From: an uncultured Dehalococcoidia bacterium
GTDB lineage: Bacteria > Chloroflexota > Dehalococcoidia > Lucifugimonadales > UBA1123
Length of the DNA: 64,000 nt
Reading direction: 5' to 3'
Assembly (NCBI GenBank): GCA_958296105.1
Contig: OY282441.1
Coordinates: 717,800 to 781,799, forward strand
Shown here: positions 1 to 64,000 of the stretch, piece by piece
Layout of the letters: each line of letters opens with the position of its first letter
Position numbering within the stretch: position 1 is the first letter of the stretch
The notes under the pieces: generated by a model
Databases searched by the model: none
What the model was told of the DNA's origin: nothing
Seen by the model: only the letters and a program-made list of their open reading frames with translations
Program-made: the position numbers and the translations under genes

Positions 1-334
1 GCCGAGCCAGCAGTCGGCATGGTACTCATACCTGACCGCCAATCTGCGGAAGCTGCCCCAGCCAAGCGAACACAGTCTCTCGACCTTCCAGCGTTTCCTG
101 TAACGCGCAGCGGTCGTCCGTCCTGGGTCATTGAGAGCAACATCGAGGGGGGCGGAGTCGTAAGCGCGGTCGCCGATGGGTCTTTGGGGCAGCTCGTCGA
201 CCAACATGTCTTCCAACGTGGCTTCTACGAGTCTGACCTCCATGAGGCGAAGCGCTCTCGGTGTGTACGGCGACAGGAAGACCGGAACGGTCTGCCACTG
301 CCATGAGCTTCGTATCCCTGCCACGCTTGGTCAT
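1..334 (-). pseudogene. IS5-family transposase remnant, frameshifted, cut by window edge
   Basis: Reading the minus strand gives clear DDE transposase blocks. One frame encodes [15 protein letters not shown] followed by ESASPH. A second frame, one base shifted near position 240, continues [12 protein letters not shown], then PIGDRAYDS (the GDxxYDS aspartate motif), then RYRKRWKVERL and FRRLAVRYEYHA (the C-terminal Y-R-E motif). The shift looks like one extra G in the CATGGAGG run. Sequence between the second aspartate block and the RYRKRWK block is also missing compared with usual family members. The reading frame continues past base 1. The element is therefore dead. Confidence 0.8.
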
Positions 335-704
335 TCCAACCTGTTTTGGCAGCTGCGAATGGATAGGTTCGGGCGCGTCCTGCCAGCGCTCCCAAAATAG
401 CGCCTGCCAAATTGGGACGCTTCCCCAGTTGGGGGTTGGGGAATTTCGTTGGCGGCTGGTGGTACAATGGCTACGAAGCGGGTGGCGCGCCTCGTTCTTC
501 TATATATTCCTGTATATGTTCTGCTCGCAGCCGATTGGGGCGAACGATCTGATACAATCGGGCAGGCGCGCGGATGGCGGACAGTACGGTCTTCATGCGG
601 ATTTGGGGTTCTGTCAGAATCGGGGTTCGCGGGATGGATCGGCGCGTGTTCGCGATGGCGCGTATTCATCGAAACTGTGCGGAAGCTGTGTGAGGAGCAA
701 ACCG
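335..704. other. Non-coding stretch upstream of the P-loop/DRTGG gene
   Basis: No convincing gene is seen. Long open frames here on both strands lack ribosome sites and recognisable protein features. The stretch contains an AT-rich patch (about 497-517) inside otherwise GC-rich DNA, and a TGATACAAT sequence near 549 that could be a -10 box, but no matching -35 was found. A ribosome site (GAGGAG, 692-697) belongs to the next gene. Confidence 0.5.
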
Positions 705-1688
705 ATGTCCGTTCTACTTGTCGCATCAGATCGGCCCGGCGCGGGGAAGACGGCGGTGGCCGTCGGGCTGGCTCGCGTAGCGCGGCGGGCAGGCATCGGC
801 GCGGCGGCGTTCAAGCCGTTCGCATCGAGCGCGGACGACCGCGACGCTCGCGTCATCGGCGAGCTGGCGAATCGGGCGCCGGACGGCTGGCCCATGTCGA
901 TCGGCGATTCGGGGCCGACTGCGGACGACCTGCGCTCGACGGCAGGCGCGCTCGAAGACGCGGGCGCGGAGCTGTCCATCGTGGAGCTTCCGTCTGCGGC
1001 GGGGCCCGAAGGGGCAAGGGCGGCGGCGGACGCGCTGGGCGCAAGCGCGCTGCTTGTGGCAGGCTATCGCCGAGGTCTGACGGGGGATGATCTGAAGGGC
1101 TGGCGCGACAGGCTGGGCGACAGGCTCATCGGCGCTCTGGTGAACGGGGTCACGAGATACATGGGGACGGAGGCGAGGAACGTCCTCGCTCCGTCTGTGG
1201 AAGGCGCGGGCGTGAAGTGTCTGGGGCTGATACCCGAAGACAGGCTGATGCTGTCGGTCTCCATCGAGGAGGCGCGGGCAGGGCTTGGCGGTCGGTACGT
1301 GGTGGACGAAGGCGACACGAACGGGCCGATCGAGTGGTTCCAGGTCGGCGGGATGAGCCTAGATCCGGGGGAGCTGCGCTTCGGCCTGTACGAGAACAAC
1401 GCCGTGGTCGTCAGGGGGGACAGGCCGGACATACAGATGTCTGCGCTGAACGCCTCCGCCTCGTGTCTCGTGCTGACCGGGGGCATCGAGCCTATCGAGT
1501 ACATCCTCTACGAGGCGCGCGAGGAGGAGACGCCGATCATGGTCGTCGAGCCGGATACGCTGGCGACTATGGCCGCGCTGGAAGGGGTCAGCGCAGGGGC
1601 GCGGATGGACGGCGAGGTGAAGGCGCGACGGTTCAGCGAGCTATTGGAAGCTCACGTGGATATGGACGCGCTCCTGCCGCCCAAGTAG
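705..1688 (+). CDS. P-loop/DRTGG-domain protein (phosphotransacetylase N-terminal-like)
   Basis: This 327-residue protein has a dethiobiotin-synthetase/CobQ-like P-loop at the N terminus (RPGAGKTAVAVGLARVARR, residues about 9-27). Its C terminus carries a DRTGG domain with the hallmark GDRPDIQMSAL and LVLTGG segments. The same two domains form the N-terminal regulatory half of long phosphate acetyltransferases, but the catalytic PTA domain is absent, so this is a stand-alone version of unknown activity. The start is the ATG at 705 behind GAGGAG; the frame is open upstream but without a ribosome site. The last 29 codons lie inside a direct repeat copied at 9541-9735, which marks the left edge of the accessory island. 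Confidence 0.8.
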   Translation: MSVLLVASDRPGAGKTAVAVGLARVARRAGIGAAAFKPFASSADDRDARVIGELANRAPDGWPMSIGDSGPTADDLRSTAGALEDAGAELSIVELPSAAGPEGARAAADALGASALLVAGYRRGLTGDDLKGWRDRLGDRLIGALVNGVTRYMGTEARNVLAPSVEGAGVKCLGLIPEDRLMLSVSIEEARAGLGGRYVVDEGDTNGPIEWFQVGGMSLDPGELRFGLYENNAVVVRGDRPDIQMSALNASASCLVLTGGIEPIEYILYEAREEETPIMVVEPDTLATMAALEGVSAGARMDGEVKARRFSELLEAHVDMDALLPPK

Positions 1689-1795
1689 GGCGAATCCAAC
1701 GGCCTGTGGGAGTGTGGGCGATCCGAGCCGCATCCGCAAGCGACGGCGCGCTGGGGAAGGATCAGTTGTCCAAGCTGCCGGGGAACTCGCCGGCG
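1601..1795 (+). repeat. Left copy of island-flanking direct repeat
   Basis: These 195 bases recur without gaps at 9541-9735 (offset exactly 7,940) with about a dozen mismatches counted by eye. The copy covers the 3' end of the P-loop/DRTGG gene, the intergenic gap and the last bases of the convergent VOC gene whose intact copy is at 9702-10151. The native order was therefore DRTGG gene followed by VOC gene, and everything between the copies was inserted. Confidence 0.85.
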
Positions 1796-1815
1796 GGTAT
1801 TCTCCGCTCGCGCTG

Positions 1816-1886
1816 GCATTACATCTGGGGTTCGTCATCTTTGGGTTCATCGTTGATGCGATACGCAATAGTGTTAACATGCCCTA
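1816..1886 (+). pseudogene. IS5-type transposase C-terminal fragment with inverted-repeat end
   Basis: The plus strand reads LGFVIFGFIVDAIRNSVN and stops at a GTGTTAACA terminal sequence. It matches the minus-strand 3' end of the element at 27462-28297 almost base for base. Only the last 24 or so codons and the inverted-repeat end remain. The sequence just before it (1797-1813, GGTATTCTCC and following bases) also resembles the 3' end of the other transposase remnant near 3455, suggesting nested insertions. Confidence 0.7.
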
Positions 1887-1915
1887 GCATATTGAGCATT
1901 AGAGGCATCTTTCAA

Positions 1916-3343
1916 TCATATTCCTAGTGTCTTCCGTAACTGTCTATATTGACCGTTGGATGCTATGTTTTCGAGCCGGTTCTTCTGGTATTTCTTGATG
2001 AACCTCAGCATCTCGGTCAGCCTAGGATTTACCGCCCGCGTAATCAGCGTTGCGGCCAGTTCCTGATACCGATCCGCACACGGTAGAAATTGCAGGCGCG
2101 AAGCAACTTCCGAATCGTGGACAAGATTGATGAACTCGCGGATGTGACCATCAGAGAATCGTGTTATCAGATCGTCATAGTGATCTCGGGCAGCCCAAGA
2201 GATCCCATAGCCGTTGCCAATACGACACATTGTGACCGTCTTGACATATTTTGCCCAGACTGTTCTGGGAACATCTCCACTTTTGGGTACAAGACGACTC
2301 AGAAGTCTGGCAGGGGCCGGCTCTGTATAGAAATTATGCCATCCGCGGTGTGCCATCATCAGGTTATCCAAGGCAGTTGACATTTCGGCAGCGCGGGTTT
2401 CTTTGGTTAAGAACTCCGTCCCGTCGACTATTTCGATAAACTCGCGGGCCAGTTTCGCTCTGGATGCTTCGCCATTGACAGCGAGCGTTGCCTGATGCAA
2501 TCCGACTTCTCGGCGTGCACCCACTGAAACAACGGCCCAGACCGACGGTGCTACAAGTTTGATGTTGTCCTTGACCTGAGTATCAACACTCGTGTCCGTG
2601 TACATTCCAAGAATCGCGCGGAGCAGGGACTCTGACAATTCTTCAGGTAGTGACGGTAATCTCGTCGCAATGAGTGGCACCTCAGTATCAGAGAGTTGCT
2701 CTGTACGCAGGCTGTTCAGCAACCTGCGTACTTCAATGACTGGACCGGCAGGATCCTTTGCTATTACCTCTACGATACATGTCTCGAGCCAGCTAATGAT
2801 CTGCAATCCCGTGATTTCGTTCTGGTTTGGATGGGCTGCACTAGCATGGTTTCTCATGTTCCGGACGTAGTCCAGATGTCGAAAACCGTTCTCAGTGATA
2901 ATGCCTGTTGTATGGCAACCGCGGATCAGTTCCCAGTCGTCGAGCTTTTCCAAGTCGGCTTCGACCCTGAGTTTCGACCGTCGATTAGGATCATTGACCA
3001 CACTGTCGAAGAAATACGCAAGATCGAACTGAGTGACCTTCTGGCGTAGGTTCCTGACAGTCTCGTTCCAAAGGTAGTTCAACGCTGCATCAAAGAGACC
3101 TACCGCACACGCAGCTGCGAACTTGGAGATGTAGACCGCCGCCGCCTTCTGATCATCTGTCAAAACCCCGAGAACGGTCGACATATTTTGGAATACAGGA
3201 CGGCGACGATCGACCGGGACTAGGATATCATCTTTGGGCAATCCCTCCAGATCCAAGTATGAGTCGAGTTGCGTGCCAAACGCCTCAACCGCCGGGGCGA
3301 TCTCTATACGTGAGTATGGTTCCATGCTTACATCAGTATCCAC
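1916..3343 (-). CDS. Uncharacterised protein with HEPN-like RNMRNH motif
   Basis: This protein of about 475 residues is not one I recognise by family. A central alpha-helical part contains YVRNMRNHASAAHPN (arginine about 161, histidine about 166), an R-x4-H arrangement typical of HEPN RNase domains and preceded by helices as in those folds. No signal peptide or membrane segment is visible. The frame is open to a TTG at 3403, but a promoter-like pair ends at 3394, so I prefer the GTG at 3343 (GGAG eight bases upstream) or the ATG at 3325. Codon use is less GC-biased than in flanking housekeeping genes. It lies inside the repeat-bounded island beside TIR/SLOG genes, so a defence role is possible but unproven. 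Confidence 0.7.
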   Translation of the reverse strand: MDTDVSMEPYSRIEIAPAVEAFGTQLDSYLDLEGLPKDDILVPVDRRRPVFQNMSTVLGVLTDDQKAAAVYISKFAAACAVGLFDAALNYLWNETVRNLRQKVTQFDLAYFFDSVVNDPNRRSKLRVEADLEKLDDWELIRGCHTTGIITENGFRHLDYVRNMRNHASAAHPNQNEITGLQIISWLETCIVEVIAKDPAGPVIEVRRLLNSLRTEQLSDTEVPLIATRLPSLPEELSESLLRAILGMYTDTSVDTQVKDNIKLVAPSVWAVVSVGARREVGLHQATLAVNGEASRAKLAREFIEIVDGTEFLTKETRAAEMSTALDNLMMAHRGWHNFYTEPAPARLLSRLVPKSGDVPRTVWAKYVKTVTMCRIGNGYGISWAARDHYDDLITRFSDGHIREFINLVHDSEVASRLQFLPCADRYQELAATLITRAVNPRLTEMLRFIKKYQKNRLENIASNGQYRQLRKTLGI

Positions 3344-3393
3344 GTGCAATCTCCACACTGATACTCTTACATCTTCCTGTCTTCCGGTTCCAA

Positions 3394-3422
3394 ATTGTAC
3401 CAAATCGCCAGTTTAGCTTCAA
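3394..3422 (-). promoter_or_regulatory. Predicted sigma70-type promoter of the HEPN-like gene
   Basis: Read on the minus strand this is TTGAAG (3422-3417), a 17-base spacer, and TACAAT (3399-3394). It sits about 50 bases upstream of the GTG start at 3343, which argues against the upstream TTG as the start. Confidence 0.55.
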
Positions 3423-3830
3423 AGATCATATACGAGCAACGTGTTTTTGCTATAGGTATTCTCCACTCGCGTTAGAGACTCCCTGAGCCACACCATCGCC
3501 AGCGATCCCCTCAGCGCCTCCACGTTCTTTGTGTACCCCTTCGTCGATCGCGCCAGCCGGTTCAGCTCGCTGCCCTTGCCAACCTCATGTATGCCGCTAT
3601 GTACGCCGCCGGGCAGATAGCTGTACACCTCATACGCATCGCCCCTGCAACGCTCAACCCTCGGCAAGGCGAGCGACTGGGTGATGGACGCGCTCGTGGT
3701 ATTGGCGGCGGACGCCGTCGGGGTGAAGAGGCGCCGGCAGTCTCCGCAACGGTATGTCTGCTTTCCGCGTGAGAATCCATACTTGGGTGTTCAGTTGGAG
3801 GCGCAGTGTGGATATCGCGTGTCGTGACGG
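3419..3830 (-). pseudogene. IS1-like transposase remnant with internal stop and deletion
   Basis: One minus-strand frame reads KYGFSRGKQTYRCGDCRRLFTP (split here: zinc-ribbon start KYGFSRGKQ, end YRCGDCRRLFTP). It then jumps to AYEVYSYLPGG and LARSTKGYTKNVEALRGSL, the C-terminal signature of IS1-type transposases. The central catalytic part is missing, a TGA interrupts the zinc ribbon just before TPKYGF, and the first cysteine of the ribbon appears mutated to tyrosine. It is a decayed insertion sequence inside the island. Confidence 0.75.
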
Positions 3831-3937
3831 TAGATTCGTGGACGAGCCGTTGGGCATGTCCTTTCAGATGCGGATAGTGAAAACACGGATTTCCTATGCT
3901 GTCTCATCGTCGTAAAGTGGTATAAGCTGGGATCTGA

Positions 3938-4177
3938 TATGAACACCTTAGCTTAGCTATTGATGACCTGCCATTTCCACTGCCACCCACTCTCGATGAA
4001 CAAAGTGGAGGCGGCGCCGTTCTCAGCGTCTCCGACTGTCGAAGCGACCTGCGGGAAAGTAAGCGCATCGTGGGGGAGGACATATTCACTCCGATGACGA
4101 CTGGCCAAATCCGAGTCGCAGAGCTCGACCTACCAGCCATTGGTCGGCTGCGCAGCCTCTATACGGGGGTGGGCTGA
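3938..4177 (+). CDS. Possible small or 5'-truncated gene coupled to the TIR gene
   Basis: An open frame of 79 codons after the in-frame TGA at 3935-3937 ends in TGATG, so its stop overlaps the TIR start by one base. Its composition looks coding (LPPTLDEQ, RIVGEDIFTP, RVAELDLPAIGRLRSLY). I could not find a normal start: the first in-frame ATG is near codon 50. It could be the 3' part of a truncated gene, a gene with a rare start codon, or chance. No family is recognised. It fills the gap between the IS1-like remnant and the TIR gene. Confidence 0.35.
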   Translation, partial: YEHLSLAIDDLPFPLPPTLDEQSGGGAVLSVSDCRSDLRESKRIVGEDIFTPMTTGQIRVAELDLPAIGRLRSLYTGVG

Positions 4178-5355
4178 TGGTGGAAGCCAACGTCCCGTCT
4201 CCCTTCATGCTCTACGTCGTTTGGCATCGGGAATACGATCTTGGGGCCAAGATCGCAAAAACGCTTCACAACCACTTCGGTTCCCATCGCTACAGAAACA
4301 TTGCAGGGGGCGCGGGTGTGCGCGTGATTTTTCGCAATTCGGCTGCGCCTGACTCTCAGACCCCTATTCCAGTCGACTGGGACAGCGCTGACACGACTGC
4401 AACCGTGACCTTGATCGACCGATCGCTTGCAAATGATCGAGCATGGGTACGGTATGTTATTGGCTTGTCGAGAGAAGCCGATGTCAGGGGTTTCCGTGCC
4501 CGAGTGTTTCCGGTCGAAATGGAAGCGGGTACCCTCGATATCGGGATCGAGGAGCAAGCGTTCCGCTGGGTCCGTTGGACGGGTACGAGTGACGAACGCG
4601 AGCAACGGCTCATCAGAGACATCACCCACGAGTTCTGTAGGATGCTGAGACATCACTTGGCGCAACTTCAGCATCCAGATGCCGAAGACGACCTCGAACA
4701 ATACTTGAAGAAAGTCAACGTCTTCCTCAGTCATTCCAAGCACGACGGACATGGTGAACTGGTGGCTGAAAAAATCCGAGACTGGTTCCACAGCAACAGC
4801 GCCCTATCGAGTTTCTTGGACGTCCATGATATACCCGCGGGGCTGCCATTTTCGACGGTCATCAACCACTCCATCCAAGACGGAATTTTGGTAGCGGTGT
4901 ATACTGATTCCTACTCGTCTCGCGAGTGGTGCAGACATGAAGTGATCAGAGCAAAGCTCATGAACGTTCCGATGCTGGTTGTGGATTGCCTGCAAACGCT
5001 CGATGAGCGCGCCTTCCCCTACTTGGGGAATGTGCCTTTCATCCGCATGGATCCAGATAGAACGGATCGGATCGATCAGATAGCGGGCATCCTGCTAGAC
5101 GAAACATTCAAGGACTTCCTCTGGAGGTGCAGGGTCGAGAGGCTCCGCGAACTGCATCCACAGACCATGTTCACAGCGCGTTCGCCAGAGTTGATATCGC
5201 TTGCGAGCTTCCCTGACTCAACTGGTGACTTCGAACGAGTAATCGTCTATCCCGATCCACCGCTAGGCACAGGGGAGGCGCGGCTGTTCTCTGACGTTGC
5301 ACACAATGTGAGTCTGTACAACCTGACTGAGTGGCTGGCGGAAGTGGGAGAATGA
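4177..5355 (+). CDS. TIR-domain protein, probable NAD-cleaving defence effector or signal producer
   Basis: Of 392 residues, the C-terminal half (about 178-300) is a TIR domain. It starts VNVFLSHSKHDGHG, has FLDVHDIPAG in the BB-loop position, and carries SSREWCRHEV with the presumed catalytic glutamate E255 (WCxxE). The N-terminal 130 residues (FMLYVVWHREYDLGAKIAKTL, then VTLIDRSLANDRAWVRYVI) look like a second, degenerate TIR-like fold lacking that glutamate. No signal peptide is seen. TIR enzymes of this kind cleave NAD+ or make cyclic ADP-ribose signals. The stop overlaps the next start (ATGA), coupling it to the SLOG gene. Function in anti-phage defence is inferred from family and context. 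Confidence 0.85.
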   Translation: MVEANVPSPFMLYVVWHREYDLGAKIAKTLHNHFGSHRYRNIAGGAGVRVIFRNSAAPDSQTPIPVDWDSADTTATVTLIDRSLANDRAWVRYVIGLSREADVRGFRARVFPVEMEAGTLDIGIEEQAFRWVRWTGTSDEREQRLIRDITHEFCRMLRHHLAQLQHPDAEDDLEQYLKKVNVFLSHSKHDGHGELVAEKIRDWFHSNSALSSFLDVHDIPAGLPFSTVINHSIQDGILVAVYTDSYSSREWCRHEVIRAKLMNVPMLVVDCLQTLDERAFPYLGNVPFIRMDPDRTDRIDQIAGILLDETFKDFLWRCRVERLRELHPQTMFTARSPELISLASFPDSTGDFERVIVYPDPPLGTGEARLFSDVAHNVSLYNLTEWLAEVGE

Positions 5356-6185
5356 CAACTAACTATGAACAGAAGCCCAGTGTCATCGCGGTCTCGACAT
5401 CGGAGAGCCCGGATATGGCGGTGTTTGGACTAAGTGATGGACATTTGCGAGACGCCATGGCCGAAATCGCCACGCACCTCCTGGCGCGCGGGGCGAACCT
5501 GGCTTATGGCGGAGATCTGCGCGGCGGCGGCTTCACGGAGTTATTGTTCGAGCTGGTTCTGCGCTACCGGCGTCTATCAGAAACGGCTGGTGACGTCCGC
5601 GTGACCAACTACCTAGCGTGGCCCGTCCACATCCAGATGACTGCCGATAAGCTGAACGCACTTGCCGAGGGGCTCTCCGAGACTGCACTTCTGGCACTAA
5701 TCGGAAGGGATGGCGAGCGACTGGCGCCGGAAGATCGCCATGCGCTTGCAGAGCATGAACCCGGCGCCGATGAGTGGTCCAATGGCCTGACAGTGATGCG
5801 GCAGACCATGCGCGACGAGACGGATGCGCGCATTGTGCTTGGTGGGCGGGTAGAGGGTTACAGGGGGTGTATGCCGGGTATCGCGGAAGAGGCGCTGTTG
5901 TCACTTCAGTCCGGCCAAGCGGTGTTCCTGCTCGGCGGCTTCGGGGGTTGCGCGCGAGACATTGCGGAAACACTTATGCTCGTAGACCCTTGGGCTGGCT
6001 CACGTCCTGCATGGCCAGGACGGGCAAAGTTCGAGGGCTATACTCCGGACAGTCTGCACAACGGACTTTCAAGGGAAGAAAACCGCATACTTGCGGATAC
6101 TCCTTACATCGATCAGGCTGTGACCCTAGTTCTGCGAGGTATCAACCGATTACGCGCCAACAGGGCCAGTGGCGACTCAGGGTAG
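5352..6185 (+). CDS. SLOG-domain protein (nucleotide-derived ligand sensor partner of TIR)
   Basis: The 277-residue protein has the Rossmann-like SLOG/LOG signatures: VIAVSTSESPD near the start, NLAYGGDLRGGGFT (about 49-62), VLGGRVEGYRGCMPGIAEEA (162-181) and VFLLGGFGGCARDIAETL (191-208). Many SLOG domains bind nucleotides or NAD derivatives; in Thoeris ThsA a SLOG domain senses the molecule made by TIR protein ThsB. Here the SLOG protein has no visible SIR2, nuclease or membrane effector domain, so it would have to act with another protein or be an enzyme itself. Its ATG lies inside the TIR stop codon (ATGA), a tight two-gene operon. Confidence 0.8.
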   Translation: MTTNYEQKPSVIAVSTSESPDMAVFGLSDGHLRDAMAEIATHLLARGANLAYGGDLRGGGFTELLFELVLRYRRLSETAGDVRVTNYLAWPVHIQMTADKLNALAEGLSETALLALIGRDGERLAPEDRHALAEHEPGADEWSNGLTVMRQTMRDETDARIVLGGRVEGYRGCMPGIAEEALLSLQSGQAVFLLGGFGGCARDIAETLMLVDPWAGSRPAWPGRAKFEGYTPDSLHNGLSREENRILADTPYIDQAVTLVLRGINRLRANRASGDSG

Positions 6186-6470
6186 GAAGGGAGCAATGAC
6201 GCCGACAATGCCGCGTGGGGATGGACCATGGGATTGGTGCGCGCGCGCAGGAAGCCGCTGACGCGGTCATCAGTCTCGGACACGTGCGACAGGAAGAAAC
6301 CCTACGCAACGAGCCGCTCGCGCGCCGTTCCACTGTCCAACGGCGCCACTCGCGCCAGTCTCGTGAAGAAGCCGTGATTGTCCGTAGCCATTGTCGAGCC
6401 TCTTGGCTGGTTATCAAGACAAGACAAGAATAAGCCCCAGCGTGATATACAGGCCGGGGCTTGGGGTTGG
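6186..6470. other. Gap downstream of the SLOG gene; possible decayed gene on minus strand
   Basis: No intact gene is supported. A minus-strand frame reads ATDNHGFFTRLARVAPLDSG, meets a TAG, and then continues with LSHVSETDDRVSGFLRART, which looks like the remains of a coding sequence. I cannot name the family. No terminator was identified. Confidence 0.3.
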
Positions 6471-6698
6471 TTAGGAGAGGGCTGCTCCCATGCTTACAAT
6501 GCCAACGCATACGCACATGGTGAAGGCGAGTATCACGCATCCAAGGGATATCAGCATCCCCTTGAGCGCCTTCTGCACCTTCGCCTTGCCCACCGGAGTC
6601 TCGTTGTCCTGGACGAGGTAGATGATCACTCCGATGATTCCCAGGCAGAACCCTATCCAGAACGGCGTCGCTCCCACTTCGATTCTTTCAGCTTTCAC
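6471..6698 (-). CDS. Small two-helix membrane protein
   Basis: The 75-residue protein has two hydrophobic segments, FWIGFCLGIIGVIIYLV (about 13-29) and GMLISLGCVILAFTMCVCV (about 48-66), separated by a charged KAKVQKALKG linker. I take the GTG at 6698 as start because AGGAG lies eight bases upstream; the ATG at 6731 would overlap the upstream lipoprotein gene and lacks a ribosome site. It follows the lipoprotein gene by 20 bases, so both are probably co-transcribed. Function unknown. Confidence 0.6.
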   Translation of the reverse strand: MKAERIEVGATPFWIGFCLGIIGVIIYLVQDNETPVGKAKVQKALKGMLISLGCVILAFTMCVCVGIVSMGAALS

Positions 6699-6718
6699 TA
6701 TTGCATCTCCTGTGCTGA

Positions 6719-7324
6719 TTACCGCCCGCATTGCGTTACGGCGTTGCGAGCATCAAGGGCTGAGTATTTGCCCATTCCCCCATCAAGTTGGGCGCTGAGC
6801 GAAACCATATTTTCTCCGGCCTGACGACCTGCCGCCGAGACTGCGTCATACTCCGCTCGCACCCAAGCGCAGCCGAAATCCCTCACGATGGGATTGGATG
6901 TCTGACTGGGTTGTGTTTGGCCAGTCTGTGTCTGCCTGGGCTGTGTCTGCCCGCATTGCGTTACGGCGTTGCGAGCGTCAAGGGCTGAGTATTTACCCAT
7001 TCCTCCATCAAGTTGGGCGCTGAGCAAAACCATGTTTTCTCCGGACTGACGACCTGCCGCCGAGACTGCGTCGTACTCCGCTTGCACCCAAGCGCAGCCG
7101 AAATCCCTCACAATGGGATTGGATGTCTGACTGGGTTGTGTTTGGCCAGTCTGTGTCTGGCTGGGTTGTATCTGTCTCTGCTGACCCTCGAACTGCTGCT
7201 GGACGATTGGGGTTGGTACAGGTGCGGGGAGGGCAGGCTGGGACGGCGGTTCTGCGTCACAGCCCGCGATCAGCGTGAACGCGAGAATCATCGCTCCCGC
7301 GAAGGCGAATCTGGTTCTGGTCAT
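6719..7324 (-). CDS. Lipoprotein with a tandemly duplicated domain
   Basis: A signal peptide ending in the lipobox LIAGC (residues about 18-22) predicts a lipid-anchored exported protein. After a Pro/Gln-rich linker come two nearly identical units of about 75 residues, each with QTSNPIVRDFGCAWV, AEYDAVSAAGRQ, GENMV and GGMGKYSALDARNAVTQCG, joined by a TQTGQTQPSQT linker. Each unit has two cysteines that could pair. The near identity, also at DNA level (6721-6960 against 6950-7190), shows a recent duplication. Family unknown. It heads a short minus-strand unit with the small membrane protein and lies inside the island. Confidence 0.75.
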   Translation of the reverse strand: MTRTRFAFAGAMILAFTLIAGCDAEPPSQPALPAPVPTPIVQQQFEGQQRQIQPSQTQTGQTQPSQTSNPIVRDFGCAWVQAEYDAVSAAGRQSGENMVLLSAQLDGGMGKYSALDARNAVTQCGQTQPRQTQTGQTQPSQTSNPIVRDFGCAWVRAEYDAVSAAGRQAGENMVSLSAQLDGGMGKYSALDARNAVTQCGR

Positions 7325-7525
7325 GTCACTCTCCTTCTCTCCAAATCATAGGCTCCGCCATGTAGTTTCGACGGTATGAGATGAACGTCTTGTGTCGAAC
7401 TCGATCTAGCATCGTAATGATTCTCCCTCAGCTAGTCTCTGACTCGGACTTCGATCATCGGCCTGCCCATGCTCAGCTCGAGCCAGATAGATAGAACAGA
7501 GCATAGACCAGCATCGCTCGTTCTG
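7325..7525. other. Divergent intergenic region between lipoprotein and XRE regulator
   Basis: Less GC-rich DNA with no supported gene; a 76-codon minus-strand frame over 7432-7662 overlaps the regulator start and has no recognisable features. The region should carry the promoters of both divergent units. Confidence 0.4.
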
Positions 7526-7561
7526 TCAAACGTTAACGATCTAGATACTAAACGTTTGACG
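7526..7561 (+). promoter_or_regulatory. Inverted-repeat operator overlapping a -35 box, upstream of XRE gene
   Basis: TCAAACGTT (7526-7534) and AACGTTTGA (7551-7559) form a perfect 9-base inverted repeat with a 16-base centre. The right arm overlaps TTGACG (7556-7561), a -35-like hexamer followed after 17 bases by TACTCT. The arrangement fits autoregulation by the XRE protein encoded at 7618. Confidence 0.6.
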
Positions 7562-7617
7562 AGTGAGCGCAGAAGTATTACTCTGCACAAGCAATAACGT
7601 AGAGGAGGCGATGCGCA

Positions 7618-8013
7618 ATGTCTCTTGGCAGCTATCTGCGGCAGGTAAGGCATACTCGTCAACTCTCGCTCCGCGGTGTGCAGCGACTGGCAAAGGAACA
7701 GCGCCTAGGGGCAGAGTTGAGTAGCGGCTACCTCAGTATGCTGGAGCGAAACGAGGTCAAGGAGCCTTCTCCAAGGATCCTCTACACTCTCGCGTCAATC
7801 TACGAGGTCGACTACATCGATTTGATGCGGAGGGCGGGATACATTCCGAATGAGGCTGACATGGGAGGAGATCAGCCCGCGCGCGTTGCGTTCAGGGGCG
7901 CTTCGCAACTGTCCAAGGAGCAGCAGCAGCGTGTTCAGCGCATGATCGACTTCGAGCTAAGTGAATCCCGCAGGTCGAAGGGGCGTGGAAAAACAGAGGA
8001 CGCCGATGTCTAG
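7618..8013 (+). CDS. XRE-family transcriptional regulator
   Basis: The 131-residue protein starts SLGSYLRQVRHTRQLSLRGVQRLA and continues SSGYLSMLERNEVKEPSPRILYTLASIYEV, a standard Cro/CI-type helix-turn-helix (residues about 4-66). The C terminus is short and charged. GAGGAGG lies upstream of the ATG. The gene overlaps the start of the ImmA/IrrE-like protease gene (ATGTCTAG), the usual repressor/anti-repressor-protease pairing seen in mobile elements and defence loci. A perfect inverted repeat upstream is a likely operator. Confidence 0.85.
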   Translation: MSLGSYLRQVRHTRQLSLRGVQRLAKEQRLGAELSSGYLSMLERNEVKEPSPRILYTLASIYEVDYIDLMRRAGYIPNEADMGGDQPARVAFRGASQLSKEQQQRVQRMIDFELSESRRSKGRGKTEDADV

Positions 8014-8091
8014 AGTTACTGGCTTGGCGGAGAACGGGAGCAATCCACCAATATTCGTGGAAAAACAGAGGACGCCGATGTCTAGGGTTAC
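7984..8091 (+). repeat. Duplicated translation-initiation segment of the protease gene
   Basis: A 36-base sequence (7984-8019) containing a ribosome site (CAGAGGA), ATGTCTAG and the following codons recurs 72 bases later (8056-8091) with one mismatch. The offset is 24 codons, so both ATGs (8006 and 8078) are in the same frame and each has its own ribosome site. Confidence 0.8.
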
Positions 8092-8965
8092 GAACTCGGA
8101 CCGGCTTTCGATTAGGGATCAAGCCGAGCGCTTTCTCGACACACACGGGTTCTCCACTCCCCCTCTGCCTCCTGATCAGGCCCTCGAGGCGCGGAACCTG
8201 GAGGTCGTCCAACTCTCACTCGACGACATTCTGATCAAAGTCAATTTGCCTCCGGAAGAACATGAGAAGGTCCAAGCTATGCTCGACGCCAGAGAACGAA
8301 CGGTGGCGTTCAGGCGTGGCCTACCCGAGCAGAAGAAGAGGTGGGGGGCGCTTCACGAGGTGGCTCACGAGTTCATCCCTTGGCAGAGAGATATCCTCTA
8401 CTGCTGTCCATTGCTCTGGCTTCCGGCTCACGTACAAAGGCAGTTCGAGGCGGAGGCGGACGTGTTCGCTGCCGAGGCTTTCTTCTTCGGCCAACAGTTC
8501 CACAAGAAGGCATTTGTGGGTGACTTGAGCCTCGCCACAGCGATCGAGCTTGCTACCGATGTCTATGGAACCTCATTCCACGCGACATTCGCTCACTACG
8601 TCGAAGGAAGCCCCCTGCCGCGCTGCCTGCTCGTGTGGAAACCGAAAGACGAGGGCGGATCAGCGCGGCCCTCCGGGGAGCTAGAGCTGCACTACTACGT
8701 GAAGTCGAAGGGTTTCCTCGGGCATATCTCCCCAGGACAGATAGCGGACCCGGATGGGGCAGTGACCAAGCTGTTCAGAGACTCCAGCCCAGGGGTCATC
8801 AATCACGAGATGATATTCGCCGGTATGTCGGGGCAGGGCTACGTCGCGCAGGCTGAGTCGTTTTCGAACTCATACAACGTCTTCACGCTGATTTCTCAGC
8901 CAACCCGTAGGTCAACTCAACCAGTAGGGAGTCTCGATGCTTGCCGAACTCCAAGGCCGGCGTAA
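8006..8965 (+). CDS. ImmA/IrrE-type metallopeptidase
   Basis: The protein (319 residues from 8006, or 295 from 8078) carries the zinc-protease motif HEVAHEF at about residues 117-123 and EAEADVFAAEAFFFG downstream, supplying the third metal ligand. This is the ImmA/IrrE layout (DUF955). Such proteases cleave the XRE repressor encoded just upstream in response to a signal. Two equivalent starts exist because a 72-base segment with ribosome site and ATG is duplicated. The C-terminal 130 residues (LELHYYVKSKGFLGHISPG and following) are an additional domain I do not recognise, possibly for signal sensing. Confidence 0.8.
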   Translation: MSRVTGLAENGSNPPIFVEKQRTPMSRVTNSDRLSIRDQAERFLDTHGFSTPPLPPDQALEARNLEVVQLSLDDILIKVNLPPEEHEKVQAMLDARERTVAFRRGLPEQKKRWGALHEVAHEFIPWQRDILYCCPLLWLPAHVQRQFEAEADVFAAEAFFFGQQFHKKAFVGDLSLATAIELATDVYGTSFHATFAHYVEGSPLPRCLLVWKPKDEGGSARPSGELELHYYVKSKGFLGHISPGQIADPDGAVTKLFRDSSPGVINHEMIFAGMSGQGYVAQAESFSNSYNVFTLISQPTRRSTQPVGSLDACRTPRPA

Positions 8966-9044
8966 TGCTGGTGACGCAACTTGGCGTAAGTGTCCCCAGA
9001 CAATGCTACATCGAGGATACTTCCAGATGGGCGCCGCGAAGAGG

Positions 9045-9540
9045 CTATCTTCCGGAAACATGGGGATACCACCGAGCGCCTTTCCGGTTCTTCGCGAATC
9101 TGACGAACGAATTATCAGGAATGACCCTGTTCCTGCGTTTGTAAGCGTCATCAATCCAACGAGCCACCTCGTTCGGCGAATCACTCCAGTCATGCAAGTC
9201 GGCGAAGCCACACTTGACATTGTAGTAGAGGCGAGGCGGTATTGTGTGCGGATTATAACTGCTCTTACCAAAGGAAGGATGTGTCGGCAGGAAGATGCCA
9301 ACCAAGCCCGACCTCGAATTCGCTTCAGTGTCGCGTATACTGGCGGCGATCTCCCAGTCGATGTGCTTCCTTCTCCATGTATCACTGCCTATCAGCACCA
9401 CGGTTACTGTCGAGTCGCTCAGGTAATCATCACGGATTCGACGGCTGATCTCGTCTAATTTCGACCCTTTGGGGATGTCGTCTATCTTGACTGACCTCGA
9501 GTCCATGATGTCGTATAAGTCGGCGAAAAGCCTCTCGAAG
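9045..9540 (-). pseudogene. ThsB-like TIR domain (DUF1863 type), 5'-truncated at repeat junction
   Basis: The minus strand reads FERLFADLYDI, then RRIRDDYLSDSTVTVVLIGS, RRKHIDWEIAASIRD, RSGLVGIFLPTHPS and ADLHDWSDSPNEVARWIDDAYKRR. These blocks are typical of MTH538/DUF1863 TIR-like proteins, the family of Thoeris ThsB. The coding pattern runs unbroken to about 9540 and stops at the edge of the right-hand direct repeat, so the first beta strand and the first catalytic-pocket segment are missing. An internal ATG at 9506 would give 153 residues. It may be inactive, or use a start in foreign sequence. Confidence 0.7.
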
Positions 9541-9735
9541 GCGGATGGACGGCGAGGTGAAGGCGCGACGGTTCGGCGAGCTATTGGAAGCTCACGCGGG
9601 TCTGGATGCGCTCCTGCCGTCCAAGTAGGGCGAATCCAACGGACTGTGGGAGTGTGGGCGATCCGAACCGCATCCGCAAGCGACGTCGCGCTGTGGAAAG
9701 ATCAGTCGTCCAAGCTGCCGGGGAACTCGCCTGCG
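9541..9735 (+). repeat. Right copy of island-flanking direct repeat
   Basis: This is the colinear copy of 1601-1795. It contains a codon-perfect but headless 3' end of the P-loop/DRTGG gene (MDGEVKARRF to stop) and runs into the true 3' end of the VOC gene. Several differences from the left copy are at third codon positions or are conservative, suggesting that the copies came from related but not identical genomes. Confidence 0.85.
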
Positions 9736-10151
9736 AACAGGTCGCCGTCTTCGGGCCACTCGCCCTTCGGCACCTCGTAGTACGCCTCGATCTCGTTTCC
9801 GTCAGGATCGGAGAAGTAGACTCCGAGCGAGATGCCGTGATCGCCGACTTGGACGACAGGCACGTCGTTCTCCTTGATGACGGCGTAGAGCTTCTTGAGA
9901 TCCTCGAACGACTGCATCTCCCATGCGAAGTGGAACAGGCCCACTCTGCCATCCTCGGGGCCGGGCGCGTCCTCGCCGACGGGGACGAGCGCCAACTCGT
10001 GGGACATGCCGGTGTCCGCGCTCATGAAGGTCATCTCGCCGGGCCGCTTGTTCATTACCTCCAAGCCGAGAATGTCGGTGTAGAACCGCTCGGACTTCTC
10101 CAGATCTCTGACCCTGATGACCAGATGTCCCAACTGCTTGGGCGTTACCAT
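9702..10151 (-). CDS. VOC-superfamily protein (glyoxalase/extradiol dioxygenase fold)
   Basis: The protein has 149 residues with two beta-alpha-beta-beta-beta modules: QLGHLVIRVRDLEKSERFY at the start, then HELALVPV, VGLFHFAWEM and GISLGVYFSDPDGNEIEAY. Histidines at the start of modules and the GNEIEAYYE glutamate are the usual metal ligands. The closest functional relatives are catechol 2,3-dioxygenase-like proteins, but the substrate cannot be told. Its 3' 34 bases belong to the island direct repeat, so this gene marks the right border of the inserted DNA. Confidence 0.85.
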   Translation of the reverse strand: MVTPKQLGHLVIRVRDLEKSERFYTDILGLEVMNKRPGEMTFMSADTGMSHELALVPVGEDAPGPEDGRVGLFHFAWEMQSFEDLKKLYAVIKENDVPVVQVGDHGISLGVYFSDPDGNEIEAYYEVPKGEWPEDGDLFAGEFPGSLDD

Positions 10152-10256
10152 GACGGCCTCCTGTTTCCAGTGGTGTTCAAGTGAGTGTATATGCGATGCG
10201 GCGGTCGGTCAATGTCGAGATGGGCAGGGGCCTGTTTCAATTTTGTGGGTGGGGCG

Positions 10257-10827
10257 TCACTCTCACCCTAGACCTCTCACTTCAAGGGGGAGGGGATTTC
10301 ACCAACGCAGCACTCTACCCTCCAAGGAGAGGGGATTTCACCAACGCAGCACTCTACCCTCCAAGGAGAGGGGATTTCACCAACGCAGCACTCTACCTTC
10401 GAGGGACAGGGGGCTTCACTAACGCGCTGGGGGGGGCGTCACCCTCACCCTCACCCTCTCCCTCAAGGGAGAGGGGATTTCACCAACGCAGCACTCTACC
10501 TTCAAGGGGGAGGGGGCTTCACTAACGCGCTGGGGGTCGGGCGTCACTCACATTCTCCCTAGCACTCTCATTTCGAGGGAGAGGGGGCTTCACTAATGCG
10601 CTTCGGGTGGGACGTCACCCTCTCCCTCGCACTCTCTCTTCGAGGGAGAGGAGATTTCACCACCGCAAGCGCTCTACCTTCGAGGGAGAGGGGGCTTCAC
10701 TAACGCGCTGGGGATCGGACGTCACCCTCACCCTAACCCTCTCCCTTCGAGGGAGAGGGGACTTCCGTACCGCAGACATCCCACTTATAGGGATAGGGGG
10801 CTTCACTAACGCGACCAAGCTGATACA
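10257..10827 (+). repeat. Array of palindromic GAGGGAGAGGGG-type intergenic repeats
   Basis: About a dozen units of a purine-rich core (GGGAGAGGGG) alternate with two tails, TTTCACCAACGCAGCACTC and GCTTCACTAACGCGCTGGGG. Many are preceded by CACCCTCACCCTCTCCCT, so they fold as hairpins. Three adjacent units around 10283-10400 are exact 39-base tandem copies. The same core recurs singly at several other intergenic sites in the window. No gene is supported between 10152 and 10943. Spacers are not unique, so this is not CRISPR. Confidence 0.85.
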
Positions 10828-10943
10828 GCATCGCTAGACCGGTCTCTTTGCCGACTGTACAATGTCGAAAACCGTCTGGGGGAATGGCGGGCGGATGGCG
10901 AAGGGGTGGCGGCTAGGCTTCTAAACGCGGGGGCGACTGGGCT

Positions 10944-11570
10944 ATGAATCACGATGCGAGAATCAGGCTTGCACGGGCGGGCGACGTGGAAGCCATGCTG
11001 GACATCTACTCGCCGGTGGTTCGGGAGACGGCGATTTCGTTCGAGCTGACTCCTCCGACGCGAGACGAGTTCGCGGCGCGGCTCGAAAGCGCGCTGGAGC
11101 GGACGCCGTGGCTGGTGTGCGAAATCGGCGGCGAGGTGGCGGGCTACGCCTACGCCGGTCCGCTAAGGTCTCGGGAGGCGTACCAGTGGTCGGTCGAGGT
11201 TACGGTGTACGCGCATTCGGAGCATAGACGGCGCGGCGTTGGCAAGGCGGTTTACACCTCGCTGTTCGAGTGTCTGAAGGTGCAGGGCTACTGCAACGCC
11301 TACGCCGCGATTGCGCTGCCCAACTCCGCCAGTGTTGCGCTGCACGAGGGCTTGGGGTTCGAGTATATAGGGACGTATCGCAGTGTAGGATACAAGCTGG
11401 GGGCGTGGCGCGACGTGGGCTGGTGGCAGCGGGAGATACTGCCGCCAACGGACTCGCCGCGCGCGCCGGCTGCACTCGGGGCAGTGGTGGACAGTGGGCG
11501 TTTTCAGAGTGCGCTTCGGGCGGGGCTGAAGGAGCTGCGGCGGACGCCTGTCAAGATGGTCGGACGATGA
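10944..11570 (+). CDS. GNAT acetyltransferase, phosphinothricin acetyltransferase-like
   Basis: The 208-residue GNAT protein follows the PAT/Bar/YncA pattern: IRLARAGDVEAMLDIYSPVV at the start, the conserved YAYAGPLRSREAYQWSVEVTVY, the acetyl-CoA loop HRRRGVGKAVY (about residues 93-103), and ALHEGLGFEYIGTYRSVGYKLG at the end of the domain. Members N-acetylate phosphinothricin, methionine sulfoximine or similar amino acids. The last 35 residues are an extra tail. The gene is 15 bases upstream of the dehydrogenase gene and probably co-transcribed with it. Confidence 0.85.
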   Translation: MNHDARIRLARAGDVEAMLDIYSPVVRETAISFELTPPTRDEFAARLESALERTPWLVCEIGGEVAGYAYAGPLRSREAYQWSVEVTVYAHSEHRRRGVGKAVYTSLFECLKVQGYCNAYAAIALPNSASVALHEGLGFEYIGTYRSVGYKLGAWRDVGWWQREILPPTDSPRAPAALGAVVDSGRFQSALRAGLKELRRTPVKMVGR

Positions 11571-11585
11571 AATCGGAGGCGAGCG

Positions 11586-12542
11586 ATGCGCAAGGTGGCG
11601 GTTCTCGATGATTACCAAGCGGTGGCGCTGGAAATGGCGGATTGGGGGGCGCTCCCGTCCGACGTGTCGGTGGACGTGTTCGGGGATCATCTGTCGGACG
11701 AAGACGAGGTGGCGCGGCGGCTGGAGCCCTACTGTGCGGTGGTCGCCATGCGAGAGCGGACGCCCTTTCGCCGTTCGCTGATCGAGCGGCTGCCGAATCT
11801 GAAGCTGCTGGTGACTACGGGTATGCGCAACGCCTCGATAGACGTTGGGGCGGCGGCGGACAACGGGGTGACGGTGTGCGGAACGAATGGTCTGCCCTAC
11901 CCTACCGCCGAACTGACGTGGGCGCTGATTCTGGCGCTGGCGCGAAGGGTCGCCGCAGAAGACGCGGCGACGCGGCGGGGCGCGTGGCAGGTGACGGTGG
12001 GCGAAGGTCTTCAGGGCAAGACGCTGGGGGTGATGGGGCTTGGCAGGCTGGGTTCGCAGGTTGCGACCATCGGCAGGGCGTTCGGGATGAATCTCTCCGC
12101 GTGGAGCCAGAATCTGACTGAGGATCATGCGGCGCGGTTCGGGGCGAGGCTGGTTAGCAAGGAAGAGCTTCTGGCGAAGTCCGATTTCGTCACTATACAT
12201 CTCATCCTGAGCAGACGCACGCGCGGGATCATTGGCGCTCGTGAGCTTGCCTCGATGAAGCCGTCCGCGTACCTGATAAACACCTCGCGCGGGCCGATAG
12301 TGGATGAGGACGCGCTGATCGAGGCGCTGCGGTCGGGCAGGATCGCGGGCGCGGGGCTGGACGTGTTCGACATCGAGCCGCTGCCTATGGGCCACGCGCT
12401 GCGGTCCATGCCCAACACGGTTCTCACTCCGCACGTGGGTTACGTCACGGTGGAGACGTATCGGGTGTTCTACCAAGACGCGGTGGAAGATATCGCGGCG
12501 TTCCTCTCGGGGAGTCCGGTAAGGGTGCTGACGGTCCAATAA
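11586..12542 (+). CDS. D-2-hydroxyacid dehydrogenase (NAD-dependent)
   Basis: The 318-residue enzyme has the NAD-binding glycine motif VMGLGRLGSQVA (about 145-156). The catalytic triad positions of the family are present: arginine in INTSRGPIVDEDAL, glutamate in DVFDIEPLP and histidine in LTPHVGYVT. It reduces 2-keto acids to D-2-hydroxyacids or the reverse; the substrate (glyoxylate, hydroxypyruvate, phosphoglycerate) cannot be assigned. It follows the acetyltransferase gene closely and runs convergently towards an enolase-superfamily gene, with a tandem repeat array between them. Confidence 0.9.
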   Translation: MRKVAVLDDYQAVALEMADWGALPSDVSVDVFGDHLSDEDEVARRLEPYCAVVAMRERTPFRRSLIERLPNLKLLVTTGMRNASIDVGAAADNGVTVCGTNGLPYPTAELTWALILALARRVAAEDAATRRGAWQVTVGEGLQGKTLGVMGLGRLGSQVATIGRAFGMNLSAWSQNLTEDHAARFGARLVSKEELLAKSDFVTIHLILSRRTRGIIGARELASMKPSAYLINTSRGPIVDEDALIEALRSGRIAGAGLDVFDIEPLPMGHALRSMPNTVLTPHVGYVTVETYRVFYQDAVEDIAAFLSGSPVRVLTVQ

Positions 12543-12961
12543 GGGCGGGCGGCAGCGAGGGACGGACACGGCTCTAGTCGTCTCCGAAAAGACGACGCGC
12601 GCGCAGGTAGTCCACGTCCAGATCTGCGCAAAGCGAAGGCGCACACGGGACGATCAGGGCGACGCTGACGGTCTCCAAATCAGGGCGGGCGGCAGCGAGG
12701 GACGAACACGGCAAGAGTCGCCTCCGAAAAGACGACGCGCGCGAAAGTAGTCCACGTCCAGCTCTGCGCAAAGCCCGGGGGCGCACGGGACGATCAGGGC
12801 GACGATGACGGTCTCCAAATCAGTGCGGGTGTCCGCGAAGGACGGCCACGGCAAGAGTCGCCTCCGAAAAGACGACGCGCGCGCAAGTAGTCCACGTCCA
12901 GCTCTGCGCAAAGCCAAGGCGCGCATGGGACGATCAGGGCGACGCTGACGGTCTCCAAAAT
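12541..12961 (-). repeat. Three 140-bp tandem copies of the 3' end of the downstream enolase-superfamily gene
   Basis: Units start at 12541, 12681 and 12821 (140, 140 and 141 bases) and are degenerate copies of the terminal part of the gene at 13002-14177. Each still encodes a version of its C terminus on the minus strand, LCAELDVDYLRARRLFG against the real LGAELDMDYLRAHVVFGGE. Each carries a stop or frame damage before the next unit. There is no other gene between 12543 and 13001. Confidence 0.85.
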
Positions 12962-13001
12962 CAGGGCGGGCGTCAACGAAGGACGGCCACGGCTCTAGTC
13001 G

Positions 13002-14177
13002 CTACTCGCCTCCGAAGACGACGTGCGCGCGCAGGTAGTCCATGTCCAGCTCTGCGCCGAGTCCGGGCGTGTCCGGGACGATCAGGTCGCCGCTGACGAT
13101 CTCCAGTCCCGGCTGTATGAACGCGCCGTAGGCTCCGAGGTCGTAGCGGGAGGTCTCCAGCTTGTAGAAGTTGGGAGTGGTCATCATTACGTGGGCGCCG
13201 GCGAGGACGTTGATGGGGCCGCTGGCGTCGTGTGGGGATACGGGGATGTAGTACGCCTCGGCCATGGTGGATATCTTCTTTAGCTCGGTGATGCCGCCCG
13301 TCCATGTGACGTCCGGCATGATGAAGTCTGCCAAGCCGTTTTCGAGTATGGGGACGAACTCCCAGCGTGTGTGCAGACGCTCGCCCACGGATATCTTGAC
13401 GGAAATCTCGCTGCGCACCTGCTGAAGGGCGCGCCAGCCTTCGACTGGGACGGGCTCCTCGAACCAGTGTATATCGTGCGCCGCCAGCCGATTCGCCAGC
13501 TCGATTGCGGTGGGTACGTTGTACATGCCGTGAGCGTCTATGAGTATCTCGATGTCTGGGCCTATGGCGTCTCGCACCGCGCCGACTATCTCGTCCGCCG
13601 TGGCTATCCCCTCGCGGCTCAGCTGGCCGTCCATGAAGCCGTCGTTGCCGCCGGGGATGAAGCGCATCATCGGATCGAACTTGAACGCCTCGTATCCGGC
13701 GTCTATGATCTGGCGCGCGTCCGCTATGGCGTCTGGGACGGTGCGCGGCTCGGGCGGGTGGGTGTACAGGGCGATGCGGTCGCGCACGGGGCCGCCGAGC
13801 AGCTGGTATATGGGCAGTCCAAGCTCCTTGCCGCGTATGTCCCACAGGGCGATGTCTATGCCGCTGATGAGCGCGGTGGTCGCGCCCCGCGACCCCATGT
13901 AGGTGAACGTTCGGAATATCTTCTGCCACAGCCGCTCGAACTCGCTGGTGTTCTCGCCGGCGAGGAAGTCGCTGACCTGCGCGATCATGGAGGCGATGGC
14001 GCGGTTGGCGACCGGGCCGGGATAGGTGGTGACCTCTCCCCATCCGGTGATTCCTTCGTCGGTATCGACCTGCACCAGCACTAGCTGGCGGTCGTTCGTC
14101 ACCTGCCGCTGGTCTGCGCCTACGCGCATCTGCCAAGGGAAGCTGATTATCCAAGGGGTTACTTTGGTGATCTTCAT
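13002..14177 (-). CDS. Enolase-superfamily (mandelate racemase/muconate lactonizing) enzyme 1
   Basis: The 391-residue protein has the N-terminal capping domain (MKITKVTPWIISFPW, DEGITGWGE) and TIM barrel. Metal ligands appear as aspartate in ILIDAHG, glutamate in HWFEEPV and glutamate in SVGERLH, with PDVTWTGGI and SPHDASGP at later barrel strands. The KxK position reads AFKFDP. This points to an acid-sugar dehydratase, substrate unknown. The start at 14177 has GAGGAG upstream. Its 3' end has been copied three times in tandem downstream. It is transcribed divergently from the iron-sulfur protein gene. Confidence 0.85.
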   Translation of the reverse strand: MKITKVTPWIISFPWQMRVGADQRQVTNDRQLVLVQVDTDEGITGWGEVTTYPGPVANRAIASMIAQVSDFLAGENTSEFERLWQKIFRTFTYMGSRGATTALISGIDIALWDIRGKELGLPIYQLLGGPVRDRIALYTHPPEPRTVPDAIADARQIIDAGYEAFKFDPMMRFIPGGNDGFMDGQLSREGIATADEIVGAVRDAIGPDIEILIDAHGMYNVPTAIELANRLAAHDIHWFEEPVPVEGWRALQQVRSEISVKISVGERLHTRWEFVPILENGLADFIMPDVTWTGGITELKKISTMAEAYYIPVSPHDASGPINVLAGAHVMMTTPNFYKLETSRYDLGAYGAFIQPGLEIVSGDLIVPDTPGLGAELDMDYLRAHVVFGGE

Positions 14178-14522
14178 AGGGCGCTCCTCTGCTGCTGGGG
14201 TATGGACTCTTTCACTCTCGCTCCGCCTTCTCACGTCTGGGGAGATGGGGAAGAATGGCTGCGGCTGGTCTTCGTCTGGCTGGAATGCGCCCATCATACC
14301 AGCATGTGGGATGAAAGCGCGTCGGCGAGCCAAGTCTGGCGCGCTCCCAAACGGGCCGAGTGTGGCGGGTGTGTGGCAAATACTCACATATCGGGGATAA
14401 GCGAGCGTTCAGAAGCCTTTGCCTCTTTGGGGATTATCTGATACATTGCTCAACGGGTCAAAATGGTGGCTTGCCTTGTCTCAGCGCAGTGTGGAGCATC
14501 TCTCGCAAGGAGGGGAATAAGT

Positions 14523-15821
14523 ATGGCAATGAAGAAAGTGGCTCACGTGGTGGAGCGTCCGGGGAGGAAGTTCGGAGACGCGCCCGTCTCGATACCGGTG
14601 CCGGTGGATCTGCTCTCGACGCCCGGAATTCCCTCTCGTGAGAGGGACGTCTCGTTCTTCAGCAGGGAGTACCCGCTGGAGAACATGGCGCTGGAGGAGA
14701 GCGCGTCCGTGGAGTGGGCGCGGGTGGAGCGCGAGAGGTTTACGCCGGAGTCGATAGAGTTCTTCGACGAGCATCAGAAGCAGATGGAGCCGATCGTCGA
14801 GTGGGTGAGGGTGTCCGGAGAGCTGGAGCCGACGGGGACGCCGGACGGCGAGGACGTGACGGAGGCGATCCGACAGAAGGCGCGGGAGCTGGGCTACGGC
14901 GAGGTCGGGTTCACGAGAAACGACGCCCACTACGTCTACAACACGCGGAAGCCGCAGATGCGGAAGGACCTGCCCCACGCGATCTGTCTGGCGCTGGAGC
15001 AGGACTACCGCAAGACGCAGACGATCCCCAGCATGGAGGCGGAGGATACTCACTTCGGAACCTACTTCGACCAGGGTCCGCTGACGATGGAGCTGACCGC
15101 GTTCATCAGGTCTCTGGGGTACAACATCCAGGTATCGGGGCCGACGTGGCACTATGGGCCGATGATACCGCTGTTCGTGGCGGCGGGACTCGGTCAGCTG
15201 GGGGCGAACGGGCAGCTGCTGTCGCCGCACTTCGGCTCCCGAGCGCGGCTTCAGATCATCTACACGGACGCCAACGTGACGTATGACCAGCCGATAGACT
15301 ACGGCATCCACAAGTTCTGTCAGGAGTGCCAGGTCTGTGTCAACCGCTGCCCGGGGCGCGCGCTGATGCCGGACAAGGTCTGGTATCGAGGCATCGAGAA
15401 GAACAAGCTGGTGTTCAAGCGCTGCCGTCCGGTGATGGCGCGCTACGAGGGCTGCGGCGTGTGCATGAAGGTCTGCCCGATCCAGAAGTACGGCATGAAG
15501 CCGGTGATGGAACACTACGTGGAGACGGGCGGGATACTCGGCAAGGGCAGCGACAACCTCGAGGGCTACGAGCTTTCGGACAAGGGCTACTTCGGCCCCG
15601 GCAAGCTGCCCAGCTTCAAGCGGGAGTTCTTCGACATGCCGCACGGCAGGGCCGAGGACTGGCTGCTGATCGAGTTCAGGAACAAGTTGCTGGAGAACAA
15701 GGTGAAGAACGGCGAGGGCGAGAACGAAGATCTGCTGTGGGAGGACTTCCGCAGCAGGATGGAGGAGTCGCTGGAGGGCCGTGAGGTGTCGGCGGACATG
15801 GGAATGGACAGGGGCATCTAG
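14523..15821 (+). CDS. Reductive-dehalogenase-like iron-sulfur protein
   Basis: The 432-residue protein has two ferredoxin-type clusters: CQECQVCVNRCPG (cysteines about 266, 269, 272, 276) and C301 with CGVCMKVCP (311, 314, 318). Upstream is an RdhA/QueG-like region (AGLGQLGANGQLLSPHFGSR) expected to bind a corrinoid. There is no Tat signal and no transmembrane partner gene beside it, unlike respiratory dehalogenases, so it is probably a cytoplasmic, catabolic-type or still unknown corrinoid reductase. The start is the ATG at 14523 behind AGGAGG. Confidence 0.8.
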   Translation: MAMKKVAHVVERPGRKFGDAPVSIPVPVDLLSTPGIPSRERDVSFFSREYPLENMALEESASVEWARVERERFTPESIEFFDEHQKQMEPIVEWVRVSGELEPTGTPDGEDVTEAIRQKARELGYGEVGFTRNDAHYVYNTRKPQMRKDLPHAICLALEQDYRKTQTIPSMEAEDTHFGTYFDQGPLTMELTAFIRSLGYNIQVSGPTWHYGPMIPLFVAAGLGQLGANGQLLSPHFGSRARLQIIYTDANVTYDQPIDYGIHKFCQECQVCVNRCPGRALMPDKVWYRGIEKNKLVFKRCRPVMARYEGCGVCMKVCPIQKYGMKPVMEHYVETGGILGKGSDNLEGYELSDKGYFGPGKLPSFKREFFDMPHGRAEDWLLIEFRNKLLENKVKNGEGENEDLLWEDFRSRMEESLEGREVSADMGMDRGI

Positions 15822-16029
15822 AAGCCACGAGCCGGCGGCCGAAGTCACGAGCCGCCGCCACGTGACGGGCGGGCGCAAAGCTGCTTTCGAGGGGCTTTGC
15901 GCCTGTTTGGCTTCGGTGGAGGGGGGCGGCTTCTCTTCACGCCGACGCGGATGCGGTCATGCCTGTGTGTGATATGATGTTCGCACCGGTCGGACGGCGG
16001 CTCGCTGCTCAGCCTGCTTGGAGTTGGAG

Positions 16030-17040
16030 ATGACTACGAAGGTACGCGCGCAGACGCAGGCGGACGAGTACGACCTGCTGACTGAGATGTATCCGCCCAA
16101 GGACGGCATTCCCGCGCCGGATGGTATGCACCAAGAACCACACTTCCACCGCATTTCCGATTTCTTCAGGAGGTTCTTCCGCTCCAGAAGCGACGTACTC
16201 GTCACTGTGGACAACTTCGTGTACTACGAGGAGGGCAGCCCAAACGTCAAGCTCTCTCCGGACATAATGGTCGCGTTCGACATAGACATCGAAGACATCA
16301 TGCAAGTCGACTCCTACCTGCTCTGGCGCGTGGGCAAGCCGCCGGACTTCGTGCTGGAAGTGGCATCCAAGAGTACGTGGCGGCGAGACCTGCGCGAGAA
16401 GCGCGACATCTACGAGTGGATGCAGGTTCCGGAGTACTGCCGCCTGGATCCGACGGGCGGAGACTACTACGGGGAGCCGCTGGTGATCGAGACGCTGGTT
16501 GACGGGCGCTACCAACGCGCGGAGACGAGAGTCCGAGACGATGGGGTGACAATGTGGCGCAGTCGCGTTCTGAACCTGTGGCTGTACCAGATAGGCGGGC
16601 TGCTGTACATATACGACCCCGTGGAGGGGAGGGTTCTCACCACGTCGTTCGAGGAAGAGGACGCGCGCATAGAAGCCCAAGCCGAGCGTGATCAGGCGCA
16701 GAGCGAGCGGGATCAGGCACGGGACGCACGGGATCAGGCGCAGATCGCGCGTGATCAGGCGCAGATCAAGCGCAATCAGGCCGAGGTCGCGCGCAATCAG
16801 GCACAGGACGCCCGCAATCAGGCCGAGGTCGAACGCAATCAGGCACAGGCCGAGACCGAACAGGCGCAGATCGAGCGTGATCAGGCACAGGCCGAGACCG
16901 AGCAGGCACAGATCGAGACCGAGGTCGAACGTCAGGCGCGGCTGCGCGCGGAGTCCGAGCGGGATGCCGAGACGCAGGCGCGGCTGCGCGCCGAGGCGGA
17001 GATCGCCAGGCTGAGACGCCTGCTCGATCCACAACAGTAG
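16030..17040 (+). CDS. Uma2-family (DUF820) nuclease-fold protein with long coiled-coil tail
   Basis: The N-terminal 190 residues have the PD-(D/E)xK-like Uma2 fold: KLSPDIMVAFD, then PPDFVLEVASKSTWRRDLREK and YEWMQVPEYCRLDP. From about residue 215 to the end runs a seven-residue repeat (RDQAQIA, RNQAEVA, EQAQIE types), a long helical coiled coil rich in Gln, Ala and Arg. Uma2 proteins are widespread in Chloroflexi and Cyanobacteria, yet their role is not settled. A TTG at 16018 is in frame, but the ATG at 16030 has GGAG at a suitable distance. Confidence 0.8.
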   Translation: MTTKVRAQTQADEYDLLTEMYPPKDGIPAPDGMHQEPHFHRISDFFRRFFRSRSDVLVTVDNFVYYEEGSPNVKLSPDIMVAFDIDIEDIMQVDSYLLWRVGKPPDFVLEVASKSTWRRDLREKRDIYEWMQVPEYCRLDPTGGDYYGEPLVIETLVDGRYQRAETRVRDDGVTMWRSRVLNLWLYQIGGLLYIYDPVEGRVLTTSFEEEDARIEAQAERDQAQSERDQARDARDQAQIARDQAQIKRNQAEVARNQAQDARNQAEVERNQAQAETEQAQIERDQAQAETEQAQIETEVERQARLRAESERDAETQARLRAEAEIARLRRLLDPQQ

Positions 17041-17171
17041 TGTGACGCAGGCTGTCCACGCGCGCCGTTCCAGTGAGGGCCGAGCCAGAGGCTCGCACAC
17101 AGTATCGGCGTCATCTCAGGTGGAAGCAGCCGAAGTCTTGACAGTTCAGACAGAAGTTTCCGAGGCGAGTT

Positions 17172-18755
17172 ATGTTCGACGTGATAATTTCGGGTGGAAC
17201 GGTTGTGGATGGCAGCGGCAGGCGCAGATTCCGAGCGGACGTTGGCGTGGGTGATGACCGGATCGAAGCGCTCGGCGATCTGTCGGGCGTCGATGCCAGA
17301 AGGGTGGTGAACGCGACGGGTCTTATGGTATGTCCCGGATTCATAGACACTCACGCGCACTCGGACGGCGTTCTGCTGCTCGATCCTCAGCACGCCAACG
17401 GGCTGCGACAGGGAATTACCACCGAGATACTGGGGCAGGACGGGCTGAGCTACGCGCCGATGTCCGCCGAGAACTACCGCACATATCGACGATACCTGTC
17501 CGGCATTCTTGGCGAGCCGCCGGAGGATCTGGACATGTCGAGCGTGGGGGCGTTCAGGTCGCACTACGACGGCAAGGTGTCGATCAACACCGCGTACAAT
17601 ATCGCGCACGGCGCGATACGGCTGGAGTGCGTCGGCTTCAGGGACGTTCCTCTGCGCGGCGATGCGCTCGCCAAAGCTCTCGACCTGGTTCGGCAGGGTA
17701 TGGAAGAGGGCGCGGTGGGCTTCGCGACGGGCATGTCGTACCACCCGAACGCATGGAGCGACACGGACGAGCTGGTTGCGATCTGCGAGGTGGTTGCCGA
17801 ATACGGCGGGGTCTATACGACGCATCTGCGCGACGTGAACACGGACAGGGGCTTCGGCGGGGGCGGCGTTCCGGAGGCGCTGGAGATCGGGCGACGGGCG
17901 GGCGTGAAAGTCCACTTCTCCCACTACCGCACCGACGCCTCCAACGCCGGGCAGGTGTCGGAGAGGATGGAGCTGATAGACGAGGCGAAGGCGCAGGGTG
18001 TGGACTGTACCCTAGAGCTGTACCCCTACCCCACCGGAAGCTCGTTTCCGCTGAGCTTCCTGCCAAGCGCGGACCATGAGGGCGGACCGGACGAGATCAT
18101 GCGCAGGCTGAGCGACAGGCGGAGACGTCCCAGACTGGTCAGGGAGCTGAAGGCGAATCCGCGCCGCACACTGCAAGACGCGGTTCTCACCTACATGAAG
18201 GTGAACAAGGAGCTGGAAGGCATGAGCCTGCCCGACGTGGCAAGACAGCGCGGCGACGAGGACGTGGCGGAGACGCTGCTCGACCTTCTTCTGGAGGAGG
18301 ATGGGCAGATATGCTACCGCGGCGCGCCGCCGGACAGTGTTCGCGTGTGGGAGCAGATCAGCAGGGACGCGATGGAGTTCCTGGCAAGGCCCGATTTCAT
18401 GGTGGGGAGCGACGCTATCCCGATAGGCTCGATGCCTCATCCGAGAGCCTACGGCTGCTTCCCGAGATTCCTCGGGCGGCTTCGCAGGAAGCATCCGATC
18501 ATCAGCCTAGAGCAGACGGTTCAGCGCATGACGGACAACGCGGCGCAGAGGTTCGGGCTGACGGACAGGGGGCGCATAGAGCGCGGGCGCTATGCGGACA
18601 TCGTGGTCTTCGACGCCGAGCGCGTTATCGACACCGCGACCTACGACGATCCGGTGCAGTTTCCGACGGGCATCCCGTTCGTGCTGGTGAACGGGCAGGT
18701 GGCGGTGGACAGCGAGCGATGCACGGGGGCGATGGCGGGGCGGGCGGTGCCGTAG
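17172..18755 (+). CDS. D-aminoacylase/N-acyl-D-amino-acid deacylase-like amidohydrolase
   Basis: The 527-residue amidohydrolase starts FDVIISGGTVVDGSG and carries the first metal motif GFIDTHAHSDG. Later come YTTHLRD, VHFSHYRTD and a late aspartate in MVGSDAIPIG; the beta-sandwich part returns at the C terminus (RGRIERGRYADIVVFD). This matches the D-aminoacylase/dihydroorotase-like group, which hydrolyses N-acyl-D-amino acids or related amides. No cysteine motif specific for one substrate is evident. It has no clear ribosome site; the ATG at 17172 is chosen because the family N terminus begins right there. Confidence 0.85.
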   Translation: MFDVIISGGTVVDGSGRRRFRADVGVGDDRIEALGDLSGVDARRVVNATGLMVCPGFIDTHAHSDGVLLLDPQHANGLRQGITTEILGQDGLSYAPMSAENYRTYRRYLSGILGEPPEDLDMSSVGAFRSHYDGKVSINTAYNIAHGAIRLECVGFRDVPLRGDALAKALDLVRQGMEEGAVGFATGMSYHPNAWSDTDELVAICEVVAEYGGVYTTHLRDVNTDRGFGGGGVPEALEIGRRAGVKVHFSHYRTDASNAGQVSERMELIDEAKAQGVDCTLELYPYPTGSSFPLSFLPSADHEGGPDEIMRRLSDRRRRPRLVRELKANPRRTLQDAVLTYMKVNKELEGMSLPDVARQRGDEDVAETLLDLLLEEDGQICYRGAPPDSVRVWEQISRDAMEFLARPDFMVGSDAIPIGSMPHPRAYGCFPRFLGRLRRKHPIISLEQTVQRMTDNAAQRFGLTDRGRIERGRYADIVVFDAERVIDTATYDDPVQFPTGIPFVLVNGQVAVDSERCTGAMAGRAVP

Positions 18756-18863
18756 AGAGAGGGTAAAAGGGAAACAGGTCGACGGATGTATCGGCTACTC
18801 GCCAATATCCCGGATGTCTGACACCTGATACTCAACATCGCCTTGACATCGTTCTAAAAGGAG

Positions 18864-18890
18864 ACGAGGGAGCAGTCCATACTCCCTCGT
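18864..18890 (-). terminator. Predicted hairpin terminator for the minus-strand small gene
   Basis: ACGAGGGAG (18864-18872) and CTCCCTCGT (18882-18890) are a perfect inverted repeat with a 9-base loop. On the minus strand it is followed by CTCCTTTTAG, so it can terminate the gene ending at 18921. Confidence 0.5.
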
Positions 18891-18920
18891 TGTGATGTGA
18901 ATGTTGTTGATGAGTTCCGA

Positions 18921-19184
18921 TTAGGGGTAGTTGCGGTTGAGTGTGCCCCAAGGGTAAGTTGGACTAGTCGGTGGATCATAGGCCGGCTTAGGGTCAGGCT
19001 TGAGCAGATTATTCAACGGGGGGAGCGGATTGTACTGTAGGTTCCTATAAGGGTCTCGGCTGTACCGGTCAAACGCGCGCTCATTGCGATAAAGGCTGTC
19101 TGCCGCCTGATATGGGCTTAGTGGGTGTGTGATCGGTAGCTGTTGCAGTCGAAGGATCTCATGACCCGTCAATGGGAAGTGCAT
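18921..19184 (-). CDS. Small Pro/Tyr/Asn-rich hypothetical protein
   Basis: This open frame of 87 residues begins at an ATG with AAGGAG eight bases upstream. It reads HFPLTGHEILRLQQLPITHP, then a tail with many Pro, Tyr and Asn (NPLPPLNNLLKPDPKPAYDPP). I recognise no family. It is divergent from the 19350 gene, and both lie in DNA of clearly lower GC content than the rest, which suggests joint acquisition. Confidence 0.5.
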   Translation of the reverse strand: MHFPLTGHEILRLQQLPITHPLSPYQAADSLYRNERAFDRYSRDPYRNLQYNPLPPLNNLLKPDPKPAYDPPTSPTYPWGTLNRNYP

Positions 19185-19291
19185 TTGTTTACTCCTTAGC
19201 TGAAGTAGTGTTGCGATTCTGAAAAGAGTATCGGACCAATTAATACCTCGTAAACAGGGTTGAGCAGAAACAAGCCTGAAGTCCTGCGCAT

Positions 19292-19323
19292 CTGCCAGAT
19301 ACGCACTCTTACGCATCTGGCAG
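19292..19323 (+). promoter_or_regulatory. Inverted repeat in the divergent promoter region
   Basis: CTGCCAGAT (19292-19300) and ATCTGGCAG (19315-19323) form a perfect 9-base inverted repeat between two divergent genes. The position, about 30 bases upstream of a gene with an HTH-like N terminus, suggests an operator or a hairpin. Confidence 0.45.
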
Positions 19324-19349
19324 AGATTGAATCAATAGTAGCATGAGAG

Positions 19350-20309
19350 ATGGGCACAATGAGCTGCAGCACTCTTAAGGAACTCATAGATACAACAACA
19401 GGAACTCTGCATGTCACTCGTGAGAGCTTTGCCCAAGACATCTTGAACATCAGCCGTGACACCATCCGCAACTGGGAGAGGAACGAGAATGTCACTCGAA
19501 GTCCCAGAGCCCGGTACAACTTCAATATGTTCAGAGCGTTCATGGAACATCCATATGATCGACTCGGAGAACTTCACGGAACATCCGGTATCTCAAGGGA
19601 GTCCTGTGACCTAATTACATCACATTACAATGACTGGTTGAAGCATTATAATCAGTCAGCACCTTATCAGAACGACAATGGCGAGAAATCTCGACTGCCA
19701 CACTTGAAATCGAGCAACATGTTCGCCAAGTTGCTCCGTTGGAAAGATGGATCCAAGTCGTCTGTTCCCTTCGAGACCAAGAAGGTAGGTATGGGCGACT
19801 ACGAAGAAGACCTAGATATATTCGACGAAGCCATCCTATATCGCCACGACGTGCTTGATGGTCCAAGTAATTTGAGTCTCAGGATCGAATTGATCTCCAG
19901 CGGGCTGATCGAGATGATAACCGTTGGTCGAGTACAGCACGGGCTGAATGTAGAGACGTACAGAAACAGCAGAGGGCGTGTCGCTCCACTAAACTTCAAA
20001 GTAAACCCTAGCTGGTCAGAAATTATCTACTCACTCAGAATCTTCAACGGATTTCAACGTGGATTCGAGAACATTGCCATAAAGCAGTTCAACGACTCCA
20101 CTGTGGACAGAATGGGCATCACTATGGATTTCAGATCGGTATTTGTGTGTACTCAATTTGACCAGAGGCCAGTGGCGCATCACATACTTTTTGATGGACA
20201 TAGCAATGAGATCCCTGCGCATCGCTCAGAAGACTCTACTCTGTGGCATACCGAATACACAACTCCTGCTCCCAACTCTCGTATAAGGTTGTCTTGGTTG
20301 CTGAAGTAA
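19350..20309 (+). CDS. Hypothetical protein with HTH-like N terminus, low-GC codon use
   Basis: The 319-residue protein begins with a possible XRE-type helix-turn-helix (SFAQDILNISRDTIRNWERNE, residues about 26-46). The rest shows no motif I recognise; it is rich in Asn, Asp, Phe and Arg and has no membrane segments. Codon use contrasts with the GC-rich neighbours, indicating horizontal transfer. ATGs at 19350 and 19359 are both possible. A 9-base inverted repeat lies directly upstream and would fit self-regulation. Confidence 0.6.
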   Translation: MGTMSCSTLKELIDTTTGTLHVTRESFAQDILNISRDTIRNWERNENVTRSPRARYNFNMFRAFMEHPYDRLGELHGTSGISRESCDLITSHYNDWLKHYNQSAPYQNDNGEKSRLPHLKSSNMFAKLLRWKDGSKSSVPFETKKVGMGDYEEDLDIFDEAILYRHDVLDGPSNLSLRIELISSGLIEMITVGRVQHGLNVETYRNSRGRVAPLNFKVNPSWSEIIYSLRIFNGFQRGFENIAIKQFNDSTVDRMGITMDFRSVFVCTQFDQRPVAHHILFDGHSNEIPAHRSEDSTLWHTEYTTPAPNSRIRLSWLLK

Positions 20310-20469
20310 GCGCGCTGACTCGCGCAGATATCGATTCTCAGGGTCAGGTGACAGCTTGTGGATCCATATCAAGCAGGGCTGTGAGTGAAGACCGAACGAC
20401 CCTAAGAGAGGCTCAGACGGAGCTTTTCCAATTTTCCCAAGTCTGATCGAGTCGCTGCTCGCCGGGGGT

Positions 20470-21174
20470 GTGGTGCTTCTCGGATCCACGGTGCTTTCGG
20501 CTATCGGGTTCGGCATCGGGATGACGACCATTCCGGCGCTGCTGTTCATGTTCGATCCGCAGACGGTTGTTGTAGTGGTCAACACCGTCTCGCTGGCGAT
20601 CTTCGGGCTGATAGTCTACAGGAGCCGGGAGGAGCTGCCGTTTCGTCAGGTCTTGCCCTGGGCGATCAGCGGGCTGGCTGCCGTTCCCGTCGGGGTGCTG
20701 GCGCTGAGGGACACTGACGCCGCGCTGCTCAAGATCGCCATTACGACGGTGACCATAGCGCTCACGCTGTTCGTAGCCTCGAACGTCAAGGCTCCGGTTC
20801 CGCGCGGGCTGGTTCCGGGGCTGATCGTGGGCTTCATCGTCTCGGTGACGCTCAACGCGCTCGGCATAGGCGGCCCTATCATGGCGCTCTACGTGTTCGC
20901 GCAGCGCTGGACAAGGGACGGGGCGCGCGGGGCGCTGGCGCTGTATTTCCTGTTCGTGGAGGCGGCGGGGGTGGCGGGATACGGCGCGGCGGGTCTGCTG
21001 ACGGGAGAGCGCGTCTCGCTCATCCTGGTCGTAATCGCGCCTGCGATGCTCGGGTTCTGGCTAGGGTCGCATCTGGCGAGTCGAATGAACGACGTGGTCT
21101 TTAGGCGCGCCACGGTGGCGGCTATCCTCGTCATGTGCGCCATGTCGCTGGCGCGGGAGCTGTCTGGGCTTTGA
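20470..21174 (+). CDS. TauE/SafE-family sulfite/anion exporter, 5' end uncertain
   Basis: The protein shows the TauE/SafE pattern of two homologous halves: SAIGFGIGMTTIPALLFMF and a later LNALGIGGPIMALYVFAQRW, with about eight hydrophobic segments over 234 residues. Such proteins export sulfite, sulfoacetate or related anions. The GTG at 20470 lies within the first membrane helix. Upstream codons (FPSLIESLLAGG) look coding but contain no ATG, so the true start may be a rare codon or may have been lost where the low-GC insert joins. Confidence 0.75.
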   Translation: MVLLGSTVLSAIGFGIGMTTIPALLFMFDPQTVVVVVNTVSLAIFGLIVYRSREELPFRQVLPWAISGLAAVPVGVLALRDTDAALLKIAITTVTIALTLFVASNVKAPVPRGLVPGLIVGFIVSVTLNALGIGGPIMALYVFAQRWTRDGARGALALYFLFVEAAGVAGYGAAGLLTGERVSLILVVIAPAMLGFWLGSHLASRMNDVVFRRATVAAILVMCAMSLARELSGL

Positions 21175-21177
21175 GCC

Positions 21178-21206
21178 TTGCTCACGGGGGCGGGTGAATC
21201 TACAAT
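21178..21206 (+). promoter_or_regulatory. Possible promoter of enolase-superfamily gene 2
   Basis: TTGCTC (21178-21183), a 17-base spacer and TACAAT (21201-21206) lie about 50 bases upstream of the start at 21257. The -35 match is weak. Confidence 0.4.
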
Positions 21207-21256
21207 CGGCTGGCAAGCGGCGGCGGGCGGGCGAATATCCGAAACGGGAGGGACAC

Positions 21257-22396
21257 ATGAAGATCACGAAGGTCGAAGCCATTGGCGTGAGCAGGTATCT
21301 GTACGCCAAGATACACACGGACGAGGGTATCACGGGCATCGGGGAGTCGGGCGCGTGGGGATACCTAGAGGCGTCGAAGTCGGCGATAGAACTGTTCGGG
21401 CGCTATCTGGTCGGGAAAGACCCTCTGCGAATCGAGCATCACTGGCAGTACATGTACCGCTACTCGCACTTTCGGGGGGCGGCGATCATGGGCGCGCTGA
21501 GTGCGCTGGACATCGCCATGTGGGACATCGCGGGCAAGCATTTCGGAGCGCCAACCTACCAGCTGCTGGGAGGCAAGACGCGGGACAAGGCGCGGGTCTA
21601 TTATCACGTGTTCGGAGACACGCGGGAGACGCTGGTTCAAGGGGTGAAGGACGCGAAGGCGATGGGGTTCACGGCGGTCGGACACCTGACGCCGTTCTTG
21701 GACGAGGATCGGGACGTCCCCTACTTCAAGACGCACGTGAACAAGATAAAGGAAGCGATCGAGGCGGTGGGGATGTACCGCGACGCCGTTGGGGACGACG
21801 TGGATCTGTGCATCGAGATTCACAGGCGGCTGACGCCGGCGGAGGCGATCGCGCTGGCGCGGGGAATCGAGCGGTTCTACCCGTTCTTCTACGAGGATCC
21901 GATTCTGCCCGAGAACTTCGACGCGATGGAGCTGGTCGCGCAGCACATCAACATCCCGATAGCGACCGGGGAGCGGCTGCACACGATCCACGAGTTCGAG
22001 ATGCTGCTGAAGCGCGGCGCGGTGCAGTACGTTCGGCCAGACGTGTGCATGGTCGGGGGGATCACGCACGCGAAGAAGATAGCGGCGCTGGCGGAGGCGA
22101 ACTACGTGGGCGTAGTGCCGCACAATCCGCTGAGTCCGGTCAGCACCGCCGCCTGTTTGCAGATCGCGGCGTGCATACCGAACTTCGCGCTCCAAGAGTA
22201 CCCGACGGGCGAGGGGGAGCCGCCGAAGTCGGAGATCGTGAAGTCGGCGGTGAGGGAAGAGAACGGCTACCTCATCATTCCGGACGCTCCGGGAATCGGT
22301 GTCGAGCTTGCCGAAGACGCGGCCGAAAGGCATCCATTCACCCCTCGCGTGGTCTCGACGCGGCTGCATGAGGATGGGTCGGTGATCGATCAGTAG
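21257..22396 (+). CDS. Enolase-superfamily enzyme 2, galactonate dehydratase-like
   Basis: The 379-residue protein has the capping domain (MKITKVEAIGVSRYLYAKI, DEGITGIGE) and a barrel with CIEIHRRL, FFYEDPI and IATGERLHT at the metal strands. VRPDVCMVGGITHAKKIA and VVPHNPLSPVSTAA follow, as in D-galactonate dehydratase-type members. The usual KxK or KxD segment of strand two reads AVGHLTPFLDED, so no lysine stands there, and catalysis would have to differ. The start at 21257 is preceded by CGGGAGGG. It lies alone between TauE and an Eis-like gene. Confidence 0.85.
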   Translation: MKITKVEAIGVSRYLYAKIHTDEGITGIGESGAWGYLEASKSAIELFGRYLVGKDPLRIEHHWQYMYRYSHFRGAAIMGALSALDIAMWDIAGKHFGAPTYQLLGGKTRDKARVYYHVFGDTRETLVQGVKDAKAMGFTAVGHLTPFLDEDRDVPYFKTHVNKIKEAIEAVGMYRDAVGDDVDLCIEIHRRLTPAEAIALARGIERFYPFFYEDPILPENFDAMELVAQHINIPIATGERLHTIHEFEMLLKRGAVQYVRPDVCMVGGITHAKKIAALAEANYVGVVPHNPLSPVSTAACLQIAACIPNFALQEYPTGEGEPPKSEIVKSAVREENGYLIIPDAPGIGVELAEDAAERHPFTPRVVSTRLHEDGSVIDQ

Positions 22397-22547
22397 GCGG
22401 CTCACCCTCTTCCCAACCCTCTTCCATCGAGGGAGAGGGGGCTTGTTGGCTGACCCAACACATCGGGGGCTAGGGGGCTGGCTGGCCAGTTCTGTTTGAC
22501 AGGATGAGTTGAATTTAGCTCTGAAAATTCAGTAGGCTGAGTTCACT
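22397..22547 (+). repeat. Intergenic REP-like palindromic repeat
   Basis: ACCCTCTTCCATCGAGGGAGAGGGGGCTTGTTGG-type sequence (palindromic core near 22418-22440) followed by a TTGGCTGACC tail also found near 23895. No gene is present; a TTGACA at 22496 lacks a good -10. Confidence 0.6.
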
Positions 22548-23741
22548 ATGGATATTGAAATCAGGACGATCAGCGCGGACGAGTTCGGGCGCTGGGAGGC
22601 GGCGGGAACGCGGGCGTTCGGGGCGCACGCTACTGATGAGGCGATCGAGCTGGCTCGGTCGTTCGCGGAGATCGACAGGACTTTTGCAGGGTTCGACGGC
22701 GGCATCGTGGGGACGACCACCACGCGCACGTCCGCGATTACGATACCGGGCGGGTGGGCGAAGCTCGGATTCGTGGACGGCGTGACTGTTCTGCCAACGC
22801 ACCGGCGACGCGGGATAATGACTCGGATGATGGGCGCGCAGCTCTGCCAGATGCGCGAGCGGGGCGAGCCGCTGGCGGCTTTGAGCGCGTCCGAAAGCCT
22901 CATCTACGAGCGGTTCGGGTTCGGGATAGCCACATGGGCGGATTCGTGGAAGATACCGCGCGTCCACGCCGCGCTCGAGATCGCGCCAGATGCTGGCGGC
23001 CGCGCGGAGTTCGTCAGCGACTGCGAGGCTCGGGCGGAGTGGCCGAATCTGCACGCGAGGGTTCGAGGCGACCGGGTGGGGATGGTTCACTACGACAGCG
23101 CCTACTGGGGGGCCGCGCTGTGGGACGCCGAGTATCAGCGTCGGGGGGCGTCTGGGTTCTTCCACGTCGCCTACAGGCGCGGCGGACGGGTAGCGGGTCT
23201 GGTTTCATACCGTATTCGTGAGCGGACGGTTCTGGCGGTGTTCCTGCTCGGAGAGGACGCGGAGGTGGAGGCGGAGCTGTGGCGGTACTGCTTCGGGATA
23301 GATCTCATGTCGGAGATACACGGGTTCAATCAGCCTACGGACGATCCCCTGCCCTGGCGTCTGAAAGACCCGCGCCGTCTCGAAAGATCGAAGAGCGATC
23401 ACATGTGGCTGAGGCTGGTGGACGTTCGGGCGGCGCTCGAAGCGCGGCGTTACGCGGAGCGCGGGGACATCTCGTTTCGCGTCCATGATCGCTTCTGCGC
23501 GTGGAACGACGGGGTTTACATGCTCGAAGGCGGGCCATTCGGCGCAGTCTGCAAGCCGGGGGGTATGAATTCAGTCGATATAGAGCTTGGCGTGTCCGAC
23601 CTTGCGGCGGCGTACCTGGGTGGAGTCTCGTTCTCCACGCTGGCGCGCGCCGGACGGGTGAAAGAGCTCACGACAGGGGCGCTGGACGTGGCCGATCGCC
23701 TGTTCAGAACGGAGCGTCAGCCGTGGTCGATGGAGCTGTAG
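22548..23741 (+). CDS. Eis-like GNAT acetyltransferase with SCP2-type C-terminal domain
   Basis: The 397-residue protein has an N-terminal GNAT domain (DGVTVLPTHRRRGIMTRMMGAQL with the acetyl-CoA loop at about residues 85-95, YERFGFG nearby), a second degenerate GNAT domain and a C-terminal sterol-carrier-like domain ending SFSTLARAGRVKEL. This three-part layout is that of Eis/EF1021 acetyltransferases, which acetylate aminoglycosides or lysines. Physiological substrate unknown. The start follows the sequence GTTCACTATGG without a strong ribosome site. Confidence 0.85.
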   Translation: MDIEIRTISADEFGRWEAAGTRAFGAHATDEAIELARSFAEIDRTFAGFDGGIVGTTTTRTSAITIPGGWAKLGFVDGVTVLPTHRRRGIMTRMMGAQLCQMRERGEPLAALSASESLIYERFGFGIATWADSWKIPRVHAALEIAPDAGGRAEFVSDCEARAEWPNLHARVRGDRVGMVHYDSAYWGAALWDAEYQRRGASGFFHVAYRRGGRVAGLVSYRIRERTVLAVFLLGEDAEVEAELWRYCFGIDLMSEIHGFNQPTDDPLPWRLKDPRRLERSKSDHMWLRLVDVRAALEARRYAERGDISFRVHDRFCAWNDGVYMLEGGPFGAVCKPGGMNSVDIELGVSDLAAAYLGGVSFSTLARAGRVKELTTGALDVADRLFRTERQPWSMEL

Positions 23742-23777
23742 CTTTCCATATCCGGCGACGATCGCGCTCCGAAAAGG

Positions 23778-23960
23778 GGCATCACCCTCACCCCAGCCTC
23801 TCCCTTATAAGGAGAGGGGGGCTCGTTGGATGACCAACTCATCTAGGGAGTGGGGGTTTGTTGGCTGGCTAACCCGTCTAGGAAGAGGGGGCTTGTTGGC
23901 TGACCAACTCTCATCTAGGGAGAGGGGGCTTCAGCGTCCGCCCAAACTGATACAGCATCG
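23778..23960 (+). repeat. REP-like palindromic repeats between eis-like gene and rplY
   Basis: CCAGCCTCTCCCTTATAAGGAGAGGGGG and two further GGAGAGGGGG cores with GTTGGCTGACCAACT tails. The final ACTGATACAGCATCG (about 23945) is also at the end of the array near 10818, showing one mobile or expanding repeat family. Longer open frames here are repeat-derived. Confidence 0.65.
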
Positions 23961-24082
23961 ACGCTGTTGGCTTCCTACCAGCGGCTGGGGGGCGTGTGCT
24001 AGAATCCTCGACAGGATGGTTTTGAGAGAATGGCCGCCAACTCGCAGATCGGGTTGGGGCAAGCGCTGGAGGAGACGCCCGT

Positions 24083-24739
24083 ATGGATGTACAAACGCTC
24101 AAGCTGGATCGCCGTGTCGTGACCGGCAAGAAGGTGCGACAGCTAAGACGTCAGGGTGTCACTCCCGTGCATCTGTACGGGGCGGCTATCGAACCGGAGA
24201 ACCTTCAGGTGGACGACCGCACTCTGACAAGGCTGCTGACGCAGGTCGGGTCGAACATTCCCGTCTCGGTCGAGTTCGAAGACCAAGAGATGGAGAACAT
24301 CTGCTTTGTGCGCGAGGTGCAGCGTCACCCGGTGACCGACGCTGTGATTCATGTCGATTTCCTGCGCGTGGATATCTCCCAGACCATCAGCGCAGAGGTG
24401 CCTCTGGCGCTGACCGGCACGTCGCCGGCGGTGACGCAGATGGCAGGCACGCTCCTGCAAAGTGTCCAGTCGCTTTCGATCGAAGCTCTCCCGATGAACA
24501 TGCCCGAGGAGGTTCCGGTTGACGTCTCGGTACTGGTCGATTTCGATACGCCGCTGCTGGTGAGAGATATCGAAGTTCCAGGCAATGTTACGGTGCTCAA
24601 CGACCCCGACGAGGCGATCGTTCGCGTGGCTCCGCCGAGACTGGAAGTGGAGCTGTTCGACGAGGAAGAAGGCGGCGAAGAAGGTGCTGCGCCGGAGGGC
24701 GTCGAGGGGGGCGAGGAGTCTTCCGTCGAGCAGGGTTAG
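24083..24739 (+). CDS. rplY: 50S ribosomal protein L25/general stress protein Ctc
   Basis: The 218-residue protein has the L25 5S-rRNA-binding domain (TLKLDRRVVTGKKVRQLRRQG, VPVHLYG-like VTPVHLYGAAIE) and the TL5/Ctc C-terminal beta domain (ADVISQ-like VDISQTISAEVPLALTG, EALPMNMPEEVPVDVS). It ends in a Glu/Gly-rich acidic tail (EEEGGEEG), common in longer Ctc forms. It binds 5S rRNA in the large ribosomal subunit. GGAGGAG precedes the ATG. Confidence 0.93.
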   Translation: MDVQTLKLDRRVVTGKKVRQLRRQGVTPVHLYGAAIEPENLQVDDRTLTRLLTQVGSNIPVSVEFEDQEMENICFVREVQRHPVTDAVIHVDFLRVDISQTISAEVPLALTGTSPAVTQMAGTLLQSVQSLSIEALPMNMPEEVPVDVSVLVDFDTPLLVRDIEVPGNVTVLNDPDEAIVRVAPPRLEVELFDEEEGGEEGAAPEGVEGGEESSVEQG

Positions 24740-24775
24740 CGGCTTGCGCTGTTTCCGGATGGGATGGTCGCCCTC

Positions 24776-24925
24776 TCCTGCTTCGCCCTCCCCCGCCGAG
24801 GGAGAGGGGATGGCTCGCGGAACGGTCTATCCGTCATTTCCAAGGGGATCACCTCACCCTCACCCTCTCCCATCAAGGGAGAGGGGATGGCTCGCGGAAC
24901 GGTCTATCCGTCATATTCAAGGGGG
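24776..24925 (+). repeat. Two tandem REP-like units after rplY
   Basis: GAGGGAGAGGGGATGGCTCG and AAGGGAGAGGGGATGGCTCG, each followed by CGGAACGGTCTATCCGTCAT, lie about 67 bases apart. The same tail recurs near 26928-26955. They lie between convergent genes and could also act as transcription terminators. Confidence 0.7.
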
Positions 24926-24932
24926 CGCTGTG

Positions 24933-26030
24933 CTAGGCCACTCTGTGGGGGGCTAGGGCTTCTTCGTTCAGGGTGATGCCGAAGCCGGGGCGGTCAGGGG
25001 GGCTGACGTGGCCATCTTCGACTTCGAGGGTCTCTTCGAACATGCGTCCCCACATCGGATCGGTCGAGCCGCGGTAGTATTCGACGGTCAAGCCGTTGGG
25101 GATGGCGGATACGAGGTGGACGTGGACGTCCTGATTGCCGTGCGGGGCGATCAGCATGTCGTGTGCCTGGGCCATGGCGGCGACCTTCATGAACTCGGTC
25201 ACGCCGCCCATGATGAGGCCGTCGGGCTGGAGGATGTCGCAGCAGCGGCGCTCGATCAGCTCGCGGAAGCCGTAACGGGTGTACTCGTTCTCGCCGGTAG
25301 CTATCGGGATGATGGTGGAGCTGGTGACTAGGCGGTGTCCCTCGTAGTCGTCGGGGTTGACTGGCTCCTCGAACCAGAAGACGTCGTAAGGCTCCATCTT
25401 GCGCGCGATCTCCTGCGCCTCGTAGTGGCGGTAGGCGCAGTTGGCATCGACCATGAGTTTGACATCTGCGCCGACGGCCTCGCGCACGACGCGGACGCGC
25501 TCGACGTCCTCGTTGATTGGCGCGCCGCCAATCTTCATCTTGACGGCGCGGGCGCCCATCTCGACGCTGACGACCATCTCTTCGGCAAGCTCTCCGAGTC
25601 CTTTGCCCTCCTCGTAGTAGCCGCCGGCGATGTAGACGGGTACGCGGTTGGTGTAGCCGCCGAGCAGCTTGTACACGGGCAAGCCTGTCACCCTGCCCTT
25701 GAGGTCCCACAGGGCGATGTCTATGCCGCTGATGACGCGGGTCGTGATGCCGCGCCGTCCGACGAGCTTGGGCTGCCAGAGGTCGTCCCATATGCGCTCG
25801 GTGTCGAACGGATCCTGGCCGACGACGACCTGCGCGAAGTGGTCGAGGATTGCCGCGCCGATCTCCTCTGCGCCCTGCACGCCTCCTGCCAAGCCGATGC
25901 CGCTCGCGCCCTCGTCGGTCTCGACCTTGACTACGTTGAGGCCGGCGGTGGGATATACGTACATGCCGTTGCGGATGGGCTTGTCGCGCTTCCAGCGGTA
26001 GGTTTCCATTGTTAGAGAGGTGATTTTCAT
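24933..26030 (-). CDS. Enolase-superfamily enzyme 3 (mandelate racemase/MLE type)
   Basis: In the 365-residue protein the barrel has the KxK pair in RAVKMKIGG, aspartate in LMVDANCAY, glutamate in FWFEEPV, a further glutamate in IATGENEYTRYGF, and the late histidine in LIAPHGNQDVHVHL. This is a mandelate-racemase subgroup layout with both lysines present, so racemase or acid-sugar dehydratase chemistry is possible. The start is the ATG at 26030 with GAGGA eight bases upstream. The frame is open further upstream, but that part is repeat sequence. Confidence 0.88.
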   Translation of the reverse strand: MKITSLTMETYRWKRDKPIRNGMYVYPTAGLNVVKVETDEGASGIGLAGGVQGAEEIGAAILDHFAQVVVGQDPFDTERIWDDLWQPKLVGRRGITTRVISGIDIALWDLKGRVTGLPVYKLLGGYTNRVPVYIAGGYYEEGKGLGELAEEMVVSVEMGARAVKMKIGGAPINEDVERVRVVREAVGADVKLMVDANCAYRHYEAQEIARKMEPYDVFWFEEPVNPDDYEGHRLVTSSTIIPIATGENEYTRYGFRELIERRCCDILQPDGLIMGGVTEFMKVAAMAQAHDMLIAPHGNQDVHVHLVSAIPNGLTVEYYRGSTDPMWGRMFEETLEVEDGHVSPPDRPGFGITLNEEALAPHRVA

Positions 26031-26109
26031 TCTGGCAGTCCTCAGTAGTGGTGGGTCTCGATGGGGGTGGGGTTCCGGCTCTAGTATAGTGTCCAGCTGG
26101 GCTAGGATG

Positions 26110-26145
26110 GGTCGCCCTCTCCCGTCTAAGGGAGAGGGGACTTTC
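26110..26145 (+). repeat. Single REP-like unit
   Basis: GCCCTCTCCCGTCTAAGGGAGAGGGGAC (about 26113-26140) is another copy of the palindromic core in the gap between two minus-strand genes. Confidence 0.6.
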
Positions 26146-26216
26146 GTACTGCCGAACAATGACCTGTTCTTACTTTCGATTGCGACGTCGGGCGATTCGA
26201 TTGCCCGGCGGCTGCG

Positions 26217-26786
26217 TTACAGCCTACGGAATATGTCGCCGACGGGTATCCGCCAACCGGGGATGACGTCGTCCACTTCCAGCACGTCGGATTCCGTGAG
26301 AGTGACGGCGGCTGCCTGCGGGCGGTGAACTCTGACGTTTCGGCTGCGCGGGTCTATGAGAATGACGGCGAGTGTTCCCGAGTCGAGATAGTCTGCAACT
26401 TTCTCGTTCACTCTAGCATAGCGGTCGCTCGGTGAAATCACCTCGATTGCGACGTCGGGCGCGCCGGGGAAGAAACCATCTTGGTTTCCTGCCGACTCCT
26501 CTCTGTCACGTCGGACGAAAGCCACATCGGGAACGCGAACATGATCAGGGTCACGGGCAAGCTCGAAGCCGGACTCTGCTGTGTACACTTCGCCCAGTCT
26601 GTTCGCTTCTGCGTGTCCCCAGAGAGATGCGGTCATCAACGCTGCGATCTTCCCCTGAAAGCGTCCGGCAGGCGACATCTTGCGCAACTCTCCTCTGACG
26701 AGTTCGTATCGGAAGCCATCGTCAGGGATATTCAGAAGCTCTTGCGCCGTCATCGGACGAATATCTCGGGGGACCTCTGTAACCAT
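26217..26786 (-). CDS. Uma2-family (DUF820) nuclease-fold protein
   Basis: The protein of about 189 residues has the usual Uma2 order: MTAQELLNIPDDGFRYELVRGEL, RVPDVAFVRRD, PGAPDVAIEVISPSDRYARVNEKVADYL and ILIDPRSRNVRVHRP. The acidic pair and lysine of the PD-(D/E)xK core are present (PDVAIEV, NEKV). Role in the cell unsettled. ATGs at 26822 and 26786 are both in frame; GGAG ten bases before 26822 slightly favours the longer form, while the family N terminus fits 26786. Confidence 0.85.
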   Translation of the reverse strand: MVTEVPRDIRPMTAQELLNIPDDGFRYELVRGELRKMSPAGRFQGKIAALMTASLWGHAEANRLGEVYTAESGFELARDPDHVRVPDVAFVRRDREESAGNQDGFFPGAPDVAIEVISPSDRYARVNEKVADYLDSGTLAVILIDPRSRNVRVHRPQAAAVTLTESDVLEVDDVIPGWRIPVGDIFRRL

Positions 26787-26899
26787 GCGTGAAATTCTCC
26801 GGACTGTGAACGGCTGCCTCACGGGTCTATTGCCTTCGCTGCAAGCTGACGGTTTCGCGTTCGGGTAGTACCGTGTCTACTAGGAACAGGGGATACCCT

Positions 26900-26965
26900 C
26901 TCCCTAACCCATCGAGGGAGAGGGGATGGCACGGAACCTGTCGATCCGTCATATTCGAGGGGGCG
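26900..26965 (+). repeat. REP-like unit with CGTCATATTCGAGGGGGC tail
   Basis: ACCCTCTCCCTAACCCATCGAGGGAGAGGGGATGG-type core and the tail CCGTCATATTCGAGGGGGCG also seen near 24910. It lies between two minus-strand genes. Confidence 0.65.
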
Positions 26966-26970
26966 ATGCG

Positions 26971-27366
26971 CTAGGCGCGGTTCGCCTGCCGCCAGTAGAT
27001 GATGGCGGATACGGCCATGCTTACGGCTATGGGCGGCACGAGAATGTCCCACAAGAGTTGTCTGACCTCGAACGCCGCTGCGAATTTTAGAACGTAGTTG
27101 TGAAGGTACATGATGCCCACAACACCGATGAACATGGTGAATATGTTCATCGGCAGCCGCTGAAGGGCGGCGGCTTCGCCGCGGCAGTCAAGGGACGTCC
27201 AAGTGTTGACCGCGACGACGAGTGCGATCGTGACGATGATGACGGGGTCGATTGCGTAGTTCCAGAGTGGCTGGATGGCGTCAGGGTAGAACGGGAATAG
27301 GTAATGGAACAGCAACTGGCCGGCGGCGCATATCGCGCAGAGTATGGAGAGGGGCTTTAGGGGCAT
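26971..27366 (-). CDS. Membrane protein of unknown function
   Basis: The 131-residue protein has about four hydrophobic segments: LSILCAICAAGQLLFHYLF, DPVIIVTIALVVAVNTW, MNIFTMFIGVVGIMYLHNYV and LLWDILVPPIAVSMAVSAII. The start is the ATG at 27366, behind GGAGG. The longer open frame upstream enters insertion-sequence DNA and should not be used. No family is recognised. Confidence 0.75.
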   Translation of the reverse strand: MPLKPLSILCAICAAGQLLFHYLFPFYPDAIQPLWNYAIDPVIIVTIALVVAVNTWTSLDCRGEAAALQRLPMNIFTMFIGVVGIMYLHNYVLKFAAAFEVRQLLWDILVPPIAVSMAVSAIIYWRQANRA

Positions 27367-27461
27367 AGCTACACTATCCTCCAAGATATGAGTTTGGACT
27401 GGAGTATAGTGCATGGGCCGAAGATTTGTTAGCGATTTGGGGGCGGCAAACGAGCCTGTGT

Positions 27462-28297
27462 CAGGACGTGTTAACACTATTGCGTATCGCATCAACGATG
27501 AACCCAAAGATGACGAACCCCAGATACATCACATCGAGCTTGTCGTACCGTGTGAATATCCTGCGGAACCTCTTGATGCGCCGAAAGCGTTTCGCCTCCT
27601 GTATATCTCTTTGTCGTATTCCCAAGGGTCTTTCCTGCTGCGCTCTGGCGGAACCACAGGTATGAATCCCATCTCGACAGTCAATCTGCGGGTCTGATTG
27701 CTTTCATATGCCTTGTCCATCACCAAGTAGGCTTTTCCCTCGACAGGTCCCAGCTTCTCAAGCAGTTTCCTGCCCTGAGGTCCATCATGGAGCTGACCGG
27801 CGGAGAGAGCGAATATCACAGGGGTTCGATCATCGGCTGCAATCACATGAAGCCTGGTGGTCAGACCGCCTCGGGAACGACCTATCAACTGTGTCCCATT
27901 TTTTCAATGCGCCGGCGGCGGCGGGATGAACCCTGATGGAAGTGCTGTCGATGGAGAGGACTTCGAGATTGACGTCGATGATGCCCTCATCGCACAGGGC
28001 GTTGAATATTCTGTCGAGCGCGCCGCTCTTGGCCCATCGGTTCATTCGAGTGTAGATGGTGTGCCAGCTGCCGAATTCGGGAGGCAGCGCCCTCCACTTG
28101 CATCCGTTTTCAAGGATGTGGATGAAAGCGTTGAGGACTTGAGTGTTCGGGATACTGATATTTCCACGTTGTACAGGCAGACAGTGTTGTATTCGCTCGA
28201 ACTGAGCTTGTGTGAGTTCCATTTCCAACCCCATGAGATTCGATAGACTTTATAGGAACAGTATCACTTCCAAACGAGTTAATGTTAACACGCCCTA
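27462..28297 (-). mobile_element. IS5-type insertion sequence with TAGGRCGTGTTAACA ends
   Basis: The ends AGGACGTGTTAACA (from 27463) and, inverted, AGGGCGTGTTAACA (to 28297) are matching terminal inverted repeats enclosing about 835 bases with a two-frame transposase. No clear target duplication is visible. A second, mostly deleted copy of the same element is at 1816-1886. Confidence 0.8.
27529..28234 (-). pseudogene. IS5-family (IS427-type) two-frame transposase, probably inactive
   Basis: The first frame (28234-27830) begins MELTQAQFERIQHCLPVQRG, contains WRALPPEFGSWHTIYTRMNRW, and ends with VLSIDSTSIRVHPAAAG (first aspartate) at a run of A bases. The second (27888-27529) gives IGRSRGGLTTRLHVIAAD, MDKAYESNQTRR (second aspartate) and YDKEIYRRRNA. 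Such a -1 slip between frames is normal for this group. However, after RRNA the expected VERFF segment is missing and the rest (RRIKRFRRIFTRYDKLDVM) lies in another frame, so the catalytic glutamate is lost. Probably a dead copy. Confidence 0.75.
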
Positions 28298-28382
28298 AGT
28301 GAAGATAAGCGTGAACGGCGCTGTTCGCTGCTTACGTCCATGATATACTCTCCCATCATACGCGAGCCGCAGGAGAACGGTT

Positions 28383-28724
28383 ATGGCAACTCCAACGTCA
28401 GAACGCGAATCAGAACCGGCAGGCGTGTTCCTCAGATACGCAACTGTCCAAGATATCGACGAGGTGAAGTCCAGGCTCGACCGACATGACGACAGGTTCG
28501 ACCGGGTGGATGACAGGTTCGACCGCGTGGATGACAGGTTCGATCGTGTGGATGATAAGTTCGACCGGCAAGACGAGAGGTTCGACCGACAAGATGCCAA
28601 GATGGACGAGGGCTTCAGGCAACTCAACGCGCGAATCGACAAGCTGTACTACTGGATAATAGGCTTCGGTGTCTCGATTGTCGTCGGAATGATTCTCATA
28701 GGGGTGAGAATCTTCATCTCCTGA
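28383..28724 (+). CDS. Membrane-anchored coiled-coil protein with heptad DRVDDRF repeats
   Basis: The 113-residue protein has a central coiled coil of seven-residue units (HDDRFDR, VDDRFDR three times, VDDKFDR, QDERFDR) over residues about 35-76. A single membrane helix (WIIGFGVSIVVGMILIGV) follows at the C terminus. Similar short coiled-coil/TM proteins are common in Cyanobacteria and Chloroflexi without known function. Repeat units are also nearly identical in DNA (28497-28560). Confidence 0.75.
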   Translation: MATPTSERESEPAGVFLRYATVQDIDEVKSRLDRHDDRFDRVDDRFDRVDDRFDRVDDKFDRQDERFDRQDAKMDEGFRQLNARIDKLYYWIIGFGVSIVVGMILIGVRIFIS

Positions 28725-28789
28725 GCAGCCGTCGCCGTCTGCGCAGTGGCGCTTATGCCAAGCTGACCTATTCTCGCTCTCCTTCTCCT

Positions 28790-28925
28790 CCCTTGGCGGA
28801 AGAGTCACCGTGTCATGTTCACCTCTCGCCCCTCGCCGACGGTAAACGGCTCAGCGAAGAAGTCGCGCGGCGGAAGAATCACCGTGTCATGTCCACCTCG
28901 CCCCCCCTGCACTCTTCCAGCGAGG
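28790..28925 (+). repeat. Direct repeat GGCGGAAGARTCACCGTGTCATG in a gene-free gap
   Basis: GGCGGAAGAGTCACCGTGTC (from 28795) recurs as GGCGGAAGAATCACCGTGTC (from 28870), each followed by ATGTYCACCTC. No gene is supported between 28725 and 28962. Confidence 0.6.
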
Positions 28926-28962
28926 GGAGGGCAGGCGATGTGACGTTCAGGCTGGCTGTGGC

Positions 28963-29550
28963 TCATAGGTCCAAGTGGGGCATGTCCGCGTCCTCGTCTA
29001 GGCGCAGCTCCAAGACGATCAGGTCCTGGATGCTGCCGTAGATGTCGCGGACGCGGCCCTCGAGGACTGCCACCTGCTCGAAGCCAGCAGCAAGCGCGGC
29101 GCGGATGGCGGGCTGCTCCCGTCTGTCTACCAGCTCGAAGTACAGGCTGCGGAGGTCTAGGTCGCGTCCTATCTGAATCATCTCGTGGATGAGGCGGACG
29201 CCGAGACCCTTTCCCCTGTACTGTGGATCTACGACGATGCGAAGCTCGCCCACGTGCATTCTGGCGGCGCGGCGGCTGCGGTGGAGGGTGGAGTCGGCGA
29301 GTATTCTCTGGTCGTCCGTGGCGACGAGCGGGATCGTCTGGTCGAAGTCCATGTTGTCGGTGAATTCGCGGATGACCTCCGGGGCGGTGACGGCGCTGTT
29401 CAAGTAGAACCTGTCTTCTTCGGACACGCGCAGGAAGAGGCGGAGAAGCTCCGTCTTGTCATCCGGGCGCAGTGGTCGGATGGTGACTTCAGAGCCATCG
29501 TACAGGGCGGCAGAGCATGGGAAGCGTCTGAGGAAGGCGGGGGTGGTCAT
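28963..29550 (-). CDS. GNAT acetyltransferase
   Basis: The 195-residue protein has the GNAT core: VTIRPLRPDDKTELLRLFLRVSEEDRFY at the start, GELRIVVDPQYRGKGLGVRLI (acetyl-CoA loop about residues 110-116), then LDLRSLYFELVDRREQPAIRAALAAGFE. The pattern resembles acetyltransferases fused to or paired with acyl-CoA synthetases, but the substrate is unknown. Its ATG overlaps the stop of a 48-codon duplicate fragment of itself (ATGA), and AGGAG is upstream. Confidence 0.85.
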   Translation of the reverse strand: MTTPAFLRRFPCSAALYDGSEVTIRPLRPDDKTELLRLFLRVSEEDRFYLNSAVTAPEVIREFTDNMDFDQTIPLVATDDQRILADSTLHRSRRAARMHVGELRIVVDPQYRGKGLGVRLIHEMIQIGRDLDLRSLYFELVDRREQPAIRAALAAGFEQVAVLEGRVRDIYGSIQDLIVLELRLDEDADMPHLDL

Positions 29551-29726
29551 GTCAAGGACTCCTGAGACGTGAATCTGTCTGGGCGGAGAAGCTCCGCCTT
29601 GTCATCCGGGCGCAGTGGGCGGATGGTGACTTCAGAGCCATCGTACAGGGCGGCAGAGCATGGGAAGCGTCTGAGGAAGGCGGGGGTGGTCATGTCAAGG
29701 ACTCCTGAGACGTGAATCTGTCTGGG
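29441..29726 (-). repeat. 143-bp tandem duplication across the oxidase/acetyltransferase junction
   Basis: 29441-29583 and 29584-29726 are tandem copies with only a couple of differences. The unit joins the 3' end of the FAD oxidase gene, the ATGA overlap and the first 36 or so codons of the acetyltransferase. It has inserted a small in-frame minigene between the two genes. Confidence 0.9.
29547..29693 (-). CDS. 48-codon chimeric minigene made by tandem duplication
   Basis: It starts as a copy of the acetyltransferase N terminus (MTTPAFLRRFPCSAALYDGS), runs to DDKAELLR and then switches into the C terminus of the oxidase (PDRFTSQESLT). Its ATG overlaps the oxidase stop and its stop overlaps the acetyltransferase ATG, both as ATGA, so translational coupling along the operon is preserved. 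The peptide would lack the acetyl-CoA site and is probably without enzymatic function. Confidence 0.6.
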   Translation of the reverse strand: MTTPAFLRRFPCSAALYDGSEVTIRPLRPDDKAELLRPDRFTSQESLT

Positions 29727-30820
29727 GCGAAGTCCGATACGGGCAGGTCTGTCGCGGCGCGGGTCGTCAGGTCTGCGGCGGCCTTGCCGATGGCGGGGCT
29801 GAGGAGTATGCCCTTCTTGCCGGCTCCGGTGGCGAGGCAGGCGTTGTCCCAGCCGGGGGCGCGTCCGACTATGGGCATCCAGTCGGGGGTGAGCGGTCTG
29901 AGGCAGGCGGTGTGTCGAACGATGCGCGAGTCGGACATGGCAGGCATGAGGCGGAGGGCGGCTCTCATCAGGGTGGCTCGCGCCTCTTCGGATGGTTCGA
30001 GATCGAATCCCCTTCTCTGCTCGGTCGCGCCGACCCAGACCTGCCCGCGTTCGCGGTGGTCCAACGACACGCCGGCGCCATGGAAGTCGGCAGAGAGGGG
30101 AGGGCCGGGCAGCTCGGTTCGCAGTATCTCGCCCTTGTAAGGCTCGACCGGGACGGGTACTCCAAGCCAAGTGGCGACGGGCGCGGCCCAAGGGCCTGTG
30201 GCGAACACGACGGAGTCGCACGGGAGCGCGCCATCGCGGGTGACGACCGAGGTTACTCTGTGGGCGCGCGAGGTTATGTCCACGGCGTCGGCGTGTACGA
30301 CGCGGGAGCCGAGCGACTCGGCGGCGGCGGCGAGGGCGCGGGTGTAACGCTGGCTGCTGAGGATGGCGTTGCCGCGCGCGTCCAAGGCGCGGACGGCGCT
30401 CTGGGATATGCGCGGCTCGATCTCTCGGAGCTGTGAGGTGTCCAGCCACTCGGCGCTGAAGTCGGCGCGCGCGGCGCTGAAGATGTCGTGGGTGGAGCGC
30501 ATGTCAACGAGGTCGGATTCGTCGAAGGCGACTCGGATGGACGAGATGATCTTGGGGTCGAAGTCTATGCCGGATCGCTCGATGAGGTCGGGCCATATCT
30601 GCTGGTGCATCCTGAACGAGCGGATGGCGAGCGGCGACAGCGGGCCGGGGATGCCCGCGCCTTCCAGAGGGTTGAGGCCGCCGGCGGAGTAGCCGGAGGC
30701 GAAGGCGGCGATGTCCGTCCGCTCCACGATGGTCGAGCGGACGCCTTCGAGGGCGAGGTAATAAGCTGCGGCGCAGCCCGCCGCGCCGCCGCCCACGATT
30801 ACCACTTCGGAGCTGGTCAT
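29690..30820 (-). CDS. FAD-dependent oxidoreductase, glycine/sarcosine oxidase-like (DAO family)
   Basis: In the 376-residue protein the FAD-binding motif EVVIVGGGAAGCAAAYYLA is at the N terminus, followed by GYSAGGLNPLEGAG. VVFATGPWAAPVATWLG and the C-terminal LATGAGKKGILLSPAIG fit the DAO fold of glycine oxidase and D-amino-acid oxidase. These oxidise amines or amino acids with FAD. The start is the ATG at 30820 (GGAGG upstream), overlapping the stop of the lipoprotein gene. It is the second gene of an operon with the lipoprotein and acetyltransferase. Confidence 0.85.
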   Translation of the reverse strand: MTSSEVVIVGGGAAGCAAAYYLALEGVRSTIVERTDIAAFASGYSAGGLNPLEGAGIPGPLSPLAIRSFRMHQQIWPDLIERSGIDFDPKIISSIRVAFDESDLVDMRSTHDIFSAARADFSAEWLDTSQLREIEPRISQSAVRALDARGNAILSSQRYTRALAAAAESLGSRVVHADAVDITSRAHRVTSVVTRDGALPCDSVVFATGPWAAPVATWLGVPVPVEPYKGEILRTELPGPPLSADFHGAGVSLDHRERGQVWVGATEQRRGFDLEPSEEARATLMRAALRLMPAMSDSRIVRHTACLRPLTPDWMPIVGRAPGWDNACLATGAGKKGILLSPAIGKAAADLTTRAATDLPVSDFAPDRFTSQESLT

Positions 30821-31098
30821 GTCTTCCTCCCGCGAATCCATAGGGCTATCAGGACTGCCACGACTGCCGCCAAGCCGACAGGGGCAAGGGACAGGAGTAT
30901 CATTCCGATCTGCTGATATGCGCTCGGCGGATCGGGCGGGGCTGTGTCCTCCGTGACGGGGTTGGACTCGCCGCCCTGCTGCGCGCCGCCTCCCGCTTCC
31001 TCGCCGACCATGGGCATCGCGGGGACTTCGAGGTCGCAGGCGAGCGCCGCCAGAGCGAGGGCTGCTGTCGCTGCAAGCAGCAGGATCGAGTGTTTCAT
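30817..31098 (-). CDS. Small lipoprotein with C-terminal membrane helix
   Basis: The 93-residue protein starts MKHSILLLAATAALALAALAC, a signal peptide ending in a lipobox. An acidic, Gly/Pro-rich middle is followed by one hydrophobic segment (MILLSLAPVGLAAVVAVLIA) and the basic end RGRKT. It could be anchored by lipid and helix. It heads the operon with the FAD oxidase (4-base overlap). Function unknown. The ATG at 31098 is preferred because AGGA lies eight bases upstream. Confidence 0.6.
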   Translation of the reverse strand: MKHSILLLAATAALALAALACDLEVPAMPMVGEEAGGGAQQGGESNPVTEDTAPPDPPSAYQQIGMILLSLAPVGLAAVVAVLIALWIRGRKT

Positions 31099-31395
31099 GG
31101 ATGTCATCCTGTAAGTCGGTCTATATATAGATGCTAACTCAACTCGCCGCTGATTGCTTGGACGACGAGCGGCGCGAAATAGGGCGGTTCGGTCGGTGAT
31201 CTGCTTGGAGTATGCGGGGTCGTGGTCGAGTGGTCGCAGTCGGCACGCGCGCGCTGGGGGAGTCGATGCGAGTTCTCGGTATGCTCGTTTCGAGTGAGCG
31301 AGGGATGACGGGGCTTTGGACGTGGTGGGTAATAGGATGCTGGGAGCGTCGAGCGGTCGAGAGCGGGCGACAGACAGACTCGGAACGGCTTTCGC
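31099..31395. other. Gene-free gap with TCTATATATAGA palindrome
   Basis: No gene is supported. TCTATATATAGA (31120-31131) lies about 22 bases upstream of the lipoprotein start and resembles AT-rich palindromes at 33706 and 37590, also directly upstream of minus-strand genes. The remainder is GC-rich without clear structure. Confidence 0.45.
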
Positions 31396-32658
31396 CTAGT
31401 ACAAGCCCGTGTCCGGCCCCACTGCCTCCAGTCTTGCCTTGACGGAGTTTATGAACGCGCTGGCTTCGGCGCCGTCCATGATGCGGTGGTCGAAGCTCAT
31501 GCACATGTTCATCATCGAGCGGATGGCTATTCCCTCCCCTACCACCGCCGGCCGCCTGACTATGGCTTCGGTGGTCAGGATCGCGGCCTGTGGGTGGTTC
31601 ACCAAGGGCTGGCTGAGAACCGATCCCAGCGCTCCGGTGTTGTTGAGTGTGAACGTTCCGCCCTGCACGTCTTCGAGATCGAGCTGTCCGCGTCTCGCTC
31701 GCGCTGTGAGGTCGGCGATCTTGCGCGCAAGGCCGACTATGCTCATGGTGTCGGCGTCGTGAACCACCGGCACGACGAGCCCATCGGGGGCGGCGGCGGC
31801 GATGCCGATGTTGATTCTGCGCTTGTATACTATGGCGTCTTCGTCCCACGAGGAGTTGAGCAGCGGGTTTTCCTTCAGGGACTCGGCGACGGCCTTGATG
31901 ACGAAGGGCAGATACGTTATGCCGATGCCCTCGCGCCGCTGGAACTCCTCGCGCGCCGCCTGTCGCCGCGCCACTAAGCCGGTGACGTCCACCTCGACGA
32001 GCGTCCACGCCTGCGGTATCTCGGACGCGCTCCTGACCATGTTGGCGGCGATCATGCGGCGCACGGGCGAGAGCGGGGCGCGCTCCTCGTGCGCGGGAGG
32101 CGCATCGGCGCTCGGCTCAGGGGACTGGATGGTCTGTTCGATGAAGCTGCGCACGTCCTTGAGGGTGACGCGGCCGCCGATGCCGCTGCCCTGTACACGT
32201 TCGAGGTCGACGCCGCGTTCGTCCGCGAGGCGCAGCACCGCCGGGGAGTAGCGTCTCGGCTGGTCGGAGCGCGCGGGCTTAGGTGGAGGGGTCGCAGAGA
32301 TCGGCCCTCCGGATCCGGTGGGGCCCACGGGGGCGACGTCTGTCAGCAGGGAGCCGATCCTGTCGGGCGAAGGCTCGACGGCGGCTGGGGAGTCGGGGGT
32401 ATCGCCGGCGTCCGTCGGAAGCTCTCCGTCTGCCTGTACCTCGGCGATGGGCGCGCCCATGGGGATGGTCTCGCCTTCGGCTGCCAAGATCGCCGTCAGA
32501 GTACCCGAGACGGGCGAGGGCATCTCCATGTTCACCTTGTCGGTGACGACCTCGACGAGCGGATCGAAGCGCTCGATTCTGTCGCCAACGGACTTCAGCC
32601 AGACGCCAATGACGCCCTCGGTTACGGACTCGCCGACCTGCGGAAGCTCGATAATCAT
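31396..32658 (-). CDS. Dihydrolipoamide acyltransferase (E2) of a 2-oxoacid dehydrogenase complex
   Basis: The 420-residue protein has three ordered domains. The first is a lipoyl domain with the lipoylation lysine in VVTDKVNMEMPSP (about residue 43). The second is a peripheral-subunit-binding domain (RRYSPAVLRLADERGVDL and GSGIGGRVTLKDV). The third is a catalytic acyltransferase domain ending in the active-site SFDHRIMDGAEAS (HxxxDG). The FAINMRRM-type features favour branched-chain or acetoin/pyruvate types, but the acyl group cannot be fixed. It is last in the operon E1alpha-E1beta-E2. No strong ribosome site is visible before the ATG at 32658. Confidence 0.9.
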   Translation of the reverse strand: MIIELPQVGESVTEGVIGVWLKSVGDRIERFDPLVEVVTDKVNMEMPSPVSGTLTAILAAEGETIPMGAPIAEVQADGELPTDAGDTPDSPAAVEPSPDRIGSLLTDVAPVGPTGSGGPISATPPPKPARSDQPRRYSPAVLRLADERGVDLERVQGSGIGGRVTLKDVRSFIEQTIQSPEPSADAPPAHEERAPLSPVRRMIAANMVRSASEIPQAWTLVEVDVTGLVARRQAAREEFQRREGIGITYLPFVIKAVAESLKENPLLNSSWDEDAIVYKRRINIGIAAAAPDGLVVPVVHDADTMSIVGLARKIADLTARARRGQLDLEDVQGGTFTLNNTGALGSVLSQPLVNHPQAAILTTEAIVRRPAVVGEGIAIRSMMNMCMSFDHRIMDGAEASAFINSVKARLEAVGPDTGLY

Positions 32659-32684
32659 GTGGTGTACCAGCCGATCGCTGTTTG

Positions 32685-33668
32685 CTAGTATGCCGCCAGC
32701 CGTCTGATGGCAGCGGAGATCTTGTCCGTGCTGAGCATGAACTCGGCTTCGAGGGTGGGCGCGAAGGGCATTGGGGGGACTTCCGGACCGGCTAGGCGCG
32801 TCACGGGGCCGTCGAGATACTCGAAGGCGTCCTCGCCGATGATTCCGGCTACCTCTGCGCCTATGCCGCCTGCCTTGGTGTCTTCGTGGACGATCAGCGC
32901 CTTGCCCGTCTTTCGGACCGATTCGATCACGGTCTCGCGGTCTATGGGTCTGACGGTTCTGAGATCGACGACCTCGACGCTGATGCCCTCGGACTCCAGC
33001 GCTCGCGCCGCCTCGATGCAGTGGTGGAGCATGAGGCCGTAGGTGACGACGCTCAGGTCTTGACCCTCCAGCTTGACGTCGGCGCGTCCGATGGGGATGG
33101 TGTACTCCTCGTCCGGCACGTATCCGCGCACGAGGCGGTAGGTGCGCTTGTGTTCCAGAAAGACGACGGGGTCTTCGTCTCGGATGGCGCTCTTGAGCAA
33201 GCCCTTGGCATCGTATGGGGTGGCGGGAGTGACGACCTTGAGGCCGGGTGTGTGGGCGAAGAACGCCTCTACGCTCTGCGAGTGGTAGAGCGCGCCGCGC
33301 ACGCCGCCGCCCTGGGGGGCTCTCAGCACCATGGGGACGCTCATCTTGCCGTTGGTTCCGTAGCGAACGCGCGCCGCCTCTCCGACCATCTGGTTGATGG
33401 TGGGCCATATGAAGTCGGCGAACTCTATCTCGGCGATGGGCCTCATGCCGTGCATGGCGGCGCCGAGGGCTATCGCGGCAATCGAGGACTCTGCCAGTGG
33501 CGTGTCGATGACGCGCCGCTCTCCGAACTCCTGAAGGAAGCCCTCGGTGGCGAGGAAGACGCCGCCGCGCGCGCCGATGTCTTCGCCCATGACGAATACT
33601 CGGTCGTCGCGGCGCATCTCCTCGCGCATGGCGTCTCGGACGGCCTCTATGACACTCAGCTCAGCTAT
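32685..33668 (-). CDS. 2-oxoacid dehydrogenase E1 beta subunit, apparent ATA start
   Basis: The 327-residue transketolase-like subunit includes DRVFVMGEDIGARGGVF, DTPLAESSIAAIALGAAM and EIEFADFIWPTINQ, ending with a transketolase C-terminal domain (VVTYGLMLHH, VVDLRTVRPID). The family N terminus AELSVIEAVRDAM is present in frame upstream of the first ATG (33629). Its first codon is ATA at 33668, seven bases after GAGGAG, where ATG is expected. Either ATA is used or a mutation shortens the protein. It lies between E1alpha and E2. Confidence 0.88.
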   Translation of the reverse strand: MAELSVIEAVRDAMREEMRRDDRVFVMGEDIGARGGVFLATEGFLQEFGERRVIDTPLAESSIAAIALGAAMHGMRPIAEIEFADFIWPTINQMVGEAARVRYGTNGKMSVPMVLRAPQGGGVRGALYHSQSVEAFFAHTPGLKVVTPATPYDAKGLLKSAIRDEDPVVFLEHKRTYRLVRGYVPDEEYTIPIGRADVKLEGQDLSVVTYGLMLHHCIEAARALESEGISVEVVDLRTVRPIDRETVIESVRKTGKALIVHEDTKAGGIGAEVAGIIGEDAFEYLDGPVTRLAGPEVPPMPFAPTLEAEFMLSTDKISAAIRRLAAY

Positions 33669-33705
33669 TTGACTGCTCCTCTCGCTGTGCCTCTCCCCTG
33701 CCCCA

Positions 33706-33717
33706 TCTATATATAGA
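33706..33717 (-). promoter_or_regulatory. TCTATATATAGA palindrome upstream of E1beta
   Basis: A perfect 12-base AT palindrome 38 bases upstream of the E1beta start in a GC-rich setting. The same sequence occurs at 31120 and, with slight change, at 35022 and 37590, each time just upstream of a gene, so it may be a promoter or regulator site. Confidence 0.4.
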
Positions 33718-33764
33718 GGGGGACAGAGCGGGCTGGATTCGATTCATGCGAGCGCGGGAGGCGT

Positions 33765-34775
33765 TCACTCCTCAGCGTACACGTTCGCATAGAATCGCTC
33801 CACGCTTGGATATGGGGCGGACTCCACCACGTCGGTGGCTTCGTCTACTATGTCGCGCGCTTCCGATGCGAAGCGCGCTTCGATTTCGTCGGTGAGTAGG
33901 CCGCTCTCTTTCAGCTGAGCGGAGAGGATGATGAGCGGGTCTCGCTTGCGCGCCTCTTCCAGCTCTTCTTTGGACCTGTATCGGGTGTCGTCGTCGTCCG
34001 AGGTGTGGGGCAGGTAGCGCTCGACCTGCGCTTCGATGAAGCTGGGGCCGCCGCCGGAGCGGGCGCGGCTGGCGGCGGCGGCGGTTGCCTCGTACACCGC
34101 TATTATGTCGCAGCCGTCTATCTCGATGCCGGGCATTCCGTATCCCTCAGCGCGCGCGGCTATGCTGTCGACCATCATCTGCTTGGACAGCGGCACGGAT
34201 ATGGCGTATCTGTTGTTCTCGCAGAAGAACACCACTGGCAGTTTGTGTATGGCGGCGAAGTTCATCGCCTCGTGGCAGTCGCCCACGCTGGAAGCGCCAT
34301 CGCCGAAGTAGGCTATGACGACGCTGTCTTCGCCGCGCATCTTGGCGGCGAGCGCCACGCCAACGGCCTGCGGGATGTGCGTTCCGACCACGTTGGATAG
34401 GTTTACGAGGCCGAGCTCGGGGTAAGCGCCGTGGGTGGGGAACTGTCTGGCGCCGCTGAGCGGCTCGCCCTCTTTTGCCAGAAAGCCGCTCATGATCTCC
34501 ACCGGCGTCATGCCGAGCGTGAGCATGACGGCGAGGTCTCGGTAGTAGATGTAGAACTGGTCTTTGCTTCTGTCCAGCGCCCAGACGCTGCCGATCTGTC
34601 CAGCCTCGTGTCCCTGCGAGGAGGCGACTATGGCAGCCTTGCCCTGTCGGTTGAGCATCCATATGCGCTCGTCCAGAGTGCGAACCAGCACCATCTGGCG
34701 GTACATCTCGACCAGATCCTGGTCCGAAGGGCGGGCGGCATGGACTCGGACAGATGCTGTTTCCACGTTTGCCAC
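33765..34775 (-). CDS. 2-oxoacid dehydrogenase E1 alpha subunit (thiamine diphosphate)
   Basis: The 336-residue protein has the thiamine diphosphate motif GDGASSVGDCHEAMNFAAIH through CENNRYAIS (GDG to NN). It also has YYRDLAVMLTLGM and GTHIPQAVGVALAAK near the cofactor site and the phosphorylation-loop region RYLPHTSDDDDTRYRS. With E1beta and E2 it forms a pyruvate, acetoin or branched-chain 2-oxoacid dehydrogenase complex. The E3 gene (lipoamide dehydrogenase) is not in the window. The start is GTG at 34775, with GGAG about 11 bases away. Confidence 0.92.
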   Translation of the reverse strand: MANVETASVRVHAARPSDQDLVEMYRQMVLVRTLDERIWMLNRQGKAAIVASSQGHEAGQIGSVWALDRSKDQFYIYYRDLAVMLTLGMTPVEIMSGFLAKEGEPLSGARQFPTHGAYPELGLVNLSNVVGTHIPQAVGVALAAKMRGEDSVVIAYFGDGASSVGDCHEAMNFAAIHKLPVVFFCENNRYAISVPLSKQMMVDSIAARAEGYGMPGIEIDGCDIIAVYEATAAAASRARSGGGPSFIEAQVERYLPHTSDDDDTRYRSKEELEEARKRDPLIILSAQLKESGLLTDEIEARFASEARDIVDEATDVVESAPYPSVERFYANVYAEE

Positions 34776-34798
34776 TCTACCGACAACTCCCAGTGAAT

Positions 34799-34953
34799 GT
34801 TTCAGGTCCAGTATAACAAGATAGCAAGTCGTTGGCGTCGGCCCCGTCTTGCTCGCTCTGCCGGCAGATCCGGCGAGTATTTCAGGTCAGTATAACAAGT
34901 CGTTGGCGTTGGCCCCGTCTTGCTGGCTCTGCCGGCAGATCCGGCGAGTATTT
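34799..34953. repeat. Tandem direct repeat of about 80 bases upstream of E1 operon
   Basis: TTTCAGGTCCAGTATAACAAG (split: TTTCAGGTCC, AGTATAACAAG) and following bases to GGCGAGTA (34799-34878) are repeated at 34879-34953 with one 8-base deletion and a few changes. Each copy holds TATAAC and the palindrome-like TGCCGGCAGATCCGGCG. The gap 34776-35065 has no gene and carries promoters for the divergent units. Confidence 0.75.
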
Positions 34954-35065
34954 CAACCCATTATAACGCACGAGCCGCCATGTGACAGCCGTCTTCATGC
35001 GCCGCGTTCTGTTGGTCTATGATCTATATATGGATGGAAGGCGAAACGCGCTCGGAGGGTATGAA

Positions 35066-36316
35066 TTGGGCATGAGGCTCTGCGACATCGTATGGCGCGC
35101 CGTTCGAGGGGCGGCCGCGGCGACGGCGGCGGCGTGGCTCTGCTCGTGCGCGGCGCAGATCGCGCACGTGGACGGGGGAGATGCCGAATCGCAGCGCGCC
35201 GAGCGCGTGGAGTGTCAGACGTCGGCATCGGCATCAGCGGACGTGGGCGATTACGGGGCGGCCTCGTTCAACCGCGCGGGGTGGCTCACCGATTTCGGCA
35301 AAAGCTCCGTTCGACTGTCGGAGATCGTATCCGGCGGGGTCGGGCGCGATCAGATACGCCCGATAGACGAGCCGCAGAGCGTGCCAGTCTCGGAGGCGGG
35401 GCGCATGTTCGAGAGCGACGAGGCGGTGATAGCGCTGGAGGTGGGCGGCGAGCGGAGGGCGTATCCGCTGTCGATCCTGATATGGCGCGAGATAGTCAAC
35501 GACGAGATCGGCGGAACGCCGGTGGCGGTGACGTACTGCCCGCTGTGCAATTCGGCGGTGGTGTTCGATGCGCGGGTGGGCGGGCGCGCGCTGGACTTCG
35601 GCACTACGGGAAACCTGCGCGGCAGCGATATGGTGATGTGGGACCGGCAGACCGAAACATGGTGGCAGCAGATCACGGGGGAGGCGATAGTGGGCGAGCT
35701 GACGGGGAGCAGGCTGAAGACGATCCCTTCGGCGGTGGTCTCGTGGCGGCAGTTTCGGAGCGCATATCCGGACGGCTCGGCGCTGTCGGGAGACGCGGGA
35801 ATGGACATGGACTACGACTCTCCCATCTACGGCGGATACGATCAGCCGGGCGGCAAGCCGCAGCTGTTCGCGGGTGAGATAGACGGTCGGCTGGATGCGA
35901 TGGAGCGGGTGCTGGGGGTGACGGTCTGCGGCGCAAGGGTCGCCTACCCGTTCAGTCTGTTCGCGGATCGGCCGGTCGTCAACGACGAGATCGGCGAACA
36001 GGGCGTGGCGCTGATGTTCGAGCGGCGCACGCTGTCGCCGTTTACGTACTACGGCGATGAGCCTGTGCATCGGATAGTCGGCTCGGCCACGGCGTTCCGA
36101 TCATCGGTGGACGGGCGGGCGCTCACGTTCGCGTCGGAGGGAAGGGAGATCGTGGACGTCGAGACGGGTTCGACATGGAACGCTCTGGGCGAGGCGGTGG
36201 ACGGCCCGCTGAAAGGGCGGCGGCTGACTCTGCTCGAACAGGGCAGCCACTTCTGGTTTGCGTGGGCGGCGTTCCACCCGGATACGCTGCTGCGCGAGGC
36301 GGCGGACCTGCATTGA
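35066..36316 (+). CDS. DUF3179-domain lipoprotein
   Basis: The 416-residue protein starts with a signal segment AAAATAAAWLCSCAAQ containing a lipobox-like LCSC. The DUF3179 domain follows, with VTYCPLCNSAVVFDARVGGR, LDFGTTGNLRGSDMVMWDRQT and TWWQQITGEAIVGELTG. Cysteine pairs such as YCPLC suggest redox or metal binding, but the family has no established function. I take TTG at 35066 as start because GGAGGG is seven bases upstream; ATG at 35072 is also possible. Confidence 0.8.
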   Translation: MGMRLCDIVWRAVRGAAAATAAAWLCSCAAQIAHVDGGDAESQRAERVECQTSASASADVGDYGAASFNRAGWLTDFGKSSVRLSEIVSGGVGRDQIRPIDEPQSVPVSEAGRMFESDEAVIALEVGGERRAYPLSILIWREIVNDEIGGTPVAVTYCPLCNSAVVFDARVGGRALDFGTTGNLRGSDMVMWDRQTETWWQQITGEAIVGELTGSRLKTIPSAVVSWRQFRSAYPDGSALSGDAGMDMDYDSPIYGGYDQPGGKPQLFAGEIDGRLDAMERVLGVTVCGARVAYPFSLFADRPVVNDEIGEQGVALMFERRTLSPFTYYGDEPVHRIVGSATAFRSSVDGRALTFASEGREIVDVETGSTWNALGEAVDGPLKGRRLTLLEQGSHFWFAWAAFHPDTLLREAADLH

Positions 36317-36437
36317 TCTTCCGCAGACGGCAGGCTGGAGGCAGCCGCCACGCGCGCGGCGCGAGGAGGCGAGGCGCTTTTGGAACGTCGTCCGTCTGCG
36401 GGGGCGTCCGTGGGGGCGTCTGTGGGGCGGTCGTCGG

Positions 36438-37577
36438 CTAGAACGTGGTGGTGATCTCCTGCGCTCGGCCGCTGCGCGCGGCGACGTAGGCTTTCTCCAT
36501 GACCTCCACGACGTGGCGCGCGTGTTCGATGGTGATGTCCGGAGGTCTGCGCTCGAGGATGCGGCGGGCGAGGTGGGTCAGGCCGGTGGGTATCCACCAC
36601 AGATCGCCCTCTACGGGGTGATCGCTCCACTGCCTCGCCTCGTTGGAGTAGAGGTGGACGGTGGACTCGCGCGTTCGGGTCACGAGGTCGCCGCTGCCGG
36701 ATTCGGTGAGTGTGCCTCTGGATCCGACTATCTCCATGCCCTGCGATCTGCTTGCGGCGCCGTGCCACGCGGCGTTCACGTACACGAATCTGGACTCTCC
36801 GAGATCCAGCAGAATGGAGGTGTTGTCGTCCTCGGTGACGTCTATCTGGCGCTCCTCCTCGGTGCCCTGCATCAGGGTTCGGGTCGGATCCACGGTGCCG
36901 GAGAGGGCGATAACGCGCTTGGCGGGGCCGAGCAAGCCCGTCATGCGCGTTATGGAGTACACCGCCAGATCGTAAACGGGGCCGCCGCCCTTCTGGTAGT
37001 ACCAAGATGCGTCGGTCTTCTCCTCCGGGCGGGTCAGCACGTCTATGCCCGAGTATTCGAGCTGGCGCGAGAAGCGGTCGAAGTAGCCGGTGATCGCTCC
37101 GCCAAGCTGGAAGGCGGGAGCGGTGGCGAACGCAACCGAGCCGATTGCGCCCTCGGCGATCATCTCGCGCATCATCATGTTGGGCGGGTCGAGCATGATG
37201 GAGGGTGCCGCCATTAGGTGGACGGAGTTGGCCTCGGCGGTCTCTATAAGGTGGTTTGCCTGATGGAGATGTCGGCAGAACGGCTTCTCCACGTAGACGT
37301 GCTTGCCGGCTTCGAGTCCTTCGAGCGCGAGGGGGTAGTGGGTAGTGGGCGGGGTGACGATTACGACCAGCTCGGCGTCGCTGTGTTCGAGCAGCTCGGA
37401 GTAGTCGCCGTAAGCCTCCGCGCCGCCCACGAACTCCGCCACCTTGCGCGCCCTATCGACCTCGATGTCGCAGATCGCGGTGACGTCTAGGATGTCCTGC
37501 TCGACCGCCTCCGGGAGGTAGTACTTCAGGAACACGTCTCCGGTGCCGACGAAAGCCACTTTTACGCTGTCGGGCAT
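36438..37577 (-). CDS. Gfo/Idh/MocA-family NAD(P)-dependent oxidoreductase 1
   Basis: The 379-residue enzyme has a Rossmann domain starting VKVAFVGTGDVFLKYYLP, the family signature VEKPFCRH (about residues 97-104), and the C-terminal alpha/beta domain with KGGGPVYDLAVYSITRM. Such enzymes oxidise sugars, inositols or related compounds. It is followed downstream by a second family member on the same strand orientation after 29 bases (37607-38683 lies upstream in transcription). An AGGAG ribosome site precedes the ATG. Confidence 0.9.
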   Translation of the reverse strand: MPDSVKVAFVGTGDVFLKYYLPEAVEQDILDVTAICDIEVDRARKVAEFVGGAEAYGDYSELLEHSDAELVVIVTPPTTHYPLALEGLEAGKHVYVEKPFCRHLHQANHLIETAEANSVHLMAAPSIMLDPPNMMMREMIAEGAIGSVAFATAPAFQLGGAITGYFDRFSRQLEYSGIDVLTRPEEKTDASWYYQKGGGPVYDLAVYSITRMTGLLGPAKRVIALSGTVDPTRTLMQGTEEERQIDVTEDDNTSILLDLGESRFVYVNAAWHGAASRSQGMEIVGSRGTLTESGSGDLVTRTRESTVHLYSNEARQWSDHPVEGDLWWIPTGLTHLARRILERRPPDITIEHARHVVEVMEKAYVAARSGRAQEITTTF

Positions 37578-37589
37578 TGGAACTACTCC

Positions 37590-37601
37590 TCTATATATAG
37601 G
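37590..37601 (-). promoter_or_regulatory. CTATATATAG palindrome between the two Gfo/Idh/MocA genes
   Basis: CTATATATAG (37591-37600) lies 13 bases upstream of the start at 37577 and overlaps the region just before the ribosome site. It resembles the palindromes at 31120 and 33706. Confidence 0.35.
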
Positions 37602-37606
37602 TATGG

Positions 37607-38683
37607 TCAGTGCGGTATGGTCACTGCCTGCCGCGTCTCGGAAGATCGGAACACGCCGTCGAGAACGCGCTGGACATGAAGGCCCTCCTCGCCGGGGATG
37701 GGATAGGGCGCGCCGCCCTGAACGGCGTCCGAGAACAGCCTGAACTGCGTCTCGTACATGAGCGCGGGGGTTACGTCTATCTCTTCCGGGCGCGCCTCGA
37801 CGAGGGGGCCGGCTTCGGAATCGAGCCTGAACAGGCGGTTCTCATCGGATGGGGGGCCTAGGGTTTCGAGGGCGAGCAGCTGCGCCTCGCTGCCGTAGAC
37901 TCGCAGGACGCGCCGCCCCTGGAAGTTCGGAACGCTGGCGTAGCATTCGAGCATCCCCTGCGCGCCGCTCTGGAACTTGGTCAGCACGGACGCCGTATCT
38001 TCGATGTCGCGCTGGCGTGTCAGCGTGTCGCAGAAGCTGAACACCTCGCTGACGCGGCCGAGCAGGAAGATCATGGTGTCCAGGGCGTGAACGCCGTCGT
38101 CCAGCATTGGGCCGCCTCCGCCGATCCTCTTGGTCTGCCGCCAAGCCATTTGGCGGGTGGCGGTCAGGCTGAAGATGTCTTCGTCTCTGCCGGTGTCCTG
38201 TGGGACGGACGGGTTCCACCATACGGAATAGCGCGCGTGGACGGCGAGCGGGCGGCCGATGTCTCCCGCCTCGATCAGCTGCTTCATGCGCTGGTGGTAT
38301 GCGTTGAAGCGCATCATGGTCGCGTGGCCGAGTATGACGCCGTTCTCGCGGCAGACGCTGACCATCCGCTCTGCCTGCGCCACGCTGACGGCCATGGGCT
38401 TCTCGCTAAGGACGTGTCTGCCTGCGCGCGCGGCTTGGATGGCGTTCTCGGCGTGGACGAACGGGGGAGTAGCGAGATAGACAGCGTGGACTTCGGGGTC
38501 GGCGAGCATCTCTTCGGCGGTCTCGTAGACCCGTCCGCCGAAGCTGTCCGCCGTGGACTTGGCGCGCTCGGCGTGGATGTCGGTTATGCCCACGAACCTG
38601 GCGCCTTCGGCTTCGAGTATCCCGTCCGGAATGGTTCGATTGGCGATTCCGCCGGCTCCGATCACTCCCCAGCCTACGGTCAT
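37607..38683 (-). CDS. Gfo/Idh/MocA-family NAD(P)-dependent oxidoreductase 2
   Basis: The 358-residue enzyme begins TVGWGVIGAGGIANRTIPDG (NAD motif GxGxxA), has VYLATPPFVHAENAI, the EKP signature LSEKPMAVS, and RIGGGGPMLDDGVHALDTM in the C-terminal domain. The start is the ATG at 38683, with GAGGAG upstream; the longer open frame is not supported. It forms a probable two-gene operon with oxidoreductase 1. Together with three enolase-superfamily enzymes it suggests breakdown of sugar acids or other carbohydrate derivatives. Confidence 0.9.
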   Translation of the reverse strand: MTVGWGVIGAGGIANRTIPDGILEAEGARFVGITDIHAERAKSTADSFGGRVYETAEEMLADPEVHAVYLATPPFVHAENAIQAARAGRHVLSEKPMAVSVAQAERMVSVCRENGVILGHATMMRFNAYHQRMKQLIEAGDIGRPLAVHARYSVWWNPSVPQDTGRDEDIFSLTATRQMAWRQTKRIGGGGPMLDDGVHALDTMIFLLGRVSEVFSFCDTLTRQRDIEDTASVLTKFQSGAQGMLECYASVPNFQGRRVLRVYGSEAQLLALETLGPPSDENRLFRLDSEAGPLVEARPEEIDVTPALMYETQFRLFSDAVQGGAPYPIPGEEGLHVQRVLDGVFRSSETRQAVTIPH

Positions 38684-38783
38684 GTTCTGTCTCCTCGCGT
38701 CTGAACTGAATTGGGCAGCCGCCGCGCAGCGGACGATAGGCGGGAGTGTATAGCCGAGATTGGGGGGTGTCAACTTCCGAGAC

Positions 38784-38812
38784 TTGACATAGCCTCGATA
38801 TAGTGGTCATAT
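38784..38812 (+). promoter_or_regulatory. Predicted promoter of the Opp-type transporter operon
   Basis: A perfect TTGACA (38784-38789), a 17-base spacer and TCATAT (38807-38812) lie about 75 bases upstream of the binding-protein start. Confidence 0.55.
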
Positions 38813-38888
38813 AGGAGCGAATTTGGAGATGGCACAGTGCGCCAGTCATGTCTGGCGTCCGAATCCACAAGGAGTTGCGAGGCGTATA

Positions 38889-41087
38889 ATGAACATTGTT
38901 TGTGGCATATTACACTCACGAATGGCGACATTCGGGGTTGGGCTAGTGCTGTCGCTCGCGTTGGCGCTGGCGGTGGCGTGCTCGTCCGATCCCGAGACCA
39001 TCGTGGTGGAGAAAGAAGTCGTCAGGACCGTCGAGGTGCCGGGTGAAACGGTGGTCAAGGAGGTCGTCAAGACCGTCGAGGTCGAGAAGCCCGTAGTCGT
39101 CGAGAAAGAGGTGGTCAGAGAGGTGGTCAAGACCGTCGAGGTCGAGAAGCCTATCGAGGTGGTCAGAGAGGTGGTCAAGACCGTCGAGGTCGAGAAGCCT
39201 GTCGAGGTCATCAGAGAGGTGGTCAAGACCGTCGAGGTGGTCAAGACCGTCGAGGTGGCTGCCCCCGAAATCATGGCATACAGCGAGTCTCCGGCCTTGG
39301 CGCAGCAGGTTGCCGCCGGGCTCTTGCCGCCGGTGGAGGAGCGTCTGCCGGATGAGCCGTGGGTCATACCTACGCAGGAGATAGGCAAGTACGGCGGCAC
39401 GCTGCACAGGGCTTATCTTGGCTACTCGGACATCTGGAACTGGCTGAGGCTGTCGCGCGCTCCGGTGGCGCGGTGGACGACGGACGGGGCGGGCGCGATT
39501 CCGTCAGCGGTGAAGAGGTGGGAGATCTCGGATGGAGGAAAGAAGTTCACTTTCCACATGCGAAAGGGGATGAGGTGGTCGGACGGCGAGCCTGTGACCA
39601 TGGAAGACGCGCGCTTCGCGTGGGAAGACGTGATCGGCAACGATGAGATCAACCCCTCTCCCAGCCCGCTGGTTTCGGTGGAGGGACAGCTGCCCGAGTT
39701 CGAGGTGGTGGATGACTGGACGTTCAGCCTGACGTTCCACAAGCCCAACTACACCTTCGTGAAGGCGCTGCCGCAGGCCGGGTTCGGGTGGATACGGTTC
39801 TTCCTGCCCTCGCACTGGGCGAAGCAGTTCCACGGCGACTACGCGGACGCCAGCTCGCTGACCGCGCTGATGACGGCGGACGATCTGGACACGTGGCCTG
39901 ATCTGTTCGACAGGCACGTCAACGGCTACTACCGCGAGGACGTCAACCAGCCCACGCTGCACCCTTGGATCATGCGGGGCAAGTGGGGCGACTCTCGCGT
40001 GGTGGCGGAGCGCAACCCGTACTTCTGGGCGGTGGACACGGCGGGCAACCAGCTTCCATACATCGACAGGCTGATCTATGATCTTGCCGAGAACGGCGAG
40101 GTCATACAGCTTCGCGCGATAGCGGGCGAGCTGGAGGTGCAGGGACGGCACATCAAGCTGACCTCGTACCCAACGCTTCAGGAGAACCGCGACAAGGGGG
40201 ACTACAGCGTAAAGCTCTGGCCGGAGTACGGCGGCTCGAACGTGGTGCTGTGGTTCAACCAGACGTGGAGAGGGCCTGAGGTCGAATACTTCAAGAACGT
40301 GGACTTCCGCCGCGCGCTGTCGGTGGCGGTGGACCGCAACACCATCAACGAGGTATCGTTCCTCGGCGTGGCAACGCCGCGCAACTACATGCCATCGCCG
40401 GGCCATCCGCACCATCCGGGGCCGCAGTACGATACGCTGTGGACTCAGTACGACCCCGAAATGGCGAACCAGATGCTGGACGCGGCCGGTCTGGGCAGGA
40501 AGGACAGCGAGGGCTTCCGCCTCATGGCCAACGGGGATCGGATGTCGCTGTCCATCATCATGTTCGAGGGCTACGCCGACTGGGCGGACGCCACCGAGCA
40601 GGTGATAGCCGACTGGGAGAAGGTGGGAATACACGCCACCATGCGGGTGGGGACGCGCAGCAACATCGGGCAGGAGTGGCAAGCCAACGAGGGCATGATC
40701 TACAACCACCCGATGGATACCGCCGGCTTCACCTTCGCGGAGGCCGGTCCCAAGACGGCGTTCGCATACGGTCTCGTCTCCCCGCTGTGGCGCGAGTGGT
40801 TCAACTCCGATGGCGAGGAGGGGGTCAGGCCCCCGGACAAGATCATCGAGATACACGAACAGCACGAGGTAGGGCCGACTCTTCCTATAGAAGAGAGCAA
40901 CGCGCTTGCCAAGTCCATATACCAGTACCACGCCGAGAATCAGTACGGCATATCGCTCATCGGGCTGCGCCCGGAGCCGTTCGTGGTGAGCAACCGCATC
41001 GGCAACTTCCCGGAAGAGGCGTTCGTGTTCTGGCCGCTTCGCTCCCCCAACAACGGCTTCCCGGAGACGTGGTTCTTCAGGCGCTAA
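38889..41087 (+). CDS. ABC transporter substrate-binding lipoprotein (SBP family 5)
   Basis: The 732-residue protein has a signal peptide with lipobox LALAVACSS. Next comes a spacer of about 90 residues made of imperfect VEKPVEVVREVVKTVE-type repeats, and then the SBP_bac_5 domain (YGGTLHRAYLGYSDIWNWL, RKGMRWSDGEPVTMEDARFAWEDV, FRRALSVAVDRNTIN). It captures oligopeptides or other solutes outside the membrane for the importer encoded downstream. The Val/Glu/Lys repeat probably forms a stalk; such stalks are frequent in Chloroflexi binding proteins. The start at 38889 is chosen because the signal peptide begins there. Confidence 0.9.
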   Translation: MNIVCGILHSRMATFGVGLVLSLALALAVACSSDPETIVVEKEVVRTVEVPGETVVKEVVKTVEVEKPVVVEKEVVREVVKTVEVEKPIEVVREVVKTVEVEKPVEVIREVVKTVEVVKTVEVAAPEIMAYSESPALAQQVAAGLLPPVEERLPDEPWVIPTQEIGKYGGTLHRAYLGYSDIWNWLRLSRAPVARWTTDGAGAIPSAVKRWEISDGGKKFTFHMRKGMRWSDGEPVTMEDARFAWEDVIGNDEINPSPSPLVSVEGQLPEFEVVDDWTFSLTFHKPNYTFVKALPQAGFGWIRFFLPSHWAKQFHGDYADASSLTALMTADDLDTWPDLFDRHVNGYYREDVNQPTLHPWIMRGKWGDSRVVAERNPYFWAVDTAGNQLPYIDRLIYDLAENGEVIQLRAIAGELEVQGRHIKLTSYPTLQENRDKGDYSVKLWPEYGGSNVVLWFNQTWRGPEVEYFKNVDFRRALSVAVDRNTINEVSFLGVATPRNYMPSPGHPHHPGPQYDTLWTQYDPEMANQMLDAAGLGRKDSEGFRLMANGDRMSLSIIMFEGYADWADATEQVIADWEKVGIHATMRVGTRSNIGQEWQANEGMIYNHPMDTAGFTFAEAGPKTAFAYGLVSPLWREWFNSDGEEGVRPPDKIIEIHEQHEVGPTLPIEESNALAKSIYQYHAENQYGISLIGLRPEPFVVSNRIGNFPEEAFVFWPLRSPNNGFPETWFFRR

Positions 41088-41193
41088 CGGGCGGATCGTG
41101 AATAACATGGGATCGGGGGGGCGCGAGGGCGGCTTCCCGATCCCATGAGGACGCCAGCCACGTTCCAGCAGACGCGGCGGCAGGTGGGGATAC

Positions 41194-42177
41194 TTGATCC
41201 AATTCTTGGCCAAACGACTGGCGATATACGTCCCAATGCTGGCGCTGATGTCCATTGTCTCGTTCGGCATCATAGAAGCGCCTCCGGGCGACTACCTCGA
41301 CGACTACGTGGCGCTGCTGAAAGCCAGCGGCGAGTACGACGAGGGGGACGCCCAACGGCTGGAGAGGCGCTACGGTCTCGACAGCCCGTTCTACGTGCGC
41401 TACTGGAAGTGGGTCAGCGGAGTCGTGCGCTGGGACCTGGGCGACTCTCTCGAATTTCGCCGCCCGGTCAACGAGCTGGTCAACGACCGACTGGCGATGA
41501 CCGTTGTGCTGGGCGTGTTCACTGTGGTATTCACGTGGACGATGGCCATACCCATCGGGATAATCTCCGCAGTCAAGCAGTACTCGTTCATAGACTACGC
41601 CTTCACCTTCCTATCCTATCTGGGCGTGGGGACGCCCAACTTCCTGCTTGCGCTGGTGCTGATGTGGACGGCGTTCTCGGTGTTCGGGGTCAGCATCACG
41701 GGCCTGTTCTCGGACGAGTACATAGATGCGCCGTGGAGCTTGGGAAAGATCTGGGACATGTTCACGCACATGTGGGTTCCCATGCTGATACTTGGGACGG
41801 ACGGGACGGCGAGGCTGACTAGGATACTGCGCGCCAACCTGCTGGACGAGCTTGGCAAGCCCTACGTGGAGACTGCGCGCAGCAAGGGGCTTTCGGAGTG
41901 GAGGCTGATTCTCAAGTACCCCGTGAGAATCGCGCTCAACCCGTTCGTCAGCACGGCGGGCTGGACGCTGCCGACTCTGTTTTCGGGAAGCCTGATAGTG
42001 GCGCAGGTGATGAGCCTTCCCACCGTTGGGCCTCTGCTGCTCAAGGCGCTCCAGTCTCAGGACATGTACATGGCGGGGTCGATCGTGCTGATACTCACCG
42101 CGCTCACGCTGGTCGGCACTCTGCTTTCGGACATAGTTCTCGGGTTCATGGACCCGCGCATTAGAATGGGGGCCTGA
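41194..42177 (+). CDS. Oligopeptide-type ABC transporter permease 1 (DppB/OppB-like)
   Basis: In the 327-residue protein FLAKRLAIYVPMLALMSIVSF is the first membrane helix, and RRYGLDSPFYVRYWKWVSGVVRWDLGDS is the usual periplasmic part. The EAA loop reads YVETARSKGLSEWRLILKYPVRIALNP. Five or six hydrophobic helices fit the family. The start is TTG at 41194, with GGTGGGGA upstream. It is the first permease of the importer and four bases from the next gene. Confidence 0.9.
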   Translation: MIQFLAKRLAIYVPMLALMSIVSFGIIEAPPGDYLDDYVALLKASGEYDEGDAQRLERRYGLDSPFYVRYWKWVSGVVRWDLGDSLEFRRPVNELVNDRLAMTVVLGVFTVVFTWTMAIPIGIISAVKQYSFIDYAFTFLSYLGVGTPNFLLALVLMWTAFSVFGVSITGLFSDEYIDAPWSLGKIWDMFTHMWVPMLILGTDGTARLTRILRANLLDELGKPYVETARSKGLSEWRLILKYPVRIALNPFVSTAGWTLPTLFSGSLIVAQVMSLPTVGPLLLKALQSQDMYMAGSIVLILTALTLVGTLLSDIVLGFMDPRIRMGA

Positions 42178-42180
42178 GCG

Positions 42181-43314
42181 ATGGCGTCCGCATCGGTTCC
42201 GGTCGAGCGAGCAGACGGCGCGCAGTCGGCATACGCTGCCTCTCAGTGGAAGCTGGTCTGGTGGCGCTTCAGGCGGCACAAGCTGGCGATGGCGGGTCTG
42301 GCGGTGGTCATCGCGCTGTACGTCGTCTCGCTGTTCCCCGAGTTCCTTGCCATAGCCGATCCGCACGAGCGCAACGCGAAGAAGCTGTACCTTTCGCCTA
42401 CGCCGGTGCAGATACTGGACGGCTGGCTGCCGATGCCGTTCGTGTACGGTCTCAAGAGCGAGCGCAACCCCGAAACCCTCGCGCTGGAGTTCGAGCCGGA
42501 CACCAGCAAGAAGTACAGGATTCAGTGGATCACGCGCGGCTACGAGTACAAGCTGTTTGGGTTCTTCACCACCGACTGGCACCTGATGGGGCTGGATACG
42601 GAAGACGATCTTGCGGCGTTCCACATTCTGGGCACGGACAGGATGGGGAGAGATCTATGGTCGCGGCTGATGCTGGCGACGCGCATCTCGATGTCTGTCG
42701 GGCTGCTGGGGGTGATCATCAGCCTGTTCTTGGGGATACTGCTGGGCGGGCTGTCGGGCTACTACTCAGGCGCGGTGGACGTGACGATACAGCGGATGAT
42801 CGAGTTCCTGCGCTCGATACCCACCATACCGCTGTGGATAGCGCTGGCGGCGGCTGTGCCTAGAGACTGGTCGGTGGTCAAGGTCTATTTCGCCATCACG
42901 GTGCTGATCTCGTTCATCGGCTGGACTACTCTGGCGAGGGAGGTGCGCGGGCGCTTTCTGGTGCTGCGCGAGGACGACTTCGTGATTGCGGCGCGCATCT
43001 ACGGATCCGGCGCGATGCGCACTATCTTCAGGCACATGGTGCCCAATTTCATCAGCCACATCATCGCCACGACTACGCTGGCGGTGCCGACCATGATAAT
43101 CGCGGAGACGTCTCTGAGCTTCCTGGGGCTTGGGCTTCGGCAGCCGGTGATCAGCTGGGGGGTGCTGCTGTTCGAGGCGCAGAACATCCGCGCGGTGTCG
43201 TCTGCGCCGTGGCTGCTGGTGCCGGGCGCGTTCGTGCTGCTGTCGGTGCTGGCGTTCAACTTCATGGGCGACGGTCTCAGAGACGCCGCCGACCCGTACT
43301 CGATTCACGGCTGA
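42181..43314 (+). CDS. Oligopeptide-type ABC transporter permease 2 (DppC/OppC-like)
   Basis: The 377-residue protein has an N-terminal cytoplasmic part and helix (LAMAGLAVVIALYVVSLFPE), a long inserted extracytoplasmic segment (about 60-150), and then the core with FHILGTDRMGRDLWSRLMLATRISM. The EAA loop is VIAARIYGSGAMRTIFRHMVPNFI, followed by ETSLSFLGLGLRQPVISWG. It pairs with permease 1. The insert between helix 1 and the core is longer than in Escherichia coli OppC and may contact the stalked binding protein. Confidence 0.9.
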   Translation: MASASVPVERADGAQSAYAASQWKLVWWRFRRHKLAMAGLAVVIALYVVSLFPEFLAIADPHERNAKKLYLSPTPVQILDGWLPMPFVYGLKSERNPETLALEFEPDTSKKYRIQWITRGYEYKLFGFFTTDWHLMGLDTEDDLAAFHILGTDRMGRDLWSRLMLATRISMSVGLLGVIISLFLGILLGGLSGYYSGAVDVTIQRMIEFLRSIPTIPLWIALAAAVPRDWSVVKVYFAITVLISFIGWTTLAREVRGRFLVLREDDFVIAARIYGSGAMRTIFRHMVPNFISHIIATTTLAVPTMIIAETSLSFLGLGLRQPVISWGVLLFEAQNIRAVSSAPWLLVPGAFVLLSVLAFNFMGDGLRDAADPYSIHG

Positions 43315-43334
43315 CGGCACAGGCGCAGGCAGAC

Positions 43335-44366
43335 ATGACAAACGATTCGGACACGCTAATCAGAGTCGAGGACGTCAGGACACACTTCTTCCTGGACGAA
43401 GGGGTGGTCAAGGCGGTGGACGGCGTATCTTTCGATCTGGCGCGCGGCGCGACTCTGGGCGTGGTGGGCGAGAGCGGCTGCGGAAAGAGCGTTCTCGCCA
43501 GAACGATCATCCGCATCGTCCCGCGCCCGGGCAGGACGATAGACGGCGCGATCTGGTATCACAGGCCATCCGAGGGCGGCGGCGAGCGTCCGATAGATCT
43601 CGCCTCGCTGGAGGCGGACGGCGCGGAGATCAGAGACATCAGGGGGGGCGAGATCACGATGATCTTCCAGGAGCCGATGGTGTCGTTCAGCCCGGTTCAC
43701 ACCATCGGAGACCAGATAGTGGAGGCGGTGACGCTCCACCGCAACGCCACGCGCGAGGAGGCGCGCGCGATAGCGGTGGATACGCTGCGAAGGGTCGGCA
43801 TACCGAACGCGGAGTCTCGGATAGACGAGTACCCGTTCAGGCTGAGCGGCGGGATGCGCCAGCGCGCCATGATCGCCATGGCGCTTTCGTCCAACCCCAC
43901 GCTGCTCATGGCGGACGAGCCGACGACCGCGCTCGACGTGACCACGCAGGCGCAGATACTGGAGCTGATGGCCGACTTGCAGGAGGAGTTCGGCATGGCG
44001 ATGATGCTCATAAGCCACAATCTGGGCGTGGTGGCGCAGACTACGGAGCGCATCATAGTCATGTACCTAGGGAAGGTGGTGGAGAGCGCGGACGTGAGGA
44101 CGCTGTTCAGAGACCCCAAACACCCGTACACTCAGGAGCTGCTGAAGTCCGTTCCCAAGCTGAGGCGGAGGAGGCAGACGGAACGGCTGGCGGCGATTTA
44201 CGGCTCGGTGCCTTCGCCATACGAGCGGCCTGCGGGGTGTCCGTTCCATCCGCGCTGTCCGCAGTTCATGGCGGGCGAGTGCGACGTGATCGAGCCGACG
44301 CTGAAGGCGGTGTCGGAGGGCCACTCGGTGAGCTGCCTGCTGTACTCGGAGGAGACCGACTCTTGA
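43335..44366 (+). CDS. Oligopeptide-type ABC transporter ATPase (OppD/DppD-like)
   Basis: The 343-residue ATPase has Walker A VVGESGCGKSVLA, Q-loop IFQEPMVSFSPVHTI, signature LSGGMRQRAMIAMAL, Walker B LLMADEPTTALD and the H-loop LISHNLGVV. The C-terminal oligopeptide/dipeptide domain with CPFHPRCPQ and following cysteines may bind an iron-sulfur cluster as in related DppD proteins. Its stop overlaps the start of the partner ATPase. Confidence 0.93.
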   Translation: MTNDSDTLIRVEDVRTHFFLDEGVVKAVDGVSFDLARGATLGVVGESGCGKSVLARTIIRIVPRPGRTIDGAIWYHRPSEGGGERPIDLASLEADGAEIRDIRGGEITMIFQEPMVSFSPVHTIGDQIVEAVTLHRNATREEARAIAVDTLRRVGIPNAESRIDEYPFRLSGGMRQRAMIAMALSSNPTLLMADEPTTALDVTTQAQILELMADLQEEFGMAMMLISHNLGVVAQTTERIIVMYLGKVVESADVRTLFRDPKHPYTQELLKSVPKLRRRRQTERLAAIYGSVPSPYERPAGCPFHPRCPQFMAGECDVIEPTLKAVSEGHSVSCLLYSEETDS

Positions 44367-45385
44367 GCGCCGACTCCTCACAGACGATTCTCGAAGTGGA
44401 CGGTCTCAAGGTCTATTTCCCGATCATCAGCGGTCTGATGCGAAAGGTGCGCGGACAGGTTCGCGCGGTGGACGGGGTGAGCTTCGACCTGCGCGTGGGC
44501 GAGACGCTCGCGCTGGTGGGCGAGAGCGGATGCGGAAAGACCACCACCGGCAGGGCGATCCTTCAGGCTGTCCAGCCGACGGGCGGCAGGATAACCTTCA
44601 TGACGCGGGAGGGCGACAGGGTATCCACCATCTCGGCGGCGCGCGACGTGCAGTCGATAATCAGGCAGGAGATACAGCTGATCTTCCAGGATCCGTTCGC
44701 CTCGCTCAATCCGCGAATGACCATCTTCGACATCGTGGCGGATCCGCTCATGGCGAACCGTCTCTCACGCGGGCGCGAGCTGGAAGAGAGGGTGACGGAG
44801 ATGCTCAGGCTGGTGGGTCTTTCGCCGGACTACATGCGCCGCTACCCTCACGCCTTCAGCGGCGGTCAGCGCCAGCGAATAGGCATAGCGCGCGCGCTGA
44901 TAATGAACCCGCGCCTACTCATCGCGGACGAGCCTGTATCCGCCTTGGACGTATCGGTGCAGTCGCAGATTCTGAACCTGATGCAAGACCTTCAGGAGCA
45001 GCTGGACCTGACCTACCTGTTCATAAGCCACGATCTGAGCGTGGTTCAGTACATCAGCCACCGCGTGGCGGTTATGTACGTGGGCAAGATAGTCGAGATT
45101 GCCCCCACGGACGACATATTTTCCGCTCCGAAGCACCCGTACACTCAGGCGCTGCTGTCGTCTGTGCCTATACCCGATCCGGAAGTGCGCACGCGGGGCG
45201 GCGCGCTGGAAGGGGAGGTGGCGGATCCTGCCAACCCGCCGTCCGGATGCTACTTCCACCCGCGCTGTCCGATGGCGGAAGAGATATGCCGCGAGACGGA
45301 GCCGCCGTTCGCGGAAGTATCGCCCGGTCACTTTTCGAGATGCCACTTCTACGCGGACCTAGATCTGCCCGGCGTGCCGGAGTAG
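44363..45385 (+). CDS. Oligopeptide-type ABC transporter ATPase (OppF/DppF-like)
   Basis: The 340-residue ATPase has Walker A LVGESGCGKTTTGRA, Q-loop IFQDPFASLNPRMTI, signature FSGGQRQRIGIARAL, Walker B LLIADEPVSALD and H-loop FISHDLSVV. The C-terminal domain has CYFHPRCPMAEEIC. The start is TTG at 44363 overlapping the upstream stop (TTGA), with GGAGGAG eight bases before. With OppD it powers import. Confidence 0.93.
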   Translation: MSADSSQTILEVDGLKVYFPIISGLMRKVRGQVRAVDGVSFDLRVGETLALVGESGCGKTTTGRAILQAVQPTGGRITFMTREGDRVSTISAARDVQSIIRQEIQLIFQDPFASLNPRMTIFDIVADPLMANRLSRGRELEERVTEMLRLVGLSPDYMRRYPHAFSGGQRQRIGIARALIMNPRLLIADEPVSALDVSVQSQILNLMQDLQEQLDLTYLFISHDLSVVQYISHRVAVMYVGKIVEIAPTDDIFSAPKHPYTQALLSSVPIPDPEVRTRGGALEGEVADPANPPSGCYFHPRCPMAEEICRETEPPFAEVSPGHFSRCHFYADLDLPGVPE

Positions 45386-45411
45386 GCAGGCACGGTTTGG
45401 GGACGCCGCCA

Positions 45412-46899
45412 ATGCGTCTATTTCTCGCGCTGGCGATCTGCGCCGCCATCGCCTGCTCGACGGACGCGCCATCTCCTCCCATCGCCAACTCCCCTATCGC
45501 AGTCAGCGCCACGCCTGCGCGGACAGGCGAACTCTCTGTAAGGACCGCACCCGATCCGACCGCGAAGCCCGCGACTGCCGCGCAGACTGCCGTCGTTCCC
45601 ACGCCTACGCGGAAGCCCACGCCTGCCGCGCAGACTGCCGTCGTTCCCACGCCTACGCGGAAGCTCACGACTGCCGCGCAGACTGCCGTCGTTCCCACGC
45701 CCACGCGGAAGCCCGCGCAGACTGCCGCAGCTCCCACGCCCACGACTGCCGCGCAGACTGTCTTCACTCCCACGCCCACGCGGAAGCCAGCGGTCTCCCC
45801 TACTCCCAAGCCCGAGCCGCTCGCGGCCGAGGAGCGTCCGATCCTCGCGCTGGACGTGGAGCGGCGGGGGCGCGAGGAGACGATAGTTACGGTGGGCGTG
45901 CGCGTGGACGGCGAGCGGCTCGGCTCGGTCGCGCCCGCGCCGGGGGTGGTGTGGTCGCCGGACGGTGCGCGATTCGCGTACACGAGCGGAGACGGGGTTT
46001 CGGTGGAGGTTGCCGCGCTCGGCGGGGAGGTCTGGACTGCGCTGGACTCGGGGGACGAGTGGCATCCGATGTACCAGTGGCCGGCGTGGTCGCCGGACGG
46101 CAAGCTGATCGCCGCCGTCAACGTCGACTGGTGCGAGGTGGGGATGCGCGTCAGCTCGATAGAGATAATAGACGCGCTCGATGGCGGCTCGGTGGCGCGG
46201 CACGGGCCATATGACTTCTGGCAGGCGGACGGAACGATTCAAGGGCCGCAGCGCTTCTCGACTCCGAACAATATAAGCTGGTCCAGAGACGGGGGCAAGC
46301 TGCTGGTGTCGTGGGACAAGGTGGCGGTGATAGACGCAGTCTCTGGCAAGCCGCAGGTGGTCACGTCCAAGCCGTCGCTAGCCGAGTGGGCGCCGACGAG
46401 TGACGCGGTCTACTACTTCGAGATCGAGAAGGGCGAGCGCAGCCGCCGAAACCGCACTCTGGGCGCGCTGTACGTAAGGCGTCTCGAATCGGACGCTGCC
46501 GAGATGCTGCTGAGCGCGGCGCAAGTCGCAGACATGGGGCTGGCGGACGAGTGGGGGCCTGTGCCGGGCGTCATGTCCCTATCCCCGTCGGGCTCGACGC
46601 TTGCGGTTGGCGGCGGCAGGGACTCCGACGGATTCGGAACGCTGCACCTGTTCGACGTATCGGACGGGACGGGCGCGGTATCGGCGCTGGACTCCACGCG
46701 CTACCCTGTACACGGCGGACTCGTCGCGCTCGACTGGTCGCCGCGCGGCGACGCGCTCGCCGGTCTGGTGGTGAGCAAGTCGGGTACGGTGGTCGACATG
46801 CTCGACCTCGCCGCTGGCGAGTGGAAGATCGTAACCACGTCCGATATAAGCCTGAGCCAAGTGCAGTTCTTGGGCAAGTCTCTAAGCTGGACGCGGTGA
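45412..46899 (+). CDS. Lipoprotein with Pro/Thr repeat stalk and TolB-like beta propeller
   Basis: The 495-residue protein has signal peptide MRLFLALAICAAIAC, ending in a lipobox cysteine. A stalk of repeated AAQTAVVPTPTRKP units (about residues 50-120) follows. The C-terminal 350 residues contain PD40/WD40-like blades (GVVWSPDGARFAYTSGDG, WPAWSPDGKLIAAVN, ISWSRDGGKLLVSW, LDWSPRGDALAGLV). Such propellers mediate protein contacts at the cell surface. It follows the transporter operon by 26 bases on the same strand and may be its last gene. Confidence 0.8.
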   Translation: MRLFLALAICAAIACSTDAPSPPIANSPIAVSATPARTGELSVRTAPDPTAKPATAAQTAVVPTPTRKPTPAAQTAVVPTPTRKLTTAAQTAVVPTPTRKPAQTAAAPTPTTAAQTVFTPTPTRKPAVSPTPKPEPLAAEERPILALDVERRGREETIVTVGVRVDGERLGSVAPAPGVVWSPDGARFAYTSGDGVSVEVAALGGEVWTALDSGDEWHPMYQWPAWSPDGKLIAAVNVDWCEVGMRVSSIEIIDALDGGSVARHGPYDFWQADGTIQGPQRFSTPNNISWSRDGGKLLVSWDKVAVIDAVSGKPQVVTSKPSLAEWAPTSDAVYYFEIEKGERSRRNRTLGALYVRRLESDAAEMLLSAAQVADMGLADEWGPVPGVMSLSPSGSTLAVGGGRDSDGFGTLHLFDVSDGTGAVSALDSTRYPVHGGLVALDWSPRGDALAGLVVSKSGTVVDMLDLAAGEWKIVTTSDISLSQVQFLGKSLSWTR

Positions 46900-46936
46900 A
46901 AGTGCAAGCTCTCCCCTTTTTGCCTATAACTAGGGG

Positions 46937-46967
46937 TTGACATTCTGGGGAATATATGTTCTATTAT
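46937..46967 (+). promoter_or_regulatory. Predicted promoter before the second binding lipoprotein
   Basis: TTGACA (46937-46942) is followed by AT-rich DNA with TCTATT at 17 and TATTAT at 19 bases (46962-46967), 95 or more bases before the start at 47062, in an otherwise GC-rich region. Confidence 0.55.
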
Positions 46968-47061
46968 TGGCGTGCGTACAAAATCGACAGAACTTTCCAG
47001 CCGTCCCGTTCCAATGCCTAGCGCGATTATTGAAACGGCCGATCGCGCTGGTGCAAGAACG

Positions 47062-49017
47062 ATGTCGAGACGCCTGCTCTTACGCTCACTTCTAACGCTC
47101 GCTCTGTGGGCGCTGTCGGCGGCGTGCGCAGGGCAGCCGGAGGCGGCGGCGCCCGCGCGCACGACGGCTGCCGCGCCAGAATCATCGGGCGAGGGACCGG
47201 GGGAGGGAATGGCGCTCGTTCGGGACTCGGCTGACATCGTCATGGCGGTCAGGGAGGTCGGCCCTGTGATCGGAGACCCAGCCACCGGGCCTTACCGCAC
47301 CGCGATCCGCGGAGAGTTCGGCATCGGCGACTACCTGTTTATGAACGAGGGCGGCGACCCGATGGCGCCAATGCTGGCGAGCGGGTGGGAAGTGGCCCCG
47401 GACGGCTCGAACGTCTCAATCAGCGTCAGAGAGGGTATTCCGTTCAACGCTCCTCCCGTAGCCGCGGACAACGACTACGGATACCTGAGCGCGGACGACG
47501 TGGTCTGGATGCTGAATCGCCACAATCTGAACGTGAATCCGAGAAGCACGGCGACGGACGCTACGCAGCTCGCGGCATTCTTCGGCGAGGCGAAGGCTAC
47601 GGGCGACTACACGCTGGAGATACCGCTGGCGAAGCCCGTGTTCTTCGGGCTTCCGCTCACCGAGATGGGCATACATCGCACCCTGCCAGCGGTGGAGAGC
47701 AGGCGCGCTTTCGATCTGCTCGGACCCGACAGGATTCAGGGCGTCTCGGTAGGCACGGGGCCTTTCGCTCAGCGCGAGTGGTCGCCCGGAGAGCGGGGCG
47801 TAGTCGAGGCCGTTCCCGACAACTGGCTGAAGACAGCTGCCATCGACGTCTTCACCGTCGTTCAGGTTTCCGAATCCGCCGCGCGAATCGCCATGCTCGC
47901 GTCCGGCGCGGCGGACGCGGCGGAGATGGATCTGTCGGACATGCCGAACGCGGAGAGCAAGGGGCTGAGCTTCCTGCGCACGATGCAGCCGAACGACACG
48001 GTGACGGTCTCGGTGGTGTTCGTGGGCAATCTGTGGGAGGAGGCTCACGGCAGAACGGGCGAGGCGCTGGAGCCGTGGAACTCGCCCGCCTACGAGCGGG
48101 ACTACCCCTGGATAGGCAACCCATGGGGCGACAGGTCGCTGTACGTGGACGAAGACAATCCGCCGGGCATGAGCGACATGGAGCAGGCGCGACTGGTGCG
48201 CTGGGGGCTGTCTATGGCGCTGGAGCGCGACAGGGTGGTGGCGGACGTTCAGAGCGGGCTGGGAACGCCGCTATATACGGAGTACATAGGTCCGCTGTAT
48301 CCGGGCTGGGACGCGGATAGGACGGTGGGCAAGTCCGAGGTGGACGCCATTCTCGCCAAACACGGCTGCGAGCGCTGCCCAACCTACGCGGTTCCCAGTC
48401 CCCTGCCCGACCGCCGCTGGCCGTGGCGCGTGCCGCTGGACAGGGCATCGTCCGAAGATCTGCTGGACGCCGCCGGCTACCCCAGGGGCGATGACGGCGT
48501 GAGATTCGATATCAAGATAGTCAAGAACCCGTGCGAGACGGGCGATGTGTGTCTCGATCAAGCCAACGCAGTGGCGGACGCCTGGGAGGCGATTGGCGTC
48601 CGAACGACTCTGCTCAGGGAGCCTATGTTTCCAATCGTCAGCGCGCGCATGAGCGCGCGAGAGCAGTTCTGGCCGCTGGTGATCAACTGCATCGTGGAGA
48701 GCGCGAACACGCCGCTCGACTGGCCGTTTCCGCCCCACGACACCAGTCTGACGCGCCCCGGCTGGGGCTGTGGGTTCGAGTCTGAGTTTCTCGCCAAGAT
48801 GCAGCTGAAGATCACCTCAGAGCGGGACAGGCAGAAGCGCGAAGCGTGGCATCTGGACGTTGTGGACTGGATGTACTACTGGCATATATTCAACGGCATC
48901 GCGCAGCAACCCAAGGGTGTGGCGGTGGATCCTGCGCGCATCGAAAGCTGGAGCGCGCGCTCCTCGATGATTCCGGTGTGGCACAGACCGGAGTTCATCA
49001 TCCCAGCCGACAGGTGA
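47062..49017 (+). CDS. Second solute-binding lipoprotein, SBP family 5-like
   Basis: The protein (651 residues) starts MSRRLLLRSLLTLALWALSAAC, a signal peptide with lipobox. The SBP5-like domain shows MLASGWEVAPDGSNVSISVREG, DDVVWMLNRHN and RLVRWGLSMALERDRVVADV. It is divergent from the binding protein at 38889, lacks the Val/Glu/Lys stalk and has a short Ala/Pro/Glu linker instead. CGCERCPTY-like cysteines (HGCERCPT) in the C-terminal half may form a disulfide. It has its own promoter and no permease genes, so it probably serves a shared importer. Confidence 0.85.
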   Translation: MSRRLLLRSLLTLALWALSAACAGQPEAAAPARTTAAAPESSGEGPGEGMALVRDSADIVMAVREVGPVIGDPATGPYRTAIRGEFGIGDYLFMNEGGDPMAPMLASGWEVAPDGSNVSISVREGIPFNAPPVAADNDYGYLSADDVVWMLNRHNLNVNPRSTATDATQLAAFFGEAKATGDYTLEIPLAKPVFFGLPLTEMGIHRTLPAVESRRAFDLLGPDRIQGVSVGTGPFAQREWSPGERGVVEAVPDNWLKTAAIDVFTVVQVSESAARIAMLASGAADAAEMDLSDMPNAESKGLSFLRTMQPNDTVTVSVVFVGNLWEEAHGRTGEALEPWNSPAYERDYPWIGNPWGDRSLYVDEDNPPGMSDMEQARLVRWGLSMALERDRVVADVQSGLGTPLYTEYIGPLYPGWDADRTVGKSEVDAILAKHGCERCPTYAVPSPLPDRRWPWRVPLDRASSEDLLDAAGYPRGDDGVRFDIKIVKNPCETGDVCLDQANAVADAWEAIGVRTTLLREPMFPIVSARMSAREQFWPLVINCIVESANTPLDWPFPPHDTSLTRPGWGCGFESEFLAKMQLKITSERDRQKREAWHLDVVDWMYYWHIFNGIAQQPKGVAVDPARIESWSARSSMIPVWHRPEFIIPADR

Positions 49018-49032
49018 GGGCCGCCGCGCCCG

Positions 49033-49061
49033 TTGCCTGCTCGCAGACGCTCGTCTAGAAT
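49033..49061 (+). promoter_or_regulatory. Possible promoter of the VOC gene
   Basis: TTGCCT (49033-49038), a 17-base spacer and TAGAAT (49056-49061) lie about 50 bases upstream of the start at 49112. Confidence 0.45.
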
Positions 49062-49111
49062 CGCAGCCATCAGAAACCAGATACCAGCCAGATACTCAGG
49101 AGGCGCTCGAT

Positions 49112-49528
49112 ATGTTCACGGGATTCAACCACGTCATGCTGTGGGTCAAGGACCTGGAGCTAGCCAAGAAGTTCTACGGCGAGGGTCTCGGCATGCCCTT
49201 CGTCAGCGAGGAGTACCGAATGCCGAAGATGTTCAACAAGGCGTACTTCGGAGACGAGCGCATGGTTTTGGAGCTGTTCGAGTGGGAGGACGCGGACGAG
49301 TACCCGGACGACCCGGACAGGAACAAGCGATCGGGCATCACGCACTTCTGCCTGTGGCTGGACAGCATCGAGAAGACGGGCGAGGAGCTGGCGGCGGCGG
49401 GATTCCCGGACGCGCTAGTAGGACCGCCGAGCGACGTTCGCCCAGGGCTGACGACCGGCTCGGACATGCGGGTTTCGATGATCATGGACCCGGAAGGCAA
49501 CCCGATAGAGGTCTTCGAGCGCGCATGA
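49112..49528 (+). CDS. VOC-superfamily protein (glyoxalase/bleomycin-resistance fold)
   Basis: The 138-residue protein has two VOC modules: FNHVMLWVKDLELAKKFYGE, then RMVLELFEWED, SGITHFCLWLDSIEKTGEEL and MRVSMIMDPEGNPIEVFERA. Metal-ligand candidates are the histidine in FNHVML, the glutamate in LELFE, the histidine in ITHFC and the final glutamate. Substrate unknown. GGAGG is upstream. The aminotransferase gene runs towards it with an eight-base gap. Confidence 0.85.
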   Translation: MFTGFNHVMLWVKDLELAKKFYGEGLGMPFVSEEYRMPKMFNKAYFGDERMVLELFEWEDADEYPDDPDRNKRSGITHFCLWLDSIEKTGEELAAAGFPDALVGPPSDVRPGLTTGSDMRVSMIMDPEGNPIEVFERA

Positions 49529-49536
49529 CGCGGCGA

Positions 49537-50628
49537 TCAGCGGCTGAACCCCGCTATGGGGAGCGTCTGCCGAATAGCGTCCAGCGTCTCCTCTATGTCG
49601 GATTCGGTGGTTCGCCCCATGTGGCCGATGCGGAATATCCTGCCGGAGAGCGAGGCCTGGCCGCCGGATACTATCACATCGTGTTCGGTTCGCAATCCGC
49701 TCACCAGCGCGGCGGCGTCCACGCCGTCCGGTATGCTGACGGCGGTTACGGTGTTCGAGGCGTAACTCTCGTCTCTTGCGAACAGCTCGAGGCCGAGCGA
49801 GCGTACGCCGTCGCGCGTGAACTGGCCAATGGCGGCGTGGCGCTCGTACACGGATCCCATGCCCTCGGCGAGCAGCTGATCGAGGGCGGTATCGAGCGCG
49901 AACATCAGCGATACCGAAGGGGTGTATGGCGGCTGGCCTATCTCGTAGTACTTCCTGTACTGCTCCACGTCCAGATAGAACTTGGGCATCTTGGACTCAG
50001 CCCGCGCCTTCCACGCGCGCTCGCTGAAGCTGAGGAACGCCAGCCCCGGCGGCAGCATCCAGCCTTTCTGCGACGCCGTGGCGACGGCGTCCAGCCCCCA
50101 AGCGTCGGTGGATATGGGGATGGACGCCACGCTGCTGATGCCGTCCACCAGCAGCAGCTTGTCGAACTCGCCCTTGACCACGCCCGCCACCGTCTCCAGG
50201 TCGTTGGCGACGCCGGTCGAAGTCTCGTTGTGCGTGACCATGACGGCTTTGACGTCCGGCTCGTCGCCGAGCGCGGCTCTGAGGGCGTCCGGGTCTATCG
50301 CCTCTCCGAACGGGAACGAGAGTGTGACCACGTCCGCGCCGTATGCCGATGCGATGTCCGTGAAGCGGTTGCCGAACACCCCTATGGTGGCGTTTATCAC
50401 CTTGTCGCCCGGGGACAGCGTGTTCACCACGGCGGCCTCCATAGCGGCAGTCCCGGAGCCGGTGATGATCCAGACGTCGCCCTCGGTCTCGAACACCCGC
50501 TTCAGACGCTCGGCAGCGCCGAACAGCAGATCCTTGTACTCGGGGCCTCTGTGGTTGATCATCGGCTTGGACATCTCGCGGAGAATGTCCTCCGGAACGG
50601 GTATGGGGCCAGGTATTCGCAGGTTCAA
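49537..50628 (-). CDS. PLP-dependent aminotransferase, alanine-glyoxylate/serine-pyruvate type
   Basis: The 363-residue class V aminotransferase starts NLRIPGPIPVPEDILREM and contains TGSGTAAMEAAVVN (phosphate binding), VTHNETSTGV, LLVDGISSVAS (PLP aspartate) and ATASQKGWMLPPGL, with the Schiff-base lysine at about 194. It interconverts alanine or serine and glyoxylate or pyruvate. The start is TTG at 50628 behind GGAG; the frame is open upstream without a ribosome site. It may link glyoxylate metabolism with the hydroxyacid dehydrogenase. Confidence 0.9.
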   Translation of the reverse strand: MNLRIPGPIPVPEDILREMSKPMINHRGPEYKDLLFGAAERLKRVFETEGDVWIITGSGTAAMEAAVVNTLSPGDKVINATIGVFGNRFTDIASAYGADVVTLSFPFGEAIDPDALRAALGDEPDVKAVMVTHNETSTGVANDLETVAGVVKGEFDKLLLVDGISSVASIPISTDAWGLDAVATASQKGWMLPPGLAFLSFSERAWKARAESKMPKFYLDVEQYRKYYEIGQPPYTPSVSLMFALDTALDQLLAEGMGSVYERHAAIGQFTRDGVRSLGLELFARDESYASNTVTAVSIPDGVDAAALVSGLRTEHDVIVSGGQASLSGRIFRIGHMGRTTESDIEETLDAIRQTLPIAGFSR

Positions 50629-50892
50629 GATTCTTCTCCTCACGTGGCGCGCGCCCGTCGGCCGAGGGCGGCAGGCTCTCGAAACAGACCCGAAAGATTC
50701 TAGCAAAATCGGGCAGTCGAGAGTTAGGGGATTTCAGAGGCGCGAGCCTGAGAGCCTGAGAGCCTGAATCCATCGTTCAGGGGCGTGCGAAGGCGTGTGG
50801 GCGCATCCACAGCTGGGGGCGTCCGCCGCGCTGAAAGCTCGCCGAGGGGAGGCTCTCGAAAACCGCGAATTTGCAATTTTCTAATATATACA
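50629..50892. other. Divergent intergenic region
   Basis: No gene is supported between 50629 and 50943. The left part is GC-rich with a triple GAGAGCCTGA-type repeat (CCTGAGAGCCTGAGAGCCTGA near 50750-50770); the right part turns sharply AT-rich and holds the promoter at 50893. Confidence 0.45.
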
Positions 50893-50921
50893 TTGATACA
50901 ATCAACAAAATACGCCATAAT
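50893..50921 (+). promoter_or_regulatory. Predicted promoter of the DUF2089/YvlB/ABC operon
   Basis: TTGATA (50893-50898), a 17-base spacer and CATAAT (50916-50921) lie 22 bases before the start codon. Two ATCAACAAA copies, one inside the spacer (50901-50909) and one right after the -10 (50924-50932), are likely regulator contacts. Confidence 0.65.
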
Positions 50922-50943
50922 AGATCAACAAAGTGAAGGAGCT

Positions 50944-51333
50944 ATGGTGTCCAGCGACTGGAGCGAGCTTACGAATCTCACATCGGGCGCGGCGGTTCAG
51001 GTCGAGCGCGTTCGTCTCGTCGAGAGCGGCATCGCCATCGAGGGGAACTTCGAGCTTCCGCCGCTTGCGCTCCTCGCGGCAGATGATCAGGTGTTCGTGA
51101 CCGCCTTCATCCGCTCGCGGGGCAACATGAGGCAGATGGAGCGCATCTTCGGAATCAGCTACCCCACCGTCAAGAACAGGCTGGAGCGCATAGCCGAGCG
51201 GCTGGAGTTCGTAGAGGTGGAGCGTCTCCCGCGCCAGTCCGAGATACTGGCGCAGCTGGAAAGTGGGGACATATCTTTCGAAGAGGCGCTGGGCCGCCTG
51301 TCAGAAGACCGCGCCGAGACGGGCGGCGGCTGA
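50944..51333 (+). CDS. DUF2089-family putative regulator
   Basis: The 129-residue protein shows the DUF2089 core: GIAIEGNFELPPLALLAADDQVFVTAFIRSRGNMRQMERIFGISYPTVKNRLERI (read in two pieces, FELPPLALL and RSRGNMRQMERIFGISYPTV). The latter is a helix-turn-helix-like segment. The N-terminal zinc ribbon of other members is missing. An acidic helix at the end (GDISFEEALGRL) resembles the SHOCT-like start of the next gene. AAGGAG precedes the ATG. It is placed first in an operon with YvlB-like proteins and ABC exporters and is probably its regulator. Confidence 0.8.
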   Translation: MVSSDWSELTNLTSGAAVQVERVRLVESGIAIEGNFELPPLALLAADDQVFVTAFIRSRGNMRQMERIFGISYPTVKNRLERIAERLEFVEVERLPRQSEILAQLESGDISFEEALGRLSEDRAETGGG

Positions 51334-51371
51334 GTATCAATCACAACGCAATCACAACGCGGAGGTGAGAC

Positions 51372-52355
51372 GTGCAAGAAGACCGCAGGCGCGTGCTGGA
51401 CATGCTGGCGCAGGGCAGGATCACGGCTGACGAAGCAGAGCGTCTGCTCGACGCCCTATCAGGCGAGGGCGAGGGCGCGGCTTCGGCGTCCGTCACGGTG
51501 AGTGAGCGCGTCAGCGTCAAGATCGAGAGCTCGACCGAGTCCGGCGAGGACTACGCGCGCGAGGACGAGTTTCGGGTCGAGGGCGCGCCCAGAATCGTGG
51601 TCGAGAACTTCAACGGACGGGTGGAGATATACGGGAAGCGATCCGAGCGCGACGTGGTTCGGGTTGCCGCTGAGATAGCGCATCCGGATCGGGTCGAGTA
51701 CTCCGCGCTTCAGGAGGGCGAGACGATCAGGGTGACAGCCAAGCCGGCGCCGGTTCACAGTCGCTCATTTCTGGGAAGGCTGTTCGCCAACCGGGGGCCG
51801 CGCATCCGCATCAGCGCGCCGCGCCGCTCACGCCTCGAGGTTCGCAACTCGAACGCCAGAGTCGTCCTCAGCGGAATCGAGGGCGGCGGCAGCGCGCGCA
51901 CCAGCAACGCCGACATTAACGGAAACGATCTGAGCGGCTCGTTCGACATGACGACTTCCAACAGCCGCATCGCGCTCAGCGGGGTCGAGGGCGACTTTGG
52001 GCTGCGCTCGTCCAATGGGCGCATCGACCTCGCCAGCGCCAAGGGCAGAGTCGACGCCGAGACGTCCAACGCTTCGATCCGATTCGAGGGCGAGATGGCG
52101 GCGGGAGGCGACAACCGCCTGCACACGTCCAACGGAGGCGTAACCGTCTCGTTCGCTGATCCGCCCAGCCTGCGCCTGAGCGCCGAGACGTCCAACGGCT
52201 CGATCCGCTGCTCGCACCACATCGACGGAGAGACAGGAGACGGCAAGAGGCGCGTTCACGGCAGGAGGCGCGTTCGGGGGGTCATCGGAAAGGGCGGAGA
52301 GGGCGCTGCCAGCCTGAGCGTGATTACGTCCAACGGCTCTATAACTATCGACTAG
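51372..52355 (+). CDS. YvlB/LiaX-like DUF4097 beta-helix protein
   Basis: The 327-residue protein begins with a short SHOCT/YvlB-N helical domain (RRRVLDMLAQGRITADEAERLLDAL). A DUF4097 right-handed beta-helix follows, made of turns like LEVRNSNARVVLSGIEG, DMTTSNSRIALSGVEG and LRSSNGRIDLASAKG, which repeat every 19-25 residues. In Firmicutes such proteins sit in cell-envelope stress (LiaFSR/YvlAB) operons. The start is GTG at 51372 behind GGAGG. The 3' end, including the last turn SVITSNGSITID, has been amplified about ten times downstream. Confidence 0.85.
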   Translation: MQEDRRRVLDMLAQGRITADEAERLLDALSGEGEGAASASVTVSERVSVKIESSTESGEDYAREDEFRVEGAPRIVVENFNGRVEIYGKRSERDVVRVAAEIAHPDRVEYSALQEGETIRVTAKPAPVHSRSFLGRLFANRGPRIRISAPRRSRLEVRNSNARVVLSGIEGGGSARTSNADINGNDLSGSFDMTTSNSRIALSGVEGDFGLRSSNGRIDLASAKGRVDAETSNASIRFEGEMAAGGDNRLHTSNGGVTVSFADPPSLRLSAETSNGSIRCSHHIDGETGDGKRRVHGRRRVRGVIGKGGEGAASLSVITSNGSITID

Positions 52356-53998
52356 CGCGACAATGGACGGCTCGATCCGATGCTCGCAACACATCGGCAG
52401 AGAGGACGGAGACGGCAGGGGGCGCGTTCGGGGGAGATCATTGGAGAGGGTGGAAAGGGCGGAGAGGGCGCTGCCAGTCTGAGCGTGATCACGTCCAACG
52501 GCTCTATAGCTATCGACTAGCGCCGCCACAAGCAACGGCTCTATCCGATGCTCGCAACACATCGGCAGAGAGGACGGAGACGGCAGGGGGCGCGTTCGGG
52601 GGAGATCATTGGAGAGGGTGGAAAGGGCGGAAAAGGCGCTGCCAGTCTGAGCGTGATCACGTCCAACGGCTCTATAACTATCGACTAGCGCGCCAGTGGA
52701 CGGCTCGATCCGATGCTCGAACCACAGCGACGGAGAAGACGGAGACGGCAGGAGGCGCGTTCGGGGGAGATCATCGGAGAGGGTGGAAAAGGCGGAGAGG
52801 GCGCTGCCAGACTGAGCGTGATTACGTCCAACGGCTCTATAACTATCGACTAGCGCGCCAATGGACGGCTCGATCCGATGCTCGCAACACATCGGCAGAG
52901 AGGACGGAGACGGCAGAAGGCGCGTTCGGGGGAGATCATTGGAGAGGGTGGAAAGGGCGGAGAGGGCGCTGCCAGTCTGAGCGTGATCACGTCGAATGGC
53001 TCGATAACTATCGACTAGCGCGGCAATGGACGGCTCGATCCGATGCTCGCAACACAGCGACGGAGAAGACAGAGACGGCAGAAGGCGCGTTCGGGGGAGA
53101 TCATTGGAGAGGGTGGAAAGGGCGGAAAAGGCGCTGCCAGCCTGAGCGTGATCACGTCGAACGGCTCGATAACTATCGACTAGCGCGCCAATGGACGGCT
53201 CGATCCGATGCTCGCAACACAGCGACGGAGAGGACGGAGACGGCAGGAGGCGCGTTCGGGGGGTCATCGGAAAGGGCGGAGAGGGCGCTGCCAGTCTGAG
53301 TGTGATCACGTCCAACGGCTCTATGACTATCGACTAGCGCGCCAATGGACGACTCGATCCGATGCTCGCAACACATCGGCAGAGAGGACGGAGACGGCAG
53401 GAGGCGCGTTCGGGGGGTCATCGGAGAAGGCGGAGAGGGCGCTGCCAGCCTGAGTGTGATTACGTCCAACGGCTCTATAACTATCGACTAGCGCGACAAT
53501 GGACGGCTCGTCCGATGCTCGCAACACATCGGCAGAGAGGACGGAGACGGCAGGGGGCGCGTTCGGGGGAGATCATTGGAGAGGGTGGAAAGGGCGGAGA
53601 GAGCGCTGCCAGTCTGAGCGTGATCACGTCCAACGGCTCTATAACTATCGACTAGCGCGACAATGGACGGCTCGATCCGATGCTCGCAACACATCGACGG
53701 AGAGACGGGAGACGGCAGGAGGCGCGTTCACGGCAGGAGGCGCGTTCGGGGAGTCATCGGAAAAGGCGGAAAGGGCGCTGCCAGTCTGAGTGTGATCACG
53801 TCCAACGGCTCTATAACTATCGACTAGCGCGGCAATGGACGGCTCGATCCGATGCTCGCAACACATCGGCAGAGAGGACGGAGACGGCAGGGGGCGCGTT
53901 CGGGGGAGATCATTGGAGAGGGTGGAAAGGGCGGAAAAGGCGCTGCCCAGTCTGAGCGTGATCACGTCCAACGGCTCGATAACTATCGACCGGCGCGG
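52356..53998 (+). repeat. About ten tandem units of 154-172 bp copied from the YvlB-like gene 3' end
   Basis: Each unit starts near GCGCGACAATGGACGGCTCG, passes GATGCTCGCAACACA and a CGGAGACGGCAGG-type stretch, and ends ACGTCCAACGGCTCTATAAC then TATCGACTAG. The stops fall at 52520, 52688, 52853, 53018, 53183, 53337, 53491, 53655 and 53827; the last unit has CGACCGG in place of the stop. The original copy is the 3' end of the YvlB-like gene (stop 52355). Each unit has an ATG opening a frame of about 40 codons that is shifted relative to the parental frame. The region has no independent gene. Confidence 0.9.
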
Positions 53999-54038
53999 CG
54001 CGGGGTGTCGGAGGCTAGTCTATGAAATGGAGGCCGCC

Positions 54039-54458
54039 ATGAGCGCAGCCGCTAACCGACGGCGCATACTCGACATGCTGTCGGACGGCAAGATCAGCGT
54101 GGACGAGGCTGACAGGCTGCTGTCCGCGCTGGATGGCGGCGGGGAGGCTCGGGCGCGAGCCGCGTCACGTGGCGGGGGCAGTCTCAGGGTGGTGGTGAGC
54201 GCGCCGGAGGGCGACGACGAAGGGCAGACGGTGGACGTTCGCGTTCCAATAGCCACGCTCAGGGCGGGCCTGTGGCTGCCGGGACTTCTGCCACACGCAG
54301 CGGCGGAGGGGATCAACCGCGTACTGTCCGAGCGGGGGATGGACATAGACGTTAGAAAGCTGCGAGGGGACGAGGCGGACAGGCTGATCGAAGCGCTCAG
54401 AGAGATCGAGATAGACATAGCTTCAGGCGATCACCGCGTGCTGATATACGTGGAGTAG
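54039..54458 (+). CDS. SHOCT/YvlB-N domain protein
   Basis: The 139-residue protein begins with the same helical domain as the YvlB-like protein (RRRILDMLSDGKISVDEADRLLSAL). A small alpha/beta domain follows (LRVVVSAPEGDDEGQTVDVRVPIATLR and RKLRGDEADRLIEALREIEIDI). The start at 54039 follows GGAGG at five bases. The frame is open upstream through the last repeat unit, which lost its stop, so an extended fusion product from 53835 is possible. It lies six bases before an ABC ATPase gene and is probably a regulator or partner of that exporter. Confidence 0.75.
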   Translation: MSAAANRRRILDMLSDGKISVDEADRLLSALDGGGEARARAASRGGGSLRVVVSAPEGDDEGQTVDVRVPIATLRAGLWLPGLLPHAAAEGINRVLSERGMDIDVRKLRGDEADRLIEALREIEIDIASGDHRVLIYVE

Positions 54459-54463
54459 AGCAG

Positions 54464-55354
54464 ATGATCCACGCTGAAACGGACGCCAGCCTTCCGCTTG
54501 CGGTCGATGGGATAGACAAACGCTACCGCGGGGGCGTCCACGCCAACCGAAACATCACGCTGAGCGCGCAGCGGGGCGAGATGCTGGGCATACTGGGGCC
54601 GAACGGGGCGGGCAAGACTACGCTGGTGCGGCAGATTACCACAGAGCTTCTTCCCACGTCCGGCAGCATCCGCGTCTTTGGGGTGGACGTGGCAGCGGAC
54701 CCGGTCTCCGCGAAGAACCTAATGGGAATAGTGCCGCAGGAGGCGCAGCTGTTCGAGATGCTGACGGTGCGCGAGACGCTGCGGATATTCGGCAAGATGC
54801 GCGGTCTGCCGTCCGCAGACGCGCGCAGACGCGCGGACGAGCTGATCTCCGACCTGCGTCTGAACGAGCATGGGGACGTTACCACCGTGAAGCTGTCGGG
54901 CGGGCTGAAGAGGCGGGTTATGGTGGGCATAGCGGCGATTGCGCGTCCCGGTCTGGTGGTCCTGGACGAGCCGACTACGGGCCTGGATCCGCAGTCGCGG
55001 CGCGACATGTGGGGGCTGATGCGCGAGTACAAATCGCGCGGGGCGACGATCCTGATGACCACACACTACATGGAGGAGGCGGAGGCGCTGTGCGACCGCG
55101 TGGGCATCATCTCGGAGGGGCGGCTTCTGGCGCTGGACACTGTGGACAACCTGAAGTCTTCGCAGGGGTTCGACTTCAAGATCACCTACTCAGCGAACGG
55201 CGACGGCGCATCCACACGCACCATGTACGGGAAGGACGACCGCGAGCTGGTCGAGCGAGCGAGAGCCGAGGGGATTCGTCAGTTCAGCCTGACGCGCACG
55301 ACCCTGGAAGACGTGTATCTGGCGCTCACGGACACCGACACGCCCAATACCTGA
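54464..55354 (+). CDS. ABC-2 type exporter ATP-binding protein A
   Basis: The 296-residue ATPase has Walker A GILGPNGAGKTTLVRQI, Q-loop GIVPQEAQLFEMLTVRE, signature KLSGGLKRRVMVGIA, Walker B LVVLDEPTTGLDPQ and H-loop MTTHYMEEAE. The group (DrrA-like) powers drug, lipid or bacteriocin export. It is coupled to the SHOCT protein gene upstream and followed after 192 bases by an ABC-2 permease. Confidence 0.92.
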   Translation: MIHAETDASLPLAVDGIDKRYRGGVHANRNITLSAQRGEMLGILGPNGAGKTTLVRQITTELLPTSGSIRVFGVDVAADPVSAKNLMGIVPQEAQLFEMLTVRETLRIFGKMRGLPSADARRRADELISDLRLNEHGDVTTVKLSGGLKRRVMVGIAAIARPGLVVLDEPTTGLDPQSRRDMWGLMREYKSRGATILMTTHYMEEAEALCDRVGIISEGRLLALDTVDNLKSSQGFDFKITYSANGDGASTRTMYGKDDRELVERARAEGIRQFSLTRTTLEDVYLALTDTDTPNT

Positions 55355-55546
55355 CGGACTGGGGCGGTTCTCCTCTACATAATCGTACACTATCGTACAC
55401 TGTCGTACACTATCGACGCCAAACAGCACGACGACTAGACGGGATCGACGGTGGAAGTGAAAGCTCATGCCTAGCAGCGGAATCGCTACGCAATCGGAGC
55501 CAAACAGCACGCTGTCTCGACGGGCTTGGCAATGGAGCAGCCTCAC
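55355..55546 (+). repeat. Short gap with three ATCGTACACT repeats
   Basis: ATCGTACACT occurs three times at 11-base spacing (about 55382-55415, the last two as GTCGTACACT and similar). No gene; it separates the ATPase from the permease and might carry an internal promoter or regulatory site. Confidence 0.5.
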
Positions 55547-56314
55547 ATGACATCCGACATCCAGCCGCGCATCATCACGGGGCGCAGGAAGTTCTTCAGG
55601 GACATCGGCAGCGTGTTCGAGATCAGGTTCATCCTGTTCGCGCGCAGCTGGCACTGGTACATCATGGGGACGCTGGTCTTTCCAATCGGCATGTTCTACT
55701 TCGCCAGCGCGCTGGCGCCTGACGATCCCACTTCGATAAGGCGCGCTATGATCGGCACGATCATATTCGGGGCGACGATGCTCACCACCAACATGCTGGG
55801 GCAGAACGTGCTGATGGACCGCTTTCAAGGTCGGCTGAAGCTGATCGTGACCATGCCGGTGTCGAAGGGGGCATACGCCTGCGGCATACTGTCGTTCGGC
55901 TCCATCCTGAGCTGCTCGGCGATCTGCGTTCTGCTGGCGGTGGCGCTGATAGTGGGGGTGGAGCTCACGTTCACGTGGGCAGTCGCGCCCATCATCGCAA
56001 CGGTCCTGCTCACCATGTCGGGGCTGACCATGATGGTGGTCAGCTACGCGCCGTCTCCGGAGGTGGGCGGGATCATGTCCAACCTGCTGGGAATATTCCT
56101 CGCGCTGGTGAGTCCGGTGTACTTCTCGTCCGAACAGGCTCCGTATCTGATGCGCGCGCTGGGCTGGGTATCGCCGCTGCGCTACGCGGCGGACGGGATG
56201 ATGAAGTCGCTTTCCGGCAGCTCCGACGTGTTGGTGGAGTTCTCCATTCTAGCGGTGTTCGCCGCAGTGTGCATGACGCTGGGCTTGTGGAAGCTGCGCT
56301 GGCGGGAGTCCTAG
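55547..56314 (+). CDS. ABC-2 type exporter permease A
   Basis: The protein of about 255 residues has six hydrophobic segments, including WYIMGTLVFPIGMFYFASAL, MIGTIIFGATMLTTNMLG, ILSCSAICVLLAVALIVGVEL and IIATVLLTMSGLTMMVVSYA, and the typical late motif LMRALGWVSPLRYAADGMM. This is the ABC-2 membrane fold, partner of ATPase A. ATGs at 55532 and 55547 are possible; GGAG ten bases before 55547 favours the latter. Confidence 0.88.
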   Translation: MTSDIQPRIITGRRKFFRDIGSVFEIRFILFARSWHWYIMGTLVFPIGMFYFASALAPDDPTSIRRAMIGTIIFGATMLTTNMLGQNVLMDRFQGRLKLIVTMPVSKGAYACGILSFGSILSCSAICVLLAVALIVGVELTFTWAVAPIIATVLLTMSGLTMMVVSYAPSPEVGGIMSNLLGIFLALVSPVYFSSEQAPYLMRALGWVSPLRYAADGMMKSLSGSSDVLVEFSILAVFAAVCMTLGLWKLRWRES

Positions 56315-56457
56315 CCTCGCGGGGCGTCTGGGTTTCTCGTTTCTGCATCTTGGCGCGCAGAATTCCCGTTGACCCGCCCGAAATTCGCCATTAGTCTGAA
56401 TGTTGGGGCTTATCGAATCGGCCCGGCGCGCAAGCAGATGGAGGACGATCAGACTGC

Positions 56458-57429
56458 ATGGACTACGCTGTACAGACCCGTTCGCTGGCTCGGCGCTTCG
56501 GCGAGGTGGAGGCGGTGGACGGGATAGACCTGAACATTTCGAGGGGCGAGGTGTACGGATTCCTCGGACCCAACGGGGCGGGAAAGACCACTCTGGTTAG
56601 AATTCTCATCACGCTGCTGATGCCCAGCGGGGGCAGCGCCACCGTAGCGGGGTTCGACGTGCTGACAGAGCCGAACGACATCAGGCTGCGCATCGGGGCC
56701 GCGCTCCAAGATGCGGCGCTCGATCCGAAGCAGACGGGGCGCGAGCTTCTCAGGCTCCAAGGCAGGCTCTACGGCCTTTCGCGTCGAGACGTGGACACCA
56801 GACTGGGTGAGCTTTCCAGCCTGATAGACATAGGCGAAGCGATAGACAGGTACATCAGCACCTACTCGGGGGGTATGAAGCGCAGGATAGACCTTGCCGC
56901 CGCGCTCATCCACAACCCGCAGATCTTGTTTCTCGACGAACCGACCACCGGACTCGACCCGATCAGCCGCGCGCGGGTGTGGGAAGAGGTCAGACGCATC
57001 AACCGCGAGCTGGACGTGACGATATTCCTCACCACGCAGTACCTAGAGGAGGCGGACGCGCTCGCCGACCGCGTTGGCATCATCAACCGCGGACGCCTCA
57101 TCGTAGAGGGTACGCCGGCGGAGCTGAAGCGATCGCTCGGAAACGATGTCATCATCGCTCGGGTGGACGGTCAAGCTGAGCAGGCCAAGGAGGCCGTGAG
57201 GAACCTCGATGGCGTCGCAGAAGTCGACGCCGCCGGCGGCGAGGTCGTCATACAGGTATCCAACGGCGCCGCCGCTATCAGCGGCGTGGCTCTCGCTCTG
57301 GCTCAGGGCGGCGTGGACGTGAGCGAGATAACCCTCAGAACGCCAACACTGGACGATGTCTTCCTGAGCGTGGCGGGGGCGCGCATGGAAGAAGAGGCCG
57401 AAGCCGAACAGGAGACCGAGCGCAATTGA
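56458..57429 (+). CDS. ABC-2 type exporter ATP-binding protein B (DrrA-like)
   Basis: The 323-residue ATPase has Walker A GFLGPNGAGKTTLVRIL, Q-loop IGAALQDAALDPKQTGRE, signature YSGGMKRRIDLAAAL, Walker B ILFLDEPTTGLDP and H-loop LTTQYLEEAD, where glutamine stands for the usual histidine. This substitution is typical of daunorubicin-resistance DrrA-type ATPases. The C-terminal extension (VTLRTPTLDDVFL-like ITLRTPTLDDVFLSVAG) also fits. Its stop overlaps the start of permease B. Confidence 0.92.
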   Translation: MDYAVQTRSLARRFGEVEAVDGIDLNISRGEVYGFLGPNGAGKTTLVRILITLLMPSGGSATVAGFDVLTEPNDIRLRIGAALQDAALDPKQTGRELLRLQGRLYGLSRRDVDTRLGELSSLIDIGEAIDRYISTYSGGMKRRIDLAAALIHNPQILFLDEPTTGLDPISRARVWEEVRRINRELDVTIFLTTQYLEEADALADRVGIINRGRLIVEGTPAELKRSLGNDVIIARVDGQAEQAKEAVRNLDGVAEVDAAGGEVVIQVSNGAAAISGVALALAQGGVDVSEITLRTPTLDDVFLSVAGARMEEEAEAEQETERN

Positions 57430-58229
57430 GCTACACAGCAGCCACTCATGCCGATATCAGACCGCGACGCGCCGGATTCTTCTCGGACGTAATCTCGGTG
57501 GCCATCCGCGCTCTGCGCTCGATTCCGCGCGACCCGGAGGCGATCTACCCGGCGCTGCTGATTCCGGTGTTCTTCTACGCCATCAACGTGGGCGCGCTTC
57601 AGGACATGGCCGAGCGGATACCGGGACTGGACTACAAGGCGTTTCAGCTGCCTGTGGCGATCATCTTCGCGGTTACGGGGATATCGAGGGCGGTCACGCT
57701 GGTTACGGACATCCAGACGGGATACTTCGACCGGCTCTCGCTGACGCCGGTCAACCGCTTCGCGCTGCTGCTGGGGCTGACGGTGGCGGACTTCTCGCTG
57801 GTCGTCGCGCTGACGATACCTGTATTGATACTCGGATTCGTGGTAGGGGTCACGTTCGCATCGGGGGCGCTCGGGATGCTGCTGTTCGTGCTGCTGTCCG
57901 GCTTCTGGGGGCTGGTGTTCACGGGCTTTCCATACGCGATTGCGCTGAAGACGGGCAACCCGGCGGCGGTGAACTCCAGCTTCCTGCTGTTCTTTCCGTT
58001 CGTCTTTCTGACCACCGTATTCGTTCCCAGAGAGGCGATGACGGGCTGGCTCGCCACGGTCGCCGCTTACAATCCAGTCACCTACCTTCTGGACGCGCTG
58101 CGCTCGCTGATAACCACCGGCTGGGACCTGGACGCTCTGGTGAAGGGGATCGCCTGCATCGCCGGAGTAGGTCTGGTCAGCGGCAGCCTCGCGCTCGCCG
58201 CGCTGCGAGGGCGCACGCGCAGGAGATGA
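57426..58229 (+). CDS. ABC-2 type exporter permease B (DrrB-like)
   Basis: The 267-residue membrane protein has the ABC-2 pattern: SVAIRALRSIPRDPEAIYPALLIPVFFYAIN, AVTLVTDIQTGYFDRLSLTPVNRFALLLG, FWGLVFTGFPYAIAL and AAYNPVTYLLDALRSLI (each quoted in part). The start is TTG at 57426 overlapping the ATPase stop (TTGA). With ATPase B it forms a second exporter. The operon from 50944 to here has seven genes in one direction. Confidence 0.9.
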   Translation: MSYTAATHADIRPRRAGFFSDVISVAIRALRSIPRDPEAIYPALLIPVFFYAINVGALQDMAERIPGLDYKAFQLPVAIIFAVTGISRAVTLVTDIQTGYFDRLSLTPVNRFALLLGLTVADFSLVVALTIPVLILGFVVGVTFASGALGMLLFVLLSGFWGLVFTGFPYAIALKTGNPAAVNSSFLLFFPFVFLTTVFVPREAMTGWLATVAAYNPVTYLLDALRSLITTGWDLDALVKGIACIAGVGLVSGSLALAALRGRTRRR

Positions 58230-58245
58230 GCCGATGCCGCCGCGC

Positions 58246-60561
58246 CTACCTGCGATGCCACGTCACCGCAAGCTCGGAGACGGCGTCCAGAATCGGGGAG
58301 CGATCCCCGAACCAGTGGATGCCCAGATAGTGCTTGGCGCGCGTGGTCGCCAAGTACAGCAGCTTCTTGTTGAACAGCGTGTCTCTGAACGTATCGTTGA
58401 CGCCCATGACGATGACGGCGTCGTACTCCAGCCCCTTGGCGTCCGGTATTCGGGCGAGAATGGTCAGCGCGCCGGCTGAGTCTTCTTCTCCGAACGACGC
58501 GATGCCGTCAAAGCCTGCATCTTTGCAGAAGTCCCTGAATCGGTTCATATTCAGGGTATCTCTGACGAGAATAGAGACGACAGCATCGTCGAGGCCGTCC
58601 ATCGAGCGAATCCTGTCTATGTCTTCGATAATCGCTCGATACATGGCGCTGCCGTTGGCGTGTCGGCTGTACTCCACCCTAGCGCCATCGCGCGAGAAGG
58701 GTATGGGCGCGGGGATGTTCTTGTCGAACGTGCGCAGAATCCTGTTGGTGAACGTGGTTATCTGTCTGGTGGACCTATATGTTCTGCGAACGGGCTGCAC
58801 TTCGATATCCGAGCGTCCGAACACCGGGTTCAGATCGCGTTTCCACGTCCTGATTCCGCGATAGGGCGTCAGCCTCTGCGCCGTGTCTCCCAGCACGGTG
58901 AACCAGTTGTTGGACGAGCTTATGGCGAGCAGCTTGAACTCGATTGGCGATATGTCCTGCGCCTCGTCGACCACGATGTGCCTGTATCTGCGCTCGACGG
59001 TCCGGTTCAGGAGGTGGTCGAGATATGCCAGCGCGCCCATGTCGGCGTCTCCGAACTCGCCGCCCCTGTTCGAGCGCGCCGACTGCGCCAGCGATTCGGC
59101 GTCCTCGGCGCTCAGGGCGTTCCTGGACAGCCTCGCCATTCTGTCCGCGTCCGACAGCAGCGCGGCGTACTCTTGCCTGAAGTCTATGGGCTGCCACGCG
59201 GATTCGCACCAAGACTCGACCACGTCCCTTATGACTGCCCTGCGCCTCTCGGTCTCACTGCGATCACGTCGGGTTCTTTCCAGCGCATCGCGCGCGCCCC
59301 GCTGTCTCTGCGACTGGGCGCGCTGAAGGCGACGGCCGAGCGGGCCTGCCTGTTCCACCATCCTGATTATTCTGCTTATGAAATCGTCTCTGAGGCGATT
59401 CAGGAACTGCCCAGCCGCGCGCGCCGGCAGCACGGCGTCCAGCGTGTCTTTGACCTGCTGGCGCGTCACCCTGACCACGAAGTCCGGGCCCACGATGGGG
59501 TCTAGGTCGAGGCAGCGTTTGCGCGTCTCTCGCGCGCGCTCGGAGACGTGCCTGTCCATGGCGTCCGCCATGCCGAGCGACCCCTTGAAGGTCTCGGACT
59601 GCTCATCGAAGTCGCCCATCCCGCCCGTGCTGAGGAGGCTGTTCCAGATCTTGGGTCTGACGGTTACTCGCGCCGACATTAGCTTGCCGAGCCACTCGCT
59701 GAACCTGACGCGATGGACGCCCGCCGCTACGCCGAGATTCGGCAAGACGTAATCCACGTTCTCCAAGAACGCCTGCGACGGGCCGACGATAAGCGTAGTG
59801 TTCGGCGTGGGGCGTTCGTTCTCGGCGATGTCGCTGAACGGAGACAGCAGAAAAGCGATTCGGTGCAGCCCTATCTCGCTCTTGCCGCTGCCGGCGGCTC
59901 CCTGCACGATCAGCACCTTGTCGCTGACGTTGGCGATGCTCTCGTACTGCTCAGGCTCGATGGTCTCTATGATGACGGTCAGCTGTCCATCGTCCGCACC
60001 CGTGCCGCTGAGCGCGCGCGCCAGAACGTTCTGACCTGCCGAGTCTGGGGCGAGAAGCTGCCGTTGGAAGATGTCGTTCAGGTCTTCGAGCTGCCCATCC
60101 CTGATTCGCAGGTATCGCTTGAGCTCGACCCATGTTTCGATGAATTGCTTGGGCGCGGTGATTCCACCCTCGCGGCTCTGCGTGTACCAGAGACTGCCGA
60201 CGGGGGCGGTCCAGCTAAAGATGTTCGTGCCGGAGATTTGCGCTCCGCCCAGATAGATCGTTCTCATCTTGCCGAGATCGCCGTTGGATTCGGCATCTGG
60301 GAGAGGGTCGCCTTTATCTCTGTGGTAGTAGTCCAAGCGTCCGAAGTACGGCTCTTTGAGCGCGTTCCAGAACACTTCCGAGCACTCGGTGAGGATTTTC
60401 TGAATGGCGTTCGCCGTCTGCTGGTGCGCTGCGGTGGCGGGCATAGCGGTCTTCAGGCTCTGGTAGCTATCCTCGATGTGGCGGGTGACGTCCGCCAGCT
60501 TCTGGCTCTCTTCGTCGAACGCCTGCTCCGCCAGCAGCTCTTCCGCTTCGTGCCGATCCAT
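58246..60561 (-). CDS. HelD-like UvrD/Rep-family helicase
   Basis: The 771-residue protein starts with a coiled-coil arm (residues about 5-60). The HelD-specific block follows (EPYFGRLDYYHRD, RTIYLGGAQISG, FSWTAPVGSLWYTQ, WVELKRYLRIRDGQL). Then come Walker A VQGAAGSGKSEIGLHR (about 223-238), the DExx box HIVVDEAQDISP, TVLGDTAQRL and the C-terminal YLATTRAKHYLGIHWFG. HelD proteins bind RNA polymerase and free stalled enzyme. The start at 60561 has GGAGG seven bases upstream. It is the last gene of an operon beginning with a HARE-type winged-helix protein. Confidence 0.88.
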   Translation of the reverse strand: MDRHEAEELLAEQAFDEESQKLADVTRHIEDSYQSLKTAMPATAAHQQTANAIQKILTECSEVFWNALKEPYFGRLDYYHRDKGDPLPDAESNGDLGKMRTIYLGGAQISGTNIFSWTAPVGSLWYTQSREGGITAPKQFIETWVELKRYLRIRDGQLEDLNDIFQRQLLAPDSAGQNVLARALSGTGADDGQLTVIIETIEPEQYESIANVSDKVLIVQGAAGSGKSEIGLHRIAFLLSPFSDIAENERPTPNTTLIVGPSQAFLENVDYVLPNLGVAAGVHRVRFSEWLGKLMSARVTVRPKIWNSLLSTGGMGDFDEQSETFKGSLGMADAMDRHVSERARETRKRCLDLDPIVGPDFVVRVTRQQVKDTLDAVLPARAAGQFLNRLRDDFISRIIRMVEQAGPLGRRLQRAQSQRQRGARDALERTRRDRSETERRRAVIRDVVESWCESAWQPIDFRQEYAALLSDADRMARLSRNALSAEDAESLAQSARSNRGGEFGDADMGALAYLDHLLNRTVERRYRHIVVDEAQDISPIEFKLLAISSSNNWFTVLGDTAQRLTPYRGIRTWKRDLNPVFGRSDIEVQPVRRTYRSTRQITTFTNRILRTFDKNIPAPIPFSRDGARVEYSRHANGSAMYRAIIEDIDRIRSMDGLDDAVVSILVRDTLNMNRFRDFCKDAGFDGIASFGEEDSAGALTILARIPDAKGLEYDAVIVMGVNDTFRDTLFNKKLLYLATTRAKHYLGIHWFGDRSPILDAVSELAVTWHRR

Positions 60562-60615
60562 GGGGCGCCTCCTCAACTAATCCGCGACTAATCCGCTGCC
60601 AGTCTGCGCCGCTCG

Positions 60616-60810
60616 CTACCACGGAACGGCGCTCTCGTTCTCATCGCCATCCTCCGGCTCGGCGGACGGCGTCGAGGCGCTCACTATCCCGCTATCGAGG
60701 ATCTGGACGGTCATGGCGACGGCGTTGTACTGCATGTCTATCTCGCGCTTCCGCGCCTCTAGCTGGCGCATGACGGACTTGAGGTCTTCGATCGTATCTT
60801 CTCTGCTCAC
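60616..60810 (-). CDS. Small coiled-coil protein related to the operon's first gene
   Basis: The 64-residue protein (GTG start at 60810, AAGGAG six bases upstream) reads SREDTIEDLKSVMRQLEARK then REIDMQYNAVAMTVQILDSG. This is a single helical hairpin that parallels the N terminus of the 61204-61674 protein (VRESTVIDLKAALRDLEEKK). It overlaps the 3' part of the upstream gene by 119 bases in another frame. Function unknown; the shared helix suggests a common partner, possibly the helicase. Confidence 0.65.
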   Translation of the reverse strand: MSREDTIEDLKSVMRQLEARKREIDMQYNAVAMTVQILDSGIVSASTPSAEPEDGDENESAVPW

Positions 60811-61207
60811 GGTGTTCTCCTTCTCTGGCAGTCCTTTCCTCCGAGACGGGGGATATGGCCGAGACGGGGGATATGGACTGCGCGTTTGGTGTTCGGTCGG
60901 GATTTCGGCTGTCGAACCACTCGATATGCACCCGCAGACGCTCGTCATGGAGATGGTATCTGCTGCCATGTCCGACGTGCCAAACCAGATGCCGGGTGCA
61001 TCTGTATGCCTGCATGTCGCCGCATACGAAGCGCTGGTTATGTCTTCTAGCCACGTCCAGCGCTTCGGCTTCGGAGTAGCGCTTCTTGCCTGTGCATGAT
61101 TTTCGGCTGGGGCGGAAGCCTATTTCCCGATACATGAGGCCGCGCCTCGTGTCGTACTCACTGCGCGCCTGCGCGTCTTCCACTCCGAGCCGCCTTCGAC
61201 TCATCAT
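60692..61207 (-). CDS. Small Cys/His protein of unknown function
   Basis: The 171-residue protein starts MMSRRRLGVEDAQARSEY and has a conserved-looking core KKRYSEAEALDVARRHNQRF, then YRCTRHLVWHVGHGSRYHLH with Cys and His that could bind zinc. The ATGATG start overlaps the upstream stop (ATGA), with GAGGAG eight bases before. The last 40 residues are Arg-rich, contain an 18-base tandem repeat (near 60845-60880) and overlap the next gene, so the true product may be shorter or a frame error may extend it. Confidence 0.6.
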   Translation of the reverse strand: MMSRRRLGVEDAQARSEYDTRRGLMYREIGFRPSRKSCTGKKRYSEAEALDVARRHNQRFVCGDMQAYRCTRHLVWHVGHGSRYHLHDERLRVHIEWFDSRNPDRTPNAQSISPVSAISPVSEERTAREGEHREQRRYDRRPQVRHAPARGAEARDRHAVQRRRHDRPDPR

Positions 61208-61674
61208 GGGACATTCTCCTCCTCGTGGTCTTGGTATTCGTCGTCTGGGGGGTCGCCAGCTGCGCTTTGGCGCTCCGGCTGATTCGTCTCGTCGATTCGT
61301 TCTGCGACATCCCACATTCCGCTTCCAACGCTCTTGAAGCGCTGGTCCAAGCTAAGGTAAGTGCCTACGTTGCGCACGGGGTCTCTCCCCCCCACCACTA
61401 TTCCCATTTCCACGATCCTGCGGTGTACTTCTGTCCGGTGGAGTGGGCCATGGGCGGCGAGGACATCGTTCATAGCATCACGCATCACGTTCGAAGGGCT
61501 TGGGCTTCGGGCGGCGGAGGGCTGCTCTGGCTGGGGAATGGGGTTCGAGTCCATGCCCTCGAAGTACTGAATCATTATTGCGGCCGCGCTGATCTGCTCT
61601 TCGATCCGGCGCTTCTTTTCTTCCAGATCCCTGAGCGCCGCTTTTAAGTCGATGACGGTGGATTCACGGACCAT
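61204..61674 (-). CDS. Coiled-coil plus HARE-type winged-helix protein
   Basis: The 156-residue protein starts with a helical hairpin (TVIDLKAALRDLEEKKRRIEEQI). After a Pro/Ser linker it has a winged-helix unit, VMRDAMNDVLAAHGPLHRTE then VHRRIVEMGI, NVGTYLSLDQRFKSVGSGMWDV. This fits the HARE-HTH domain found in the RNA polymerase delta subunit and in restriction or chromatin proteins. It is the first gene of the operon leading to the HelD-like helicase. The start is the ATG at 61674 with GAGGA upstream; an ATG at 61701 lacks a ribosome site. Confidence 0.7.
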   Translation of the reverse strand: MVRESTVIDLKAALRDLEEKKRRIEEQISAAAIMIQYFEGMDSNPIPQPEQPSAARSPSPSNVMRDAMNDVLAAHGPLHRTEVHRRIVEMGIVVGGRDPVRNVGTYLSLDQRFKSVGSGMWDVAERIDETNQPERQSAAGDPPDDEYQDHEEENVP

Positions 61675-61744
61675 GTCTTCCTCTCCGACAAGCGCCAACA
61701 TCGTCCCGGCGTCCTTAGCGCACTGTATGGTTTTTCATTTAGCG

Positions 61745-61784
61745 ATTATAGCATCTTGGAATGACGAGTATAGCATCTTGGAAT
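61745..61784 (-). promoter_or_regulatory. Extended -10 promoter with 22-bp-spaced direct repeats
   Basis: On the minus strand TGCTATAAT (61753-61745) is an extended -10 about 70 bases before the start at 61674. The sequence TATAGCATCTTGGAAT (plus strand) occurs at 61747-61762 and again at 61769-61784, 22 bases apart, which is two helical turns and typical of regulator binding sites. Confidence 0.5.
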
Positions 61785-61830
61785 TTCCATCATAACGACG
61801 CGTCTTTCGATTGGGGAGCTGCTCGACTGT

Positions 61831-61867
61831 AAATTGAAAAAGGCGGCCCCGCCGTGCGGGAGCCGCC
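61831..61867 (-). terminator. Rho-independent terminator of the NHL gene
   Basis: On the minus strand GGCGGC, an inner CCCGC/GCGGG stem and GCCGCC are followed by TTTTTCAATTT. It lies about 30 bases after the NHL gene stop at 61898. Confidence 0.8.
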
Positions 61868-61897
61868 CTTCGTCATTGGGAGTCTGTATACTGCGGG

Positions 61898-62896
61898 CTA
61901 CGTGGTGAACAGGATGGGGTTTCGCATGGGCGGGGCGATCTGGCTCTCGGAAAGCTCGTAGGCTTCCTTCTTGTATACCTGAATGCGGTGCTGGCCGAAG
62001 TCGCAGATGAACAGGCGGAACTCCGAATCCACGCGCACGCGGCAGGGGGCGCTCAGCCGTCTGGTCGGCTCCAGGTCGGTCATCTCGCGCAGTCTCAGCG
62101 TCACCTGATTGGCCAGGATGTACTCGCGCCCTGACTTGGACAGGTTGGCGTCTCCGATGAACTGCTCGATGAATCGTCCGTCGGCGTTGAACATTTGCAC
62201 TCGGTCGTTGAGCCAGTCGGAGACGTAGATGTCGCCGTGCGCGTCCACGTCCACGGACGAGGGGCGGTTGAACTCGCCCTTGCCGCTGCCGGACGAGCCT
62301 ATGCTCATCACGAACTCGCCTTCGCCGGTGAACTTCTGCACTCGGTCGTTGCGCCAGTCGGAGACGTAGACGAAGCCAAGCTCGTCTACGGCGACGCCCC
62401 AAGGCATGTTCATCTCGCCTTCGCCGCTGCCCTGCACTCCTCCGATGGTCTGAAGGTGCTTGCCGTCTCGCGTGAAGCGCTGGACGCGGTTGTTGATCGT
62501 GTCGGACACGACGATGTTGCCCTGCGCGTCGAAGTCGAGGGCGGAGGGTCTGTCCAGCTGGCCGTGGTCGGAACCCGGCTCTCCCCACGTATCCAGCACG
62601 TCGCCGTCCTTGCTCATTACGGTGATCGTGTTCTTCGCCTCGTCGGAGACGTAGAGGTTCTCATCCTCGTCCACGAGCAGGCCGGCGGGCCAGGTGAAGC
62701 TGCCCGATCCTCTCAGTCCTAGGTTCTCGTCTTCCCAGTTGATGACTCGCACTTCGGACCCCAAGCCGCCGCGTGTGAGAACGTACACGTTCTCCTCGCC
62801 AAATCCGATGTCCACCGGATTGGACGTCACCCGTCTCTGGCCCATCGTCAGATAGTACGGGAACCCGGACCTCAGCAGTGCGTATGGCCTCGCCAT
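61898..62896 (-). CDS. NHL-repeat beta-propeller protein
   Basis: The 332-residue protein consists of repeated blades with NHL cores: LVDEDENLYVSDEAKNTITV, ALDFDAQGNIVVSDTINNRVQ, AVDELGFVYVSDWRNDRVQK, SVDVDAHGDIYVSDWLNDRV and VRVDSEFRLFICDFGQHRIQ (each in part). Together they form about six blades. No signal peptide is visible with the ATG at 62896. Such propellers serve as scaffolds or lyase-like enzymes. It lies downstream of the DUF1501 gene on the same strand. A strong terminator follows. Confidence 0.85.
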   Translation of the reverse strand: MARPYALLRSGFPYYLTMGQRRVTSNPVDIGFGEENVYVLTRGGLGSEVRVINWEDENLGLRGSGSFTWPAGLLVDEDENLYVSDEAKNTITVMSKDGDVLDTWGEPGSDHGQLDRPSALDFDAQGNIVVSDTINNRVQRFTRDGKHLQTIGGVQGSGEGEMNMPWGVAVDELGFVYVSDWRNDRVQKFTGEGEFVMSIGSSGSGKGEFNRPSSVDVDAHGDIYVSDWLNDRVQMFNADGRFIEQFIGDANLSKSGREYILANQVTLRLREMTDLEPTRRLSAPCRVRVDSEFRLFICDFGQHRIQVYKKEAYELSESQIAPPMRNPILFTT

Positions 62897-62915
62897 GTGT
62901 TCAACCTCACTCTTG

Positions 62916-62939
62916 CCCCCTCCCCGTCTGGGGAGGGGG
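62916..62939. repeat. Perfect 10-bp GC-rich palindrome
   Basis: CCCCCTCCCC (62916-62925) and GGGGAGGGGG (62930-62939) with a four-base loop, another variant of the intergenic palindromic repeats, between the DUF1501 stop and the NHL start. It could attenuate or terminate transcription from the DUF1501 gene. Confidence 0.65.
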
Positions 62940-62973
62940 AATCTGCGTTTTTCCAGTCGCTGCTCGAACGGCC

Positions 62974-64000
62974 CTACTCGAACGGGTGGATCTGCTCGTA
63001 GTGGCCGTTGACGATCGGGGCTGCCTCGACGCCTAGCCACTGCTCCAAGATGGTGCCGTAGATGCCCCGATAGTCTATGGTGTGTTCGAGGTCTTCGCCG
63101 TTCACCCAGCGGGTGGGTTCCAAGGACGGGTACTCGGAGTACAGCCCGCCGGCAACCGTCTTGCCGATGACGAAGGCTCCGCCGCCGGAGCCGTGGTCGG
63201 TGCCGGAGCCGTTGTCGTAGATGCGCCGTCCGAACTCGGTGAACACCAGCATCACCACGTTGTCGTCCGCGTCATGCTCTTCGAGGTCTGCGAAGAAGTC
63301 GTAGATCGCGCCGGACAGGTCGCCTATCAGCTTCGGGTGGGTGGGAACCTCGTTGGCGTGGGTGTCGTATCCGCCGTGAGACGTGTAGAACACGCGCGTT
63401 CCGAGATCGGCGGTGTGGACGCGCGCCACGTCTCGCAGGCTCTTGGCTATCGGGTTGTCCGCGTACTCCACAGTCGACTGGTAGCGTTCGGGGGCGACCT
63501 TTATGAGGTCTGCGCCGGAGAGTACGTCCTGACCTGTGCGCGAGAGGTACTCCATGACTGGACCGGCGCCGATTGCGGGGCCGTACATCTGCTTGAAGAT
63601 GTCGAGCGCCTGATCGCGCTCGCGGCTCTGTATGCCGGTCATCAGGCCGTAGTTGTCGAGGTTGGATACGCTGGTGACAGGCACGCCGGGCATTGCCATG
63701 GCGCGGGGCAAGCCCACGCCGAAGTTGACGCCTGTCAGCGGGTTCTCGCCCGCCGGGTCCAGCTCTCTGAGCGTGCGTCCGAGCCAGCCGATGGTGGATA
63801 CTTCGTGCGGCTCGCAGGTGTGCCAGATGTCCATGCCCCTGAAGTGGGAGCGGTTGGAGTTGGGGTAGCCGATGCCCTGCACTATTCCGACCATGCCCCG
63901 ATCGTACAGATCCTTGAACGCTCCCATCTGGGGGTGGAAGCCGAGCGTGTCATCTATGGGTATCACCTGATCTTGGGGTATGCCCACCAGTGGCCTGTTG
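62974..64000 (-). CDS. DUF1501-domain protein, 5' end beyond the window
   Basis: The minus-strand frame is open to the last base of the window and ends at 62974. It has DUF1501/sulfatase-like features: GIGYPNSNRSHFRGMDIWHT, VNFGVGLPRAMAMPGVP, VFYTSHGGYDTHANEVPTHP, VVMLVFTEFGRRIYDNGSGTDHGSGGGAFVIG (quoted in part), with His and Asp residues as metal ligands. Family members are exported through Tat and usually pair with DUF1800 proteins; the N terminus is not in view. At least 341 residues are present. Confidence 0.85.
   Translation of the reverse strand, partial: NRPLVGIPQDQVIPIDDTLGFHPQMGAFKDLYDRGMVGIVQGIGYPNSNRSHFRGMDIWHTCEPHEVSTIGWLGRTLRELDPAGENPLTGVNFGVGLPRAMAMPGVPVTSVSNLDNYGLMTGIQSRERDQALDIFKQMYGPAIGAGPVMEYLSRTGQDVLSGADLIKVAPERYQSTVEYADNPIAKSLRDVARVHTADLGTRVFYTSHGGYDTHANEVPTHPKLIGDLSGAIYDFFADLEEHDADDNVVMLVFTEFGRRIYDNGSGTDHGSGGGAFVIGKTVAGGLYSEYPSLEPTRWVNGEDLEHTIDYRGIYGTILEQWLGVEAAPIVNGHYEQIHPFE

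Follow-up and report, generated by a model that had tools for sequence, protein, structure and literature searches.

A TIR-SLOG gene pair resembling a Thoeris-like immune switch in an uncultured Dehalococcoidia bacterium

Two overlapping genes in a 64,000-nucleotide stretch of an uncultured Dehalococcoidia genome (the whole stretch is called the window below) encode a protein with a TIR domain and a separate SLOG protein, and such TIR-SLOG pairs look like a widespread, little-annotated kind of bacterial immune switch. The explanation that we favour, with somewhat better than even confidence, is a Thoeris-like abortive-infection module in which a TIR domain takes the place of SIR2 as a SLOG-switched NADase. 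A ThsB-type TIR would sense infection and make an ADP-ribose-derived signal, the SLOG protein would bind that signal in a ThsA-related pocket (a model supports its fold) and, partnering the double-TIR protein, would turn on its TIR NADase, and the ensuing NAD+ depletion would stop phage growth; the degenerate first TIR would probably serve assembly or regulation. The whole scheme would thus be ThsA with TIR substituted for SIR2, its putative effector pair being complete in the window's genome. If it is true, TIR domains are both signal maker and signal-gated killer within one system, and the SLOG sensor is held in common with Thoeris, only the weapon being exchanged.

The gene pair and its two proteins

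The features of the pair are as follows:

4177..5355, + strand: double-TIR protein of 392 aa, probably an NADase effector (or a maker of the signal)
4189..4680, + strand: putative N-terminal degenerate TIR-like domain, residues 5-168 (hhalign to the protein's own TIR)
4714..5115, + strand: TIR domain, residues 180-313 (Pfam, structure search, alignment)
4939-4941, + strand: codon of catalytic Glu255, in WCRHE (sequence)
5352..5355, + strand: ATGA start/stop overlap, translational coupling (SLOG ATG at 5352)
5352..6185, + strand: stand-alone SLOG protein, 277 aa, PF18163 'SLOG cluster2' (Pfam, AlphaFold2, fold match)

Both open reading frames of the ATGA-coupled TIR and SLOG genes that the original prediction described were found at these positions. 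A promoter scan was uninformative (2 found, 1.4 expected), and 5 terminators were found where 2.0 were expected.

The TIR domain was identified by a PF13676 match in Pfam (residues 182-292, E 4.3e-10), and the intact WCxxE glutamate claimed for it is borne out, E255 being the same in 49 of 49 aligned TIR sequences. The AlphaFold2 model of the double-TIR protein, calculated with 48 of the 63 listed TIR stretches as input, has a pLDDT of 90.3. The SARM1 TIR matches its TIR domain with a Z-score of 16.3 in VIA; the TIRs of SPARTA and Cat1 are also among the structural matches, the non-enzymatic TIRs of MyD88 and MAL are in the same list, and the VIA rows for residues 178-313 are TIRs and deoxyribosyltransferase-type relatives. 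The GFAT, glycosyltransferase and EngA chains atop the Foldseek whole-chain list have TM-scores of about 0.2-0.3 and were set aside as Rossmann-type background. The domain therefore has the TIR fold with the catalytic Glu of a catalytic NADase TIR, and the protein is probably an NADase effector or signal maker. The pair had been described as having no recognisable killer domain, but an NADase TIR is a plausible killer in its own right, and the alternative offered at the time, in which the TIR acts as the effector under SLOG control, is supported.

The extra degenerate TIR-like domain proposed for the N-terminus has moderate support. In hhalign the N-domain is collinear with the protein's own TIR profile over 119 columns (score 27.6, E 7e-4, probability only 26%), while none of 60 column-shuffled controls exceeds 24.5 and the reversed profile scores 12.6. 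By our reading its predicted secondary structure follows the TIR order without helix B. W90 is conserved (W in 40 and Y in 9 of 49 sequences), and the position four residues further on, that of the catalytic Glu in TIRs, holds V, L, A, I, F or M across all 49 sequences and never E. The N-domain is absent from the structural search rows of the double-TIR protein. We regard it, with moderate confidence from sequence, as a degenerate TIR-like domain.

The SLOG identity of the second protein was confirmed by PF18163 (E 3.1e-70, 237.2 bits against a gathering cut-off of 25.3) and by its AlphaFold2 model (pLDDT 93.6, calculated with 50 of the 76 listed SLOG stretches), whose top Foldseek match is 7uxs, the BcThsA SLOG with 3'cADPR bound (E 2e-5). 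VIA also ranks 7uxs first (Z 16.3, rmsd 3.0, 184 aligned), so that the nearest solved fold of this separate SLOG is the ThsA sensor, in keeping with the suggestion of a Thoeris relative; a SeThsA chain scores Z 14.2, no higher than the 14.3 of molybdenum-cofactor carrier proteins. Sequence searches gave no useful SLOG match in solved structures. Alignment with a type I ThsA was not significant (E 0.19; global alignment was useless), and the link to ThsA consequently rests on fold. As modelled, the SLOG protein carries the Thoeris type I sensor fold.

Are the residues expected of a ligand site present as well? S15, R150, E179 and E180 are invariant among 12 SLOG sequences, 11 of which came from tblastn without peptide patterns, and a glycine-rich turn is kept as well as the invariant Arg and the pair of Glu residues. 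R150 and E179/E180 stand opposite an Arg and two paired Glu residues in a type I ThsA, solely in the register of the non-significant alignment mentioned above. Ligand binding by the SLOG protein in a ThsA-related pocket may be supposed from the model. For ThsA itself the conserved residues of the ligand site are reported to include Ser288, Arg371 and Glu403 (PMC7272460).

The same residues have also to be weighed for a different activity, since the SLOG protein could be a LOG-type enzyme, an N-glycosidase acting on a nucleotide or signal, that would hold back or end the TIR response as an off-switch or antidote. LOG enzymes carry the motif PGGxGTxxE. They match the SLOG model with Z-scores of 12-13, and the invariant Arg and Glu pair and the glycine-rich turn are consistent with such an enzyme, but the best ThsA chains match better (Z 15.8-16.3), and the LOG motif is only partly kept, the SLOG protein reading MPGIAEEA at that site; we consider this quite improbable. 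Pfam finds no effector domain in the SLOG protein. It has no match in phage records and three scans of viral contigs gave only one locus, and a phage-gene origin is therefore unlikely.

Relatives and the ThsB-type TIR

The search for the same pair in other genomes that had been suggested was run, and 93 loci are listed; related species are among them, and they are not independent of one another. The genome scan, which yielded at least 80 loci, drew on peptide patterns around the residues PGIAEE and GGFGGC, whose invariance in the alignment is in part a product of that choice; both S15 and R150 lie outside the patterns. TIR and SLOG are split genes in 63 of the loci and fused in 22, and the other 8 show no TIR. 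Among the 63 split loci 47, the window's pair counted in, have ATGA or GTGA overlaps. From this split and fused series we conclude that TIR and SLOG probably act as one unit, and the natural gradation from split through overlapping genes to a fused protein would lend itself to probing SLOG control of a TIR NADase. The 22 fusions also count against the original view that the novelty lies in the architecture, as does a Rhizobium operon (below) in which an N-domain-TIR gene is followed by a SLOG gene. The window's gene at 1919-3403 and its capP-like gene have no match in the other 92 loci by profiles of the window copies.

In 57 of the 93 loci listed a ThsB-type TIR is found no more than 1 kb from the pair (the ThsB, TIR and accessory-gene calls use profiles built from few seeds), and its density falls from 0.39 genes per kb within 1 kb to 0.024-0.094 at 1-5 kb and 0.007-0.024 at 5-8 kb. 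In 12 of the 93 loci, some of them short contigs, there is no second TIR within 3.5 kb. The window has a truncated ThsB-type gene, 3.1 kb from the pair, and a minimal two-gene system, as first imagined, is not supported by these loci. The surrounding features in the window are:

1601..1795, + strand: left direct repeat, 195 bp, 3' ends of DRTGG and VOC genes (repeat comparison)
9045..9541, - strand: ThsB-type TIR gene, 5'-truncated, without the first 17 of 96 profile positions
9541..9735, + strand: right direct repeat, 195 bp, 93% identical to the left (repeat comparison)

The two repeats bound an island of about 7.7 kb that contains the pair, and the truncated ThsB (PF08937, E 2.2e-14, profile positions 40-97 of 100) is cut at the right-hand one. 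An intact ThsB is present in the same genome about 233 kb off, at about 0.957 Mb; it is 71% identical to the ThsB about 7 kb from the pair of a SAR202 bacterium (locus L057), and the same small gene family lies upstream of ThsB in both. Because only a truncated ThsB remains close by, any signal would need the intact gene about 233 kb away, and with one copy broken and the other far off the system may be decaying. Is the pair then a relic of a decaying island with no present function? The truncation at the island edge would agree with this, as would the absence of the island from three of three congeneric genomes, where the DRTGG and VOC genes are adjacent at the site, and the finding of PF18163 in only 1 of 98 related genomes, the window's own. 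Against it, both open reading frames are full length, E255 and the invariant SLOG residues are kept and the intact ThsB elsewhere is of a matching subfamily, so we think a relic distinctly unlikely.

Comparison with known systems

The likeness to Thoeris type I lies in a SLOG of the ThsA sensor fold beside or fused to an NAD-consuming type of domain, and the frequent ThsB-type TIR within 1 kb (57/93 loci) is a further one. The differences are that the partner domain is TIR here and SIR2 in the type I ThsA, and that the SLOG belongs to PF18163, not to the STALD family PF18185 of type I, and has a gene of its own in 63 of the 93 loci. In Pfam neither protein of the pair matched SIR2 or PF18185, as a type I effector does, a macro domain, as in the type II membrane-macro effector, or a protease, as in type IV, whose effector is a caspase-like protease (PMC12847820). 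The NCBIfam type III cut-offs were missed (ThcB4 43.3 of 220 bits; no ThcA match), and membership in Thoeris types I, II and III was rejected by profile for the window pair and its relatives. STALD PF18185 had no match in 151 genomes of the phylum, where no control genome matched either and absence is not implied; in 274 genomes of another class it had 2 matches, 1 of them over the cut-off, and the type I ThsA used for comparison above is a STALD match from these.

The Rhizobium operon (locus L097), the one reference operon used, scores above the cut-offs of the NCBIfam models for 'Thoeris type III' (ThcB4 477 bits, ThcA 261 bits). Its ThcA/ThcB4 genes (NF058525, NF058526) share with the window's pair the order of an N-domain-TIR gene and then a stand-alone SLOG-like gene, and further TIR genes lie upstream. 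This operon bears on whether the double-TIR protein is instead the signal maker and SLOG the sensor, with SLOG or an unlinked protein as effector, a layout that type III itself might suggest: ThcB4/ThcA has the same gene order and domain layout, the TIR family matches the L097 ThcB4 in a profile comparison (E 5e-10 over the TIR domain), and the TIR Glu is intact. A separate ThsB within 1 kb in 57/93 loci would, however, make the double-TIR protein redundant as a signal maker, no effector domain was found in SLOG, and the proteins in which SLOG and TIR are fused look like sensor-effector fusions of the ThsA kind. The redundancy argument cannot tell the two systems apart, since the ThcB4/ThcA operon also has extra TIR genes. 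We judge this arrangement doubtful, although it deserves some weight, and retain the TIR as the SLOG-switched NADase.

TIR NADase effectors under sensor-domain control are known in Cat1 (CARF-TIR), TIR-SAVED and SPARTA, whose sensors are CARF, SAVED and Argonaute and whose signals are other than the Thoeris-like ones considered here. The Cat1 and SPARTA TIRs are structural matches of the window's TIR, and their sensors differ from SLOG. SLOG-TIR associations were reportedly predicted by Burroughs et al. in 2015, and the window's SLOG is by sequence a member of SLOG cluster2 (PF18163). The literature searched assigned no system to PF18163 and gave no system description of Thoeris type III; the sole mention found, made in passing, says that the phage gene TadIII protects from type III (PMC12390725). 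No model in PADLOC 2.0.0 or NCBIfam names the window's SLOG, and its carriers are therefore probably under-annotated for defence.

Nucleotide-processing neighbours

In 38 of the 93 loci listed, the window not being one of them, the pair has neighbouring genes that process nucleotides or modified bases, and these might hint at what the system senses. Nmad2, MazG_C, UDG-like and HMUDK-like kinds recur beside the TIR-SLOG relatives, and none was found in the window (first 14 kb, then a full-window rerun). Pfam confirmed the calls for 2 of 2 tested members for Nmad2, 2 of 2 for MazG_C, 1 of 1 for HMUDK_hel and 2 of 3 for UDG. Of 16 Nmad2 places, 12 were retrieved, one per genome other than the centre. 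UDG and HMUDK never occur together in any locus seen (P 1e-6 within the 38 loci and 0.028 against 92, values that ignore kinship among loci). NMAD, MazG-C and UDG are predicted as defence genes by DefensePredictor, the same domain kinds that stand beside TIR-SLOG relatives and that the window's island lacks; the main text of that paper does not name TIR, SLOG or Thoeris (PMC13092281).

These neighbours raise a broader and rather unlikely scheme, in which TIR-SLOG would be the mobile executing part of a larger immune circuit that can disperse. Its sensing arm would be ThsB-Nmad2-MazG_C with a UDG-like or 5-hmdU kinase-like protein, which would detect modified thymidine or uracil in phage DNA or nucleotides, and ThsB would act through SLOG on the TIR NADase. 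Such a circuit would, in the window's genome, comprise TIR-SLOG here, the small gene and ThsB at about 0.957 Mb and an Nmad2-MazG_C pair that was found at about 2.416 Mb, where the Nmad2 match has one in-frame TGA.

The TIR-SLOG gene pair and its predicted structures

The pair consists of two ORFs that are joined by an ATGA overlap:

4177-5355, + strand: TIR protein ORF, 392 aa, with a C-terminal TIR domain (PF13676, 4.3e-10)
5352-6185, + strand: SLOG protein ORF, 277 aa (SLOG cluster2, PF18163, 3.1e-70, 237 bits, cut-off 25)

These ORFs bear out the original prediction of a TIR protein with an intact glutamate (E255 is present in 49/49 sequences of its family) that is translationally coupled to a separate SLOG protein. 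Neither protein is named by PADLOC or NCBIfam: PADLOC gave the TIR protein only a weak match (2.5e-5) to ThsB, the TIR signal maker of Thoeris type I, NCBIfam gave it 43 of 220 bits with the Thoeris type III protein ThcB4 and 28 of 600 bits with a retron-TIR model, and the SLOG protein had no match in either.

Both single proteins, for which structure prediction had been proposed, were modelled with AlphaFold2 on alignments of homologues and compared with solved structures. The models are confident (pLDDT 90.3 and pTM 0.90 for the TIR protein, 93.6 and 0.91 for the SLOG protein) and contain a TIR fold and the SLOG fold of ThsA, the Thoeris type I SIR2-SLOG effector. Residues 179-312 of the TIR protein match TIR domains, the top match being SARM1, an NADase (Z 16.3; 124 aligned at rmsd 2.5), followed by SPARTA, MyD88, Cat1 and SpbK; since this list holds TIRs without enzyme activity, the fold alone proves no function. 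The extra N-terminal domain that had been described as a degenerate TIR (residues 5-168) is accepted as such with moderate confidence: a profile comparison with the protein's own TIR gave E 7e-4 (119 columns, probability 26%), a score above those of all 60 column shuffles and of the reversed profile, its strands and helices are predicted to follow the TIR order with helix B missing, and none of 49 sequences has a Glu where the catalytic one would stand.

The SLOG fold was confirmed: the top-ranked structure is that of the SLOG domain of BcThsA with bound 3'cADPR (7uxs; Foldseek E 2e-5; VIA Z 16.3 with 184 residues aligned at rmsd 3.0), with which EcThsA (16.2) and two other ThsA entries tie in VIA. 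Molybdenum-cofactor carriers, TRPM2 and DprA (VIA Z 12-14) and LOG (12-13) rank lower, and one ThsA, SeThsA, is found among these (Z 14.2). But does the resemblance extend to the ligand site? The available portion of Ka et al. 2020 (PMC7272460) gives Ser288, Phe357, Arg371 and Glu403 as conserved ligand-site residues of ThsA, and that of Bayless et al. 2023 (PMC10022894) states that R371, E403 and K388 coordinate 3'cADPR in a crystal structure cited there and that mutating them gave higher ThsA activity in planta. In the SLOG family S15, S17, R150, E179 and E180 are invariant (n = 12 sequences). Local alignment with the type I ThsA of another genome, where it adjoins two TIR genes, places R150 opposite an Arg and E179/E180 opposite a Glu pair; this alignment is not significant (E 0.19), so any correspondence with BcThsA residue numbers is putative. 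LOG enzymes use Arg and Glu at similar places, so the SLOG protein could possibly be catalytic.

Relatives and their relation to Thoeris

Relatives were found by tblastn in 11 plasmid records and in no phage record. At least 80 loci came from scanning species genomes with peptide patterns, and one more was found on a viral contig. Ninety-three loci including the window, the pattern-scan loci being among the matches listed, were scanned with profiles built in this analysis. The TIR and SLOG genes are split in 63 (with an ATGA or GTGA overlap in 47) and fused in 22, and no TIR was found in 8. Four of these eight (L039, L058, L071 and L090) start within ~550 bp of the SLOG match, in L003 an IS3 element separates TIR and SLOG, and no explanation was found for L062, L091 and L092. 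In that Rhizobium bangladeshense locus (L003:5476-8795) the TIR's N-terminal part is a separate ORF. The system is wider spread than first supposed. PF18163 was present in 1/98 related genomes searched, the window's own, and in a SLOG tree of 51 rows the smallest well-supported set holding the window has 13. Besides the window it comprises 11 rows from Chloroflexota, Binatota, Entotheonella, Acidobacteriota, Pseudomonadota, Campylobacterota and an archaeon, together with a long-branched Bradyrhizobium row (L088) of unsure placement. This mixture of phyla fits horizontal spread; several rows are short-contig MAGs in which binning error is possible.

In 57/93 loci a ThsB-type TIR is present no further than 1 kb away; the count is 68/93 for a distance of 3.5 kb and 72/93 for all of the fetched DNA. 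Its density falls from 0.39 per kb over the first kb to 0.024-0.094 per kb between 1 and 5 kb and 0.007-0.024 per kb between 5 and 8 kb; any second TIR occurs within 3.5 kb in 81/93 and is missing in 12/93. The proposed relation to Thoeris stands, and the pair is part of a three-gene rather than a two-gene kind of system.

ThcA was sought among ten genomes or records and found above its cut-off (261 bits) in Rhizobium sophorae, where the operon order is TIR, ThsB-like, ThcB4 (477 bits, cut-off 220), ThcA and a large ORF. The window family shares its gene order with ThcB4/ThcA, and by profile comparison its TIR domain is clearly related to ThcB4 (E 5e-10) and its SLOG weakly related (E 7e-5, 66 columns, probability 62%), but it misses both NCBIfam cut-offs. 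In the literature searched, in the portions available, no description of type III was found, the only mention met being TadIII, a phage gene said to shield from it (PMC12390725). The present subtype may already be classified in the literature; the kind is known, and the variant is apparently unnamed in the literature and databases searched.

The island, its ThsB genes and the proposed working

The pair is carried on a ~7.7-kb island, the ends of which and the ThsB genes of this genome are as follows:

1601-1795 and 9541-9735: 195-bp direct repeats, 93% identical, made up of the 3' ends of two genes, one with a DRTGG domain and one of glyoxalase type
9045-9541, - strand: ThsB-type ORF that enters the right repeat and in which 17 of 96 profile positions are missing at the start
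C1:956715-957011 (same contig): intact ThsB, the only further ThsB match in the genome

In congeneric genomes (n = 3) the DRTGG and glyoxalase-type genes are adjacent, with 3 to ~50 bp between alignment ends and no island. The kilobases within the island (2-9 kb) have a G+C of 52-59%. On its left side the value is 63%, and on the right it is 60% between 10 and 11 kb and 62-67% past 11 kb. The island also holds a 495-aa protein (1919-3403, - strand) of no clear family (DUF4145 E 0.09, PD-Lambda-5_B E 0.04) that occurs in 0/92 other loci, a lipoprotein-like ORF (6722-7324, - strand) with a 95% identical 225-bp tandem duplication, and overlapping 131-aa and 334-aa ORFs for a capH-like HTH regulator and a capP-like protease (7618-8965), within which a 36-nt repeat lies at 7984-8019 and 8056-8091. 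CapH/capP form a control pair of defence operons. An imperfect-repeat array (10203-10774) lies directly outside the island.

Among the loci, the best match of the island's ThsB-type ORF is the ThsB beside an Aureispira TIR-SLOG fusion (56% identical), and the genome search found no other TIR_2 domain. The intact ThsB is 71% identical to a ThsB that a SAR202 bacterium (L057) carries ~7 kb away from its TIR-SLOG pair and 68% identical to those of loci L018 and L023, and the small ORF upstream of it has kin upstream of ThsB in L018 and L057; these resemblances make supply of a signal in trans plausible. That small ORF overlaps the intact ThsB (L101:7165-8252, C1 ~956.2-957.3 kb, outside the window), and its family occurs in 22/93 loci. 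In L024 (2852-5863) a member shares its ORF with a patatin-like phospholipase, a possible alternative effector.

Sequence or models show the genes and their folds, the catalytic residue, the coupling, the fusions and the association with ThsB; the following working is proposed from them. ThsB would make an ADPR-type signal, the SLOG protein would bind it, and its TIR partner would then cleave NAD+. That SLOG might gate the TIR is argued chiefly from the TIR-SLOG fusions, by analogy with ThsA, in which SLOG is likewise fused with an effector domain and gates it; in ThsA that domain is SIR2 and here it is TIR. Bacterial TIRs can be either NAD+-depleting effectors or signal makers, according to the part of PMC12847820 available, and the alternative that the window TIR itself makes the signal must be taken seriously.

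Accessory genes of the TIR-SLOG loci

At least one of Nmad2 (35), MazG_C (28), UDG-like (15) and HMUDK_hel (18) genes lies nearby in 38/93 loci, the window not among them, and in no locus are UDG-like and HMUDK (5-hmdU kinase-like) genes both present (15/93 and 18/93, overlap 0). The Nmad2 background is 13/385 genomes of Rhizobium's class, centre genome included. As a reciprocal check 12 other Nmad2 loci were read: the seven with same-kind Nmad2 have MazG_C in 7, ThsB beside Nmad2 in 6, UDG in 5, HMUDK in 2, both in 0 and TIR-SLOG in 2, and MazG_C, ThsB, UDG, HMUDK and TIR-SLOG are all absent from the five in which Nmad2 is divergent or partial. The tight unit is therefore ThsB-Nmad2-MazG_C, and TIR-SLOG is one associate of it. 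In its accessible text, PMC13092281 already predicts a defence role for MazG-C, NMAD and UDG-bearing systems, counts a kinase domain for 5-hydroxymethyluracil with the newly validated defence domains, and credits Burroughs et al. 2015 with predictions made before.

In the window's genome Nmad2 and MazG_C genes lie side by side at ~2.416 Mb on C1 (L117:5386-6878), with one in-frame TGA reported in the Nmad2 match and no ThsB in the 14 kb read. Example loci with ThsB, Nmad2, MazG_C and a UDG-like or 5-hmdU kinase-like gene are L083 (7365-12639), L078, L086, L011 and L045.

Follow-up and report, generated by a model that had tools for sequence, protein, structure and literature searches.

HelD is a motor protein by which stalled RNA polymerase is removed from DNA. 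Which task might be left to such a motor when its gene closes an operon that opens with a coiled-coil protein bearing a HARE-type winged helix? This question is raised by a locus near the end of the window—the whole stretch of 64,000 nucleotides analysed here, from an uncultured Dehalococcoidia bacterium—for which the original prediction had offered polymerase rescue, rifampicin-type protection or defence.

Layout of the operon

The locus comprises four closely packed genes, A to D (Table 1). The predicted overlapping operon, with the HARE/coiled-coil protein first and the HelD-type helicase last, is borne out by gene calls, coding bias and recurrence elsewhere; since its gene order recurs in other genomes, the operon is more than a chance arrangement. 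For gene A, the ATG at 61674 is the best start as it aligns with the starts of relatives, while the listed start at 61701, from which the frame is open, gives a longer protein. Gene B starts with an ATG inside the end of A, with an overlap of 4 nt. The final 39 codons of B in turn overlap gene C, and the base composition there fits the frame of C, which starts with a GTG at 60810 behind AAGGAG, encodes 64 residues and shows a clear coding bias (GC by codon position 0.62/0.40/0.83). The ATG of D at 60561 is preceded by GAGGAG. The tandem repeat upstream of A occurs once in the genome and is not conserved in relatives. Between genomes, A, B and D are under purifying selection, with dN/dS of about 0.2–0.4 at a dS near saturation.

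Table 1. Positions of the operon, its genes and its surroundings within the window
Feature	Position	Strand	Remarks
Operon A-B-C-D	58246-61674	minus	four closely packed genes
Gene A	61204..61674	minus	coiled coil, HARE/delta-type winged helix, short acidic tail
Winged helix of A	61300..61494	minus	from alignment and from HARE and delta profile matches of the A family
Gene B	60692..61207	minus	small Cys/His (zinc-type) protein; conserved core is the first ~100 codons
Gene C	60616..60810	minus	coiled-coil paralogue of A without winged helix; tail ends VPW
Gene D	58246..60561	minus	HelD-like SF1 ATPase of the SWT clade, 771 residues
Tandem 22-bp repeat	61743..61781	minus	TATACT and TATAAT boxes; putative operon promoter
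Accessory slot	58230..61893		between an ABC permease gene and an NHL gene

The small coiled-coil protein C had been taken for a paralogue of A, rightly so: it repeats the N-terminal coiled coil of A (E=3e-6) and bears a tail resembling that of A homologues, while the winged helix is missing. C is thus a shortened A, found in this genome only. Members of the B family mostly stand alone; in G002, a B homologue lies downstream of the NHL gene and adjoins a coiled-coil protein that weakly resembles SAND/DUF4357. The window operon encodes no recognisable nuclease or toxin. PADLOC found no full listed system in it, only motor-core matches for D and nothing of weight for A to C.

The motor and its winged-helix partner

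The view of D as a HelD-type helicase holds for its likeness to HelD by profiles, PDB and Foldseek comparisons, but D is a diverged relative and not a classical HelD. Against the NCBIfam model HelD_BACSU, D scores 191.9 bits (E=1.4e-56), below the cut-off of 419 bits, and a profile of the small D family finds Bacillus subtilis HelD in the PDB with E=1.3e-74 over profile positions 59–751. The AlphaFold model of D (mean pLDDT 78.8, from 14 aligned sequences) has HelD chains as all of its top seven Foldseek matches, with UvrD/PcrA well behind. VIA-align superposes the model with HelD chains over nearly the full length, that is, 582–665 residues at Z of 22–27, whereas with UvrD a similar Z is reached over about 410 residues. 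The possibility of D being an ordinary UvrD/PcrA or GajB was considered and rejected, the HelD matches being far stronger. The match to Gabija GajB amounts to 48.8 bits and covers the motor motifs alone—the SF1 core that D shares with defence-linked UvrD-type helicases in general—whereas D has HelD-type arms, and there is no GajA among the operon genes.

With HelD as known from B. subtilis (6WVK) and Mycobacterium smegmatis (6YXU), falling into classes I–III, D shares the SF1 1A/2A motor with its motifs (Walker A, Walker B/DEAQ, motifs V/VI), the PYFGR block and both arms. Helices 5–39 and 47–69 of the model form an N-terminal antiparallel coiled-coil arm, which falls within the about 50–150 residues taken for a HelD secondary-channel arm, though it is shorter than that of class I, with PYFGR at residue 72 vs 100 in Bacillaceae. 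The long insertion splitting domain 1A at the clamp-arm position is helical in the model and aligned to 6wvk throughout, and the spacing from Walker A to DEAQ is 311 residues as compared with 319 in Bacillaceae HelD. However, D has SWT at the place of the DWR motif, for which absolute conservation across HelD sequences has been claimed (PMC8655204). Within its clade, the members examined show SW[TAI], whereas all nine Bacillota and Actinomycetota relatives in which the motif could be located carry DWR. A maximum-likelihood tree gives full support to the SWT clade and joins it to further HelD-like proteins of Chloroflexota, apart from both the Bacillota and the actinobacterial branch. Owing to this replacement and this tree position, D is, as judged from its sequence, a member of a Chloroflexota-centred HelD-like sister clade, which we keep out of classes I–III. 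As the DWR motif is missing, RNA polymerase binding by D is not to be taken for granted.

The HARE-type winged helix predicted for A is supported by way of its relatives. Window A itself yields only sub-threshold matches in Pfam, none of them to HARE-HTH (PF05066, gathering score 25.9), and its G039 homologue reaches 19.4 bits. Searches with A and its profile gather a wider set of coiled-coil plus winged-helix proteins, and several relatives of this architecture, most of them found in this way, exceed the HARE cut-off with 26.5–31.8 bits. Coiled coils aside, the best PDB match to a profile of the wider A family is RNA polymerase delta (E=0.0014, over the delta N-domain); with hhalign, the three-sequence family of A itself matches an approximate delta sequence weakly, and the clear match comes from the wider family only. 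With the NCBIfam delta model TIGR04567, window A has no match, one A relative has an E of 1.3e-4, and the best relative scores 22.1 bits against a cut-off of 42. Since single-sequence structure prediction of A is poor (mean pLDDT 58.8), the fold rests on these profiles, by which the winged helix is probably of HARE type. A is nevertheless not a true delta: a coiled coil, absent from delta, has been added at its N-terminus; its acidic tail measures roughly 25 residues, which is short when compared with the long, disordered region of about 80 (residues 91–173) in delta; and its partner D is without the HelD DWR motif. Elsewhere, some of the wider A relatives adjoin genes that on inspection look like GHKL-type ATPases (L146, L149 and L156, the latter with weak NCBIfam support) or a DNA methyltransferase gene (L145, by inspection). 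HARE domains have been described as modified-base readers in restriction systems (PMC10853773).

Linkage, mobility and shared tails

Conservation of the four-gene order holds for three of the genes: A-B-D is kept at unrelated sites in three genomes of one order (the window genome, G028 and G039), while C is confined to the window genome. Close D homologues, 59–62% identical, occur in G028, G039 and G046, each from a different family of the order; in G046 an intact D is accompanied by a decayed A with another decayed gene between them. Neither of the refuting outcomes named in the original prediction came about: the winged helix of A did not turn out to match another family, and its company with a HelD-like gene extends to relatives.

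The distribution is patchy. D is found at E <= 1e-100 in 7/250 genomes of the order and is absent from the seven remaining genomes of the family to which the window belongs. In G001, from the same genus, the ABC-transporter and NHL genes on either side are in synteny with the window, and the space of the operon is filled by an amidase gene; in G002 and G003, the slot holds HicAB and nucleotidyltransferase-HEPN toxin-antitoxin genes, downstream of the same NHL gene. The operon is a mobile accessory cassette in a variable slot. Viral contigs and phages hold no close match to A or B, and for D only distant motor-core or ordinary HelD matches. HelD-like genes also occur on Deinococcus plasmids, where their neighbours are uninformative.

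Neighbours were surveyed for more distant D genes of the SWT clade, about 48–53% identical to D, and several are of restriction type. At L222 (genome G546), tandem DndB-type genes lie beside D; the first carries a fused Swt1-like HEPN domain, which scores slightly below the Pfam cut-off, while the second overlaps D. At L030, from a metagenome bin labelled Truepera and possibly mis-binned, a divergent pair of DndB-type genes lies beside D. These neighbours resemble the DndB/DGQHR proteins of phosphorothioation and Dpd systems, yet no dndC/D/E accompany them, and the window itself is without DndB. A GmrSD_N-AlbA gene adjoins D at L226, and an MmeI-type IIG restriction enzyme is encoded about 0.9 kb downstream of D at L227; chance may explain both of these neighbours. 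The operon of G028 (L019) runs A-B-D-X-ParB, ending in a ParB-like gene; DndB was formerly placed in the ParB superfamily (PMC10853773). In G715, G739 and G623, D has no such partner and, wherever flanking sequence exists, is a neighbour of aspS; D can thus do without partners. D operons sit singly, outside large defence islands.

Proteins of two unrelated partner families, A/C and DndB-type, bear a common acidic tail that finishes in [LV]xW. The A homologues of G028 and G039 end in DSDEEDSVPW and DSEEEEDRVPW, C in DGDENESAVPW, and the second DndB-type proteins of the L222 and L030 pairs in DGLDDELPW and DEDDDVAW. In relatives, the end of A, CCATGGTGA, reads PW-stop with the ATG of B inside, as compared with P-stop for CCATGATGA in the window; from these readings, the terminal Trp was lost from window A, with VPW still present on C. 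Of the ORFs lying up to 4 kb from D-type genes, only these five proteins fit a rule fixed after the tails were seen (acidic, with [LIVMA][PASG][FW] at the C-terminus), as compared with 0/1221 background ORFs; an earlier, stricter rule gave one acidic match in 1408, the DndB neighbour of L030. Ordinary DndB controls were without the tail (0/3). That one tail is common to unrelated partner families suggests a shared docking site, for which D or a factor that D also binds would be the simplest place; likewise, the acidic region of delta has been proposed to help HelD recruitment (PMC7749165).

Readings of the operon

With a rough probability of 0.42, we read the operon as a small mobile conflict cassette, probably directed against invaders, in which DNA-reading adaptors guide a HelD-like motor that dislodges RNA polymerase. 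The context—restriction-type neighbours of D relatives and the contents of the slot—favours the defence module among the predicted functions, though from this context the defence purpose itself would follow only by inference. A might self-associate through its coiled coil and read DNA or RNA polymerase with its winged helix, while its acidic C-terminal tail would dock or recruit D. The arms and ATPase of D would then dislodge RNA polymerase (another complex is less probable) from the DNA so recognised, and transcription would be shut off there. We infer that the trigger might be modified DNA. B would be a zinc accessory of the adaptor, and C could mix with A via the coiled coil, thereby supplying the Trp-ended tail lost from window A. 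HelD has so far been described as a transcription-recycling and rifampicin-protection factor; if the conflict reading is true, a HelD-like clade travelling with DNA-reading and restriction-type genes would link RNA polymerase removal to genome conflict. The operon would also offer a separately evolved delta–HelD partnership and a natural case for acidic-tail recruitment.

A broader version of this reading is more doubtful: the SWT clade might represent an undescribed modular anti-invader system, in which interchangeable adaptors—HARE or tandem DndB/HEPN—share the Trp-ended tail and a HelD-like motor strips transcription complexes from invading DNA. In the part of the literature covered, and with "held" being a common word, no description of HelD with HARE or DGQHR/HEPN partners was found.

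Housekeeping recycling of RNA polymerase, with A as delta and D as HelD clearing stalled polymerase and avoiding replication collisions without any role in defence, would account for a HelD-like D and a delta-like A in one operon, for the acidic tail of A, which recalls that of delta, and for the solitary D that some related genomes, forming a group, carry beside aspS. It fits poorly with so rare and patchy an occurrence, with insertion into a variable slot and with the DndB/HEPN, GmrSD and IIG neighbours of D relatives, and we regard it as rather unlikely.

Less probable still is a module for DNA repair or replication forks, in which the SSB-like tails of A and C would make them join the partners of SSB, and D would act on forks and not on polymerase. 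D is an SF1 motor, and the tails resemble the end of the host SSB, DDADDLPW; the main SSB ends in LPW in 10/12 order members examined. However, D carries arms of HelD type at the positions taken by domains 1B/2B in UvrD, helicase activity is not seen with HelD proteins (PMC8655204), and the partner tail ending in VAW is less SSB-like.

Protection from rifampicin or another polymerase inhibitor, in the manner of HelR, is very improbable. HelD and HelR relatives do shield polymerase from rifampicin (PMC10719064, PMC8655204), but the actinobacterial class II proteins lie on a separate branch from D, and the genes neighbouring D relatives are of restriction type and not of resistance; nothing found here points to rifampicin, and this part of the original prediction is not supported. 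A gathering of unrelated genes without joint function, which the variable slot and the mostly solitary B family might suggest, is the least credible explanation, as the A-B-D order is encountered again at unrelated sites in different families, its genes overlapping or lying close together and being under purifying selection.

The accessory-gene slot beside the NHL gene

The operon (genes A–D) occupies a site between an ABC permease gene and an NHL gene. Genomes of the same genus have HicAB and nucleotidyltransferase–HEPN toxin–antitoxin genes in the slot lying downstream of this same NHL gene, and the slot hence behaves as an accessory-gene hotspot. The NHL-repeat protein itself has 16 own-genome matches at E ≤ 1e-20, and its families in relatives are large. 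Within the genome, the 22-bp repeat preceding the operon occurs just twice, as a tandem pair.

Coordinates of features in the window and in relatives' loci (L-numbers)
Feature	Location	Remark
NHL-repeat protein	window 61898-63040	
Tandem 22-bp repeat	window 61743-61781	TATACT and TATAAT; precedes operon
HicAB and nucleotidyltransferase–HEPN genes	L173:3389-5850; L175:2883-5353	same-genus genomes
Coiled-coil protein and adjoining B homologue	L173:4094-4645 and 4823-5089	

The B family

The family of B, the small Cys/His protein of the operon, comprises tiny, widespread proteins (L180-L192) with the pattern C...YxCxx[HC]xxWHxGH, which are present in 16/98 relatives, usually as solitary genes, and match PHROGs 14788 and 15216 weakly. 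At L173, a coiled-coil protein with weak similarity to DUF6381, SAND and DUF4357 adjoins a B homologue—possibly another adaptor plus B pair, beside which a helicase is absent.

Other modules and SSB C-termini

Coiled-coil + HARE proteins from several genomes of the class or order lie beside ATPase genes of GHKL-like type (L146, L149, L156) or beside a DNA methyltransferase (L145), and these pairs constitute further two-gene modules, uncharacterised so far. The main SSB of most checked genomes of the order (L110, L194-L205) ends in LPW, not LPF.
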